A program made the translations under genes and the position numbers. DNA of 64,000 nucleotides from Tetracentron sinense (Eukaryota; Streptophyta; Magnoliopsida; Trochodendrales; Trochodendraceae): NCBI GenBank assembly GCA_015143295.1, contig CM026573.1:8213934-8277933 (forward strand), in the 5' to 3' direction. A model generated the notes under the pieces. It did no database searches and was not told where the DNA came from. It worked only from the letters and a program-made list of their open reading frames with translations. Shown piece by piece: positions 1 through 64,000 of this stretch. The stretch's first letter is position 1, and each line of letters opens with the position of its first letter.

Positions 1-1518
1 AGGACGTTCTTTTTCTTCAGGCAAATCTTTCCTTTGTACAACATGAACATCATAAGATCCAGTCAAGAGAACTTCCGAGGAAAATGAAATAATGAGGACT
101 TTTACATAAGTCTTAGATTCTTTCAAATAAATAAAAATAGACTTTAAACCTTCTTGAAAGATAGTCTTCATCTTGATCTTGATCTTCCAGCTTGAATATG
201 TTTTCATGATCTTTATTTTTATCATGATCTAACTTGGACTTTGGGATTGATCCTAAATTCAACTTTGAATATGGATGATTCTTCTTGATTGGTTCATCTT
301 GGACATGTCGAATCTTTTCCATACATCATGCTTTGAATGTTGGACTAATATTCTTGTAATCTGAATTTTACATAAATTTCATGGAAACATTAGTACCAAA
401 ATGATCATTTCATTATTATGTTATCATCAAAATTATTAAAAATACACAGGATTGTAACCTTTATGCTAACATTCTAGTCGCAGACATGTTCATCATGAAC
501 TTTTATATTAAATAGTAGAGGAGCTATGAGATTATATCGGAATATGAGCAATGCTATAATTGTCTTAAATGTTCTAACACATCTTCTTGTCCACACAAAA
601 CAGTAGATTTCCCATTTACGCAAGCAGTTGAAGCAACCACCGTGCAAAGCATCAATTACCCATTATGTCGTCCAGCCTGTTCTTTCTGAAAAGTGTTGAA
701 ACTTATATTTTGTTTAGGAACATATTTGGGCTAGATTTCTTGAATAGATTGACAAAAATGGCTTAGAATGTGCCTGCAAATTGAGTCGAGTTTTATTGTA
801 ATATACAAAGAGTCACCCCTACTTGGTAGAATATCTTATGGTCAGATAGGCAACGGGAATTGTTTAGAAGAAAAAAAAAAGACAAATATTATGACAAAAA
901 AAGTATTTCTTTTTTATCTTCTTTCAAGCACAGCTTGGCTCGGAGGGTATGGCTTGGACCTAGTCAGTTCATGCCCTTCGATGGCTTGGGCCAGACCCTT
1001 ACAAGTGATGGCTGAGCTTGGACAGACCCGCCCAAGCATGGCCCATTGACAGCCCTAATCAAACCCGTTAATAGGGCAAGTCACCTTGCACAAAGGTGAC
1101 ATGTGTCCCATTAAACCCAGTTGATCAACACTAACTCGTAGAGTTAATGCTACCCTTTGGTTTTAGAAAGAAAAAAAAGATACAAACTGGGGGGAAGAAA
1201 CTGGCAAAACCATACAGCTGTCGGGACACATGTTGCAATCCTGTAACGACAAGACAAAAACTATCCGGTTGCTGTCATAGAAGATCCGGAGTGTTATAAT
1301 ATGAATGGAAAAGCATGAGCAATTCATACTTTCCCGATGACTATACAGTGGATGAGAATTTACATAATTGACTTGAAACCCCAGGCAGTTACATTATTAC
1401 ATACTCTAAAATCTTCTCTGACCAGAGCAAAGGACCATGTCAATTTTCCCAAATTGAGGCCCATCCCATGGTATTACCTTCAAAAATAACATTTGGACAG
1501 AACCATTACAAGGATAAA
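1..1518. other. Intergenic flank downstream of the RCC1-like gene
   Basis: AT-rich DNA between the window edge and the RCC1-like stop codon. A short minus-strand open frame at 113-322 is charged and low in complexity and matches nothing I recognise. The only structured piece is the transposon remnant near 900-1057, listed separately. The 3' UTR and polyadenylation site of the RCC1-like gene should lie in the last few hundred bases, but I see no unambiguous signal. Confidence 0.5.
900..1057. repeat. hAT-like MITE remnant (GGGC-word type)
   Basis: The stretch repeats short words such as gcttgg and ggccca and ends in cccattgacagccctaa. That is the usual terminus of a plant non-autonomous hAT type whose other end reads like its complement (TAGGGNTGTCAATGGG). 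The left end is not clear, so only the right terminus is supported. A related copy lies at 34139-34361. Confidence 0.35.
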
Positions 1519-4500
1519 TCAAGTCTGAGAAGGTGGCCAGACTGTTCTTATGGCAAACGTGAACCCGCTTCCGCAGAAAATGTTGAAACCAGTATCGTTT
1601 TGAAGCTCATGTCCTAGGTTTATTACCTGTGGGCTGGTTTGATCATGTGTATTCCCCAAGCCAAGCTGTCCGTGTTCGCCCCAACCCCATGTCATTATTA
1701 CTCCATTCTCTGCAATCACAATACACACGTGCTAAAGTGAATCAGCACAACCTGCATTTTGTCCATAAAATCCAAAAAGGGGGGGGGGGGGGGAAGTGAC
1801 TTGCCTGTTACTAGAGCGGAGTGCTCTGCTCCGGCTGCAATGTGCATGACTTTTATCCCATTAAGACCAGGTACTTTGTCGAGAATGGGTTCCATGGAAT
1901 CTCCTGAAATATCAAACCATAAATCACTATACCATAGTACTGAATAAGATGGACAATTGGCCAAAATGAAGACAAGGGGTAACTACTAATTATGAGCATC
2001 ACATGACTGGTATGAATTTTGCAATCTAATTGCTAACTGAATTTAGTTTAAAGAGAAGAATTAAGATGTGTACTTATTTCATTATGTAATCTTTTTAACC
2101 TAATCACCCTCACAGAGAGCCATTGCACTCTTATCACTTGATAAAATCTAATCAACCAGCAAGAATTACCATTTCTGATGACCTTCAAGAGTTTTTCTCT
2201 TCAATTTAATATGCCTACACCAGAATATATCATAGCCACTCGAATCAATGAGTGTCATTTGGTCCTGGGTGATAAATACCTGTGTTTCTTCGCACCTCCT
2301 GGAGAATATATCAGTTGTAAAGAATTGATTGACCTTTTGAAGGACTAGTTAACAGGCCGGGCCGGTTAGAAGTACATAATCAGATGCTTATTAAATGAGG
2401 ATAGATCTGGTCTGATTTATAATAAACAGTATCTACCATCAATACACAAAATATCAGAACACTTGAAGCATGTGCGTGAGGTCAAGACCCTGCCATTCAA
2501 TGGGTAGCACCTGAGATACTACTAGTCAAAAACAAATTCAATACAACAATCATAATTTCATAACCATCAAACTATCTGATTCTTTATATGATCTGAAAAA
2601 AGAAAATATCGGCAAACAGTTACATATGACGTGATAGGATGGTTATGATCATGTTGGTTTCTTTACTAGATAATCTCATTGAAAAGAAACAAAACCATAC
2701 TAACGAAGTTCTCCGATTTTTTAAAAATATCGGAATAAATCGTAGTTTTTTCATCAAATGATTAATTCAGGAAGTATTTGCAACTTTTCAAAAAGTAGCG
2801 AATTTCGTGAACTAAAAGCGAATTATTCACAACTTTTTGAAACACTTGGACAAGAATATGACATATATTTGTTTATTCTTTTCATAGTAATCTTATTTTT
2901 ATTTCTTTTATCTTTCCCAACCCCTTACCCAATTTTTTCTTCCAAATTTTGCCCATTTTGTCCTAATTTTTCCATGGCCGAATAATTCCCAAACTCCAAC
3001 TTGGTGACTATGGACCCATCAAATGGTTGGTTTCTTTACCTAGATAATATCCTTGATCAGACCCTATCAAATGGTTGGTTCATACCTCATACACCCACTG
3101 TCCTGAAATTCCATTTATTGATGCTATTTAGAATCTAAAATATAGATTTATTACCCATTACATAAAACAGAGAAAAGAAGATAAAAAACACCCCTTCATT
3201 CTGACCAAGTGTAATGATGCCATGATCATCACTCTTCAGCACGGCTGCAAGTATCTAAGCTCATGACATCGCTTGCATGGTTCAAGTCATCTGTATCTTT
3301 AAAAAGTCATCTGTATCTTAAAAACCAAAATTAAGCAAATATGGGTGCTTACCATCTGAGCTAGTACATGGAGTCCGATGTACAGAGGGAGGCTGCTTCA
3401 AGCTCATTTTTTGAGGATCACTAAGCATCCCATGTTGGTTGCCACCGAGCATAAGCACTTCGTTGTCACCTTTGTAAGATACCAAAGAACGCTTTTAGCA
3501 AAGTCATACACCATTTTTATTTTTTTTTGGATAATACACCATTGTTAATCTGGGAATCCAGAGACATTTGGATAAAATGAAATTAAAAAAAAAAGAAGTA
3601 TACATTTACCTGTTAATAGTAAAGCGTGATTCCAGCCAAGAGCAACTTGAGAGAACCTCAAATGTGAAGATAAAATTTGGGGAAGGTAAGCATCTTTAGT
3701 GCCACTGAACCCTCTGCCCCAAGTGTACAGATGTCCATCAGCTGATGCAATGATGACGTAGAAATTAATGGAGAGAGAACAATTGATCTGGAATTGTTTA
3801 TGACACGTGAGGCCCCTCAAATCATCGAACCAGATGTTCAATTGATAGACCACCTGCTGAAGAAAGTATAGCCCAAAACCAGAATAGAGACTTCTCATTG
3901 CCCCATGTGCGAACTTTTCTTTCTCAGATCTTAACTATTTTTCCCCTAAGCTTTAGCAGATCCTCTATCAAGTCTTATTTTTGGGTAAACCCTATCCAAA
4001 ACTTTCACTGATTTCATGGTCTGGGTTGATGAGCTGGTGAGTGACATGTTTAGTGTCTGGGCACGGTTCATTGGAGATGATGAACCTCAGACCCTTCATA
4101 GGTTTTCGCTTAAAATAAACAGTTTCACTATTACTGACGCATTATGCAAAAAATAATTTGAGGAACTCACCAGACAGTGCAGCACTATGATCTCCATTTG
4201 CACCAATGCTAATTATCTCAACATCTTCAAATCCAAAAATAATTTGAGGAAGACTTAATGATTTGATCCTATCCTTGGAAATACCCAGTTGACCACGCTT
4301 TCCAGAACCGAATCCATAAACTTGATCTCCTGAAGGACCTGCATCAGAGTGAGATCAATTCATTAATGCTTGAGGTGCTTGAGAGTGATTTGGATCAAAC
4401 TTCCTTAACATTTAAATTTTGCTTTCCCTTTGTCCTTTTTTTTCTTTTTGGCTATGTAATGACTGCTAAAGGGAAAAAATAATAATAATAATAATAAAAG

Positions 4501-7500
4501 AAACTACACAAGGTGCAAAAATTCCTTACCAGATTAGCCAGAAATTAGGCAATAACATTTGACAATTAATGTACCTCGACCCTATTTATGTTTTAGAGTG
4601 ATCTCAATTCATTAATGCTTGAGAGTGATTGGGATCAAACTTCATTCAAATTTAAATTTGGCATTTCCTTTGTCATTTTTTTTTTCTTTCTTTTTTGGCT
4701 ATATGGTGACTGTTAAAGGAAAAAAAGAAAGAAAGAAAAGAAATTACACAAGGTGCAAAAATTCCTTACTAGTTACTAACTTACTATATAAAACATTGCC
4801 TACCATACATTAACGGTTTAGCAAAAAATTTGGCAAAATTCAAGCCATCCCTCTACAGTTTTGCATTTACCCTTCTTAGTTTCATCAATTGATAATACTT
4901 TATTGCAAGGTCGCTAAATCGTAATCGAATCGTAAAACCGTTTTAGGACCGATTCGAATCAAATCAGGATTCAAATCGTAAATCGTAAGATTCAATCCAT
5001 TTTTTTTAAAAAATAGTTTAAAAAATTACAAAATAAATCAGAAAAATTGAATAATCCATTATTCAAAAGATTCCATTCATATCTATTGATAAAAAAATTA
5101 GTAATGAACATTTCATTGCATACGCTATAAAAAACACGAATGAACTTCATAAAAAGAAATATAACCTCCAAATCATTAAAGACAAATCAATAAAAGTAAA
5201 CTCATATAATCATGTTGTACGAGTTCAAGTATCAAAAGATTTGTACAATTAAAAAAACAAATAAAATAAACTATCAAGTTCTCCCAGAGTCCAACTCTCC
5301 AACTCCATGCTCTTTCTTCTTCCTCCTTTCTTCTTTTTTCTTTTTCTTCTTTTTCTCGTTTCACAACAACAAAGAGAACCCTAATAGGGGTTTTGGCATG
5401 TCCGTAACAGAGGTTTTCTTGTTTCTTCACTCTTCCTAAAAGACATAAAGTATCTTAAGTATCGGTCGTATCGGTCCGTAACAGGGGTTTCGTGCTCGAA
5501 TCGCATAAATCATACAATTTAAATCGCAATCTAAATGGGATTTACCCAATTAAGATTTTCACCTGCGATTTGAATCGCCTAAGATTCGATCCAAATCGTA
5601 ACACTCGAATCACAAATCGCAAGGATTTAACAATCATGCTTCATCAGCAAATATCATACACCTCAGGACCTTCTCTTAATAGATATTCAATTCATCTATA
5701 TTAAATAAAAGATATGGACTCATAACTAACCCCTTATGTAAATCTATTATCACAAGGAGCTCATTTGTCTCACCCAAGGCTTTAAACTTTGATATCTTTT
5801 TTTTCTTTTTTGATCGGTAAACTTTGATATCTTAGGAAGTGAATATTTCGTGAAAATTTATGTCAGTCTGAAAATATTTTAAAATTTTTGGAAACCATTG
5901 AAACATTATGAAAACTATAGAAATATGAACGTGTATAGTTATTATAAGAAATGAAAAAATAAGTATAAATACACACTCATAACACATTGTGTAAGAAAAA
6001 ATAAGCATTTTGCAATAGGAAAAGTGAGAAAAATAACATGTGGCATAATTATCGTGCGTAGCTGAAACTTTAAAAGTCAAAGTTACACACAATAAATGGT
6101 CTGTAGTCAAGGTTACAAAGTAATTCATCCCAAAAAAGGAATAAAATATCAACATAACACATGAATCATACGACTTATATCCATATAGAGTTATGATGTG
6201 GCTTGAATATTGTTTTTCATTCTACAAATATTATTTTATTAAGAAAATATTTATAAATGCATAAAATAGACATGCATATGTTGATCTTAAGGTTCCCTGA
6301 TTCATTTAGTTAATTAAAAAATTATATAATTTATTATTAGAATAATATTTTTCATTCAAATAAACATATATTTTTTTTTTATTATGAATAACCCGCAAGA
6401 ACCGGGGGCGACTCAAGAGGAGGCGCCGCTGGCTCCAGAACCGGAACCTGCAGAAGTTCCCCAACATGAGGAACTTTGAAGGTCCATTCACACTCTAATT
6501 AAAGAGCAACTTCGGGGCAGTACAATAGTTTTTTTATCGATTCAATAAAATTTTTAATTATGATCGGTTTCATTCAAATAATAATAAAAAAAATTGTTTT
6601 TATATCAGTAAAATAGTTTAATAACAATAACCAACCCGTTGGAGTCCTTAGCAATATTTTAAATGGCGAAGGCATGAGGCAAGGCATTAGGAGTTAGGAC
6701 ATCTAGAGGCATAAGCCTTAAGCTTCATGTTCCCTCATTTTATAAATAAATGAAAAAATTAACCAAAAGTTTAAAAAAAATAAAAATAAAGTATATATAT
6801 GTATATATTATCATCAATGTCTTATCTCAAATACTTGGGGTCAACAACACGAATTTTCTCCTGGCATTCCATTCTATTAAAAGTTATAATTTCACTTAAA
6901 TCATGTGGCATTCCAATTCTATTAAAAGCTATAACTTCACTTAAATCATGAATTATCAAATCTTTCTACAACATATATGTGTGTGTGTGTGTGTGTGAAC
7001 TGCGAAGTACCATATAAATAATCCCACCATCATATAGAAGAGAAATAAACTTAAAAGCGGCAAACAAAAACTACAATTTAAATATACTTTTTGTTCATAT
7101 ACATATAAGGAATTGAGAGGCAGATGGTGTTCAGTTATTAGTTCATGTGGAAAAGTTTGAATCCCAACCAACAACTACAATGAAGTCACGAAAAAAATAA
7201 AATGAAAACAATAAATTTATTTACATATTTATGAGGCTAGAACCATATTGTTGGTAATGCATAAGGCGTACGCCTCAAGTATAAAGCGAGCATCAAAGCG
7301 TAAGGCGTGCACCTCATGTGAATCTCACACTTTAAGGCGTAAGCCTCATAGGATTTAAGCCTCAAGGTTGAGCCTCAAGGAGATTTTAAATTTTATTGAA
7401 AACTTAATCAAATGCGCAAAGATTAAAAATACGGTTGTTTTTGGGGATGTATCAGTTCCAACCAAAACCTATACGTATTTATTTCGGTTTCGGACAATAA

Positions 7501-10500
7501 TTATAATTTTTTCTTTCGGGAAAAATCAAATCAAATTTTTTTAAAACAAATCAAATGAGTTACAGGATCCAAATTTACCAAATATATAGTCATGGGATGT
7601 GACACAAAAACAAAGCAGCAATAATTATACAATGAATTAAAAACATAAATAACTAATAAACAATATGTATCACCTATTTCATATCAGTATAAATATCGTA
7701 CTAGGGCTACTGAAACCTATACTTATTATCCATTTTGAATCGATTTCGGTTTTATTTTATTTCTACGCAAAGGAGTGTTCAATTTTGACCATAAGCCAAA
7801 AAAAGGTGTTCAAAAATGAAAAAATGAGGAGAACCAAGAGTTTGACACAACTTGTACCAAAACAAGTGTATTTTTATGCCTATGTAATATTTCGGTACAA
7901 ATGATGAAAAAGAATGTACTGAAACATTAGAAATTATGTTTAGAAAGATCGAAGTTTAAGTTGAATGTAAGTTTCGTGTTGATACCATGAAAATAGAAAC
8001 ATTTTGTAAGTAAAAATAGAAAATGTATCGCTTTTTAAAACCATGGTCTCACCACAATTGTTCTCACAGTAATTATTGCCCCCTCATGCATATCTTTAAT
8101 GATCAATATATTTATGTGAATCCTTTCTTCCCCAACATACACCAGTGAGGCAGTGACCAAACTAATTCTTTAGGGATCCTATCATATGCTTGTTTTAAGT
8201 TAATACATATCATATTGGGATATTTCATCATCTCCCTAAACTTTTCCATCAAATGTCTAAGAAGATTGCCTCGGTAGTAGACTTTCCTGAAAAGCATCCA
8301 AATTGATTTTCTAAAATCCTAGTTACTTATCTTAATATTCTCTCTATGGACCGCATAATATCCTTCCTCTAAGTTAATAAATAGCATATGGAAATTTTCT
8401 TCCTCTTCTTAAACTTCTCCATCAAATGTCTGAGAAGAGTCGAAGACAGTTTCCATTAAATGTCTAAGACGACAGGCTTAGTAGTAGACCTTCCCAACTA
8501 GTATTCAAATTGGTTTTCCAAAATCCCAGTTACTTGTCTTAATATATGTTCCATCACCCTCGCCCATAATTTCATAATATGGGTCATGAATTTGATATGT
8601 CGATTAATTGTACAATTTGGACCATAGTTTCCGGGAAGCTATGTCCAAGGTGGGAAGCTCGTTTCCCAAACTCGCTTCCGCTCGCTTCCATCAAGTCCCA
8701 TTTAGTGGTCAAAGGGGGCTATATATCTAGGAAGTAATAGGATAGACCTGAGTCTAAAGCTTATGACATAGATCTTAAGCAAGTATCCTTAGATTGAAAC
8801 CCAAGGTTGTATGGAACCTACTTCTCCAAATATCTCATGTAAGATAAAATTTTAAGCATTATTGGTCATCCTAATATAATGGGAACGAGCATTAATATCT
8901 ATTTCTCGTTTCCCGTTTCCTAAGAATTTTTTGAGTCTTGCTTCCTGCTTCTCGCTTTCGCTTTGCTTCTCGCTTTCGCTTCTCGGTTTGGTAACTATGA
9001 TTTGGACATCTCGTTTATTCTTGTATATAGGTAACACAATACTTTTCCTTTTTGTCCAACATTTTTCTAGATTTCAAATATTATTACACAACTTCGTAAG
9101 TGTGGAGATATGAATATCACCTATACATCTCTACACTTCAATTGGAATGTCATCTGATCACAAAGTCTTTCCTATCCTCATCCTATTAAGAGCTTCTTTC
9201 ACTTTGGTTATCCTAATTTTAGGACAATAGTAATATTCCGTGATCTCCATTGAGTTAGTGTCTCCACATGGTTTGAGACCCTATGTGCAGCATTTATTTA
9301 GTAGTAACTTTTGAAAAGATCCTGTTAATCTCTTCCTCCTTCACTAAGACTCTCAAATCGCCACTCTTAATGCATCTAATATGATCAATGTCCCTAATTT
9401 TCCTCTCCCTAATTCTCACAAATTTATAGGCATTTTTTCACTCTCTCTCTTATGTCGAGCTAATTGTATAAGTCATCATATGCCTTATATTTGCTTGGCT
9501 TGACTTACTATTTTTTAGCTTCTCTTTCAGCAGTTTTATATTGTTCTAGGTTTTACTAACTTCTAGTTCCTCGGCAAGTCAGGTCTTTTAACCTCATCAC
9601 TTCACTGCCAATTTTTTGTATGAGATTGCTTTTTTCCTTTTAGATTCCCCTAAAACCTATTTTCTAATATTTAAATACAATTAGTGATTTCATTCCACAT
9701 CTTTGTAGAATTTGTTTTAAAGTCCCACGTTTTCCTTACTTTATCTAAAAGCAATCTGATGTGGACATCAGAGGCTTAGATCGTGCTTTCGATGTAGATC
9801 CACCGCATGGTGTCAAAAATCATCTCAATTCGGTCAACTTTGGCCAAATTGAGTCAACTTTCATGGTATCCGAAGTAAAATCCACTTGTATGTTAAAAAT
9901 AGTGGACTTTGTTGTAAACTTCGACATAAATAGAAAAAAAGTGTTGGAAAATTACAGAACATCGGTGGAAGTTTACCGAAGTTTATAGAAAAAGTCTTGT
10001 AAACTTGAAGGTCATTTAAGTTTTAACTTAAAATGGTAATGCTAGTTCCACTCGCTTTAAACTTACTTTCTTCATAAGGAAAGACATGTGTCCCTAGCAT
10101 TAACCTTATTATAATTATAATTAGCTCTAAGAGAGAGTGTTGCTATCATTAACCTTATTATAAATTATAATTTTATTATTAGTGTGTGGTTAGCATTAAA
10201 CTTATTATAAATTATAATTTTATTATTCTAATAATTTTATTATTAGTATATTATGCCCATAAGGGTTTTTTAGTGCAATTAAAAAATTAAATAATTTTTT
10301 AATAGTTTTTCATAAATTATAAATTTGTTAACTACCCATCTCCTCTTCACATATTGATTAAAACATTGAGTTCATCAATTGTAAATTGAAATAGATTTAG
10401 AAACTAAATTTAATTTCAATTATCAACTTTAATGTGCATTGTCATTCATAAGTTTTGCTAAATTTAATTTCAATTATCAACTTTAATGTGCATAGTCATT

Positions 10501-13500
10501 CATAAGTTTTCAAGTTTCTCAAACAATTAACATGGATAATCATTAAAAATAAAAACAATAAAATGATCTTACATATACTCTTTCACTTGACAAAGAGGAC
10601 AAAATGTAGTTTAAAAATTTGACAATATAGAGAAATATTAAGAAGAAATTATAGCTTGGACAAGTAGACAATGCATGTCACTTAACATTATTCTCATTTA
10701 GGTACTATATGTTTGCATCAGTAATAATGAATTCTAAATCGTATTCATGCTTAAGTATTGAATTTCTAAAGTTTCATCTTAGAATTTCAATTTTTCGTTA
10801 AAGTTTCCAAAACTTCTTTAATTTTTTACATAAAATTTCTTGCACTTCCTTAAACTTCCTCGAATCGTGTCAGCTTCTTTAGTGACCAAAGTTTAATACC
10901 TTGATCTGCATGACGATCCATTCATATAACCCTTACCTTGTCTTTCACGCGGTCTTCCAACGCCTTCCACCACTTGAACTTGGTGGTATCTCAACGGACT
11001 CCTGAAACTAGTCAAATGGAAATCAGACATCTTTCCTTGGCAAAGGATAATGATTCTTTACTGTGATCTTGTTAAGGGCGCGATCATCCTAATCCACGCA
11101 CATGCGCCACGAGCCAACCATTAGATAATGTCTGTGATGGAGATCTACTGTTAGATCGCGATGTGGAGGGAGATCCGCCCTCATATCGAGCGGGAGGATT
11201 CGAGGGCTACGATTAATCCATAAGATAGCGTGGCCTATCATAGATGGCCAACCCCCTTATTAGTTATCTTAGTTTATTTACTTTTATTTTAGTTTATTAG
11301 TATTTGAGATTTTTTTTAGTAATAGTGTTTTAGTAATTATTTAGAATTTGAAGTAATGGCGTTTTAGTAATTAGTTAGATTTAAGGTTTATTCTTTTCTT
11401 ATAAATACTCGTTGGGAATTGAGAATTTATAGAATTTTTATGAATGAAATATGAGAACTTTTTTTGCTTTTGGAATCTCCTGTGAAGGGATAGTGTGAAC
11501 TGTAAAGTTAGGTAACCCTAGATCTCTTCTTCTCCATTGCTATTTTCTGATTTTCCTATGCAAGGCTTTAAAGCCACAAATCCTAGACTATAACCTTTCT
11601 GTTCCCATGCTCAACCGCAACCCCAACAGCTATCTCTACCAGTGTTTTAAAAAGCATGTGAGGCTTCCGCCTCGGGGCGAGGCTTAAGGAAAACGCCTTG
11701 AGGCTTAAACCTCATGAATCACACGGCTCATGCCTTAAAACTTGCTTTATATCTATGGCGTACATCTCTTACATAACTAAAATTAGGTTTCTAGCCATAA
11801 TTAAGACTTCAATGTCTTTTTTTTTTTACTAATTTGTTATTTGTTCCAACTAATTTATATAGAATTTCCTGTATATACGCGTGCACCCACACGAACACAC
11901 ACATTATACACGAATATATATATATATATATCTTTCTCTCTCTCTCTCTCTATATATATATATACTCTAATCTTTCATTAATTTTTTGAATCTTTTTGCA
12001 ATTTTTCTTATATTTTATTTAGTTGTTAAAATGAGAGAGCATAAAGCTTTCTTGTGAGGCTTACGCCTCACGCATCTTGAGGTCCTAACACCTCGCCTCA
12101 CGCCTTCACATTTTAAAACATTGATCCCTGCTCAACCGCAGCCCCTCAATAGCATACCCTTGCTGTCCCTACACTGCTACAGCCTCCCTACCCTTTTTTT
12201 CTGCAAAAGCCACAACCCTCCTCTACATCTATCCTTGCTGCCGCCAGTCCCTATTGGGATTTCCTTTGCCGCCACATGATCCCCACAGTTGCAGCCAGCC
12301 ACCCCAACACTTATTACTCATTCACCTCTTACTGCCGCAGGCCCGCAACATCCACTGGCTGCTCCAGTGAGACTGCAGCCTCCCTAACCCCTGTCCTAAC
12401 TGCTGCATTAATCCCAGCCCTACATCATTGCTGTCTAACCCTCATGCAGCCTTTGATGTGGCTGTAACAGCCCGAATACCTTACCAAACTGCAGATTCTG
12501 TAGTCTTAAAATTTCAGCAATTTAAAGACAGCAATATTCCCTAAAGCCCAACCCTAGACTTTGATTATTCTTGTTATTTTGCTGCCGGTTTGTTTTGCTT
12601 AACCACATTACTATTTAAACACATATCTCACATGCATGTTTCAATCTCAAACATTATTGAGCAGACTAATCATTGAAACCCTCAATTGAATAAGAAATTT
12701 ACATTGATTGTGATCTAAATCCCTAAGCTATTGGAAGTTTTCGCTTCAATTGCAATCACCCAATTTCGTTTGGGAAACCTATTATTGCTGGATTGTGATT
12801 TGACCTAGGACATTAGTAATTCCCTTTGAATTTTTCATTATAATTGTGAAATCTAGGTAGTTTATGATTTTTATTATTATTACAATTAAATTTCTTATCT
12901 CACAATCATGTCATCCTAAGTTAGTTGAATGGTCCTGCATCACAATCACTTTATTGTTAGGTTCCACCACCTTGAGCATTTTTTTTGTTTCACTCATTCT
13001 CTTCCAAGCAAGGTTTAAAAAAAGGATTTCGGACACCGTAACGGACACGGCCGAAACCTTTACGTAACGCCGTTACGTAACGGTTTCGGCCTTTACTTAT
13101 TATTTTTTTCTTTTTTGGTTAAAAAGTCCAAAGAATTCTAATAAATAGAAAAAAAATCGAAAAAAACATAAAATAAATGAGTAACAAGATACTTTTAAAG
13201 CCAATATAAAGCTCAAAATTTAGAAATAAGGAAATCAGATGAGTTGAAGGTTGAAACATACCCGAAATAAAGAACCTGCCTTGGATTCCTTCAAATCTTT
13301 GAATTAAACCTCAAATCAAGTTAATCAATAAAAAACAAAAGGAATTTAGGAAAAAAAATGTACTAAGAATATGTAAAGAAGAAGAGAGGAAGCAAGATGA
13401 GGTTTTAGAATTAGTTTAGGGATTTTCGGAACCCAATCCTACAATCAAATCAAAACCTTTACGTATCGGGCGTTAACGATTTCGGGTATTACGGTTTTGT

Positions 13501-15831
13501 TTCGGGATAAATGGGTAAAGGTATCGTATCAGGTATCGGAGGCCACCAAAACCTTTACGTAACGAGCGTTACGTAACGGTTTCGGCGATTTTTTAAACCA
13601 TGCTTCCTAGTTCCAACGCTTAATGTGAAGATCCATGGCCACAAGCCTCTACCACAAGACTAGTATCTCTCCTAAGATAAACCTTATAATCATGAATAGT
13701 TCACTCCTAAATAGAAATTAGTTGATATGGCTCCTATTTGGTCCACTCTTAAAATCACCCAGTGTTCATATCTCTTTTGGGACCCTAGCTGTAAAATAAT
13801 ACAAAAATGACTTAAGTATCTAATAATGAAATATACACCTTATGCAAAACATCTTCACATCAAGAACAAGGTAATTACCATTTTCCAATAATACAGAGGA
13901 TCTTTCATGTCATTACCTTTCAACAAGACCAGTGAATGACGCATCCCACATGCTATCTGTTCAACATGCTTAGAACCAAAATATAAGACTTCAACAGGAA
14001 AGCAATGTGACTGGTAATCGCCATGCCCAAGCTGACCAAATGATCCGTCTCCACAAGTGAAAAGGTGTCCAGTATCTGGAAGTACAACCATTAAAGGCAA
14101 GCTTAAAGAGGGGAAGTTAGGATCTGAAGTTAATATCATACTCCAGGAGGAATACACCAAAACCATTGAACACAGTATCAACAAGAATATAGACTAGGCA
14201 TCAAATATTAAGAATAGAAAATTATAGCGGTGCTGCCTACAAATTGACAATAGTACAAACATTTCCAAGAATGACCTTTATACTTCACAAGTAAAAGCTT
14301 CCTGTAACTAATCCTGGAGGATAGATCAAACAGGAATCAGGATTTATGCAGTTAAGTGACCCGGCAGAGACTATGATGAGCACAAACTTCACTGAAAAGA
14401 ACATGGCCGCCTGTTTGACTAAAACCCCCACCATGAAAAATGCAGACTGATTTCTAGCAAGGATGTACTCACTAACCAGTACATGACCCAAATACTGCTC
14501 TGGGAGCTGCTTGGGTGCTCTATATGAACCAATCTTACAGGCCATCCTAACCAACGATAACATGAAAACTACTTAATCATTGAATTCATCAACAATTCCC
14601 CCTGTTATTGCAGATAAGACAAGGTACCAAGTCGTAAAAACTAAACACAAAAGGGGAGAAAAAAGTGTCATACTCCATGAATTTTGGGTATTACTTTAGT
14701 TACAACACAACATTTCAGAGATGAACTCTTAAATATTATCAAGGAGAAGGCATCATTATGTGCCAGAAGAGACCTGACACAAATCCTGAGTGATTCCATC
14801 CAGCAGAAACATAAGTTATAGTAAAGCTTTCCAGAAACTTTACAGGCTTTGGTCGTAAGCTATTCCCCAGCTCCGCATGACCCAGTTGACCAGATGTGCC
14901 CCTCCCCCATGTCAGTACCCCACCACCTGTAAAATATCGAAAATCCTTCATGCCTTTTAAATCATAGAGTGATGATGATGTCTAATAAAATTCTATGTAA
15001 AGTTGAAAGTCGAAACACTTGAAACCCACAAATGTATTCAGTTGCATAGTATGTATGTGACAAAATTACTCTTACAAAGCATATCTATCAAACGAATTGC
15101 GAGAATCGTCGAACAAGCATATAGATTGACTATTCAAGTTACAAAAGAACAATATCTCCTGATAACCTGGACAACGTGTTGCCCCATCAAAATTTAGTCT
15201 GAATCCCTGTTCAATTGGAGAATTTTCCACCTTACCAGATGGATTCCCAACCCATTTCCGCAGAGGTTCCAAAAGTCATGGCGGAATAATTAAGGAACTG
15301 GGTCATTGACAGGTTTACGAAATTTTCAAAATCAAAATCAAAATCAAACCCCTGTTCAATTGGCGAATTTGCCACCTTACTAGATGGATTCCAAAAAGTC
15401 GCGGGGGAAGAATTTAAGGAACTGGGTAATTGAGAGGTTTATGACATGATCAAAAATCAAATAACCTTATTTTTATGAGCATGAACTCTGCAACTGCGAT
15501 AAGGGTTCTTCAGGCAAATACAAATAGAGGTGAATTACAACCCCCCCAGGTTGTTATCAAGTGTGCTCCAAAAGAAATTTGTATTGTATTTCAACCAACG
15601 GCTGGCTACACAGAGACCATTTACAGAGAGAGAGAGAGAGAGATTACCGGAGGTCAAGGCAATGGCGTGGGCACCGCCGCAGGCAAGCTGAGAGATGGTT
15701 CGGGCAGGAGAGAGAAAGGGCAGTAAGTGTTGAGGGAGATGTTCGTCTTCGAGTCTACCCGTACCCAGCTGCCCGTCCGTACCAGCTCCCCAACTCCACA
15801 GTTCTTCTTCTCTTTCATTTTCTTCCATCAA
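1519..15831 (-). CDS. RCC1-repeat (UVR8-like) family protein, 8 exons, 400 aa
   Basis: Exons 15831-15648, 14926-14774, 14075-13917, 4338-4171, 3741-3610, 3469-3353, 1903-1805 and 1709-1519 sum to 1203 nt (400 codons plus stop) with no internal stop. Each encodes about one RCC1 blade: WSWGAGTDGQLG, LTWGRGTSGQLGH, FTCGDGSFGQLGHG, YGFGSGKRGQLG, YTWGRGFSG, a weaker LMLGGNQHG, then MTWGWGEHGQLGLGN. The RCC1 family builds seven-bladed propellers used in nuclear exchange factors, UVR8 and organelle factors. This one most resembles the uncharacterised Arabidopsis At1g27060; that comparison is from memory. All seven introns are phase 1 and six use GT-AG. The intron 1710-1804 uses GC-AG, and reading phase confirms it. 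Intron 3 is 9.6 kb. No transit peptide is evident after the acidic N-terminus MMEENEREEE. UVR8's tryptophan-based UV sensing is not shown here, so no photoreceptor role is claimed. Confidence 0.93.
1904..3352. other. RCC1-like intron 6, no gene seen
   Basis: A 1.45-kb intron between exons 6 and 7 of the RCC1-like gene. A plus-strand open frame near 2758-2985 is hydrophobic and T-rich and looks like chance. A short ggccgggccgg patch at about 2356-2366 may be a scrap of the GGGC-word hAT type. I see nothing else. Confidence 0.5.
4346..4777. repeat. Tandem duplication (two ~190-bp copies) next to RCC1-like exon 4
   Basis: Copy 1 (about 4346-4537) and copy 2 (about 4595-4777) share the order agagtga..tcaattcattaatgc, gatcaaactt, a T-rich tract, ggctat, and cacaaggtgcaaaaattcc. 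The copies differ mainly in their microsatellite cores (ataata versus gaaagaaa). The duplication begins a few bases upstream, in the transcript sense, of the exon 4 acceptor at 4338, so it replaces or displaces the normal intron end. Confidence 0.8.
4906..5638. mobile_element. hAT-like MITE, AATCG-word type
   Basis: Both ends carry many copies of aatcg/cgatt (ctaaatcgtaatcgaatcg on the left; gaatcacaaatcgcaaggat on the right) around an AT-rich core. The ends read caaggtcgctaaatcg and ...ttaacaatcatg. The flanks ctttattg and cttcatca agree at 5 of 8 bases, in keeping with an old 8-bp target duplication. It lies in the large RCC1-like intron. The purine-rich peptide frames inside it are composition artefacts. 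Confidence 0.6.
5639..6651. other. RCC1-like intron 3, AT-rich with one GC-rich patch
   Basis: Mostly featureless AT-rich intron. The exception is about 6384-6520, where a GC-rich patch opens on the plus strand with ATG and codes for a Pro/Glu/Ala-rich stretch (including PEPEPAEVPQ). It could be a scrap of an element's first gene or of an unrelated captured exon. I cannot assign it. Confidence 0.35.
6652..7399. mobile_element. hAT-like MITE, AAGGC/GCCTCA-word type
   Basis: The left end reads caatattttaaatggcgaagg and the right end ggagattttaaattttattg. Both sub-ends are dense in ggcgtaagcctca-like words, the same vocabulary as the element at 11640-12123. A (gt)n microsatellite lies inside near 6980-6998. 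No clear target duplication remains, so the exact edges are tentative. Confidence 0.55.
7440..8045. mobile_element. Possible hAT-like MITE, TTTCGG-word type
   Basis: The right end ttttaaaaccatg has the shape shared by the other hAT-like elements here, and cggtttcgg/gatttcggtt words occur near both ends. The left terminus is not clean and no duplication was found. It abuts the RTE LINE remnant. Confidence 0.4.
8050..9740 (-). mobile_element. RTE-clade LINE remnant (reverse transcriptase)
   Basis: In minus-strand reading order, about 9420-9290 encodes a linker ending VLVKEEEINRIFSK, then 8590-8500 encodes HIMKLWARVMEHILRQ. The stretch from about 8297 back to 8112 encodes LMEKFREMMKYPNMICINLKQAYDRIPKELVW. 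These match the stretch before and around the first RT aspartate motif (usually DLEKAYDRVPR) of plant RTE LINEs. The copy is 5'- and 3'-incomplete, has many stops and frame changes, and is cut by the hAT element at 8623-8999. It is an old fossil inside an RCC1-like intron, antisense to nothing else. Confidence 0.75.
8623..8999. mobile_element. hAT-like MITE, GAAAGCG-word type, exact 8-bp target duplication
   Basis: A 377-bp element with ends catagtttccggg and ggtaactatg, flanked on both sides by the exact 8-mer atttggac (8615-8622 and 9000-9007). Its right sub-end repeats tcgctttcgctt. It sits inside the RTE LINE, so it arrived later. An inverted relative is at 29960-30335. Confidence 0.9.
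9741..11639. other. RCC1-like intron 3, repeat-rich, with a 54-bp tandem duplication
   Basis: Contains a three-fold run of attataaattataatttta near 10130-10260. An almost exact 54-bp-period duplication spans 10404-10511 (unit starting ctaaatttaatttcaattat). From about 11050 the sequence changes to a moderately GC-rich stretch with a tataaata box near 11400. It resembles a decayed long terminal repeat or its leader, but I find no partner repeat and no coding domain. Confidence 0.4.
11640..12123. mobile_element. hAT-like MITE, AGGCTT/CGCCTC-word type
   Basis: A 484-bp element with ends cagtgttttaaaaagc and cacattttaaaacattg. Both sub-ends are packed with gaggcttaagg and cctcacgcc words. The flanks atctctac and atccctgc match at 6 of 8. 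A (ta)n(tc)n microsatellite lies in the core. It has the same vocabulary as 6652-7399 but is shorter. Confidence 0.75.
12124..13000. other. RCC1-like intron 3, C-rich tract, possible old retroelement leader
   Basis: The first 350 bases are unusually C-rich (repeated ccgca, gctgcc) and grade into AT-rich DNA. Together with 11050-11639, which it continues after the MITE, it may be one old element split by that insertion. No domain or terminal repeat supports this. Confidence 0.3.
13009..13602. mobile_element. hAT-like MITE, GTTACGTAACGG-word type
   Basis: A 594-bp element with ends caaggtttaaaaaaagg and cgattttttaaaccatg. Both sub-ends repeat the palindromic word gttacgtaacggtttcgg. The flanks cttccaag (13001-13008) and cttcctag (13603-13610) match at 7 of 8, as expected for the 8-bp hAT duplication. 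No coding potential. Confidence 0.85.
15199..15460. repeat. Imperfect tandem duplication in RCC1-like intron 1
   Basis: Two copies (about 15199-15330 and 15339-15460) share ccctgttcaattgg, tggattcc and taaggaactgggt, with a small (aaaatc)n spacer. The rest of intron 1 (14927-15647) is unremarkable apart from a (ga)n microsatellite at 15628-15643, four bases inside the intron from the exon 1 donor. Confidence 0.7.
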
Positions 15832-15894
15832 TCAATCATTCGAATTTTAGATACAAGGCCTAAAACTAACTCCGTCCTATTTAGAGCCTGTGAA

Positions 15895-16100
15895 TTTTAA
15901 TTTCACACTAGGGTTAGGGTTAATTTTTAAGAAAAAACAAATTCTAAAAATAAGGTTAGATTGTTGAAAGCGAGGAGTCTTAATCATGATTAATAAGTGT
16001 TAAAATAGACACATGTTGATCTATTGGAACAATTGAACTCTCCCTGAGTTCAATGACTATTGACTGTGATTGATCTTGGGTTAGAACGCGGATATTACAA
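15895..16100. repeat. Fold-back MITE copy upstream of the RCC1-like start codon
   Basis: Contains the pair aagtgttaaaatagacacatg and caattgaactctccctgagttcaatgac, which recur at 49140-49497. It begins about 64 bases upstream of the RCC1-like ATG, so it lies in the 5' UTR or core promoter. The aaccctaaccctag (minus strand) at its proximal edge also looks like a plant telo-box, a motif common in promoters of growth genes. Confidence 0.5.
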
Positions 16101-16164
16101 CAATCACACACACACCATACGGATCGAACCCAGGACCTCCCGTCATGTGGTCTTTGTTTTTTTT

Positions 16165-16914
16165 GGGTGCTGCTACAAGCACACTAATATTTATTCACGG
16201 ACCAATATTTATTTACTGGACACCACTTAAAAAAAAAAAAAACAACAACTTTCTTTATTAAAGGATGTCTTGTCTAGAAGTACCCATACCCCTAAATCCT
16301 ATTTAAAAAACATATTCTCCTTCTAAAAACGAATCACAAAGCGCTTCTTATCTTACCTTTAGAGAGCCGACGAATTATAGAAATACAAACTATTGTAATA
16401 TTTTTCTCATCTTAATAACTTTAAATTTTAAGTTATTCATTATTCTTCAATCTTTGTCTCTCCTTATTATATTCTTCTTCTTTTTTTGTCAAATTTGAAT
16501 TTTTTTTTTTATGAACTATATGATTTTTATATATGATCTTTTATAATCTTTTTAGTTTGATTACACGAACTATTGTAAGCTTTTCTTCCATACAATTTTC
16601 AATGTTTAGTTTCTTATAATCTTTTGTTGCAAGTTCTTTAATTCACACAAATATGAGTGCAATATATAAAGAATTGACTCCGAGTCCTTTGATATCAATT
16701 TATTGGACCCTCAATTAGGTTTGGGTCCACGAAAGAGTATGAAGTATCATATTTTATAGTTTTAAGTTCAGAATGGTCTATAACTAGAAAATTTATAGGT
16801 ATTTTTTACCTTTTGGTGTGCTCGTAGAATTTGTTATATTTTAATGGTGTCCAGTCAATAAGTGATATATTTGGTGTCCAGTCAGTAAATATTGGTGTGC
16901 TCATAGTAGCACCC
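16165..16914. mobile_element. Mutator-like non-autonomous element, 750 bp
   Basis: Terminal inverted repeats gggtgctgctacaagcacac and its near complement at 16885-16914, extended inward by a second pair (ggtgtccagt). The 9-bp flanks gtttttttt and ctttttttt match at 8 of 9, the Mutator target size, although T-runs make this weak. No open frame of note inside. Confidence 0.65.
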
Positions 16915-17125
16915 CTTTTTTTTTTTGGATGGGAAGTTTAAGGCAAAGCCGACTAGGATTTATTAGAGGTGGTGTTAGGCGCACCCCATTATTTGATGAT
17001 GGCACCCCATTTTTATTTTTTTCTCCCGTTTTCAATTTTCTATTACTTTATTAGCCGCACCCCAACCATCGTTCAAACTCTGTAATTTCAACTCTCACGT
17101 CTCTTCCTGTCTTCAAAGCTCATTC

Positions 17126-17338
17126 ATGTCGGATGAAGAACATCACTTCGAGTCTAAGGTCGATGCAAGAGCTTCAAAGACTTATCCTCAACAAGCCGGA
17201 ACAATCCTTAAAAACAATGACAGTCTGCTCTCCCAGATCAAGGAAGGTTTTGGCGAGGGAAAAGACCTGCTTGTGTCTGTGATGTCTGCAATGGGGGAAG
17301 AGCAGATCAGTGGCCTCAAGGATATTGGTTCAAAGTAA
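17126..17338 (+). pseudogene. Captured eIF5A mini-gene, in-frame internal deletion (70 codons plus stop)
   Basis: The frame begins MSDEEHHFESKVDARASKTY, continues PQQAGTILKN, then jumps to NDSLLSQIKEGFGEGKDL and ends GLKDIGSK. The first part is the eIF5A N-terminus and the last part its C-terminus. The middle of the usual ~160-residue protein is gone, including the loop around the lysine converted to hypusine. The jump keeps frame but is not at the usual exon border, so it is a deletion rather than splicing. Some eIF5A 5' leader and trailer also seem to be present. It could be transcribed inside the MULE but could not act as eIF5A, a ribosome factor for stalled peptides. Confidence 0.88.
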
Positions 17339-17589
17339 TTCTTCATTCGGTTGCTATTGTTGCAATTTTTAGCAAGAGGATTTTTGTAACAGCTCACAGT
17401 TTTCCATTTCAGAATGAAATGATATATATTAGTAGGTTGTGGGGTGTTTTAAAGTTGGGTTCAGACCGGAGGAGCCCATTTCAAGGAACAGATACTTTAT
17501 TGTTGCGCTGTTGTTTGCCTATGCTCTTCTCTTTTTCAAAACATTTTTTATGGACTTTCTTTTCAATGTATTGGAGATCTATCTCAATT

Positions 17590-18060
17590 ATCTACCTACT
17601 TTGATGATGCATGGAGACTTCAAATCTACCAACAAGACTAATAATAATAAAAAGATTCCAGTCAATTTCAGTCTCTCAAAGTTCTCATCGTCTAGGATGT
17701 ATATGCTGGCCTTGATCGTGCCAACAAATGACAATGGGTCAGAATTTACCATCGGGGTAGCCTTACTCATGGTGTTTCCCACTCAACGGATTGCTACTCG
17801 GAGTTGAAGAAATCTGCCCACCTCTTGCTCTCTACCCATCCCATGAGGATGAGTTGGGTACTCAAGAGAACTCAAAGAGAAGGGTGCAATTGCAACTGGT
17901 CAGCACCAGCCTCAAACCATGAGATGCCACTCTAGGCTTGACCAACAAATCTGTCAACTACTGGTGCCATTGCCCATCGGCCGTGAATTAGCTCAGCCTC
18001 TCTGTACCACTTGATGAAGGTTGGGTCCTTGCCTAGCCTGTTGTTTCTGGTTGGTTTGGC
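17590..18060 (-). pseudogene. LHCB6: Captured LHCB6 (CP24 antenna protein) fragment
   Basis: Read from 18060 downward, the minus strand encodes [34 protein letters not shown], a stop, SGISWFEAGAD, then, in a shifted frame, LMGWVESKRWADFF and further on DPLSFVGTIK. CP24 normally reads [20 protein letters not shown]...[20 protein letters not shown]...GWVESKRW. The piece covers the middle of the mature protein, including the first chlorophyll-binding helix with its ELIHGR motif. It has at least one stop, frame changes and no start or end. It sits inside the MULE, opposite the eIF5A piece. Confidence 0.85.
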
Positions 18061-18240
18061 TTAACAGGTAATGTTTAAAATTGTGATTGGTGTGTATATA
18101 TAAAATTTATAGCTATTTTTTTTTTTTTGATGGGGTGTACAAGTAATTTTATTAATTTAATGGTGTATAATAAGTAATTTTTACTAATTGGGGTGTAGTC
18201 ATCAAAATGTGGGGTGCGCCTAACACCACCCTTTATTAGA

Positions 18241-20028
18241 AACCACAAACGCTATTAGAGTAGTATAGATTTTTTCAGCCCCATCTTCCTCCATTGTAAA
18301 GTCACTAGACAAAGAGAGAGGAGGAAAGGTTACACTTGAAGAGCTTAGACAGAATCTCGCTAGGAAAATGGGTAGCAAGGTTTGATTCCCTCCACCTGAG
18401 TTTGAAAATCCACTAAACCAAAAATACACTAGTCAAAGCTTTGGCAACCTGAATCTCAACCCTCCAAGTGAGGAGATACATATATCACTAGGGACAAGCC
18501 CTATGTGTAAATTACTTCTACCTTTCTCTCTCATCTTCGGTCAAAAATGCCCAACCCCGATTGTTTGTCCACAACAGTTAAAAAAACAAATAAACTTAGG
18601 AGAAGAACCCCTCTATTGTTAAAAAAAAAGACATGAAGCATAACCAAGTCAAGATTGTATGGATCAAAGGGCCCACTTGGAGACTTGGAATCTCAACAGG
18701 GAATGCAAAGGTTGCTTATCCTTGATGTACGAAAATCCCCGCTAAGCATTCCTAGCTTGCCTTTTGAGTGTCATATCAGCATTTTTAAAAACCTAACGAG
18801 AAGAGCATGAACCCTAAGGATTAATGTTGACGTGTCAAAATGGGAAGGTGTTTTAGGGTTAGAGCTAAACCCCAACCCTGACCCTAGCTGTAAACCTTAA
18901 GGATTCTCTCATTAAATCAATGGGGTACTAATTGGTGCAAATGGAGTGCTAGCCCCAGACGTAAATTTAAAATTCACGCTTGTGGTCTTCCTTACTTTCC
19001 TCTAGATTTGTTCTGTCAAAGAAAGAAAGAGTCACTCGGAAATACACAGTCAAGAAGCAAGTTGATCAAGACGCAAGATAGACAGAAAGTTGTCAAAACT
19101 ATTATTTGCTCACTATTATGTACCTCTCAGTCTATCTGAATTTTGCTTCCTATTAGGCACCAAAGCTTGACCTTGTTGTGCGGATATGCGATAATGGTTG
19201 ACGACAATGCAAACTAATAACGATGAAGTAAAAAGAAAAAGATAAAACACCACAAAAAATGAGAAATATATGGTTCACCAACCAATGGCTACATCCACGA
19301 TCGAAACTGATCCAAACTTTGATTTTAATAAAGAAAATTACAAAAGAAGAGCAACGAAGACAACCCAAAAGCTTTCCCAAAGCTCACATAAATCTTCTTT
19401 GTTCTCATTAAACAAATCCTACACCAAATATACACTTATATAGACAGTAAAAACCCAATTGGGAACAAGTCCTCAAAATAAGAGTTTCTCGAAAAACAGT
19501 TCTAAAATCACCTAAGTCGTGCCAACCCAGACTCGCTCGAGTGAGTTGGCTACGGGTTATGCATTGAATTGCTCAGTCATAACAAAACACCACTGGAATA
19601 CCACTTTCACTCGAACGACCTTAATCTCGTTCGAGCGAGATCTCAGAATTCAAGACAAAATTCCAATAGATCTTCCATATCGCTAAAAGCTAGTCACTTT
19701 GATGTATACCGGATGGTGATGAATGATTATAGTACATTTACAGTTATATAAAAGGATTGATCACTTGGCACCAGGTGAGTGTTTTGTTGGATAAGAGAAG
19801 CTCAGGGTGGTTTTTTCCGGTCCTACTGGAATTCGATTCGATCATCAGTCTAGACCTTCCAAATAATGATCAATGACACAGATGCTCCGACAGTTTCAAC
19901 TTTTGATTGAAACATTTTCATATATAAACAGAGTTTACAACAGCTAATGAGGGACCCACACTCTTGGGGCCACTGGTGAATAATTAAGAATACCAGTAAT
20001 CAGCACTAAGGAAGAGAGAAGCATCTTT
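18241..20028. other. Intergenic region between the Pack-MULE and the PLP 3' end
   Basis: No coding domain seen on either strand. The PLP 3' UTR must start at 20028 and run down in coordinate. A patch near 19518-19640 with tcgctcgagtgagt and cgttcgagcgagat words looks like old retroelement or MITE sequence but cannot be assigned. Confidence 0.4.
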
Positions 20029-23000
20029 CTATGACTTGGAAGGGCCAGCTCCTATTGATAAGGTCCTGACTGCAACCTTGACTGCACCCACAACACTAAG
20101 CTGCCTCATCTCTGGGCTCAATCCTCGGCCCCCTTCCTTCTTACAACCTTCTTCTATCTGAACCCAAACATAAAACGCTATCTGCACAGCCATAAACGCC
20201 ACAGATACACTGAAGTAGTGAGAAAAAGTACAGATATGCACTGTAACATTAGCATGCCTAGTTGAAATCTAGCATTATAATCAACAGGAAACATCATAAG
20301 AAGAGAATTTACTATTAAATGTAGAATTTAGCCACAATCGGGTATAATATTGACCTGAATCACGTTGGTGTATAAGAAACCATACACTTGATTTGGTTTT
20401 ACCATGTGAAACAGAATTGCACTGCATTATAAGAAAAAAATATATTTACGAAATAACTAATTCTTGCATCATTTTTATTAAATTATTGAAACGCCATACA
20501 GAAAGCCAGCAATCTTGGGTGGTGAATCAAGAGAGTTGGAATCCTAAATATAAATATTACACATGTGACTGATTGTACTACCGATTGCAGGTGCTGTTTT
20601 AAATTTTAATAGTCTAAAGACATTTCTTGTAAAGTGTATTTTTTTTTATCATCACCGTTCATGATTCGCTGACTTTTGTCATCATTGTCCATTTCATTGA
20701 TAGCTTGCATCATCATCGTTATCATTGTCTAAGCCTTAAGGCCCTTATGCACCAATATTTGAGGACAGCTGCGCAAAACCTGTTCCATCATCCCAGTCTA
20801 TATAGACATATCTTCTGTTAGATTATGAGAAATTTGCAAAATGCATACAAATAAGGAAACATAATAACTAGACAGAGACAGGAAAGGGATTCAGAAACAC
20901 TCGAGATTCTCAGACAACCAAGGAATGTAAGGTCTATGTATATTCCACATTTTTGTCATAATTTTAGTACATAAATTTATCTTTATTTTATTTATGCAAA
21001 CTATTTCAATTTCATATTAATGTAATAAATAATGAGTTTGTTGGGATAAGGCTTGAATCATGATTATGATGTTAAGAATACAGTGTCTATCATTTTCTCC
21101 GATTTCTCACATTTTTATGTATCTTTCCTATGTTTCTCTTTTTCATAGTATTTGGACTGAAAGTGGATTACAGTACATACACATGGCATTACTGATACAC
21201 AACAATTTTCTGGACTCAGTATTATTTACTTTAAACTCCTTATTTTTAGGAAAACTTTTAGACATTGTAATGTAAGTGCAAGATCATCAAAGGGAGGACC
21301 CAAATAACGATTTCTGAGTTATAGAAATGCTACAATTCTTACACTTTCAACAGAGGTTCCATCATACAATTTTAGCAATGACAATGTGAATGAGGTGCTT
21401 TCTTCTTTTTTCCACAATCCACGGAATTGTTGTTCACATTGTTTGTAGGTGGTACTTGATTGATGATTAAAAACTGGTGCAGCAAGTTCTTTGAACATGA
21501 GTCACGAAAAAGCCATATGAAAGTGGAGAAAATGTTGACAGAGCCCAGTCGGTGCTGTCTCCATATTACCAACATGGGTTAATCTCATATTTTACTTGCT
21601 AAGAGAATTCTGGAAAATGAAAGCTGTCCTCCCAGACCAGATGACACGTATGGAAAGCCAACAGCAGGGACCCACTTCTGTGGATCCCTATACATATTCG
21701 TCCTTACTATCTGAAATGCCAAGCCCTAAAAATTCATTGGTCACTCCACATCAGCCCCCTATACATATTCATCCTCACAATTCGAATCGCCAAGCCCTAG
21801 CAATTCCACGTTTAGTCAGTTTCCACATCAGCTTCGCCACTAAAAACATTAAATATTTTAACCCATGATAATCCTCTCCTTTTCTACATCTTCAATGGGA
21901 ATCAACTTACTAAGTCCTACAGCAATACCTCAATGAAGTTTGGGGTACATGGGACCCATACCAAATATTGGTTACCCTAGCATTTTCAGAGTGGCCTTTC
22001 AACTAGTTTAAAGTGTGCTTCATTATCATTCACCAACAAGTATATTTGTAGGTTTGATAGTTAGGGTTTGAGAGAAAGAGAAGAAGAGAGGAGAATGAGG
22101 AAAAAAAGGGATCCCTGATCTCTATGGTATTTATATCACTCAGGGACTATAACAAAGGTTGGGCCCACGGCCCATACAAGAGAAGAAATAAAACAAAGGC
22201 TAACTAGAGGGCTATAGGGCCCATTACTATCTACAACACTCCTCCTCAAGCTGGTGCGTATATGTCACACATGTCCATCTTGCTAAGAATATCGAGTAAA
22301 CGATAACTAGGAACCCCCTTGGTAAGGATATCAGCAAGTTGGTCACCAGTCTTCACATAAGGAGTGCAGATTTCTCCCGAGTTGAGTTTTTCTTTGATGA
22401 AGTGTTGATCAACCTCAAAATGTTTGGTCATGTCATGGTCGATAGGATTGTGGGCAATGCTAATTGCAGCCCTATTGTCACAGTAGAGACTCACATGCCT
22501 TTTCACTGAAAACTCAAGTTCCATCGAGAGAACCCTTACCCATAACAATTCACATATCCTGTTAGACATGGCTCTGAACTTGGCCTTTGCACTAGACCTT
22601 GCAACTATTGTCTGCTTCTTGCTTCTCCAACAAGATTTTTCCCAACAATCATGTAGTAACTAGATGTAGATCTTCTGTCGAAAATGAATCATGCCCAATC
22701 TACATTTGTGTAGGCTTCTACTCTTAAGTGCTCATGACAACCAAAGAGAATACTTTTCTGAGAGAGTATTTTAAGTACCTAAGAATCTTGAAAATTGCCT
22801 CTTGATGAGAGGTTTTTGGAGTATGCATAAACTGGCTCATCACACTCACTGCATAGGCTATATCAGGACGAGTGATGGAGAGGTAAAAAAGACGACCAAT
22901 CAGCTTCTAATATCTTCCTGCATCACTAAGAGGTTCACCATCTTTTGCTAACTTGTGATTGTGCTCTATTGGCATTCAAAGGTTTACATCCCAACATCTT

Positions 23001-26000
23001 TGTTTCTCTGAGAAGGTCCAGGATGTGCTTCCTTTGTAAGATGAAAATCTCTCATTTCCTTGATCTGACAACTTCTATGCCAAGGAAGTACCTTAACTGC
23101 CCTAAGTCTTTATCTCAAACTCTAGAGTTAGTTGAGATTTTAACCTCTCCATTTCTTTTTCATCAGATCCTGTTAACACTAAGTCATCCACATAAACAAT
23201 AAGGGCGGTTGTTTTTCCTTGACAATGTTTGATAAACAGAGTATGATCAGCTTGGTTTTGAGTGTACCCTTGTTTCTTCATGGCTCCACTGAACCTCTCA
23301 AACCAGACACGAGGAGACTGCTTTAACCCATATAGGGCCTTCTTTAGTTTACGAACCTTCTCTTGTACTGTAGAAAAACTAAAACTAGGAGGGACAATCA
23401 TGTAGACTTCTTCTACCAAATATCCATGAAGGAAAGCACTCCTCACATCAAACTGATGAAGGGGCCAGTCTTAATTAGCAGCAAGAGAGAGAATCACACT
23501 AATGGAGTTAATTTTTGTCATGGGAGCAAAAGTCTCATGGTAATCAATTCCATGGGTTTGGGTAAAACCCTTTGCTACCAGTCTTATCTTCTACCTTTCC
23601 ACAGACCCATCTGACTTGTGTTTCACTGTGAAAATCCACTTGCATCCAACCAGCTTCTTTCCCCTTGGAAGATCTACAAGCCCCGATGTGCTATTTTTTT
23701 AAGGACCCCATTTCTTCGCACATCACATTATTCCACTTAGGACGAGCAAGAGCTTCAAAGACACTGTAGAGCAAAGATACTGACAACAAAGAAGAGGCAA
23801 AGGCACGATATGAAGCAGATAAGGAGTTATAAGAGACAAAATTAGAGATCGGATGTTGAGTGCAAGATCTAACTCTCTTTCTAATGCCAATAAGGTGATT
23901 GGAATCATTAACATATGAGGGGTCAAAGTCATTACCTGAGTTGAAGAATCCGAATCTGAGGAAGAATCCTAGCAGGGGATGTGAGACAGATTTTGGGCGC
24001 ATAGAGTAAACCTGCAAATCTTCCCCTTTTTCATTGTCAATGTCAACCATAGGAGAATCATGGATATTGAAAACGGGAAGAGGAAGAGGAGAATACAGCT
24101 CTTCAACGTCAACTTTCTCCCTCTGAAGAGGAGTCTTTAGAGTAGGAAAGTAAGGGACATCCTTGAAGAAAGAGACATCAATAGACACAAATTTTCTCTT
24201 AGAAGGAGGATGGTAGCACTTATACCCTTCTGAGTGGAGGAATACTCAAGGAAAAACACTTGATTGCACGAGCGTCAAGTTTATTATGGTCAGGTTTGGG
24301 CACATGCACAAAGCAGATAGACCTAAACACTTTGAGTGGCAGAGTAAACTGGGGAGATGTAGGTGAAAGGATTTACAATGCCGCTTTGAAGTCCAAGATC
24401 CGTGAGGGCATTCGGTTCCTAAGAAAGGCGACAAAACGTAAGGCTTATGACCAAAAATAGTTGAGAACATACATGGTAAGGAGAAGGGATCTGGTTATGT
24501 CAAGAAGATGTCTATTACATTCAAGCTTTCCAAAAAAAATTAAGCATGTTATGGGTATCCTCCATTCAAAATACTCTCAAATTTAAATTCAAAAAGAATC
24601 ATATGAATATGTTTTTGGGTATGAGCCGTATAGATGAGTATAGAGGTTTACAGCCTTATATGGCAATGTCAGTGACAATTGTGAATCAGTACCCACTGAT
24701 GGAAGTGTTATTACATCTTGGACCAAATGACTACCAACGTTATGTACATAAGTATATATTTTTGTACCATAATGTGATGCGCTAGGCACAATATTGTACT
24801 TATGTGGAAAACCAATACTATTGCCAACCTAGTCAGGACAGAGACTCTGACCCTCTATGTAACGCCATGTGGTTGTGAGCTTATGATTGTAGTTGTTGAG
24901 GTCGGATACTTGAAAATATCATTATTGATGAATCAACTGTTATGTATGAAACTGATTGTATTTGAGTTAATTGTTATGCTTGATTGAGAAATGAATGAAA
25001 CTTTTTATTTAAGTTACATCAATATTAGTGAATCATATATTATCGTTAGTGTCAACGCATATCTTTGGCCTCCTTCTCATTGCATCTCTTATATACATTA
25101 TTGTTTTTCTTTTAATTTTTTGATGCTCAGATGTATATGAACATCTATTTTAACATTTCATGAAGTTTCATTGACTTTCATGTTTTTCACTATTTTTTCA
25201 ATTTTTCCCTCCACGTGCGATATTATTCCCGTAATAGAGCCCCGGTTTATCTTTTTTTCACAGCTCGACATGGGATGCGATATCGACATTCAGAACCTTG
25301 GGGAGTGTAAAGTGTGAACATAGGTGGTTTGGTGAACAATGTCATGGTCTGTAAGTAGGTGCACAAGTCCCCACTCAGGTTTTCCCCACCATTGCCAAAG
25401 CGAAGAATCTTAAGCTTAGCATCAAATTGAGTGCATATCATCCTAAGAAAAGCTTTAAAAGAAGCATAAACATTAGATTTGGACTTAAGAAGAATTCCCA
25501 AGTGGCACGAGAAAATTCATCAACATAAGACAAAATATTTATAACCAAACACAAAAGCAGTGGGTGCAGGACCCCGGACATCAGAATGAACCAGTTCAAA
25601 AGGTGAATTGCATTTAGAAGTATTAGGAGGGTATGAGACCCTACAATGTTTAGACAATTTACAAGTTTCGCATTGAAAAGAAACATCAGATAAAGAGAAA
25701 AAAAAACCAAGGAAACATCCTCTTGAGAAGTAAAAAAGATGGATGGCATAAACGAAAGTGTCATTGCATCAACTGATCAAAATCACTCTTGTATCCTGAA
25801 TAGGACTGATAAGCACGCATCACAGGAAATGAATCCATGTGATATAGACCATCCTTCTCATGACCACTGGCAATCATCCGCCTTGTCACTGAGTCCAGAA
25901 AAACATAATGGTATGAAAGAATGTGACACTACAATTGAGAGACTTGGTAATACTACTAACTGACAAAAAATTAGTATCAATGTTAGGAACATGAAGAACA

Positions 26001-29000
26001 GTAAACAAGTGCATAGATGGAGAGACATGGATGGTACCCTTGCCTGCAATTTGGGACATAGTACCATCGAGAATACGAACGTTGTCTCTCCCATAATAAA
26101 GGTGAATAAAGGTGGTATGAAGAAAATGGAAGACATACCAGTCATATGCTCGGAGGCTTCAGAATCAATGATCTAAGAGAGATGAGCATATGAGACAGAG
26201 ATATGTAGGGAAATGGTAGATGTACCTGATTGTGTAAAGGAGGAAGTAAATGTAGTGGAAGGAGTCGTTAAGTGGGACATGGCCCTACACATGGCTTCAA
26301 TTTCACAACAGATGAATTCCACATCATCTCTAGGAGCGACCTAGGACACTAGGGAGGGTGCAGGCTGCAGTTGTGGCAACATGGGCAGAAGAGTCGCCAA
26401 CTCCTCCTGGATGACAAGAATCACCTCCAAATCCTCATATGCAACCCCCTTTCTAGGTAAACCACCCATGCAACTGCCAACATTGATCACGGGTGTGGTG
26501 AGTCCGCCCACAATAATCACACTTCAACTTATTTTTGTCATGGATAGGTGTCATTCAAACTGATTCCCCCGACCGCTAGGACTTCCTCTTACACCTCCTC
26601 TGCCTCCACATTGGAAAGTGGAGGAAAGAGCAGACCTCTCAGGAGCGGTTACCATGCTAGGAGTCATCATATCTCGCCTCTGGATGTAGGCATAAACAAA
26701 ACTAGAGTGTTAAGAGGAGTATCCCAATCAAGGATCTATGATCAAGCATTCTCATACTCCTGAATCAATCCAGTAAAGAACTCAAAAATCCACATATGTT
26801 CAACCCATTTCTTGAAGGCAACAGCATCAACAGTACAACTGGGTTGGAAGTCGGAGTGGTGATCAAACTCTTCCAATTTCTCTCTCAACTTATTATAGTA
26901 CATGATCAAGGACATCTCCCCCTAACGAGTTTGGGAGATATCTCGTTGGAGTTTATAAAGCTGACCAAAGTTGCCTACTTTTGAGTAGGTTTGAGACCGA
27001 GTGTCTCATAAGGTGGCCGACGAAATCGCCGGAAAAAATATATATATATAGTTTATTTATTTTTAAATCAATAAAATTTTCTTTTGCAAGGAAACGGAAC
27101 ACCGTGCAGATAGAGATGTTTAAACCAAAGCTCTAGTACCAACTGTTAATCTTAACATTTGACATTAATGTCTTAAACATAATAGAGATTAGAGATCTAT
27201 CATCACCATATACATGAAAGTTTTTCCATCTTAATGAAGTACATGTGTTTAACCATTTTACCTTGGTTAAATGTCATAACGTCAATCCGAATGCGCCGGA
27301 AAAAATAGGTTGAATGTAGCCAATGCACAAGGTCTTTAACCCTCTCCTCTTCCTAGTTCCTCACCACACAACGAGTATGTGTATTCTATATGAGAAAATT
27401 AGAGAGAGTTGGGACATTACTCCCTTTATTTATAGACATTGAAAGAATCCTTCTCATTAAGGATTCTTCAATATTAGAGCTCTCTTAAAATATAATCATG
27501 CCTTATTAGAAAGGTGTATTATCTTCTTGCTAATAATATCACCTAGCAAAAGTTATTATTATTATAATTAGAACCTGCCAAGGGATTGACCATAGTGTAT
27601 GGCCACACAAAAGAAAATTTTCTAATAGTCTCCCACTTAGCCACACTATGTCATATAATCTCAATATCCCAATGTTAGCTAACTTTGATATGGCAATTCC
27701 TTTATCTAATTATAATTTCTACCTTTCAATAGTAAGTCCAGTACAGTGAAGCTACCAACACGGAATCAATGAAATCAATGCATCATCTCATTGACATAAG
27801 ACGACTCATGGATTACAGTATTAGCATCCCCACCGACATGGATATCCAACTAGCAAGATATTTTGAATAAACTACAAGTTTGCAAACTGAATGGTGACAT
27901 CATGCAAACCTTATGTATTTTAGGTCCTGCTTTAATTGTCGCTTACCGACATTTTTGCTTCTTAAACATCCATTCAAGCACAACAGATAATGGAACAGCA
28001 AATAAATCAACTTTATACTAGAATCAAACACATATCATAATCACTCTAACATCCACTATTTAAAGCTATCAAAATTCTCCACCATTCCCATGCATGCAAC
28101 ATGCTCCTCAAAGAGCTTGGGTGGCAAGCCTTTGATAATAGGGTCCGCCAACATGAGTGTAGTACTAATGTGCTCAACCGATATAATTTGATACTGAATT
28201 TTCCCTCTTACAACAAGAAATTTGATGTCTATATGTTTGGAACCACTGTCAGTCTTGTAGTTCTTTGGGAAAAACACTACAGCAAAATTATCGCACTTTA
28301 TTCTTAGTGGCTTAGAAATGTTATCAACACAAAGCCCTAAGATAAGACTTTTTAGCCATGCCGTATGACATGTTGTCTCATAAGATGCAACGAACTCTGC
28401 TTCCATAGTGGAAGAGGTTGTCAGCGATTGTTTGACACTTACATGACATAGGTCATCTTGCAAGCATAAAGATATAACCTGATGTGGACCTTCTACTGTG
28501 ACATCCAGTAGTTTTAGAATCAGAATAGGCAATTACCTCAAGGATGTATATCATTTTGTATGTGAGCATGTACTCTTTTGTCCCTTGTAAATAGCGAAAA
28601 ACTTTCTTACTTGCTTTCCAATGGTCCAAGCCTGGATTGTTTTGGTACCTACCAAGCATGCCAACTACATATGCTAAATCCAACCGAGTAGGCAAGTACA
28701 GACTTGTGCATAGATGAGACTCCCAACTACGGATGCATAGTAAATTGTCTTCATTTGTCTCATTTCCAGACCATTCTTGAAACCTTGAAGCAAAGGTGTA
28801 TAACCCACAAATAAGGCAATTGGATCCTAAAACCATAATTTGTCATTTCATTGGATATCCCGAAAGGTCAAAAGGATATAGACTTTATTGTCCAACTCAT
28901 AGTACCAGGAGGATTATCGAGACTAGATATGTCAAATTCTTTGAGGATGGTGACCACAGTGGGAGTGTTGAGCCTAGGAATTTCACTTTTGAAGAAAATC

Positions 29001-32000
29001 TGGTTATAATTCCTATGCCCATAATCCAAGAAAGAGTGATCCCAACACCACCTGTCGTAGAGGATGTTGGTGTACCTGAGGCTATACCTGAGGAAACACT
29101 CCACATTGCAGAATCTTGGCTCCTACGGTGCCTATCAAAGATCCACCATTGTGTAGATCACAGAGGGTTAAGAGGTCAGCCATCTCTAAAGAGTATGTTG
29201 TCTACCTGAATGAGAGTGATTATGACATTGGGAAGGAAATATATCTTCTTTGTTTTGACCAAGCCATAATAAGCAATAATTCAACTCAATGGCTTGAAGC
29301 CATGAAGAATGAGTTGGAATCAATGAAACACAACTCTGTCTGGGATCTTTGCGAGTAACCTAAAGGGGAACCTGTAGGGATTGGCCATAGTTCCTCACAA
29401 CACAATGAAAGTTTGCTAATATCTTTTGCTAGATGATATTATTAACAAGAAGATAATGCACATTTCTAATTAAGGCATAATTATATTTTAAGAGAGTTCT
29501 AATATTGAAGAATCCTTAATGGGAAGGATTCTTTCAATGTCTATAAATAAAGGGAGAAATGTCCTAACTCATTCTCTAACTTTCTCATATAGAATACACA
29601 TACCCATTGTGTGGTGAGGAACTAGAAAGAGAAGAGGATTGAAAACCTTGTGCATCGTTTACATTCAACCTATTTTTCCCGGCACATTCGGATTGGCGTT
29701 ATAACATTTAACCAAGGTAAAATGGTTGAACACGTATTCTTCATTGAGATGGAAAAATTTCATATATATGGTGATGATAGATCTCTAATCTCTATTATGT
29801 TTAAGAGATTAATGTCGAATGTTTAGATTATTAGGGGTGGGTTGGATCATGGAGGTATTTTGTATGAAAATCTGATTATATATTTTTATTGCTATGATTG
29901 ATTGAGGGATGAATGAAATATTGTAAGTTATATCAATATTACTCAATCATAATTCATAACATAGTTATCAAAGCGTGAAGTGAAAACGAAAAGCAAGCCG
30001 AAAGCGAAAGCGAAAAGGGAAAGGCACAAAAATTCCTAAAGAAGCAAGAAGTGATAAATGAGATATAGGCGTCTCATTCCCATTATATTAGTATGAGTCA
30101 ATCATACCTTAGATTTTATCCTACATAAATAATGATGGAGAAGTAGGTGTCTTGGGTTCCAATCCAATAGTATTTGCTCATGGTCTATACCCTAAGTAAT
30201 AGATTCGAGTCTATCTCATCACTTACTACATACATATACCTCCTTGACCACTTAATGGGATGTAATGGAAGCGAGCTTCCTAGGAAGCGAGTGTGGGAAA
30301 CGAGCTTCCTGGGAAGCAAGCACCTACCCTATATATAGCATGCATGCAATACATTGTCATCAACGCACATCTTTGCACCTTTCCCATTGCATTTTTATGT
30401 GCATTGTTGTGCATCACTATTATTATAATATTTCCTAAAGTTCCATTTAAAATTTTCATATTGTTTCTATTTTTTTCTTTGACATGCAATATATTCTCCA
30501 CAAAACAATATATCCACCAATATATCTTTTTCCTAATGTGCGACATATCCCTCGATATCGACATTCAGAACATTGCTTCAAATTTTAGCCTCTAGCAAAC
30601 TCTTTTATGTATCTTTTATTGTTTTTATCCGTCTTATGCAATCTATAACTGGGGTCAATGACACTATTCACATTTTTCACCTTATGTGAAGCGCTTATCA
30701 ATTTCTAGAAGATATTTCTTCAGTATTGATTATTGAACACCAAGAAATTTACTATGATCTTCTTGCTCTGCAGTTTCAATCCTAGCTTTTTTATAAAATA
30801 TATGTACTAGCAAACATACAATTCGTAAACAAATTTTACAACCAATCACTAAGTTCAAGAACATAACAATTTTTTCAAACCTTTGCACTTACTACAGCCT
30901 ACAGGTAGACAGATATACATATCTCATAACTTATAAAAAGGAGGAGGAGGATTTGCTCGGTTCCGCTTCCATCTTTGATGAAACTCAGATCAAGCATGCA
31001 AAACAACCGAGTGATGTGCAAAAGCGCTGTACAAGCTGTGCCAGCTGACTACACATCCAGGCTTGGAATAATATGGTATTGACAAACAAATCCCACAATC
31101 CAGGCATCTGCACTAGGTTTCCCCAAAAATGCAAGTCCACTTGATTGGGTCACATAATCTCATTCTAGATTCCACTACTTGTAGTCGCGAAAAAATTATT
31201 AACCCATGCTATTAGAGCCTTAGAGGTGATAGTCTACTGAATAACTAAATCTCAAGTTTATGCATGAATGGAGAAATTTTAATATTTTGGCTCTTTAGAT
31301 TCCAGAACAAAGTTTCTTTTTAACAATGAATATGTGCAAGATTAAATGACATGTAATATCAGTGCTCTACAGATCTACCCGAGTACAACTTGTACACATG
31401 AGAAGATGATCTGAACTTTCATTCCATCTTAAAAAAGAAATGACGAGGGGGCAAAAAATAATGATTTGATCAGATGATAATGGAATAAGTTGAGAGACAA
31501 TACAATAACATTACCTTGCCAGAAGCATTCCGAACAGGTGATAGATGAAGAAGATTCCAAAATGAATTTTTGTCCTTCCTGAAATTCAAGTATGGCAATG
31601 CAGTCGAGAAAATAGTTGGTTCAAAAATTAAAAATTAAAATCCTCTTCTTCTGAGACATAATGGGGAGTGTAGTGTAGAATGAACCTGTAATTTAAGATA
31701 CGTACTGTACAGGCTTGCTCAGTTCGGACGCTTTCTTCTATCTGTAGAACAACAAAGGACAAAAATATCTAATCAAAGGAATTTCCATTCCACCAATTTA
31801 ATCACCACATTTCAAAACAAAAATATAGGCAAACCTAAAAACAGATCAGGTATCTACCTGGAATATATCCTCAGCATCTGTGTCCGGTCCATTTAAAAGT
31901 CCACAATTATATCCCACCACTTCGTGTCTATCATACCCTATAGAGAAAAAAAAGTGGGGGAGGAGGGGGGCTGTTACTAGGAAGAGTTGACTTCATAACT

Positions 32001-34841
32001 TAGAGCATAGAATAGAATATCTATAAATTGGATGATCGAGTAGGTCACTTCTCAACTTAGGAGGTTTCCTACAATAGTCAATTGAATGGTGGAGCTTTGT
32101 TACATAAATAGAACAAATAAACGTCCTAAACCAAGCAACCCTCATGAAAAAATGAGGGCACTGGATAAAGGATGTTAATAGCATTGTGCAAGGATTCTTG
32201 AATTTAGACATCATGAACTAATGGAAAATTTAGCATAGCTTTGTGCACCTGTCAATCTTAGGAACGCATCACTGGCATAAACAATGGGCATATCTGGTAC
32301 GTGAGGATCAGTTCTGCATGACAACACAAATACATTGTGGAAAACGAACAACAAGATCTCAGGAATGATTTCAAATCAGAAAATTGTCTACAGTAAAGCA
32401 ATAGGTATAGGAATTTGCAACAACTCACAATACAAAGCTTTGTTGGATTCTACCAAGAGATATGTTTAGGGATGAACCAAGAAGACCCATCCCAGATGAA
32501 TTGCATCTCTTCCCACAGATCAATCTGCCCGTTAGCTTGCTATAATGAGTCATCACGGATAAGATGCTGTTAATGGCTGTTACAGCCTCTTGCTTCTCTA
32601 GATCGCTTGCCTCACATGAGTCCTCAATATCGGATCCTGTAAGAATCAGTACAAGAAAAATCCAAATCAAATACTTGAATCCTGATTAAATTGAAATTGA
32701 TGATTCATAGATTAACATTAAGAACAAGGATGTAAAAGCAAAAGATAAAAAAGTTAATGCAGGAAATTAAGTAACTGAAAAGAGATGTGTTGGAGCCTTA
32801 CACCATCATGGCGGAATGAGTTTAGCAAGCAAATCTGTATGAAATGTTCTTTCTTTCTTTTCTTTTTTATAATTGTAAGAACGTGAATAAATGATAATTA
32901 TTTACACTGAAAATTTTGATTTTTACAAAGAACTTGTTGCTTTTCGTCTGGCTAATCTGCTTCCGAAGATAATTTTAGTCGAGCAGGGTGGCTTTTGTTA
33001 AGGGACCGTAATATCACAGACAGCATTACTATGGCCCAATAGTTGGTTCATGATGTTGAGAGGAAGGTTTTCGGGTGTAACATCATCTTCAAGCTCGACA
33101 TGGCTAATGATTATTATTGGCTTGAAAGGAGTTTTCTGATTAAGTTTTGAATAAATTTGGAATCAGTGCACAGTTCACAAAACTTATCAAAGTTTGCCTC
33201 TCAAATAAAAAAAAATATTTCATTTCTTTGGGGTGGACCCATTCGCCTGCTCTGTTTATTCTAGAAGAAGAAATTCTAACTCATGGTCTTCGCCATCAAT
33301 TCATTTCAAATCAAGTCGGGTGGAACGACGGTCGGAATTCTTTACCTATATTTCACCTATTATATTCAGATGATTTATCGGTGATTATAAATGGCAACAA
33401 CAGTACTACTACCAAGATCTTTGTGTTTTTAACTACATATGAAAGGCCCTCCGGTCAGCGTATTAACAGACAGAATAACGCATTTATTGCCCAGATAAGT
33501 TGTCAGCTAGCAGAATCTTTGTCAGTAGCTCAGCTTCGGGAATCATGAAGAACTCGTCTTCTTGGTCAACTTAAGAGTTAAGATTGCCAACCCTTAAGGC
33601 TCAGGGATGATCGGTTATGGACTAAGGACAACAGAGGCCAGTTTTCAGTGAGCTCTTTCTTACTATCTTTGTGGGGTAGTCCTCCTCTCCCATTTCCTTA
33701 CAGGGCTGTGTGGAAACCAGTGTTCCATCTAAGGTATCTTTCTTCCTATAGTCGGAAGAGAATGAACAATCACTGTTTTATGTGCTCTACTACTAAGGAA
33801 ACAATGGACTACTTATTCTTGCATTGTCCCTTTGTTTCTAGTATTTGGAGCCATTTCCTATCGCAAATGGGGATTGCATAGGTCTTCCTTGGTTCCTATC
33901 AGGACTTCTTATGTTGCTGGCTTTTGGTGAGGTTGGAAGCTCCAGCTTCTGTATTATGGGCCTTTCTGTCGAGAGCAATAGTCTGGTCTATTTGGAAGGA
34001 GAGGAATTGGAGACCTTTTTAATTTTTATGATGTTGTCTCTTCATTAGAGCGGGTATGTTTGAGGACCAGTCAGCTACTAATTGCCTAGTGTTCGGGTCT
34101 TGGAAGCACATCAATATTTATGATATCTCTGTGGGTAGCGGTGCTAATAGGCTGGGTTCGAACCGGGCTGGTCCAAGCCTGCCTCACAATTTAAAGGCAA
34201 AAAAGAGTTTTTTTTTTCTCATAAACAAGCCTTATCGGGCCTGGCCAGCCCGGTTAGAAGTATAGCATAAAAGGCCCCGGGATAAGGCTCTAGGCTCAGG
34301 CCCACCCAACTATATAATCAAGGAAAGACATTGAGCCAGCTCGACCCATTGACACCCCCTAATTGTAGGATCCAGCTCCTCTCTTGGAGAGGGTTAGATT
34401 TTTCTTTTTTCCCCATCTCTTCACTTATATGTTTCTTGTTCTGGGGTTCATATTCTTATGATTCCTTTATTTTTCTTGTACTTCATACTTTCAGTCTAAA
34501 ATATAATTGCATCTGATTTATATATATAGTTTTTTTGTTCCTTTGCTCGAGAAGATTAAAACAAGAGTTGAGCTGGCAAGCAAAGATTTATCGTGAGGGG
34601 AAAATTGCTCTTATCAAACACGCCCTTAGCCTATGCACATTCACTTAACTCCAATTCCTAAAGGTACAATAATGGCTATAGATCGAGTATTTGCTAACTT
34701 CCTTTGGAATGATGGTGTTAACAGGAGGAAAATCTCTTATTCCATTTCTGAAGGCTACCTTAGAATTTGAAATTCTCAGGCTTTCCGGATGAAGTTAGCT
34801 TGGAAACTTCAATCAGATCATGATATATGGACAGACTTCTT

Positions 34842-34872
<31 letters not shown>

Positions 34873-37287
34873 CAGAAACGGTCATATGTAGAATTACTCT
34901 CCAAGTCACGAGGCATCTAAAATGTGGATTCAAATTTGTACCATCTTCTTAGACCTTGTTTCCAATTGCAAATGGATTGTTGGAAATGGATCGTGCACAA
35001 ATTTCCGGCCTGATAATTGGTTGAAGGATTAATTGATGGTGCTGTGTCGGATCCAAGTTGCTTTCCTATGATGAATTTTTTAGTTGATTGTTGCTTGATC
35101 AAGACACCATGAAAGGAATTAAAGATAGTGGGATTTCCTCTCCGATGAGAAGAAAATATTATATGGAGGAACTCTCAAAACAGTAAATGTACAGTTAAGT
35201 CTGGTTGGGATGTTACCAGAAGCAGATCTCATATCAGATCGTGGCACTCTAACTACTCTAATATCTTCACATGGAAATTGATTCTTAAACGTATACCAGA
35301 GAATGATAATATTCAAGGTGCTGGAATTAAACTGAAAAGTGTTCCTGTTGAAGTCATGCATTGAATCCAGTGATCACCTTCTTATCAGTAGTGACTTAGC
35401 AAACTCCATAGGGTTATTCTTTGGTATTCCAAAATTTCCTAGCAATTCTACTCAATGCTGTATTCTTCATTGGTTTGGTTTCTCTAACAATACCTCTTAG
35501 GCCGGTATCCCTAAATTTGACATTCACTCCTTTATAGTCTGGGAGATTTGGAAAAGAGAGATGCAGGAGATGATTTGATAATGTAACTAGCCCAGATGCT
35601 GTGCTTAACTGCTCATTCGTAATATTATGGATAACTTAATTAATATTCCGGCTTCATAACTATTTATAAGGAAACATTGTTTATGATTCTCTCATGCTTC
35701 AAGCCTTGAATTTTTGTTCAGATGCAAGTGATTCGGCAACCTATAATTCTCACAGTGTGGCAGGTGGTGGTGGTTTAATCAGAGACCATTATGGTGATTT
35801 GGTAGCTTCTTACTGTAGTCTTTATGGAGAAGGCACTAATATGATAGCAGAAACTAGAGCCCTTTATGAAATATTTTTCTCTGCTGGTCTCTAAATTTAA
35901 TGTTTTTAGAGATGGAGGGTGATTCAAAAGTCCTGGTTTACATTTATCTTGAAGAAGACAGACTCCCCAAAGCTAATACTGTTTGAAGAATTTTTTTCTG
36001 AACTACAAAATTTCTTGTATCTATCAAACAAATATTTCGTAAAAGTAGCAAAGCTATGGAAAGTTTTGCTAACTCAGCTTGTGATCGCAGATCATCAACA
36101 AGACAGATTTTATATTCAGAAGTCCCCAAGAGCTTTGATTTTTTACACCCTAAATGAAAAAAGCAAGCAAGCAATACCACCAAGTCTTAATATCAAAGCC
36201 AGAACTAGATATAGCTAGATTCACCTTAAGAAATTATGTAACTAGAATTCCCACTAAGAAATAATATAAACAATTGGAAATTCAAATTATCAAGCAAACA
36301 CCCTAAAAAATATGATTTGAATCACAAAATCATGGGGGGAAAAAACTTCCAAATAAACTAACTAAAATTGCAATTCAAGCCCCAACCCACAACTATTACC
36401 AACCAAAGATACATTGTTAATAGTTAAGAGCATTGAAAAACAACCTACTACTGAGAAAACCGAGTAAACTGCAAAAGTAAAAAGAATTCCATGAAATAGA
36501 ATCAATGAAACCATTCAAAAACTGCAGTGAGCTAGTATAAAAATGAGAAGTTTAGTATTTCAAAATTACAATTCACAAGCCCGATATAAATAACTGAAAC
36601 AAGCACCAACTAAGTTCATTTGATCAAGAATTACCCATCTAACAGGTTCATGAGGTCATCCAACAAATGACTCAAACAATCTAAACAATGCAAATTGGAA
36701 GACAAACCTATATTATCCGGCTCCACAAATGCATCCAACACCCGGACACAGCCCATTTCAGCTACAGAATCCGTGCACACCTCCCTTCGACAGGACCCGA
36801 ACATAACCTCTCGCAATCTAGACCCATCCTCACTAGAATTTCCCCCATTTCTACCAAACCCAGCTCCAAATCTCCTCAATTTTCTCAAAATCGGCACTTG
36901 AACCGCGACAAAATGAATCACCCTCTCATCTTCCTTACTAAAAACAGGACTTAAATGGAACAACATCCAGAATGGTGTCCCATCCTTGCGATAATTCAAC
37001 AACTTTATCTGAATTGTCCTCTCCTCTCGAATAGCCTCTCTAATTTCCATTACCGACCTCCTATTTGTATCGGATCCCTGAAATATTCTCCCATTCTTCC
37101 CAATTACCTCATCTTTCGAGTACCCAGACATTTTCAAGAACCCCCGGCTGGCGAAAACGATCGGATGGCCAGAAATGCAAGGATCGGTGATGGTAAAATT
37201 ATTAGGTAGTTCATCGAGAGTTTCTCGAACCCATGTTGGGTAACGAGCGTTAAACGACTGGTAAATCAGACCCAGTTGTGACTCCAT
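20029..37287 (-). CDS. PLP: PAS/LOV protein (PLP, TWIN LOV 1), 7 exons, 401 aa
   Basis: Exons 37287-36708, 32636-32429, 32313-32249, 31937-31858, 31741-31686, 31578-31515 and 20181-20029 sum to 1206 nt (401 codons plus stop). All introns are GT-AG and all phases agree. Residues ~25-132 form the N-terminal PAS domain. Its flavin-cysteine loop reads GKNGRIFQG, with Gly66 where LOV domains have Cys. Residues ~255-361 form the true LOV domain, with Cys296 in GYNCGLLNG and the signalling Gln359 in VWVQ. The tail [20 protein letters not shown] is typical of PLP. In Arabidopsis and tomato, PLP binds GDP-L-galactose phosphorylase (VTC2), and blue light relieves its inhibition of ascorbate synthesis. 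The start at [10 protein letters not shown] fits the family; an in-frame ATG lies 24 codons upstream. The last intron is 11.3 kb and full of copia fossils. Length is close to the ~399 aa of the Arabidopsis protein. Confidence 0.95.
20182..22046. other. PLP last intron, part distal to exon 6
   Basis: AT-rich intron between exon 7 and the copia fossils. No domain recognised. The plus-strand frame at 21060-21275 is hydrophobic and looks like chance. Confidence 0.5.
22047..27000 (-). mobile_element. Ty1/copia fossil A (broken) in the PLP last intron
   Basis: A copia element in the same direction as PLP. In minus-strand order it has gag-like sequence (about 26990-26200), a pre-integrase/integrase zone (about 26145-25247 and 24470-24190), reverse transcriptase (24188-23102, with YVDDLVLTG), RNase H (22569-22246), a purine tract cttgaggaggag (minus strand) and a 192-bp 3' LTR at 22047-22238. 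The matching 5' LTR is missing: the gag side runs at about 27005 into the leader of another copia family. An unrelated repeat interrupts the integrase zone at about 24475-25265. The coding regions are broken many times, so it is an old, dead copy. Confidence 0.85.
24475..25265. repeat. Dispersed repeat inserted in copia fossil A
   Basis: This segment interrupts the copia integrase zone. Its second half (about 24941-25300) resembles 29841-30580, sharing gattgag.aatgaatgaaa, a tatcaatatta stretch, a tcaacgca.atctttg stretch and cgatatcgacattcagaac. No coding domain or clear termini are seen. The second copy is itself interrupted by the MITE at 29960-30335. Confidence 0.5.
27005..29831. mobile_element. 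Ty1/copia fossil B, broken, with inverted LTR copies
   Basis: A different copia family with LTRs of about 480 bp. One LTR lies on minus at 27144-27627, and one, shortened at its 5' side, on plus at about 29400-29831. They are inverted to each other and, by eye, about nine bases in ten agree. Between them lie RT-end and RNase H sequence on minus (28836-28056) and integrase-end to RT-start sequence on plus (28796-29358). So this is a rearranged pair, not one element. The minus LTR is followed by a methionine-tRNA-type primer site (ttggtactagagc, minus strand), so it also acts as a 5' LTR for a leader that runs into fossil A. Several breaks; fairly old. Confidence 0.75.
29832..30580. repeat. Second copy of the dispersed repeat from 24475-25265, split by a MITE
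   Basis: The flanks 29841-29959 and about 30340-30580 align with 24941-25300. They share a run of atgaatgaaat, atcaatatta, tcaacgca.atctttg, then cgatatcgacattcagaac. The intervening 380 bases are the GAAAGCG-word element. The repeat family itself is unassigned. Confidence 0.5.
29960..30335. mobile_element. hAT-like MITE, GAAAGCG-word type (inverted relative of 8623-8999)
   Basis: Starts catagttatcaaagcg and repeats aagcgaaagcgaaaa near its left end and cgagcttcct.ggaagc near its right. Read in reverse complement it matches 8623-8999 through most of its length. The right terminus is blurred and no clean duplication was found. Confidence 0.7.
30581..31514. other. PLP last intron, part next to exon 6
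   Basis: Non-repetitive AT-rich intron leading to the exon 6 donor at 31515. No domain recognised on either strand. Confidence 0.5.
32945..36010 (+). mobile_element. L1-type LINE remnants in PLP intron 1 (antisense to PLP)
   Basis: Plus-strand reading gives RT start sequence (FVKGRNITDSI near 32990), an RT core with [15 protein letters not shown] (about 33350-33400), an RT zinc-binding region ([20 protein letters not shown], about 33770-33840), and [12 protein letters not shown] second run starts near 34560 ([11 protein letters not shown]) and reaches an RNase H part ([18 protein letters not shown] at about 35760). Linker sequence appears after the zinc region, so at least two L1 copies, or one rearranged copy, are present. 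There are many stops. The remnant lies in the 4.07-kb intron 32637-36707. Confidence 0.8.
34139..34361. mobile_element. hAT-like MITE, GGGC-word type, inside the L1 remnant
   Basis: Rich in gggctgg, ggccc and agcccgg words, ending cgacccattgacacccccta. This is the common TAGGGGTGTCAATGGG terminus of a plant hAT type. It separates the two L1 stretches of PLP intron 1. Confidence 0.55.
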
Positions 37288-38250
37288 TGTTGTTTTTGTT
37301 GTTCTTCGTCTTGTTCTTCTTCTGGTATCCTCGGTGCACCGATGAATCCCCAATCCCATGTGCGCACTCTAAGGGGCTTTGTTCCTCACGCTCAACTTAG
37401 CTTCGATCAACAAACCCATTACAGGAAATCAAATAAAAGCAGAGATACCATGAAGAACAGAACCCGGGAAGCAAATGGTATTCTCGAAAAACCATAGATT
37501 TCTCAGAATCTCCAGACAAAAAAAACAAAACCCAAATGAATAAACAATTTATTAAAGACAGTATTATTCTGTTTTTCAAATCTCCGGCGAAACAGAGAGA
37601 GATAGAAAAGTGAGAAAGAACTGAAACCCACCCATCTCGATTAGAATCGAAAAAATCTTCTGTAAATCGAAAATTCGATTGAACATCGAAGAGCAACGAA
37701 TACCCATCAATCGTTTTTCGTGCATTAATCTAAACGAAATAAATCTCTATCAGTAGAGAAAGAGAATCCAATAATAGTCGAAGAGTACTGTACAACTCTG
37801 TAATTATTAATTAAACACTTTGTTTAGTATTTGCAGGGAATCCAAGGGACGCCGGAGCAGGGAATTGTTCCTGATTACGTAATCTAAACCGTCAAAGCCA
37901 GTGTAGTGGGGCCCGCAAAAGGAATCAAAGGGATATGTAGAGTGAAGATGAGAAGGAGGACCAAGCGTGTGGTGTGCATGGAAAGGAGAAGGAGATATTG
38001 TTGGGCACACGTGTGGAGAGTTTGATCTGATAGTTATCCATCCACGTAATTAAAATCTGTCTTTCTCAGTTTGGGAAGAGGTGATTTGTGGCGAGTATTA
38101 AGAGGACCATGAAACAAGAGTGTGGTGCTTCTTCTTTCTTTATTGAGAAAATAAAATAAATAATGTCGGCGTGTCGCTCCCGACAAGCGCATCGCCGCGT
38201 CTCCACGTGTCCAACGATGACACACTAACCCGGACTTAAAAGAAAGCATT
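37288..38250 (-). promoter_or_regulatory. PLP upstream region with two G-boxes
   Basis: Upstream of the PLP start codon there are perfect CACGTG G-boxes at 38008-38013 (in cacacgtgtg) and 38204-38209 (in ccacgtgt). G-boxes bind bZIP factors such as HY5 and bHLH PIFs and are common in light-regulated promoters. That would suit a blue-light receptor gene, but chance occurrence cannot be excluded. The transcription start is unknown. The sequence between 37288 and about 37700 is probably 5' UTR, possibly with an intron. Confidence 0.45.
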
Positions 38251-38702
38251 ATTTTAGTAATAGAGGAAGGCTAAGAATACTCACACAAAAGTTTCTTAGT
38301 ACTTTCTTTCCCCTCATTGATGATAATTGGTTTTTTTGTGGGCCTAACCCAAAAAGAAGTATGGTGCTGCAGGCCAGGATCATGCTTAGGAAGGGGACGT
38401 CTTGAGTTTAATTCCTTGTCTCTTTATCCTTCCTTTTCTTGGTGCGAGAGGATTTTTTTTTTTTGGTGGGGGTATAGAAGATGCAGAAATTGCTTTTATT
38501 GATACGAAGATGTCCTATATATAAGAACCGTACCAGGTATTACAGTTATAAATTCAAATACACAACAATATCAAAATATTCAAATAGCGTAACAAGAAGA
38601 TCCTAAACTATCGGATAGCAGATTTACAGGAGATAAAATACAATGAATCTAGTCAAGGAAATCAAGATGGTTACAACTACATGATTTCCTTTATAGGGGG
38701 GA

Positions 38703-39166
38703 CATGGTTTAAAATTTCGTTGAAATTTCACGAAATTTCGGTTTCGGACAACCCCACCGATATCGAAATTGGGTTTATTTCGGAAATCAAATTTCAATCG
38801 AAATTTTGAAAATTTCGGGTGAAATTTTGGAATTTCGGCCGAAATCTGAATTTTTATTTTTAAATAATTTTTTATTATTATTTTTTAATTAAAATTCTGA
38901 AATATTTCGAAATATTTACTGAAATTTCATGGAATTTCAAAAAATTTATATATTAATTTTAAAAATAAAATAATAATAATATATATATAATTAATATTAT
39001 ATAAAAAAAAATATTTCGGAATATTTCGGCGAAATTTCGAATCAAATTTCGGAATAATATTTTATTATTAAATGCGATTTCGGTGAGATGTTGGCTGAAA
39101 TTTCGGAAAATTTCATTTCGAATGGGACATCCGAAATCGACCGAAATTTCGAAATTTTAAACCTTG
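38703..39166. mobile_element. hAT-like MITE, GAAATTTCGG-word type
   Basis: A 464-bp element with ends catggtttaaaatttcg and cgaaattttaaaccttg. Both halves are a dense run of gaaatttcgg words. The flanks agggggga and atttggga agree at 5 of 8. It lies just beyond the PLP promoter region. Confidence 0.75.
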
Positions 39167-39264
39167 ATTTGGGATTAGTCTAGTGCTCTAAGAGGCTCGG
39201 ACACCCTCGTTACCAAAAAAAATAGTAATTTGATATAGGTTCAGAATATTAATATTAATTCTAT

Positions 39265-39515
39265 CTAGGTGCGCGTGTCCCTTTTGACACCCCTTAACCG
39301 TGGTTAAGATTCATCCACCCCTAGGGTTCACCCACCCATCTTTGTTTTTTTTTTTTATATTAATTCTGTTTTTAAAAATTAAAAATTGTTTTTAGTGTTT
39401 TTTTGATATTAAAATATTTTTAAAATAATTAATATTTTTTTCCAAAAATCAAGGATAAGTTAGGTTGGTGAATCTTAACCACAGTTAAGGGGTATCAAAA
39501 GGGACACATGGCGAC
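39265..39515. mobile_element. Fold-back MITE, TTAACCGTGGTTAAG family
   Basis: The left arm reads gtgtcccttttgacacccct, then taaccgtggttaagattcatcc; the right arm is its inverted copy ending gtatcaaaagggacac. An AT-rich loop separates the arms. Other copies lie at about 15895, 49005-49600, 52438, 59790, 62150 and 63780. Confidence 0.8.
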
Positions 39516-39774
39516 ATCAAGGGCCAGAGAGGATCTGGTTTCTAGTAGAGATAGCAATTTTGAAAGTTTATACACTTTAAAAAGTAATTTTGTCAGTTGA
39601 CTAATGGTTAACTGATGAAAGGGGTGTAAGTGTCATTATTTTAAAAAATAAGGGTATCTAATATATTTTCTGAAAACTAAGAGGGTCTATGTGTATTTTC
39701 GTCAAACCTCATGGGGTGTAAATGTATTTTCTGCTATTATTTACTAGGAGGGGAGTGTGGAAACTTCAAGCATT

Positions 39775-40300
39775 GATCATAGAGGGTATCCATTAATATC
39801 CGATGATCATGTGTCGTGCCTTCCCACCTAATGACTACAAATGTGAATAGCATATCAAAAGAAGAAGTTGTCATCACTTGTTGCATGCGTTCACTTTTTC
39901 CTCAATTATAGGATATTTGTTTTTCTGGAGCGATTACAGCATGCATGAGAGTACCATCTATCACTCCAACACAACCCTTAAAAAAAATTGTTTGGAAACT
40001 AAAATCTTTTCATGTTAATAAAGATAGTATCGATTAAGCGAGCACACAATAGGAGTTTACCTTAAATTGATGAAATCGAGACTTGCGCAGAATCACCTCA
40101 GGTACTTGGTCATAACAAAGAGATATTATATTCTTCATTGAGAATTTGATCATCGCTATCAAAACTCTATGAAAATGGCAATGAATGACATCACCAGAGT
40201 ATTGAAATCGATCCTGCAAATTTCAATTCGAATGGTTCTGGAAAATAATTGTCAACTGCTCATCAATATTGACGTACTTGATGTCTGAAGTAGTCCCTTC
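39775..40300 (-). pseudogene. PIF/Harbinger-type transposase remnant (ALP1/HARBI1-like)
   Basis: The minus strand encodes VNIDEQLTII, then RFQYSGDVIHCHFHRVLIAM (40219-40150), then GVIDGTLMHAVIAPEKQI (near 39990-39930), then FDMLFTFVVIRWEGTTHDHR (near 39860-39800). These match HARBI1-family features: the helix region RFQHSGETISRHFH, the first catalytic Asp in IGAIDGTHI, and CDFDMCFTFVWAGWEGSAHD with the second. Stops, frame changes and missing ends show it is dead. It may derive from a transposon or from a domesticated ALP1-like gene; nothing here decides. Confidence 0.75.
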
Positions 40301-41127
40301 TCCTTAAACACTAAACACGAACAATGGAAAACATGTTTCTCTATTCGCAAAATCTTTTGGTATATTATTGGGTTGGCAGTTAGAATGAACTAGACAGCCA
40401 TTTTACTGTTAAATTTGAATTCCAACATGGCTCCATAGACCATAGGTAAGTCTCGTTGTCATTTTTTTAGTAATAACAAAATCAAGAGAAGAGATGATTA
40501 CCGGTGAGAGCAATGGGCGACGGGAGTAATAAGTGGCAGCAATGGAAGAATGTAGATCAAGGTTGGGGAAGAAATCCTATTTCTAAACCTTCTTTTCTTT
40601 TGTTTGAGAGAGGGTAAGAGCTGGAATAAACTAACAAATAAAAGGGTAAAATAGTAATTAAAATCGTGAAAATTTGATACCTGCAAAAGACATAAAGGTC
40701 TTTCTCAAAAATCCCAATTTTTTTGAATTTCTATTTTAGACATTCCATATCTTCTCGTCTTTTTTTTGTAGAAAAATAGATACGTTGTCAAACGATCTAA
40801 AATGTAAAAACGTCTACCTACAATAAACACATAGACAAATAGACCCAAAATTTAGAGATTCCAGACAAGTCCAAGTACTTTCTAGTAGAGTTGTCAAACG
40901 CCCATGACATGTAGGGAATTCATTGCTAGTAACATAGATACAAACCATACCCTGTGTACACACTCAACAACAAACATCTCCATGTACGTACATTTCAAAC
41001 CATATTCTAAAATACGCACAATAAAGCATAAGCTAGGGGAGATTCATTCTACAACCGGATGTGTTGGCTGAAGAGGAGCTCTGGTATAGATTTCTCTCCA
41101 AAGTCCAACCATGGAAAAGCCTCACAG

Positions 41128-41679
41128 TTAGACTTTCTCCAAAGGTGAAGTAGACTCAAGGAACTTGATTTTCTTCTGAGAAACTTTCAACAAAGGCAAA
41201 GAAGAAAAATATCGCAAGGATTTCATTTTCTCATCACTGCTACACTTCTTTTCACCATGGATGAACAAGAAGTAGAACCCACATACACTGCTCAAAGTTG
41301 CCATGGCAAAGAGGAAACCAGCTGCAACTAGATGAAGAAATGGCGCGAACCTAAAGGCGACACTAAAATTGATCATTGTTAAAAGGATCCATGATCCATC
41401 TTTCAAGCACCATTTCTTAAACAATTCCTTGAACTGCTTAGGCAACTGCTCGAAGATCTTCAAACAACAGTAGAAGGACAAAAGTCCGTAGTAGAATAGG
41501 AGGAGAACTGCCATCATGGGGTTGCCATTAAAGGCTTGCATTCGGAGAAGCGCGATAAGGGTATTGAATGTTAAGAAACAGACTGAAATGGCTGGTAAGA
41601 AATTGCTGGCTATAGAATCAAAGCTGCTACTGTAATTAGTGGGTCTTGGTTTGAACCTTTGGCGATCCATGCATTTCAA
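41128..41679 (-). CDS. Small four-helix membrane protein, 183 aa, family not recognised
   Basis: A single uninterrupted exon beginning MKCMDRQRFKPRP. Hydrophobic stretches at about residues 28-47, 54-74, 95-113 and 115-139 suggest four membrane spans. The N-terminus is basic and the tail charged (GEKKCSSDEKMK), ending SQKKIKFLESTSPLEKV. A TATA-like ttataatataag (minus strand) lies about 105 bases upstream of the ATG. An intact frame of this length with four evenly spaced spans in AT-rich DNA argues for a real gene. I do not recognise the family and assign no function. The neighbours are transposons and give no clue. Confidence 0.7.
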   Translation of the reverse strand: MKCMDRQRFKPRPTNYSSSFDSIASNFLPAISVCFLTFNTLIALLRMQAFNGNPMMAVLLLFYYGLLSFYCCLKIFEQLPKQFKELFKKWCLKDGSWILLTMINFSVAFRFAPFLHLVAAGFLFAMATLSSVCGFYFLFIHGEKKCSSDEKMKSLRYFSSLPLLKVSQKKIKFLESTSPLEKV

Positions 41680-41779
41680 ACAGCAGTGAAAATGGAAGAG
41701 CAGATGATGAACTGAAGCACCAAAACAAAGCTGCTAAATACCAGTGACGCTAGAGATGCGAAACTTCAATGGCTCTCCT

Positions 41780-41800
41780 CCCCTTATATTATAAAACTCT
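41780..41800 (-). promoter_or_regulatory. TATA box of the four-helix membrane protein gene
   Basis: On the minus strand the sequence tttataatataaggg fits a plant TATA box, placed about 105 bases before the start codon at 41679. That allows a leader of some 75 bases. Confidence 0.5.
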
Positions 41801-42204
41801 AAGGGGTCTTTCAGAAACGACAAGGAAGCATTCGCCTTTAATTTCTTAATATCCAAGCAATAAAATTCATGGTAGCGTTTGCTTTACTTTTATAAAGTAA
41901 TATTATAAAAGACCTCAAAACTTAAATAAAGAAAATATGAAGTCAAACGAAGCTGCTTGGAAATTTCCCTACTAACTTTAATTAAAAGGGAAAGCTAGAG
42001 TCAAGTGCATGGAAAGCACCTTCTACTCTCTTATGTTCCTTCTGTTTTTTGATGAAGTGAGGTGTGCCCCCACCCATTTGGATGGGACTAGTCCCTGAGA
42101 ATACACGCAATATCCTGTAAATCACGCACATCAAGAAAGACTCGGAGCAAACTTGAACTCAAGATCAATGGAAGCATCTCGTTGCCTTTCAACCACCATG
42201 GCGA

Positions 42205-42330
42205 GTAAGCATCTTCCAACTTCTGACAATAGTAAGTCTACAAAATAAATTACAATTCCACAAGAAAAGCATCTTCCACCTTCTGACAATAGTAAGTCTA
42301 CAAAATAAATTACAATTCCACCAGAAATGC
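42205..42330. repeat. 60-bp tandem duplication
   Basis: The unit catcttcca.cttctgacaa, followed by tagtaagtctacaaaataaa and ttacaattcca, occurs twice in a row with about 60-base spacing and only a few differences. Confidence 0.85.
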
Positions 42331-42374
42331 ATTATATGATGAATGAAACTCAAATTAGAGGTTTTTTGCTTACA

Positions 42375-42706
42375 GACTGGTTAAACCACCATAATGAGAA
42401 GCGTGCATAAAGATACAACACTTCCTTATGGTTTATGATTTATCTGGTTTCATCTACTATAAAGCAAAAGGGAAAAAGTGTTTTGAAGCATGTCAGGCTT
42501 CGGGATTAACCTGTTACAATGTAAAAACTACAATCCGTCGCCTAGGAGACATATCCGTCTCAATGCTCAGAGAAGATATGGAGATCTATCTCCACCAGAT
42601 GCTTCACTTGACGACCTTTCCAGAGGATTATAAACTGGAAGATCTTGGTGGTTCAATAGCATCTTCAACTAAACAAGCCCAAAAGCCTCACAATTCAGAC
42701 CGTCAC
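42375..42706 (+). pseudogene. Unidentified host reading frame, 5' part, split by a solo LTR
   Basis: The open frame encodes KGKKCFEACQASGLTCYNVK, then RRLGDISVSMLREDMEIYLH, then FPEDYKLEDLGGSIASSTKQ. Codon use and the varied, non-repetitive composition look like true coding DNA rather than chance. It is preceded by a possible acceptor (tttgcttacag at 42366-42376), so it may be an internal exon. At 42707 it is broken by the solo LTR, and the frame resumes at 45658. I do not recognise the protein. It could be a captured exon rather than a resident gene. Confidence 0.45.
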
Positions 42707-43659
42707 TGTCACACCCCCAAAATTCTTACAAAATATATCACATAAATGTGCAAATCCCAAGGCGTGAACCTAGAACAAATCCCAAGCTAAATGGAAATCA
42801 ATCTCCTAAAATCCATCATCAGATGTGCATATCAAGCTAACTAAGTGTTTAACACAATTAAAGAATAACTCTAGTTCTTTAGAAATCTCACCACAATGTT
42901 CTCTAAACTCAAACTAAAGAAATCAAAGGAAAAATGTTCCACTAGCTAACTAAACCCTTATAGTATGTCTAGGTCCTTGAAGTATCTCCTGAAAAATAAC
43001 AATAAAACAAGGGTGACCACTAAACTCAGCAAATAAACACATCCATTATGCAACAATTACATTATTAAACATATGCAATTATTTCATCATACTAGAGTAT
43101 CACAATTCTTTTCTTGGTCCCCTGGTGGTCTTATTCTTTGTCTATGGAGTTCACAAATAGCTCGCCCTATTGACAATAAATTAGTAAGCACTTAGCTCTT
43201 TTAGTTCGGATCACACATAGTTCACCCTCCATTGATAGACCTAAAAAGTATCTCACTCTATTAGTTAATCATCTTTTGGGCTAATCTTTCTTTGATAGCC
43301 AAAATTCACTTTTGGGATCGCACTCAATCCACCCAAGGATCCACTTTGGAGATCACACTTAGTTCACCCCACAATTGAACACTACACACAGTTCGGTCAT
43401 TAAATCATTAGAATTTCATACTATTAACTTCATGACCATATTTAACATAGTAAATTCGATGTGTACATAATTCAATTTCTGCAACCATACTAACATGAAT
43501 ATTCACTAACGGCTCTTGAGTTTAAACAGACATCACAACTTTCAACCTGCTCACAAGGACTTCCAAAATCCAATAAATCATGATCCAATTAAAAACAACA
43601 TTAATGCATGCACATGTAACATCATACAATTAACTCCATAGAATTTATGATATCAAGAC

Positions 43660-44257
43660 CATAGTCACAAAGTCGGGGTTCGGGAATAATTCGGCAAGGG
43701 TCAAGTACGGAAAAATTCAAAAAATTCGGGAAAATACGGGAAAACTTCAGAAAAAAATGGAGAAAAAAATTTATAATTATAAAAATTAGAAACGATGCTA
43801 ATTAATATATCTAACAATTTGGTGAGATAATATACAAAAAGAGTAATTATAAGCAACAATAATAAATTCATGACATTATTTTAACATCAAATTCATTCCA
43901 TCAAGGCATTAAATTTCATTAAAACATCAATTATCAAAATTAAAAACAAGACTAAAATACGTATATTAATAAAAACACTCATTTATATTCATCAATCGCT
44001 CAAAAGCGCATCAAAATCATCAATATCTACATAATCTTCATTCCCCAAAAATTTCAAGATTATTTGTTTTGTTTTTTTCTTTTTATATTATTCGTTTTAA
44101 ACATGTTTTTTTTCGTATTATTCGTTTTAAACGGGTTTAAAACTATAATGTGTGTTTAATTCAAAAAACGGGTTTTAAACGTCATTTCCTACGGCAGGGT
44201 ATTAATGCGCGTTTTAAACGAGGTTTTTTTTTAAAAACGCAATTTTTTGTGACTATG
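43660..44257. mobile_element. hAT-like MITE, exact 8-bp duplication (inside the solo LTR)
   Basis: A 598-bp element with ends catagtcacaaagtcgg and ttttttgtgactatg and the exact 8-mer atcaagac on both sides (43652-43659 and 44258-44265). The left sub-end repeats ttcggg/aattcggg; the right repeats gttttaaacg. The two sub-ends use different words, which differs from its relatives. Confidence 0.92.
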
Positions 44258-44566
44258 ATCAAGACATATTTATATACTAACAAATCGCACCACATACTTA
44301 ATAAAATCAAAGAATTTCATTTAAAACTTCTGTTTCTAACAACCTATATTGACTCTCCGTTACCTATTCTCAAAAACAGCCCAAACAGCCAACACAGTCC
44401 CAGACCAGTCAAATGGTCTGGGACAGCCCGACAAAACCATTTTTTTTTCTTTTTTTTATTTGATTTATTTGTTTTCTAGGTTTTCACTCTCAAACCTCTT
44501 CCAACCCAAATTTATTCATGATTATAATTTTTTAAGAATTCTTTGACCTTATTCTATCAATTATAC

Positions 44567-45020
44567 CAGTGTTTTAAAACCTGAAAACTCGACTCGACTC
44601 GGAAACTTGCCGAGTAGAGTCAACTCGGAAACTCGGGCAAAACTCGTCCGAGTAATGACACCTAAAACTCGGACATATATAATATTTTTCTAATAATATA
44701 TATGGTATAGATTCAAAATTAATGATAAATCATGTCTAAAATAAGATATATAATTCAATATATACTAAACATCCCCCTTTTGCTTTGTATTTATACTGAA
44801 AAGTGAGTGGAGTGTGTTAAAAAAAATATAAAAAACATAATTTAGTCAATCGGGTAGGCAGTTTACTTGATTTTTAGTTTTTTAAAAAAATGCAAAAACT
44901 CGGGCGAGTCGGGGCGAGTTTTGTCAAAACTGAGTTTTTCTTGAAACTCGACTCGAAACCTGGCCGAGTCGAGTCGACTCGGCCGAGTTTCGAGTCGACT
45001 CGGCGAGTTTTAAAACAGTG
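44567..45020. mobile_element. hAT-like MITE, GACTCGG-word type, exact 8-bp duplication
   Basis: A 454-bp element with ends cagtgttttaaaacctg and gcgagttttaaaacagtg and the exact 8-mer aattatac on both sides (44559-44566 and 45021-45028). Both sub-ends are runs of gactcg/cgagtc words (for example cgactcgactcggaaact). It is inserted in the solo LTR, 310 bases from the previous MITE. Confidence 0.93.
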
Positions 45021-45657
45021 AATTATACAATCATCAACAAGAATAGTTATGGATCCGATTTATTTAATCTTTAAACATGTTACATAGAGAAGGTGTTCTT
45101 AACCTAGAATCATTCAAGTATCATAATTGAATCACAATCAAGAATATAAAAACCAAAAACCTAGATCTAAGGAGAGTGTTCACTTGCCTCTAATCTAAAA
45201 AAGATCAAACTGGGTATTTTCGATCACAAGAGGAGCCCTTGGACGGATCAATCAACAACCTTTGATAACACCCAATTTGGAGCCTTGGATCTTTATCACA
45301 AACTTTGAGTTTTTCTCCACCAAAGTTTGCAGCCATTTTTCTTCCTCTAGAGTTCTACGAATTCCTCTCCTCTTCTCTTAATTTGGTTTTGTGAAATCAA
45401 CCCTAATTAGGTTAATTCTTGCTTATATACTAATTCTAATTGATTATTACAAAAATGTCACTAATGATATTTGTTTGTCTACAGTTCTAACTAAACAGGT
45501 TTATGAGTTATTTCTTCTTCTTTTTTTTAATCAGTTTTAACCTTAAGTTGGTTATATTATTATGGCTAACCCTTGACATTGAAATTACCAACATGCCCCT
45601 TGGCTGGAAATTACAAAATTACCCTAGAGGCATGTATAATAATTCAAGGTCGTTACA

Positions 45658-45821
45658 GTCACCACCTGAGTTGCGAAAATTCCTCTTCAGGAACATTAGT
45701 CTCCCAATGGCAGATCATCCTATCCAAACATCCAAAATCAATGAGACTAAAGCATATTGATGATTATGAATCCAAGGGGGTGAAAATGTTAAATGGGATA
45801 TGCCATCCCTTGCATGGCTGA
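45658..45821 (+). pseudogene. Unidentified host reading frame, 3' part
   Basis: Directly after the solo LTR the sequence encodes HLSCENSSSGTLVSQWQI, then KHIDDYESKGVKMLNGICHP, with a stop at 45819-45821. The frame at the target duplication is the one used by the open frame ending at 42706, so the two look like parts of one host coding stretch separated by the LTR. Family unknown. Confidence 0.4.
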
Positions 45822-47285
45822 AATCCAATGTTCAGCTGCTCTAACAATCATAAGCAGATCCCTTCAGATTCAATCGTCAAACTAATGGCAATCATGATCT
45901 ACAGAGTTTTGAGGGACACTTGTAGTTTTTCTTCTTCTTTTTTGTAAATGAGGGTTCTTATAGTTTAAGCTTATTTGGACAATGATTTGCAAGGGTTATG
46001 GAATTTAACGAGAGATACACAAAAAAAAGTACTTTATGTTTTTTGGCCGCTTCTCCTAATCTTTATATATTGAATGTTTTTTTGTTGTTTGTGTGATCAT
46101 TTTTTGAAACGGGAATTGAGATTTGTGTTTCCACATGTATGAACCCTAGTAACAGCAACAGAACGTGTGAGGCAGTTCATGGGTATGTGCAAAATATTGT
46201 GGTTACTGGGAAAAAGAAAACATAAAAAAAAGATAAAGAAACACCAGCTGCATTTTGGGTCCAAAAATTCCCTAAATTCGGATTTGTATTCTCAAGATGA
46301 GAATATGTTTTTTAAATAGCTTAGATGCATGTGTTATGAGAATGGATTTTTTTTAGTTCAGTTATATGCATAGGCACGGGAAGCCTGTCATGCATGCTGC
46401 AAATTTTCAATCAAATAGACGTTTGACAAAACCTAATTAATTTAGAAGAAACAAGATGAGGATGTCCCCACTTACCTCTATGGGCTGCAATAAGAATAAC
46501 TGCTGCCATGGTGTAGTGCATTCAGACCACAACTAAGACACCATATACTGCCATTTCTTCATCATCCTACTGATTGACCTCCTTGACATGCCATGCAGTG
46601 TACACTGTTACAAATAGTGCCCCTGGATTACTACTATGTGGCCCGAAGAAAGAAAACTTCGATCACTAGGACGTATAGTTGCCCTTCAAGAAATCTTTCT
46701 ATATAGGTTCTCTAACCCACATCCCACACACTTGAGGATTACTGTTTCTGTTGCTGGATCTGGCTTAATAACAAACTATACACCAGGGAAATCTCTAACA
46801 TGTCTGAGTGTCTCTATTGCATGTGACAGGTGTTTTCCTACACAAACCTTCATAATCTCTTGCGGACATAGAGCACAAAGAAGGAATAGCAAGCCCTACA
46901 AACCAACATAAACATTGTTAGCTCAGATATAGACAAATATAAGAATTCTAGAACCTGTTTTTGTTATCTAACATATGCAAGAGAAAGAAATGGAAGTTAT
47001 TCTAAGAACTTTACAGTATATGAGACCTGGTAAAGTTCGCTGGACAAAAGAGTTCGCTTTTGCCCTAGTGTTGAATCTTAGCAAAGGATTTCTAGAATTG
47101 CAATGAATTCACTTGATATTTTAGTCATTCCAACCCCTCTTTCTCTATTTTGATATGAAAGCTTGATGTTTTATCCTTTCCCTCATTTATCAAAGAAATA
47201 TTGTGCTATAATTTTTTATTTTAAAAAACAAGAATATTATAATCATGTAGACACAAACATTTTTGTTCACCTGACATCTTATCCC

Positions 47286-48403
47286 CACTGTTGTCAAAAG
47301 ATTAAGATTTATGATTTAAATCCTAGGTCCGAATCCCTTTTGAAAAGAAACCCTATGAGTTTATTTGAATCTTGATTTCTATCAAATGCTACAATTTGAG
47401 TTAAGAACAAGTGCCACTATTTCAAATAAGATAACATACACTCCTTTCTTACATACTTGTCATCTTTTAATAACATAAAAGTTCATATCATTTTGGGAGC
47501 ATTACACCATGTCAATTATAACAGGACCTACAAAGTTGTTTATAGAGATTTATTAATTAATGATGCCTTTACATGATAATCACCTCAGTAAATAATCAAA
47601 TGGCACATATTTTAGGCAAGTCTCAACAATGTACTATACGAATTCAAAAGGATTTAGTGAATCATAGGAAGATATACAAAATAACTAAGAACAAATGTAA
47701 AGGAGAAAAAGAATGAAATGACCAAAGTAAAGATTGGGATAGAATTGATTATGATATCAAAATCATCGATTGATGGAGCTGAAAATGTGTTTTGTTCGCT
47801 TAAAGTTGGAATTTTTGATCTTAGAGGTGATGAAAGACTGCTTAAAGAAGTAGTTAAAAAGCCCTTTCTTAAATTACATGTTTGGTTTGCACTTTGCACA
47901 CAAAGTAAACCCAGCTTTATGGCAATAATATGTTATTAAGTGGTGATATGGACTAACAATAATTTATAACATGGATGACAGAGGAATATGGGGATATTTC
48001 CAATTATTTAGATATCTCACACTTTTATTTATGAAATTTGGAAGAAAATTATCCAAAAACAATGATTTTTAATTCAAAATATTCATTTCAAATCTACCAC
48101 CTTATGCTTTTATGATCTACTTCGACTTTTACAACATTGCTTATGACAAACACACTTTATTTAGAAGTGCATAAGCATGTATGGAATGGAAATGCTCATT
48201 ATTTAACTATAATATATATATATATATATGAATGTATATGCAGAAACTTAGGAGGTTGATCGATAATCTTTTTATTTTCATTTTTCATATATATTATTAA
48301 TTTAAAATATTTTAAAGTAATCAAAATGAATCACACGGTTCACGATTTGAATCCTGATTTAAATTGAATCTACAATTTTACAATTTTGTGAGTCTCAACT
48401 ATG
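47286..48403. mobile_element. hAT-like element, 1.1 kb, AATCC/GATTC-word type (in an RCL1 intron)
   Basis: Ends cactgttgtcaaaagatt and gagtctcaactatg, with flanks cttatccc (47278-47285) and ctgatccc (48404-48411) matching at 7 of 8. The words gatttaaatcc and gatttgaatcc occur in the two sub-ends. Two overlapping short frames near 47654-47939 lie in its core but match nothing. Confidence 0.75.
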
Positions 48404-48875
48404 CTGATCCCATGAATTGTTTTAGAAAAAATCACTTACAGTATAGTCTAAACCTTAATGTAAATGAAATTCCTTTAGTTTCCGGACATAGCAAGCAACA
48501 TCCATTTAGTTTAAATGTTTAATATAACAGTTTGTCCTATCTAAGCCCTTACCAAACTATTGCATTTCTCTATTCCGTCGTTTAAAAACAATAAACATAT
48601 ATAATACACTCTATAATCTAAAATGCAAGTTGTTTCTTTATCAAACAAAGAAAACAAATTTTAATCATACAAGAGGGCTCTAAACTGAGTGATTCTTCTT
48701 AAGGGCAAGATAGAAGTATAGAACAGTATGTGAATCTTTCTAGAGCAACCCAAAGGCAGAAATCCCTAACAAACTCACCAAGTTCACCGATCTGATAAAG
48801 GTAGTCAAATCCCTACTGAGTATAATGGAACGAGGCCAAAGAACCCAACCTGGTGTGTCAGTCTACTACTCCCCT

Positions 48876-50045
48876 AGGGGTGGAGTGGGGGCACATGCCC
48901 CTACTTAACTTTTGAAGTACCCAATTTTTTATTTTTTTTTTGGGTATAGCCATGGGAATGGGGCAGGTGCCCCCTAAACTTTTGAAAAAAAAGTATTTTT
49001 TTTATAAAGTAGTGATTAGAAGACCATTGCGCATGCCGGTCCACGTATCCTTTTAACACTCCTTTTAATTGTGGTTAAGTAACTAAGTTAAGGTTAATAT
49101 TTTTTTTTTAAAGAAAAACCAAGGTTAGATGGATGAACAGAGATCGAATCACAGCCAATTGTGATTGAATTCGGGGAGAGTTCAACCGCACCCACAAGCC
49201 AACTCGTGTCCTTTTAAACCCCTATTAACAGTTGTTAAGATTCACAAACCCTTGGGTTCAACAATATAACCTTGATTTTAGAAGAAAAAAAATTGAAGTT
49301 TGGTTAAGAATTGTTAACCCTTAAGGGTTAATATTTTTTTAATATTTCTTTTTAAAAAATCATATTATATTGTTAAACCTCAAGGGTTAGTGAATCTTAA
49401 ACACAGTTAATAGGGATTAAGAAGGACACATGTTAGATGGGCGGTGCAATTGAACTCTCCCAGAGTTCAATCGTAATTGGATGTGATCTGATCTTGGATG
49501 AACCCTAGGGGTGAGTGAATCTTAACCACATTTAGTAGGTGTTAAAAAGAGAGATATGGATCAATGAGGACCGGCGTTCGGTTAGGTAGCCGAATGTGCA
49601 GTCCCCTATCTACTTCATTTTTTATACTAAGTTTTCTAAGTATTCAATTGGGCATAATCATGAGACAACGGGCACATGTCCCATAAAAATTATACTATAG
49701 TATTTAATATGTCATAGCCATGAAGCAAGAGGGCAACTGTCTCCTAAACTTTTGGAAACAAAATATATCTTTTATCCTATTTCATTTAATTATTAAACTA
49801 GGCATAGCCATGGGACATGGGGCCAGCTTCCCGTAAACAAGGAGAAACAATACTCGGAAGATATGTACGAAATGGATGGACGAAATGGCCCAAGTACTTG
49901 ATCTTCAAAAAAAAAACCATCCCTTTAGACTTAGAATATTTCGTACCCTCCTAATCTTTCTCCATAAAATTCATCAACAATCACTCTCATTTTCAATCAA
50001 CCATCGTGTGCCCCCCTCTACTAGAAAATCATGGCTCCACCCCAG
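48876..50045. mobile_element. hAT-like element inserted in an RCL1 exon, with internal degenerate array
   Basis: Ends aggggtggagtgggggcaca and tcatggctccaccccag. The flanks actcccct (48868-48875) and actccccc (50046-50053) match at 7 of 8, and the RCL1 coding sequence continues across them, which fixes the edges well. Inside are several degenerate copies of a unit like ggcatagccatgggacatgg followed by cccctaaacttttg (near 48945, 49650, 49715 and 49800). Fold-back MITEs interrupt the array at 49005-49600. Confidence 0.8.
49005..49600. mobile_element. Two nested fold-back MITEs
   Basis: The outer copy has arms near 49040-49125 (cacgtatccttttaacactcc..gtggttaag) and 49495-49590. An inner copy at about 49140-49497 has longer arms (gatcgaatcacagccaattg; gagagttcaaccgcaccc; gtgtccttttaaacccctat) and their inverted partners. 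Both share the ttaagattca core of the 39265 element. Confidence 0.65.
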
Positions 50046-52437
50046 ACTCCCCCTTGCTCAATCTCTCCAAGATACAAGCAACTTGCTCACCAATGTCCTC
50101 GGGGAGGCATCATCTCTTTCCTCTCATCTTCATAGCCATCCATGTCCTCCCCATGTGCATAACAAACAGATGTATCAGCCGAGATGTAGCAACCACACGT
50201 AGTCTTAGTAATCAATGAAATGCATAGCCAAGTGATCTGTCATAGGATCGATCTCTTAACAAGCTCAAATCCTGTGCGAGGTAAATAAGGATCTTTACAA
50301 GTCAAACTTGAAATGTTGAAGTCTACAGAAATTCTTCCTATCCCATCCAATAATAAGTCCTATCACTAAATTTTGGTTAGATTAAAGACTTTGCCTCACA
50401 TGGTAATACTGGCCATTGAATCAAATTGAACCTTCGAATGAAAATTTATAATTGAATTGGCTATTTCAGATTAGTATACTCATTTTAATAAATAGAAAAC
50501 CACATGCGCACCGGAACTCAAGTGTACGGATTTCGGGGCAAGGGCGGCGGGGTGGGGCATGACAGAGTTGGTATTTCCAGCCCGTGGACCAGCTTTGTGG
50601 TCAGTACATATGAATATCGAGAAGCAGACACTCCACGAGCTGCATGATTCATTGTTCTCAAACTGAGAAGAGACTCTGGTTGAGAAAGTTACTTTAAAAT
50701 GAGTAAAAAATTGAAATTTTAGTGACAGTCCCTAAAGGACCCAACGAATTCCTAATTAGAATTAGGAGATCCCTTCTAATTGATTCTTTGTGCCTAATCC
50801 TCTTGACCCAAGTGACTGCTTGCAGATTAAAAGGCTAAGGAAGGGAATTTCGGAAGCAAAATAAATGAAACAACCTCCTACTAGAGCAGGAAACTCACAA
50901 ATAAACTACTCTGAACGATGGATACTGCCAGGACGACTTCTCCACCACCCTGAGGAGGAGCTCCACTACTCTCAATTTTCAACTCCAATCCTCCTGAAAG
51001 AACTACAAAACGCTTAAGCATATGTAGGCAATTTATTGGATAATACTGACATGGATTCTTGGAATCATTTGTAATTCTAGTAGACAACACATTATGTTGT
51101 ACTTTAGCTGATACCTCTGTGAGATGCGTGTATATATTTCCTACACAAGTTAGAGAAATGCTAGCCCCAATCGCAGATTTCGAAGCTCTCATGGTGGTAG
51201 CATCGCTACTTATACCTATTACCTTGAGAACTGGTATAAATCATCATTCTTCCTTATGAAAATTCTGATTTTTTAAATATGTTGAAGGGGGGTAGCAACA
51301 ACACGTCTTGCACCCACCCTGAGAGTTTGGAAAAAAATTGAATTGTGCAACTGAGGCTAGCACTCCTCCAGAGTCAATATGTGAATCACAATCAATAATG
51401 TCACGCATGAAGTGTGGTAGTAGTTCGGCAGAGTGATTTCTAAGGCAGCGTTTGGCAAATCTACAAAATAGAGCTTATTGACTTATTAAAAAGAAAAATA
51501 AGATCTTATGTACGTATAAGACTGTTTGGTCATGCAATGATTAGGTGTCTTTACAAAAATAGACGACTTTAGACAATAAGATTTTAAAATATAAGCTAAC
51601 TGCAGTTGGCTTATACTTTAAGATGTAATTTTGCTTATCAGAGTATAGATCTATTTGGAGCACATGCACCATGAAGCTCCTCAGATTCAAAATTAGGTGT
51701 ACAAAGAACATATAAACTGTCAAACCGAGAGTTTCAGAGCATTTACTTCAGAACTTCAAATACCATTTTGCAATAACTAGTGAGACTCGTATTTTCTTTG
51801 TTCATGATTCTGTTGAACCCCATTAAGTCAAGTAATGCTTCAACTCCATCTCAAAAAAAATAAAAAAAAATCTCTGTTTTAGTTCAATCTAACAAACCCC
51901 ACTGTCTGAAAAAACAAAATTTGATATTAAAATCATCCCAACACCACCACCAGTGACTAACACAGACAAACAAGCCGATGCAGGTACAGTAACAAAGGGA
52001 CATCGAGAGAAACTCCATTTAATGGAATTATAATAGCAAAAGACCTTGCAAGGTAAAGAAAAACTAGAATAAACATTAGAAATGGAGACGAAAAGGTCTC
52101 ACCTTATTGAAATGAGCTTTTTCCAAAAATTCAAAACTCGCAAATTGTTCTTCAATTTCGTTCCTGCAATATTAGGCCAATCAAAAAATAAAAAAAAACA
52201 AACTAAACCCTAATAAAGGAGGTTTAGTAATACTATTACTACCTAATACCGGTTTCGTTGATATCGAGTACTTCTCGACACTGGTGTGGACGGAGACCGG
52301 GCCAAGTATCGTCGGGTCGGATATCCCCCCGATGAGGTCCAGAATTACTGTGAGAGGGTTGAGAGGAGCAGCCGTTGCCTCAAGTATCAAGTGCTTGCTA
52401 CTCTTTCTTTTGAACTGGAAGTTATGTCAAAATAGCA

Positions 52438-52758
52438 AGGAACCAAATCCTCTACGGTAAATCCGGTTATCGCCCCTAAACCCACCACGTGTTCCTTTTG
52501 ACATCCCTTGACTGTGGTTAAGATTCACTCATCTTAGGGTTCACCCACCCATCATTGGTTTTTCGAAAAAATATTACTTTTTTTTTAATATTAACAAATA
52601 TTTTTAATATTAAAATATTTAAAAAGGAATTCATATTTTTTTTCTAAAAACTAAGGATGGGCAGGTGAATCTTAACCACAGTTAAGGGATGTCAAAAGAG
52701 AACGTGACTGCCTCAACAATGATAACCGGATTTGACATAGAGGATTTGTAGCTGGTTC
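52438..52758. mobile_element. Fold-back MITE, 320 bp, well-preserved termini
   Basis: The left arm ggaaccaaatcctctacggt, aaatccggttatcg and cgtgttccttttgacatcccttg pairs with the right arm ending ataaccggatttgacatagaggatttgtagctggttcc. Termini are best seen here: GGAACCA...AATCCTCTA. It lies between the RCL1 relic and the left end of the 8.5-kb Mutator-like element. Confidence 0.8.
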
Positions 52759-52765
52759 CTAATAG

Positions 52766-53918
52766 TTGGCTTGTCTCTGGCGAAACCAGAAGAGCCCTCT
52801 CGGGTGTCCATACATCGACACTACTTTGGGCGCCAAAACGAAAACGAGAAACGGTAGACCCTCGCCGTTAACGTTTACTAACTTTTAAAATATTAATATT
52901 TTATCTCAATATCAGGAACAACGCATCTTCCTACCTTCTGTTTGAACAGACCATTTGGAGTTTTGTTTGGTGTTTTTGGTCACAGAGCTTTCTTCTTCAT
53001 CTCACCCTCCAGCAACAAGGGTTTGCGACCATTCCTTTCAACTTGACTGTTGAGGAATTTTGAGATCTAACGAGTGGAGCGTCTCTTCTTCACTCTCCGG
53101 CAACCAAGGGTTTGCAGGTTGAAACGACCACAAAGGTATCATCACCGTAGATTCTTGCGGTGTCTTGGCCTCCGGTGACCACGAAGAGGAGTGTTTCGAA
53201 GGTATCATCCTTCTCCTACCCCGTAATCTTTTTTGGGTTGTTTGGCCATGATTTAGCTTATCCCCTACCCTATTTTCTATTTGGGGATTTGATTTGGGGT
53301 TTTTTCCACCAAATTATTCAGGGGTTTGATTTGGCAGTGATGCTTCATTTTTCTTATTTGAGTTCTTGGAGACCTAATAACTCTGCCAGTCAATTTTTCT
53401 TTCATGCAAACTTCAAATTAGAGATGTATAGTCCATAGTGGAAGAACTTGAATCATTATGTTAGATTCCTTATTTTCAGTTAGTCTTTGTGCACCTATTT
53501 CCCACTTTTACTCATTGTTTAGTCAAGTGAGACCAATCTACTCCATACCAGTAAGGAACAACGCTCAAAAGTGAAACCTAATACCTTATGAAGGGATTTA
53601 TGTTAACAAGTGAATGATCCACATACTTGAATGAGTTCCTACTAGGTGTAAATTTATCATGATATAACGACAACCATTTCTAAGCATCAAATTAGGGAAG
53701 CATCATACAGGGACCTAACAAGAAATGAGACCTCGTCTAAATTAATGTCCATGGGGAAGGTCCAATGTAAACAATGAAGAGTAGCACATTAGGTCAGATC
53801 AGTTCATTTTTCAAATATCTTAGCAAATGGGTTCAATTAAATAGACTCGAATATGCAAATATATGGGATTCAAACATCAAATGCAAAACCTTTCGAGCCT
53901 CTCATCATAACCCCCACT
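52766..53918 (+). repeat. Left inverted arm of the 8.5-kb element
   Basis: Begins ttggcttgtctctggcgaaa and ends ctcatcataacccccact. A plus-strand open frame of 92 codons (53160-53438) lies in the arm and has a counterpart in the other arm, so it is copied by the repeat, not selected. Confidence 0.9.
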
Positions 53919-54019
53919 TTCGAAGTTTGATATTTGTTTTGATTGATGTTGTTCTTCATAGAAGAGCTTTTATCAGGTGTAGCTTTCATTAAATTGTCAA
54001 ATTTGCACTGAATTACCAC

Positions 54020-54070
54020 AGAAACCATGTATAGAGAATGCAGTTCTTCTGCCAAGTAAATCAATTTCCT
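54020..54070 (+). repeat. Short direct repeat of the FAR1-type gene's exon end
   Basis: The stretch accatgtatagagaatgc.gttcttctgccaag, then taaatcaatttcctt, recurs at 55278-55326 with one or two changes. The first copy lies 100 bases inside the left arm, upstream of the FAR1-type gene. Confidence 0.85.
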
Positions 54071-54240
54071 TAATCTTAAATCTGAATATATATATATATA
54101 TATATGTGTGTGCCAAATGAATTTCACATTAGTCTTAGCCATATTATTTTTTCTTTGCATTATCGGTAAATTATTTTATTAATCTCTATTGACCTCTATT
54201 GGTTTTGCCCCTTAATATTTTATATCATTTGAAGTTCAGG

Positions 54241-56320
54241 GAAGAGCACAATACACATTTCAGAGAGGCCAAATTTGTAATTGGGTTGAAGGCAAAAGTT
54301 TCAAGTGGGGTGGTGGGTTGGTTCACGTTTGAATACATTGATATGGATCATACTATAGTGGGTAGTCCTCGTGAAGAAGATAATAGTGGATTGCAAGTAT
54401 CACACAGGTTATCATTTGAGACAGCAGATGATGACTATAACTATGCTAGTGGATCTGGGTGCAACAATAAAGATGCGTCAAATAGCAACGAAACTCCAGG
54501 TCCAAAGATTGGAATGAAATTTGAGTCAAAGGATCAGACATATGATTTCTACAATGAATATGTAAGAAGGACTGGCTTTAGTATTCGAAATGATTGGAAA
54601 AACAAAGATAAAGCTGGTGTCTTGAGACTTAGAAAACTTTATTGTTCGCGAGAAGGTCTTAAGAAATAAGATAAGCGAGCAGACATGGAGAACCAGGGAG
54701 ATCCTATTAGATGTGATTATAAGACTTACATTATGATTGCCCTGCAGCCAAATGCACAATATAAGAAATTCAGAGTCAATTAGAGCACAATCATCATTGT
54801 ACACCAATAAAGTCTTACATGTATGGGTCACGGAGGAGAGTAACTAAGACTCAAGTTGTTAAAGCTAATATGGCAAGGAGTGTGGGTATACTCGCGAAGA
54901 AGACATATGACCCCTTATGACTACAGAAGTAGGAGGGTCTGAAAATGTTAGTTTTCTGCACATGGACATTAAAAATTATATTTATTCCAAACGAATGAGG
55001 TCAATGGAAATGGGAGATGCAGGAGTTTTGTTACAGTATTTTTAGAAGATGGTTGTAGAAGATCCAAGTTTTGTATATTCCATACAACTTGATGCCGAAG
55101 ATCAAATCACAAACTTTTTTTGGGCAGACTATAGAATGGTGAATGACTACAATGCATTTGGTGATGTGGTCAGTTTTGATACAACTTATAGGACAAATAA
55201 TTTGGCACGACCATTTGCACTATTTGTAGGAGTTAATCATCATAAGCAGTCAATTTTATTTGGAGCGGCATTAATGCGAACCATGTATAGAGAATGCACT
55301 TCTTCTGCCAAGTAAATCAATTTCCTTGCCACCCACTGGTCCTATTATGCATTCGATACCGACATGTCCGAGTGATCAAGGAATACAGGTACTAAAATTG
55401 AGTTTGTATTATAAATCATAGTTAATTTATTGACAAGTTTAAGTCTCATTAATTTTTAATTTTGATGTGCTAAATAGGAGTTCCAACAGAATGTTGGACC
55501 AAGTCAACCTATGTACCAACAAGTTCAGCTGAATCATGTGAACCCATACATGTACCAACAAGTGGAGTTCAATCAAAGACCTGCCCCATATGCGTACCAA
55601 CAGTTTTAAGGCCCTCCAATGTATTCTTTAATGTATGGGCAGCCACAACTACACCACAACCAGAGCATGTATCAGCATTTACAACAATCCATCTGTGGGT
55701 CATCTCAGGTAACTGTTAATTAGCGTTTATAAAATGTCTGATTTTATCTATTTAAACTACCAAGTGGTGAGGGTGTCAATTTCGAACAACATGCTTGGCT
55801 CCTATACTCTTGGAGCTTATTTTATCTATTTCTTTAATGTATGGGCAATAAACATTTGGCATGTTGTAATTTGTAAACAAATTAGGAAATCCATCTCATA
55901 AGATGACTGTACTGCAAGATTTGAGGACACTCACTCAAACCTGGTTAATAGAGGCATTGTCAATAACCTTGTGTTAATGTTATTGTCCAGTTAGTTACTT
56001 TGAAATGGAAGGCTTCTCAATCATTCTCTAAAAATATTGTATTGCCTTCTTAGATATGATAATGTATTTATTAAAGTTGGTGAGATTTAATGAGATCAGA
56101 ATAGCTAATCGCTCTCTTTTTTAGGGCTATACTATATACCATAAGTTATATGACTTCACCTTTACTTCTGAAAATATACTGTAACATTTTCTTTGTATGT
56201 TGTCTCTATATTTTGCAGGAATCGTCATTTGGTGTGGGGAATAGCTCACAGGGAGAGTGTCAAGATCTTACTAATCAAATGAGCACTAAGTATCCGCAAC
56301 TCATATACATTTTCAATTAA
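54241..56320 (+). pseudogene. FAR1/FRS-type (Mutator-like transposase-derived) gene, internally deleted
   Basis: The first part (54199-54669) encodes a FAR1 DNA-binding domain: MKFESKDQTYDFYNEYVRR, TGFSIRNDWKNKDKAGVLRL, RKLYCSREG. Next come FAR1-domain remnants through 54950 and then MULE-domain sequence (55049-55277): DPSFVYSIQLDAEDQITNFF, DVVSFDTTYRTN, FALFVGVNHHKQSILFGAAL, with the first catalytic Asp in FDTTY. It then jumps to a C-terminal tail: MYQQVQLNHVNPYMYQQ (about 55490-55560), QSMYQHLQQ (about 55660), and a last exon at 56220-56320 (ESSFGVGNSSQGE). The rest of the catalytic core and the SWIM zinc finger are missing, and there are stops. FHY3/FAR1 proteins are domesticated MULE transposases, so this could be the element's own transposase or a captured FRS gene. 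Confidence 0.8.
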
Positions 56321-56939
56321 TGTTTAAAACCCCTTTATTTGATGTTTCAACTCATATTCATAGTGAAAAGTTATGGTGACGGCTAATAAATGTTTGTGGT
56401 TGGTGTAGTTATGATAATTGAAGATGATGGCAGGAGACTGAAGATGGGAGAAGGAATATGATGAGGTTGGGCCAAAGTTTGCTGAAGGGGAGGAAGATGA
56501 AGGTGATGAGTACTAGGTATATGTGGTACTAATGTTGACATCACAATGATAATCGTATTAAGACATATGTTTTGATAGTACTCAGATTTCTTAGAAGGTT
56601 AGACATATGTTTTGATAATTGTATTGACAATAGTACTCGGATGTTTTACTAATCGTATTGACATGTGTTAGCATGGAAATTTTCTCTAATTCTTATTGTT
56701 TTGCATGTCATGTGAGAAGAAGGCTGTTCATTTTCTTCTCGGTCTCCTAGGCTTATTGGATTTAAGGGGAAATGGTGGACTATGTTGTTGTGTTAACCAT
56801 TTCAGGATGTGAATTTGCATTTATTATTCGACTGATCAAATTGTTCAGTAGCCTTTGAGAGTTCCCTACAAGGTTAGAGACATGGGATTTTCAAGCTGAA
56901 CGGATGTTGAATTATACATAAAAAAGTGCTTTTTAAGTG

Positions 56940-58020
56940 ATGGCCAATTCGTTTATCAGATGTTGCTTTTCAAGTCTGCCAAATGTTTTTCAGCTGACTC
57001 TGCTACTGCTCATTGTGAACTTGTTGCTCTTGCTTCTGAATCTGCAACCAATATCAAAACGATCGCCTCTTTTACCCACGAAGAGTACATGCTTGAGAGA
57101 GCCAAGATCTCTCTGGAAAAACCAATGAGGAGCCGTACAAAGAGTGTCAAATATGGGATTATTCAAGGTTTGTCTCTTTGCCTATGGAACATTGCACATG
57201 TTGTTGCTTTGTGGTACACAACGGTTTTAATCCACAGGAACCAAGCCACCTTTTAGGATGGAATAAGATCATACCAAATTCATGAACCTATATTACCAAA
57301 TTGGGTCCCCTTTTTACCATCTTTTTGCCAAAAATAAATACTTTAATTCTCTCTTTTCTAAGGACCATCCATATTTTCTTCATACAAGAACCGAGTTTCA
57401 CTTCCATAAATCCCTAGTAGCATGAGTGAAAAATATATGCGGGTGTTAAGCACAGTATACATAACGCGAACCACATATCAACCAGAGTGCCAAACAAGCT
57501 ATCCTCCTCGAGGGAGGGCAAAAATATTTATCTTAGCAGTGCAAATTTGTTCTTTTGACAAAACAATATTATTTGTTCTTCTAAACTTATGTGCAAATTT
57601 GTTTGAGCTAATTATGCATAATTGAAATTTGAAACACCTTAAAGATTTACCTCTAAAGAGAGATCGGCATCAGCAGTTGGAAGAAGATATTCGATTCCGT
57701 TTTTCAAATCCTAAGAGGATAAGAGGAAGAATCGATTTTAAACAAGCCGGTTTTAACTACCCAATGAGGCCAGAAGTGACTGTGCTACACAATTTCAGTG
57801 TACAAGTTGAAGCTGAATCAAAGGTGGCACTAGTCGAGTCAAGTGGAGCAGGAAAATCCTCTATTTTGGTCCTTGTGCTCAGATTCTATGACCCACAACA
57901 CGGAAGGATACTGATAGATGGGAAGGATATTAGAGACTATAACCTGAGATGGTTGAGAATCCAGATAGGGTTGGTGCAACAATAGCCGCTTCTCTTTAGT
58001 TCCTCAATTAGAGACAACAA
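56940..58020 (+). pseudogene. Captured ABCB6/ABCB20-type transporter fragment
   Basis: About 56990-57290 encodes ELVALASESATNIKTIASF, EKPMRSRTKSVKYGIIQGLS, LCLWNIAHVVALWYTTVLI and then, past a stop, DGIRSYQI. This is the second membrane domain of plant ABCB6/20 proteins. After an intron-like gap, 57629-57985 encodes GRIDFKQAGFNYPMRPEVTV and a Walker A region SSGAGKSS followed by RFYDPQHGRILIDGKDIRDY and IGLVQQ, then past a stop [11 protein letters not shown]. That is the start of the second nucleotide-binding domain. The signature and Walker B motifs are absent. ABCB6 and ABCB20 are auxin efflux carriers in Arabidopsis. The retained gap suggests capture of genomic DNA, not cDNA. Confidence 0.85.
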
Positions 58021-58065
58021 AAGATGTTGGATTTCCAAAGGCTAATACATGGTCTCTCTCTTTTT

Positions 58066-58275
58066 GTTTCAAATGGATTTCCAAAGGCTCCATTCCCAAA
58101 TGGATGGAAAGGCAATGCTGGACTTTATGCAGTTGGGTTCACATGGAGAGGGCTCTTTGGTGCATCTTCAGATGCCATGATAATAGCACAAGATATCTGC
58201 AAAGTCTGGAAAGAGGAAACAAAGCAGAAAAAGCAGTCCATCGCATGCCACCGGCAATGCATTTCACTGTTCTGA
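58066..58275 (+). pseudogene. Captured 3' end of a YUCCA flavin monooxygenase gene
   Basis: Encodes [54 protein letters not shown] and ends CHRQCISLF, then stop. Plant YUCCA proteins end with FPNGWKGxxGLYxVGFTRRGLxGASxDAxxIAQDI. The KEETKQKK...HRRCIS tail points to the YUC3/5/7/8/9 group. Only about the last 70 codons are present, starting right after the ABCB piece. YUCCAs convert indole-3-pyruvate to auxin. Without the FAD and NADPH sites this piece has no activity. Confidence 0.87.
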
Positions 58276-58762
58276 TCTTGGAGTTACTACTACAACTACT
58301 TACACCCCCACCACCTACACTTCTCATTGGAACCAAATGAAACGTTCAACTTGCAATTCCAGATTTTTGAACGCTAAACATTTATTGGAACCAAATAAGA
58401 AGTAAATAGCAAATAAGTGAACACCCACTACCAATATCTAAGAAAAACATATTCTAAAATTGAAATCTGACCAGGGTGGAAGTCTCTCTTATGTGATTAA
58501 GACTAAAACAAGGTAAATTTAAAGAAAGTGCAACAATGGCCTGACAGCCAAAACTCAAATATAACAGAGATGCTAGCATGACTGCATTAACATAGTTAAA
58601 TTATCAGAAGGATGCATGGGATTAGATGGAGTGAATAGTGCCATGGGCACCAATATCTCTAAGTACTCCAATGCATAGCCATCTTTGTATAGAGATGCTA
58701 TCATAACTTAGCAGTACAACCTGTAAACAAGAAAAGAAAGTTGTCTATGAACATGTCCAAGC

Positions 58763-59395
58763 CTAATGGAAGGCGGTTGCACTCCCTACATAAAACAAAA
58801 TACCAACAAAACCAATAACAAAACTAAATAAAATCTGTTTAAGAATAGAGACTTCGGATTCCGTTTTTGCAAACTGAATTTGAAAGCAGCCAAAATCCGA
58901 TTCCATTCTTCCCGTTCGCTCTTCTAAGCATGACTCCTTTCTTGCAAATTGATCTTGTAAGCATTTCACTTCAGATTCGATTCTTGCAATTCGCTCTTCT
59001 AAGCATGATTCCATTCTTACAATTTGATCTTCTAAGCATGATTCCATTCTTGCAAGTCGACCTTCTAAGAGGAGAACTTCATCCGTGATGCTTGATTTAG
59101 AGCTAGTAGAAGGGTGTCTCAATGGTTTGACATTTTCATCACACCACTAGATAAAATTGCTATATTGTATGCCCTGCTAGATCATATTAACAAGTCATTA
59201 TTATTCGTTTCATAATGGATCTTAATAATAAATAAATAATACATTAATAACTTACATTTTTTCCAGAACATGAGTAGAAATCTCTCATAGGATTGACAGC
59301 TGTTTTTGAAGTCCTTACCACACAAAGACCTGCCCCACATTTACAGTTCTTTGTTGGCCAGGTCTAGTAATTACTTTTGGAAGATGAAGACGTCA
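58763..59395 (-). pseudogene. GRF zinc finger / coiled-coil / membrane-tail gene, near-intact
   Basis: Exon 1 (about 59395-59263) encodes MTSSSSK, then after one stop CKCGAGLCVVRTSKTAVNPM and RDFYSCSGKN, matching the GRF-type zinc finger (CxCG..a..tS.t..NPgR.Fy.C). The donor atgtaagtt and an acceptor atctag join to exon 2 (about 59150-58763) beginning WCDENVKPLRHPS. Then come tandem units such as LARMESCLEDQ, IVRMESCLEER, IARIESEVKCLQDQ and FARKESCLEER, a long coiled coil, and a final hydrophobic helix (ILFSFVIGFVGILFYVG). This layout (GRF finger, coiled coil, tail anchor) is common in plant genomes and often seen near MULEs. One stop in exon 1 suggests it is dead; otherwise it is well preserved. 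Function unknown. Confidence 0.72.
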
Positions 59396-59779
59396 TTCTC
59401 AACTACTACTTACAAAACCAAAAGTCTCCATTTCAAATTAAAATATGAAAGCTAGAACTAAGCTAATAAACTAGATATTTCCCCAATATCAAGCATTGAC
59501 AGAAAGCAAGATACAATAAATTTTCAGCTAAACAAACGTGAAATCACCACTGTAACAAAACAACTTCAAATATCTTCTATCATATGTAGAATGAACCCAC
59601 ACATATATGAAACAAATAAATCGCAAGTATGTATTCTCTCAAACTAGTTGCGGATATTTAGAAGCAAACAAATCAAGTACTCCCAAATTAAAGTATATAC
59701 ATATAATACTTGACACGTGTGTAATAGACAACCAGTGTTTCTTTAGGGTTAGTTGTATGGTATACGATAATTTTTGGAA

Positions 59780-59990
59780 AAGCAGTGATTAGTAGACCCT
59801 GGGGTTAAGGTCTGTTTCTTATCTTATCTCGTGTCCTCGTGTCCCTTTTAACACTCATTTAACTTTGGTTAAGCTTAAATAAATTAAAGTTAAGATTTCG
59901 GTTTGCCTTTTTCTAAAAAACCAAATTTGGAATAAGAAGTATCTTAACCAATAAGGGCCGGCCATTCTTTACATAGTGAAAACCACTAGT
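59780..59990. mobile_element. Fold-back MITE copy inside the 8.5-kb element
   Basis: Contains gtgtcccttttaacactcat and ttggttaagc with a degraded inverted partner ending ataagggccggcc. The flanking agtgattagtagacc matches the outer copy near 49005 (agtgattagaagacc). Confidence 0.55.
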
Positions 59991-60140
59991 ATTTTAAATA
60001 CTTTCCTTTTGGAATAAGAAGTATGACAAAAAGGGAGACCATTGAGTAAGGTAGAGAGAAGAGAGTAAAACTTGGTAGCAATTGGTAGAGGGCAGTAGCA
60101 ATAATGACTCAATATAAAATTTTGGTAGAGGATTAGATAG

Positions 60141-61306
60141 AGTGGGGGTTATGATGAGAGGCTCGAAAGGTTTTGCATTTGATGTTTGAATCCCATATAT
60201 TTGCATATTCGAGTATATTTAATTGAACCCATTTGCTGAGATATGTGAAAAATGAGCTGATCTGAACTAATGTGCTACTCTTCATTGTTTACATTGGACC
60301 TTCCCCATGGACATTAATTTAGACGAGGTCTCATTTCTTGTTAGGTCCCTGTATGATGCTTCCCTAATTTGATGCTTAGAAATGGTTGCCGTTATATCAT
60401 GATAAATTTACACCTAGTAGGAACTCATTCAAGTATATGGATCATTCACTTGTTAACATAAATCCCTTTATAAGGTATTAGGTTTCACTTTTGAGCGTTG
60501 TTCCTTACTGGTGTGGAATAGATCAGTCTCACTTGACTAAACAATGAGTAAAAATGGGAAATAGGTGCACAGAGACTAACTGAAAATAAGGAATCTAACA
60601 TAATGATTCAAGTTCTTCCACTATGGACTATACATCTTTAATTTGAAATTTGCATGAAAGAAAAATTGACTGGCAGAGTTATTAGGTCTCCAAGAACTCA
60701 AATAAGAAAAATGAAGCATCACGGCCAAATCAAACCCCTGAATAATCTGGCAGAAAAAACCCCAAATCAAACCCCCAAATAGAAAATAAGGTAGGGGATA
60801 AGCTAAATCATGGCCAAACAACCGAAAAAAAAAATTATGGGGTAGGAGAAGGATGGTACCTTCGAAAAACTCCTCTTCGTGGTCGCCGGAGGCCGAGACA
60901 CCGCAAGAATCTACGGTAATGATACCTTCGTGGTCGTTTCAACCTGCAAACCCTTGGTTGCCGAAGAGTGAAGAAGAGACGCTCCACTTGTTAGATCTCA
61001 AAATTCCTTAGCAGTCAAGTTGAAAGGAATGGTCGCAAACCCTTTTTGCCGGAGGGTGAGGTGAAGAAGAAAGCTCTGTGACCAAAATCACCAAACAAAA
61101 CCCTAAATGGTCTGTTCAAACAGAAGGCAGGAAGATGCGTAGTTCCTGATACTGAAATAAAATATTAATATTTTAAAAGTTAGTAAACATTAACGGCGAG
61201 GGTCTACCGTTTCTCTTTTTCGTTTTGGCGCCCAAAGTAGTGCCACACGACACACGATGTATGGACACCCGGGAGGGCTCTTCTGGTTTCGCTGGAAACA
61301 AGCCAA
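60141..61306 (-). repeat. Right inverted arm of the 8.5-kb element
   Basis: Reverse complement of 52766-53918 with a few percent differences and a short extra patch near 61243-61252. Begins agtgggggttatgatgagag and ends aaacaagccaa. Confidence 0.9.
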
Positions 61307-61963
61307 AGCCTAGCAAAGCAGAGTGCTGGTACAAGAACACCAATGAATGATTGGACACTAAACTTAAAACAACAATGCTATGTCCACTTTCCGATTGTCC
61401 AGTCTTCTTATTTCTAAACAAAAAGACAAAATAGCATGACATTGTGTCTCATCATTTTTATTTTGCTTTTTTGTTTAAAATTAAGAAAGTCAATCAAAGA
61501 GTGGACAACTAGAAAGTAGATGTAACATTGTTCAAACTTAAAATTACTTCTAGACATTGGCTGAAAATGCTGACAATCCAAACTGTTTGAGTTATACTAA
61601 ACTCACTATGAGCCTTAATTTCACGTCATACTAAATAAATTGAAATAAATTGTCTTTAAATGTGAGCAATGTCCATATTCAAAAAGGGGTATCTAAGTAC
61701 TCATTACAACTTACAATTACCTAAGAACAATTTGAATAATGAGGAGATGTATTTGGAATTGTGATTGATACAAGGGTGTATCCAATCACAATTACTTAAA
61801 CCAATAAAAAAAATCTCAAGATTATTTCTCTCAATCTCTAAATATCATCTTTGATAAGTCTTACCTTATTTAAATTACTATATATATCTACCCGTCTCTT
61901 CCGCAAGTGGTTGGGTGTGACCTCTTTGTTAAGGGAGGCATAGGGATCCAGTCCTTGGGTGCA
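61307..61963. other. Spacer, nothing recognised
   Basis: AT-rich DNA with no domain, repeat pair or RNA gene that I can support. Confidence 0.5.
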
Positions 61964-62574
61964 AGGGCGGGGAGGGGCCATGGCCCCCCCAAAATTTTTG
62001 GGGTCCCTTGTTATTTTGGTATGAATTAGTGGACCCCTTAACAATTTTTAATTTTTTTTAGTGTAATGCCCCCCCCCCCAAATTTTTGTTTTATATATAT
62101 AGAGGCCCCCTAATTTTTTTTGTCATATATATAGTGGGCCCTCCAATGGAGTCCGGTTATGCCCTTTAGGTCACCACATATCTCTATTGACATCCCTTAG
62201 ACTCATTAACTATGGTTAAAATTCACTTACTCTCAGGGTTCACCTACTTATCCTTGGTTTTTAGAATAAAATATTAATTTTTTTAACCTTAGTAGTTAGT
62301 GAATTTTAACTAGGGTTTGTAAAAAAATTGATATTTTTTGAAAAAACCAAGGAAAGGTGGGGTGAATCTTAACCACGGTTAAGGGGTATCAATAGGACAC
62401 TTAGCGGCCTCAATGACATTACCAGGAAAAAAATTCTCAAAATATAAAAAATACCCCAAATTTTTTTTTCTCGGGAGCTACGCCCCCGAACCCCCAAGTT
62501 TCATATCTTCAAATCCATTAATTTTTTATACATGTATTTCAGCCCCCCCATGAAAAATTCCTGACTCCGCCCTA
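61964..62574. mobile_element. hAT-like element, GGGCGGAG termini, with nested fold-back MITE
   Basis: Ends agggcggggaggggcca and aaaaattcctgactccgccct resemble a common plant DNA-element terminus. The flanks tgggtgca and tgggtgat agree at 6 of 8 bases. C-runs and tatata tracts fill the left half. A fold-back MITE interrupts it at about 62150-62405. Confidence 0.55.
62150..62405. mobile_element. Fold-back MITE, TTAACCGTGGTTAAG family
   Basis: The left arm (attgacatcccttagac, actatggttaaaattcac) pairs with a right arm (gtgaatcttaaccacggtta, aggggtatcaataggacac). Same family as 39265-39515. Confidence 0.7.
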
Positions 62575-62821
62575 CTGGGTGATGAGTTCGTAAGAGCTCC
62601 AATCCCCTAACTAACTACTAACTGTATTAACACTAGTAAATGATATCCAAAACCAAAAAAAAATATTACTATAAATATATTGTCTTATGTTGATTCGATT
62701 TAATTGAAATCCCTTGAATACAATATCCAATACGGTCTTTTCCACTCCATCTCCTTTTTTATATAAAGGGGCTTTTGTAGGACAAGGGAAAACAGCCAAA
62801 TTAAATGGCATGATAGAGAGA

Positions 62822-63043
62822 TTTGGCTAATATCTAATATGGCTGCTGATTATTTGGCTAAATTTTGTAATGCTTGCACCTCGGTTATCATTCCCCCAAC
62901 CGATTTTCCTCCTGATCTTGCTTCTATTGTTTATAAGGACAAATCGGGATGTAACTATCAACGTCTGTAATTTCTTTCTCCTTGGTTTATTTATCTGGTA
63001 GGGGTCTGCCTAACCCCAGCTTACTCTCCAAAAAAAAAAAAAA
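62822..63043 (+). mobile_element. 5'-truncated L1 LINE tail with poly(A) and 12-bp target duplication
   Basis: The plus strand encodes the end of an L1 RNase H domain (NMAADYLAKFCNACTSV, comparable to the usual NxxADxLAK), then a short trailer and a poly(A) run at 63029-63043. The exact 12-mer atgatagagaga lies on both sides (62810-62821 and 63044-63055). This is a textbook LINE insertion by target-primed reverse transcription, and the intact duplication suggests it is young. Confidence 0.9.
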
Positions 63044-63055
63044 ATGATAGAGAGA

Positions 63056-63779
63056 AGGGAATTGAAGGATGATTTGTCTCATCCTTAACACCTCTTACTA
63101 TAACCTTTTTTATTTAAATAATTTAGGGTCAAGATTAGAATTGATGTAACTTTAAAAAATGATAAAATAATCTAAGCTAAATAAACTAATCTAATCTTTG
63201 ACCCTTAATTATTTGAATTAAAAGGTTGGAATTTGAGAGAACCCATAAACTAAATTATAATCCAATTGTAGCTTGAGAGGGAGGGGCATGTATTGATCAT
63301 TCTCAGCTTTATCACTAAATGATAGGCAGTATAAGGTAAGCTATAGTATGTTAACTCCTTTAATTGACATGGGTTATATATTGTATGAGAGGGATGCAAG
63401 AAGTTTTTTTTTTTTTCCTATAACAAGCAGTTTAATGGTTAGCACATCTTATATTTATGCAGAGGGGCACTTGGCAAACCATGCCCCTCTCATGAGGGTA
63501 GTTTGAGATTGAGACTTTTTTCAGTGAAGTGACAGCATGTAGTTACTATTATTAGCGACTTGGGATATTCTCCAATTGGTGTTGGCGAGGAGGCCTAGCA
63601 TCCAATGGAAAGACAAAGACATCATTCACTTCCTTCACACTAATCAAGGTTTTGATTTGAGTGGAGAAACTTGGAAAGCTTCCAAAAGTGATGTGTGACA
63701 TCTTCCATTGTGCCGAGAGCACCAACTAGAGAAGATCCTATCATTATTAATCAAACTAATACCCTACTAATTATAAATT
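63056..63779. other. Spacer, nothing recognised
   Basis: AT-rich DNA. A T-run (63403-63416) and scattered short frames only. Confidence 0.5.
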
Positions 63780-64000
63780 AAATGGGAGATTGAATCAATA
63801 CCAATTGCAATTGCACCCACAGGTTAACACGTTTTCATTTTAACCTCTATTAATCATGGTTAAGATTCATTAATCCTTAAGGTTCAACAATCTAACCTTA
63901 TTTTTTAGGAAAAAAAATAACCATAGGGTTAAGGAATTTTAACCTTAGGGTTAATTTTTTTTACAAATAGTTTTTAAAAACTAAGGTTATACTGTTGCCT
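63780..64000. mobile_element. Fold-back MITE, cut by the window edge
   Basis: Contains gagattgaatcaataccaat, gcaattgcacccacagg and aatcatggttaagattcatt, matching the inner element of 49140-49497. The right arm would lie beyond the window. Confidence 0.6.

Follow-up and report, generated by a model that had tools for sequence, protein, structure and literature searches.

How a single 8.5-kb element came to hold pieces of several genes between two inverted arms is the question raised by a 64,000-nucleotide stretch of Tetracentron sinense DNA (C23:8213934-8277933 in the 1.16-Gb genome assembly; hereafter, the window). The sequence-only reading had described a recent compound Pack-MULE whose arms enclose FAR1/MULE, ABCB, YUCCA and GRF zinc-finger sequence, counted as pieces of at least four genes. 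Matches to each of the four are present, and the element is a Mutator-like element (MULE). In all likelihood it is a decayed MULE derivative in which gap repair with repeated template switching inserted ectopic fragments. Its features, in window coordinates, are listed below.

52766-53918, plus strand: left arm (long terminal inverted repeat), from the arm alignment, without the outermost GGCT/GGCC common to most relatives
54232-55276, plus strand: 5′ coding part of the MULE transposase (FAR1 and start of the MULE domain, from Pfam), broken; family backbone, 84-88% identical to the 11 next-best loci
55279-55327, plus strand: 49-bp filler at the transposase deletion junction, copy of 54023-54071 (98%)
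55324-55718, plus strand: 3′ part of the transposase, belonging to the family backbone and reached about 1.3 kb further on in other copies
56185-56717, plus strand: backbone downstream of the transposase, matched in part by each of several copies, among them those at C10, C4 and C8
56725-56827, plus strand: captured piece 1, with 95% identity to C8:898404-898506, a stretch that precedes a kinase-like ORF
56828-56872, plus strand: captured piece 2, with 96% identity to C19:14270904-14270948; an LRR receptor-kinase frame runs antisense to it
56971-57280, plus strand: captured piece 3a, ABCB exon, 93% to C16:13113798-13114110, with one TAG stop and a 3-bp deletion
57273-57688, plus strand: captured piece 4, 90% to C9:1817423-1817851, 41 bp from a starch-synthase frame and antisense to it
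57700-58019, plus strand: captured piece 3b, continuation of the ABCB exon of piece 3a, with 93% identity to C16:13113344-13113663 and one TAG stop
58028-58043, plus strand: 16-bp filler, identical to 58074-58089 inside the YUCCA piece
58072-58330, plus strand: captured piece 5, the 3′ end of a YUCCA-type coding sequence, with 93% identity to C8:17961987-17962241
58345-58635, plus strand: low-copy piece, 80% to C7:2771084-2771358
58750-59586, minus strand: GRF zinc-ribbon gene remnant, an accessory gene of the family that was not captured by the window copy
59603-61310, no strand assigned: right-end block common to the copy at C7:36343204-36344914 (95%), holding 59658-59780, 59947-60131 and a high-copy repeat
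60141-61310, minus strand: right arm, from the arm alignment and the family termini, with AGCC at 61307-61310

The arms had been judged about 95% alike by eye, and alignment of 52766-53918 with 60141-61306 gives 94.4% identity over 1166 columns (E = 0); the count of differences that had been proposed as a check amounts to 52 substitutions in 1153 sites (K80 0.047). The right end, which had been put at 61306, lies 4 bp further out at 61310, where the window copy terminates in AGCC, in agreement with most relatives. Most relatives start GGCTTTGG or GGCCTTGG; at its left end the window copy has ATAG instead.

Other copies with the same arms had been suggested as a sign of mobility, and they were found at several loci: the first 501 bases of the element give at least 44 matches in the genome (40 of 237 candidates scored), and among the matches listed the C4, C11, C2 and C20 copies have two ends. 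The family thus has the long terminal inverted repeats, common to several copies, of a MULE. Target duplications, 8-11 bp long in MULEs, give a divided picture: perfect ones of 9 bp were found at two of the five two-ended copies with the window copy counted, namely CCTTGTTGA at the C4 copy and CCTTAAATG at the C2 copy; that of the C20 copy is imperfect (7 of 9, with shifts), and the C11 copy has none. The search for a 9-bp duplication therefore succeeded in relatives but not at the window copy, which is flanked by none. With its left end altered as well, the window copy's own transposition is left in doubt. The proposed look for an empty site, carried out with the flanks in the same genome, found none (40 of 5012 and 40 of 4238 candidates scored, mostly repeat copies).

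That the element is "recent" is doubtful in view of the arm K80 of 0.047 and of a longest stop-to-stop frame of only 158 codons. At what we take to be usual plant rates, such an arm divergence would represent a few million years. It does not date the insertion cleanly, because the left arm, the right arm and the C7 copy are nearly equidistant (K80 0.047, 0.050 and 0.055) and the block 59603-60140 differs from the C7 copy by a K80 of only 0.031. The flanks of the C7 copy differ from those of the window copy, and its second end was not found within 9.9 kb on that side; since it has the same right-end block, the block presumably predates the split of the two copies. Within this block, 59658-59780 and 59947-60131 resemble C19:31037204-31038258 (93% and 81%, respectively), and between them, at 59781-59932, sits the high-copy repeat, for which 40 of 2001 candidates were scored. 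The arms of the C2 copy, about 1.87 kb long, are 98.9% alike, so the family moved there later than the arm divergence of the window copy suggests.

Two of the four gene pieces turn out to be the family's own genes. Pfam matches in the window come from stop-to-stop frames (the four pieces read with X at stops gave no family, four of four) and include FAR1 at 54193-54669 (4.2e-6, 27.8 bits, just below the 28.1 cut-off) and the MULE domain at 55046-55315 (3e-9). The C15 relative has FAR1 (4.4e-23) and MULE (1e-7), and the C4 copy has SWIM (1.3e-8), the C4 piece giving no Pfam family in a single-frame reading; a FAR1/MULE/SWIM-type transposase or its remnant, as in MULEs, is present. Beyond the 11 next-best loci, matches to 54232-55276 are partial or weaker, at 75-89% (40 of 166 candidates scored). 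We reject FAR1/MULE as a captured host gene, as relatives have the same backbone and it is the family's own transposase. In the C10 and C4 copies the transposase continues for about 1.28 kb where the window skips from 55276 to 55324; the deletion measures 1.28-1.31 kb, and the 49-bp filler at its join terminates in a 4-bp CCTT overlap with the resumed transposase. Remnants persist at 54232-56528, and with the 1.3-kb deletion and stops they form no working gene. The term "compound" is wrong or at least unproven: the element appears to derive by deletion from a single MULE with a transposase, and not to combine two.

The GRF zinc ribbon is matched on the minus strand at 59247-59363 (7.1e-7, 29.7 bits, cut-off 25.9) and, with 38.4 bits against the same cut-off, in a copy at C23:17.6 Mb. 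In the C10 and C4 copies the transposase is followed by a spacer (1.3 kb and 1.7 kb, respectively), the GRF gene and the terminal repeat. Among the matches listed there are, after merging, at least 41 transposase and at least 40 GRF loci. A GRF locus lies within 15 kb of 10 of the 41 transposase loci, window included, where 0.04 pairs are expected by chance, and in all 10 pairs the relative orientation is identical with GRF 4.4-10.1 kb downstream; the other 31 have no GRF partner among the matches listed. GRF as a captured gene is rejected on account of this recurrence downstream of the family transposase. A genome search with PF06839, in which 150 of 203 candidates were scored, gave 10 places; none coincided with the window or had a listed transposase less than 15 kb away. 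The MULE copies probably have an intron within the domain, which would make them too weak for that search.

ABCB and YUCCA, on the other hand, are captured, and the earlier list of gene pieces lacked three further captured pieces and the 49-bp filler. Five fragments make up the cargo at 56.7-58.3 kb. They match five loci on four chromosomes at 90-96% identity, and their K80 to the donors, 0.047-0.073, falls in one range (56529-58757 against the genome, all 23 candidates scored, 24 matches with the self-match counted). Pfam identifies ABC_membrane at 56900-57256 (7.7e-12) and ABC_tran at 57626-57985 (2e-12) in the window. Pfam matches in reading frames at the donor loci supply the labels ABC transporter, FMO-like monooxygenase, starch synthase and LRR kinase; for the YUCCA-type donor the FMO-like match is in an upstream exon, and the captured exon itself matched no family. 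The subfamily names ABCB and YUCCA are those of the sequence-only reading and go beyond the Pfam labels; "kinase-like" is likewise a tentative name for the frame at the C8:898-kb donor, which has no accepted Pfam match. No source was found in the genome for the 98 bp at 56873-56970, 56860-56990 matching only itself, and 58331-58749 has no clear source. Cargo and join searches found the mosaic in single copy in the genome.

The junctions are legible. The C8 piece (1) and the C19 piece (2) abut directly. The ABCB donor is one open frame, from which 134 bp of exon are absent in the window with the C9 stretch in their place; an intron between the two ABCB pieces is rejected because the donor frame is open across the gap. 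About 4 bp are in common at the ABCB/C9 join, or 8 bp if the BLAST ends are used. From the last ABCB base at 58019 to the first YUCCA base at 58072 the distance agrees with the earlier claim of a join within about 50 bases. At the end of the YUCCA piece, a 13-bp repeat (58326-58338) recurs at 58384-58396. A 12-bp match of 57693-57704 to 58857-58868 is no proof by itself and only suggestive, since exact repeats of this length are no rarity here: 40 rows were observed, with many reciprocal or overlapping ones among them, as against a mean of 5.2 and a maximum of 15 after shuffling.

From the pieces, their donor places and order, the junctions and the family backbone we infer a break and its gap repair with template switching, in one or a few steps. 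The starting element would have been a MULE with a transposase and a convergent GRF zinc-finger gene between long inverted arms. One or more internal double-strand breaks, at excision or replication, would then have been repaired by copying ectopic templates with repeated switching. Such repair would drop 1.3 kb of the transposase, leaving the 49-bp filler from the element itself, and would leave, in place of the transposase-GRF spacer that is 1.3-1.7 kb long in related copies, 2.2 kb with ABCB, starch-synthase-adjacent, YUCCA-type and LRR-kinase sequence and that of one further locus; one repair event and several are alike compatible with the result. This origin is supported by the common termini and backbone order in relatives, the 9-bp duplications at the C4 and C2 copies, and FAR1, MULE and SWIM in relatives, as well as by five donors on four chromosomes, the interrupted ABCB exon, microhomology, the copied filler and the single range of donor K80.

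The two ABCB pieces, which keep donor order and strand, might speak for the segmental duplication of a place where these genes were neighbours. The donors are, however, unlinked, on C16, C9, C19 and at two C8 places 17 Mb apart; the ABCB/YUCCA join occurs in the window alone (11 of 11 candidates scored), and close to the element the flanks have no matches other than themselves and high-copy repeats (40 of 5012 and 40 of 4238 scored). Barring misassembly, this alternative is refuted within the assembly, and we give it virtually no credence. That several small transposons or retrocopies entered an old MULE as independent nested insertions is very improbable as well: the high-copy repeat at 59781-59932 speaks in favour, but captured edges abut or show filler or microhomology, and the junction alignments show no terminal repeats or duplications at them. 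Pieces with the same edges would be needed elsewhere, and none was seen in the cargo and join searches of the genome; the C9 piece does not fall within the frame of the neighbouring exon, which makes a retrocopy improbable.

The long arms, and the ABCB and YUCCA exons in sense order on one strand, could also suggest an expressed chimeric gene or a source of hairpin small RNA against ABCB or YUCCA genes. The two lie in different frames, however, and each ABCB piece has a TAG; the captured pieces are outside the arms, so that an arm hairpin would be expected to miss the donors. Judged from the sequence, such a role is improbable, and the element is decayed and probably non-coding, immobile and non-functional.

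Host-gene fragments between MULE arms with donors elsewhere, here five, are a feature of Pack-MULEs, and that part of the earlier classification stands. Pack-MULEs also have no transposase gene of their own; as there is no working transposase gene here, yet transposase remnants stay, the element is a Pack-MULE-like deletion derivative of a MULE. Like Pack-MULEs described in rice and other plants (PMC13317346, PMC8277862), it has MULE termini around unlinked host-gene fragments with donors on other chromosomes; unlike them, it keeps remnants of transposase and accessory gene, is a single-copy mosaic and has no target duplication. Interrupted gap repair has been invoked for internal-deletion derivatives of maize MuDR (Hsia and Schnable 1996, cited in PMC10288884). 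These derivatives share the internally deleted transposase region, with filler DNA at the junction here, whereas the other gap of the window element holds DNA of five other loci. Pack-TIR elements formed via gap filling or FoSTeST are likewise described with captured pieces, template switching and edge microhomology, in animals (PMC8277862) and not in a plant as here. Capture by gap repair and template switching is thus a known kind of event; the readable switch path and the family GRF gene are less usual.

For plant groups, MULEs with an additional ORF (mudrB, vanB/vanC, mutB, antisense PMD) are listed in PMC6446971. The GRF gene resembles these in accompanying the transposase as an additional gene, in persisting from copy to copy and in lying on the opposite strand, but it encodes a GRF zinc ribbon, and the term GRF is absent from the main text of that paper. 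Term searches among open-licence papers found none linking GRF and MULE, and the gene may be an undescribed accessory gene of this MULE family. Its predicted product reads as a zinc ribbon followed by a coiled-coil-like stretch and a hydrophobic tail. Against the C13 copy, the four values of omega are 0.27-0.34, over 18 to 54 codons; among closer copies omega is 0.48, 0.59, 0.93 and 2.40 (twice), with one value undefined, in a set of five of seven copies (window and C10 dropped, being missed by the pattern). Four of these five carry an early stop or shift, and selection on the gene is only suggested. We tentatively entertain, as somewhat less than an even prospect, that a MULE clade keeps the GRF gene convergent to the transposase, under selection, for transposition or escape from silencing, like mudrB/vanC.

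How Pack-MULEs acquire sequence was described in 2012 as not yet understood (PMC3310237), and in 2021 gap-filling and FoSTeST models were considered worth exploring for plant Pack-MULEs (PMC8277862). With five segments whose donors are located and junctions that are legible, the switching path of this element is closely readable and bears on that question. If the GRF gene is conserved, plant MULEs would gain a new kind of accessory gene.

A relative of the element at C2 of the same genome is, as judged from its sequence, a young member of the element family, since its arms (~1.87 kb each) are 98.9% alike and its 9-bp duplication is perfect.

L030 505-5848, within C2:41786800-41793200: 5.3-kb family relative with arms and target duplication

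Around the element itself, a palindromic, MITE-like high-copy repeat (52437-52748) ends 17 bp outside the left arm, its main genome matches being 74-84% among the matches listed (40 of 4238 candidates scored). A second high-copy repeat lies at 61965-62300 (main matches 84-94% among those listed, 40 of 5012 candidates scored). Away from the element, the window also holds a 415-bp inverted pair, 91% alike (27147-27558 and 29417-29830).

Two other loci carry the family's terminal sequence more than once.

L032 303-646, within C23:1609400-1610400: tandem pair of the terminal sequence, 296 bp apart
L027 4363 (C4:35240862): terminal-tip sequence present once more in the interior of the C4 element

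The tandem pair is perhaps a short MITE-like derivative, and tips similar to it occur at least 15 times elsewhere in the genome at 90-92% among the matches listed. The extra internal tip of the C4 element recalls MULEs with multiple terminal repeats.
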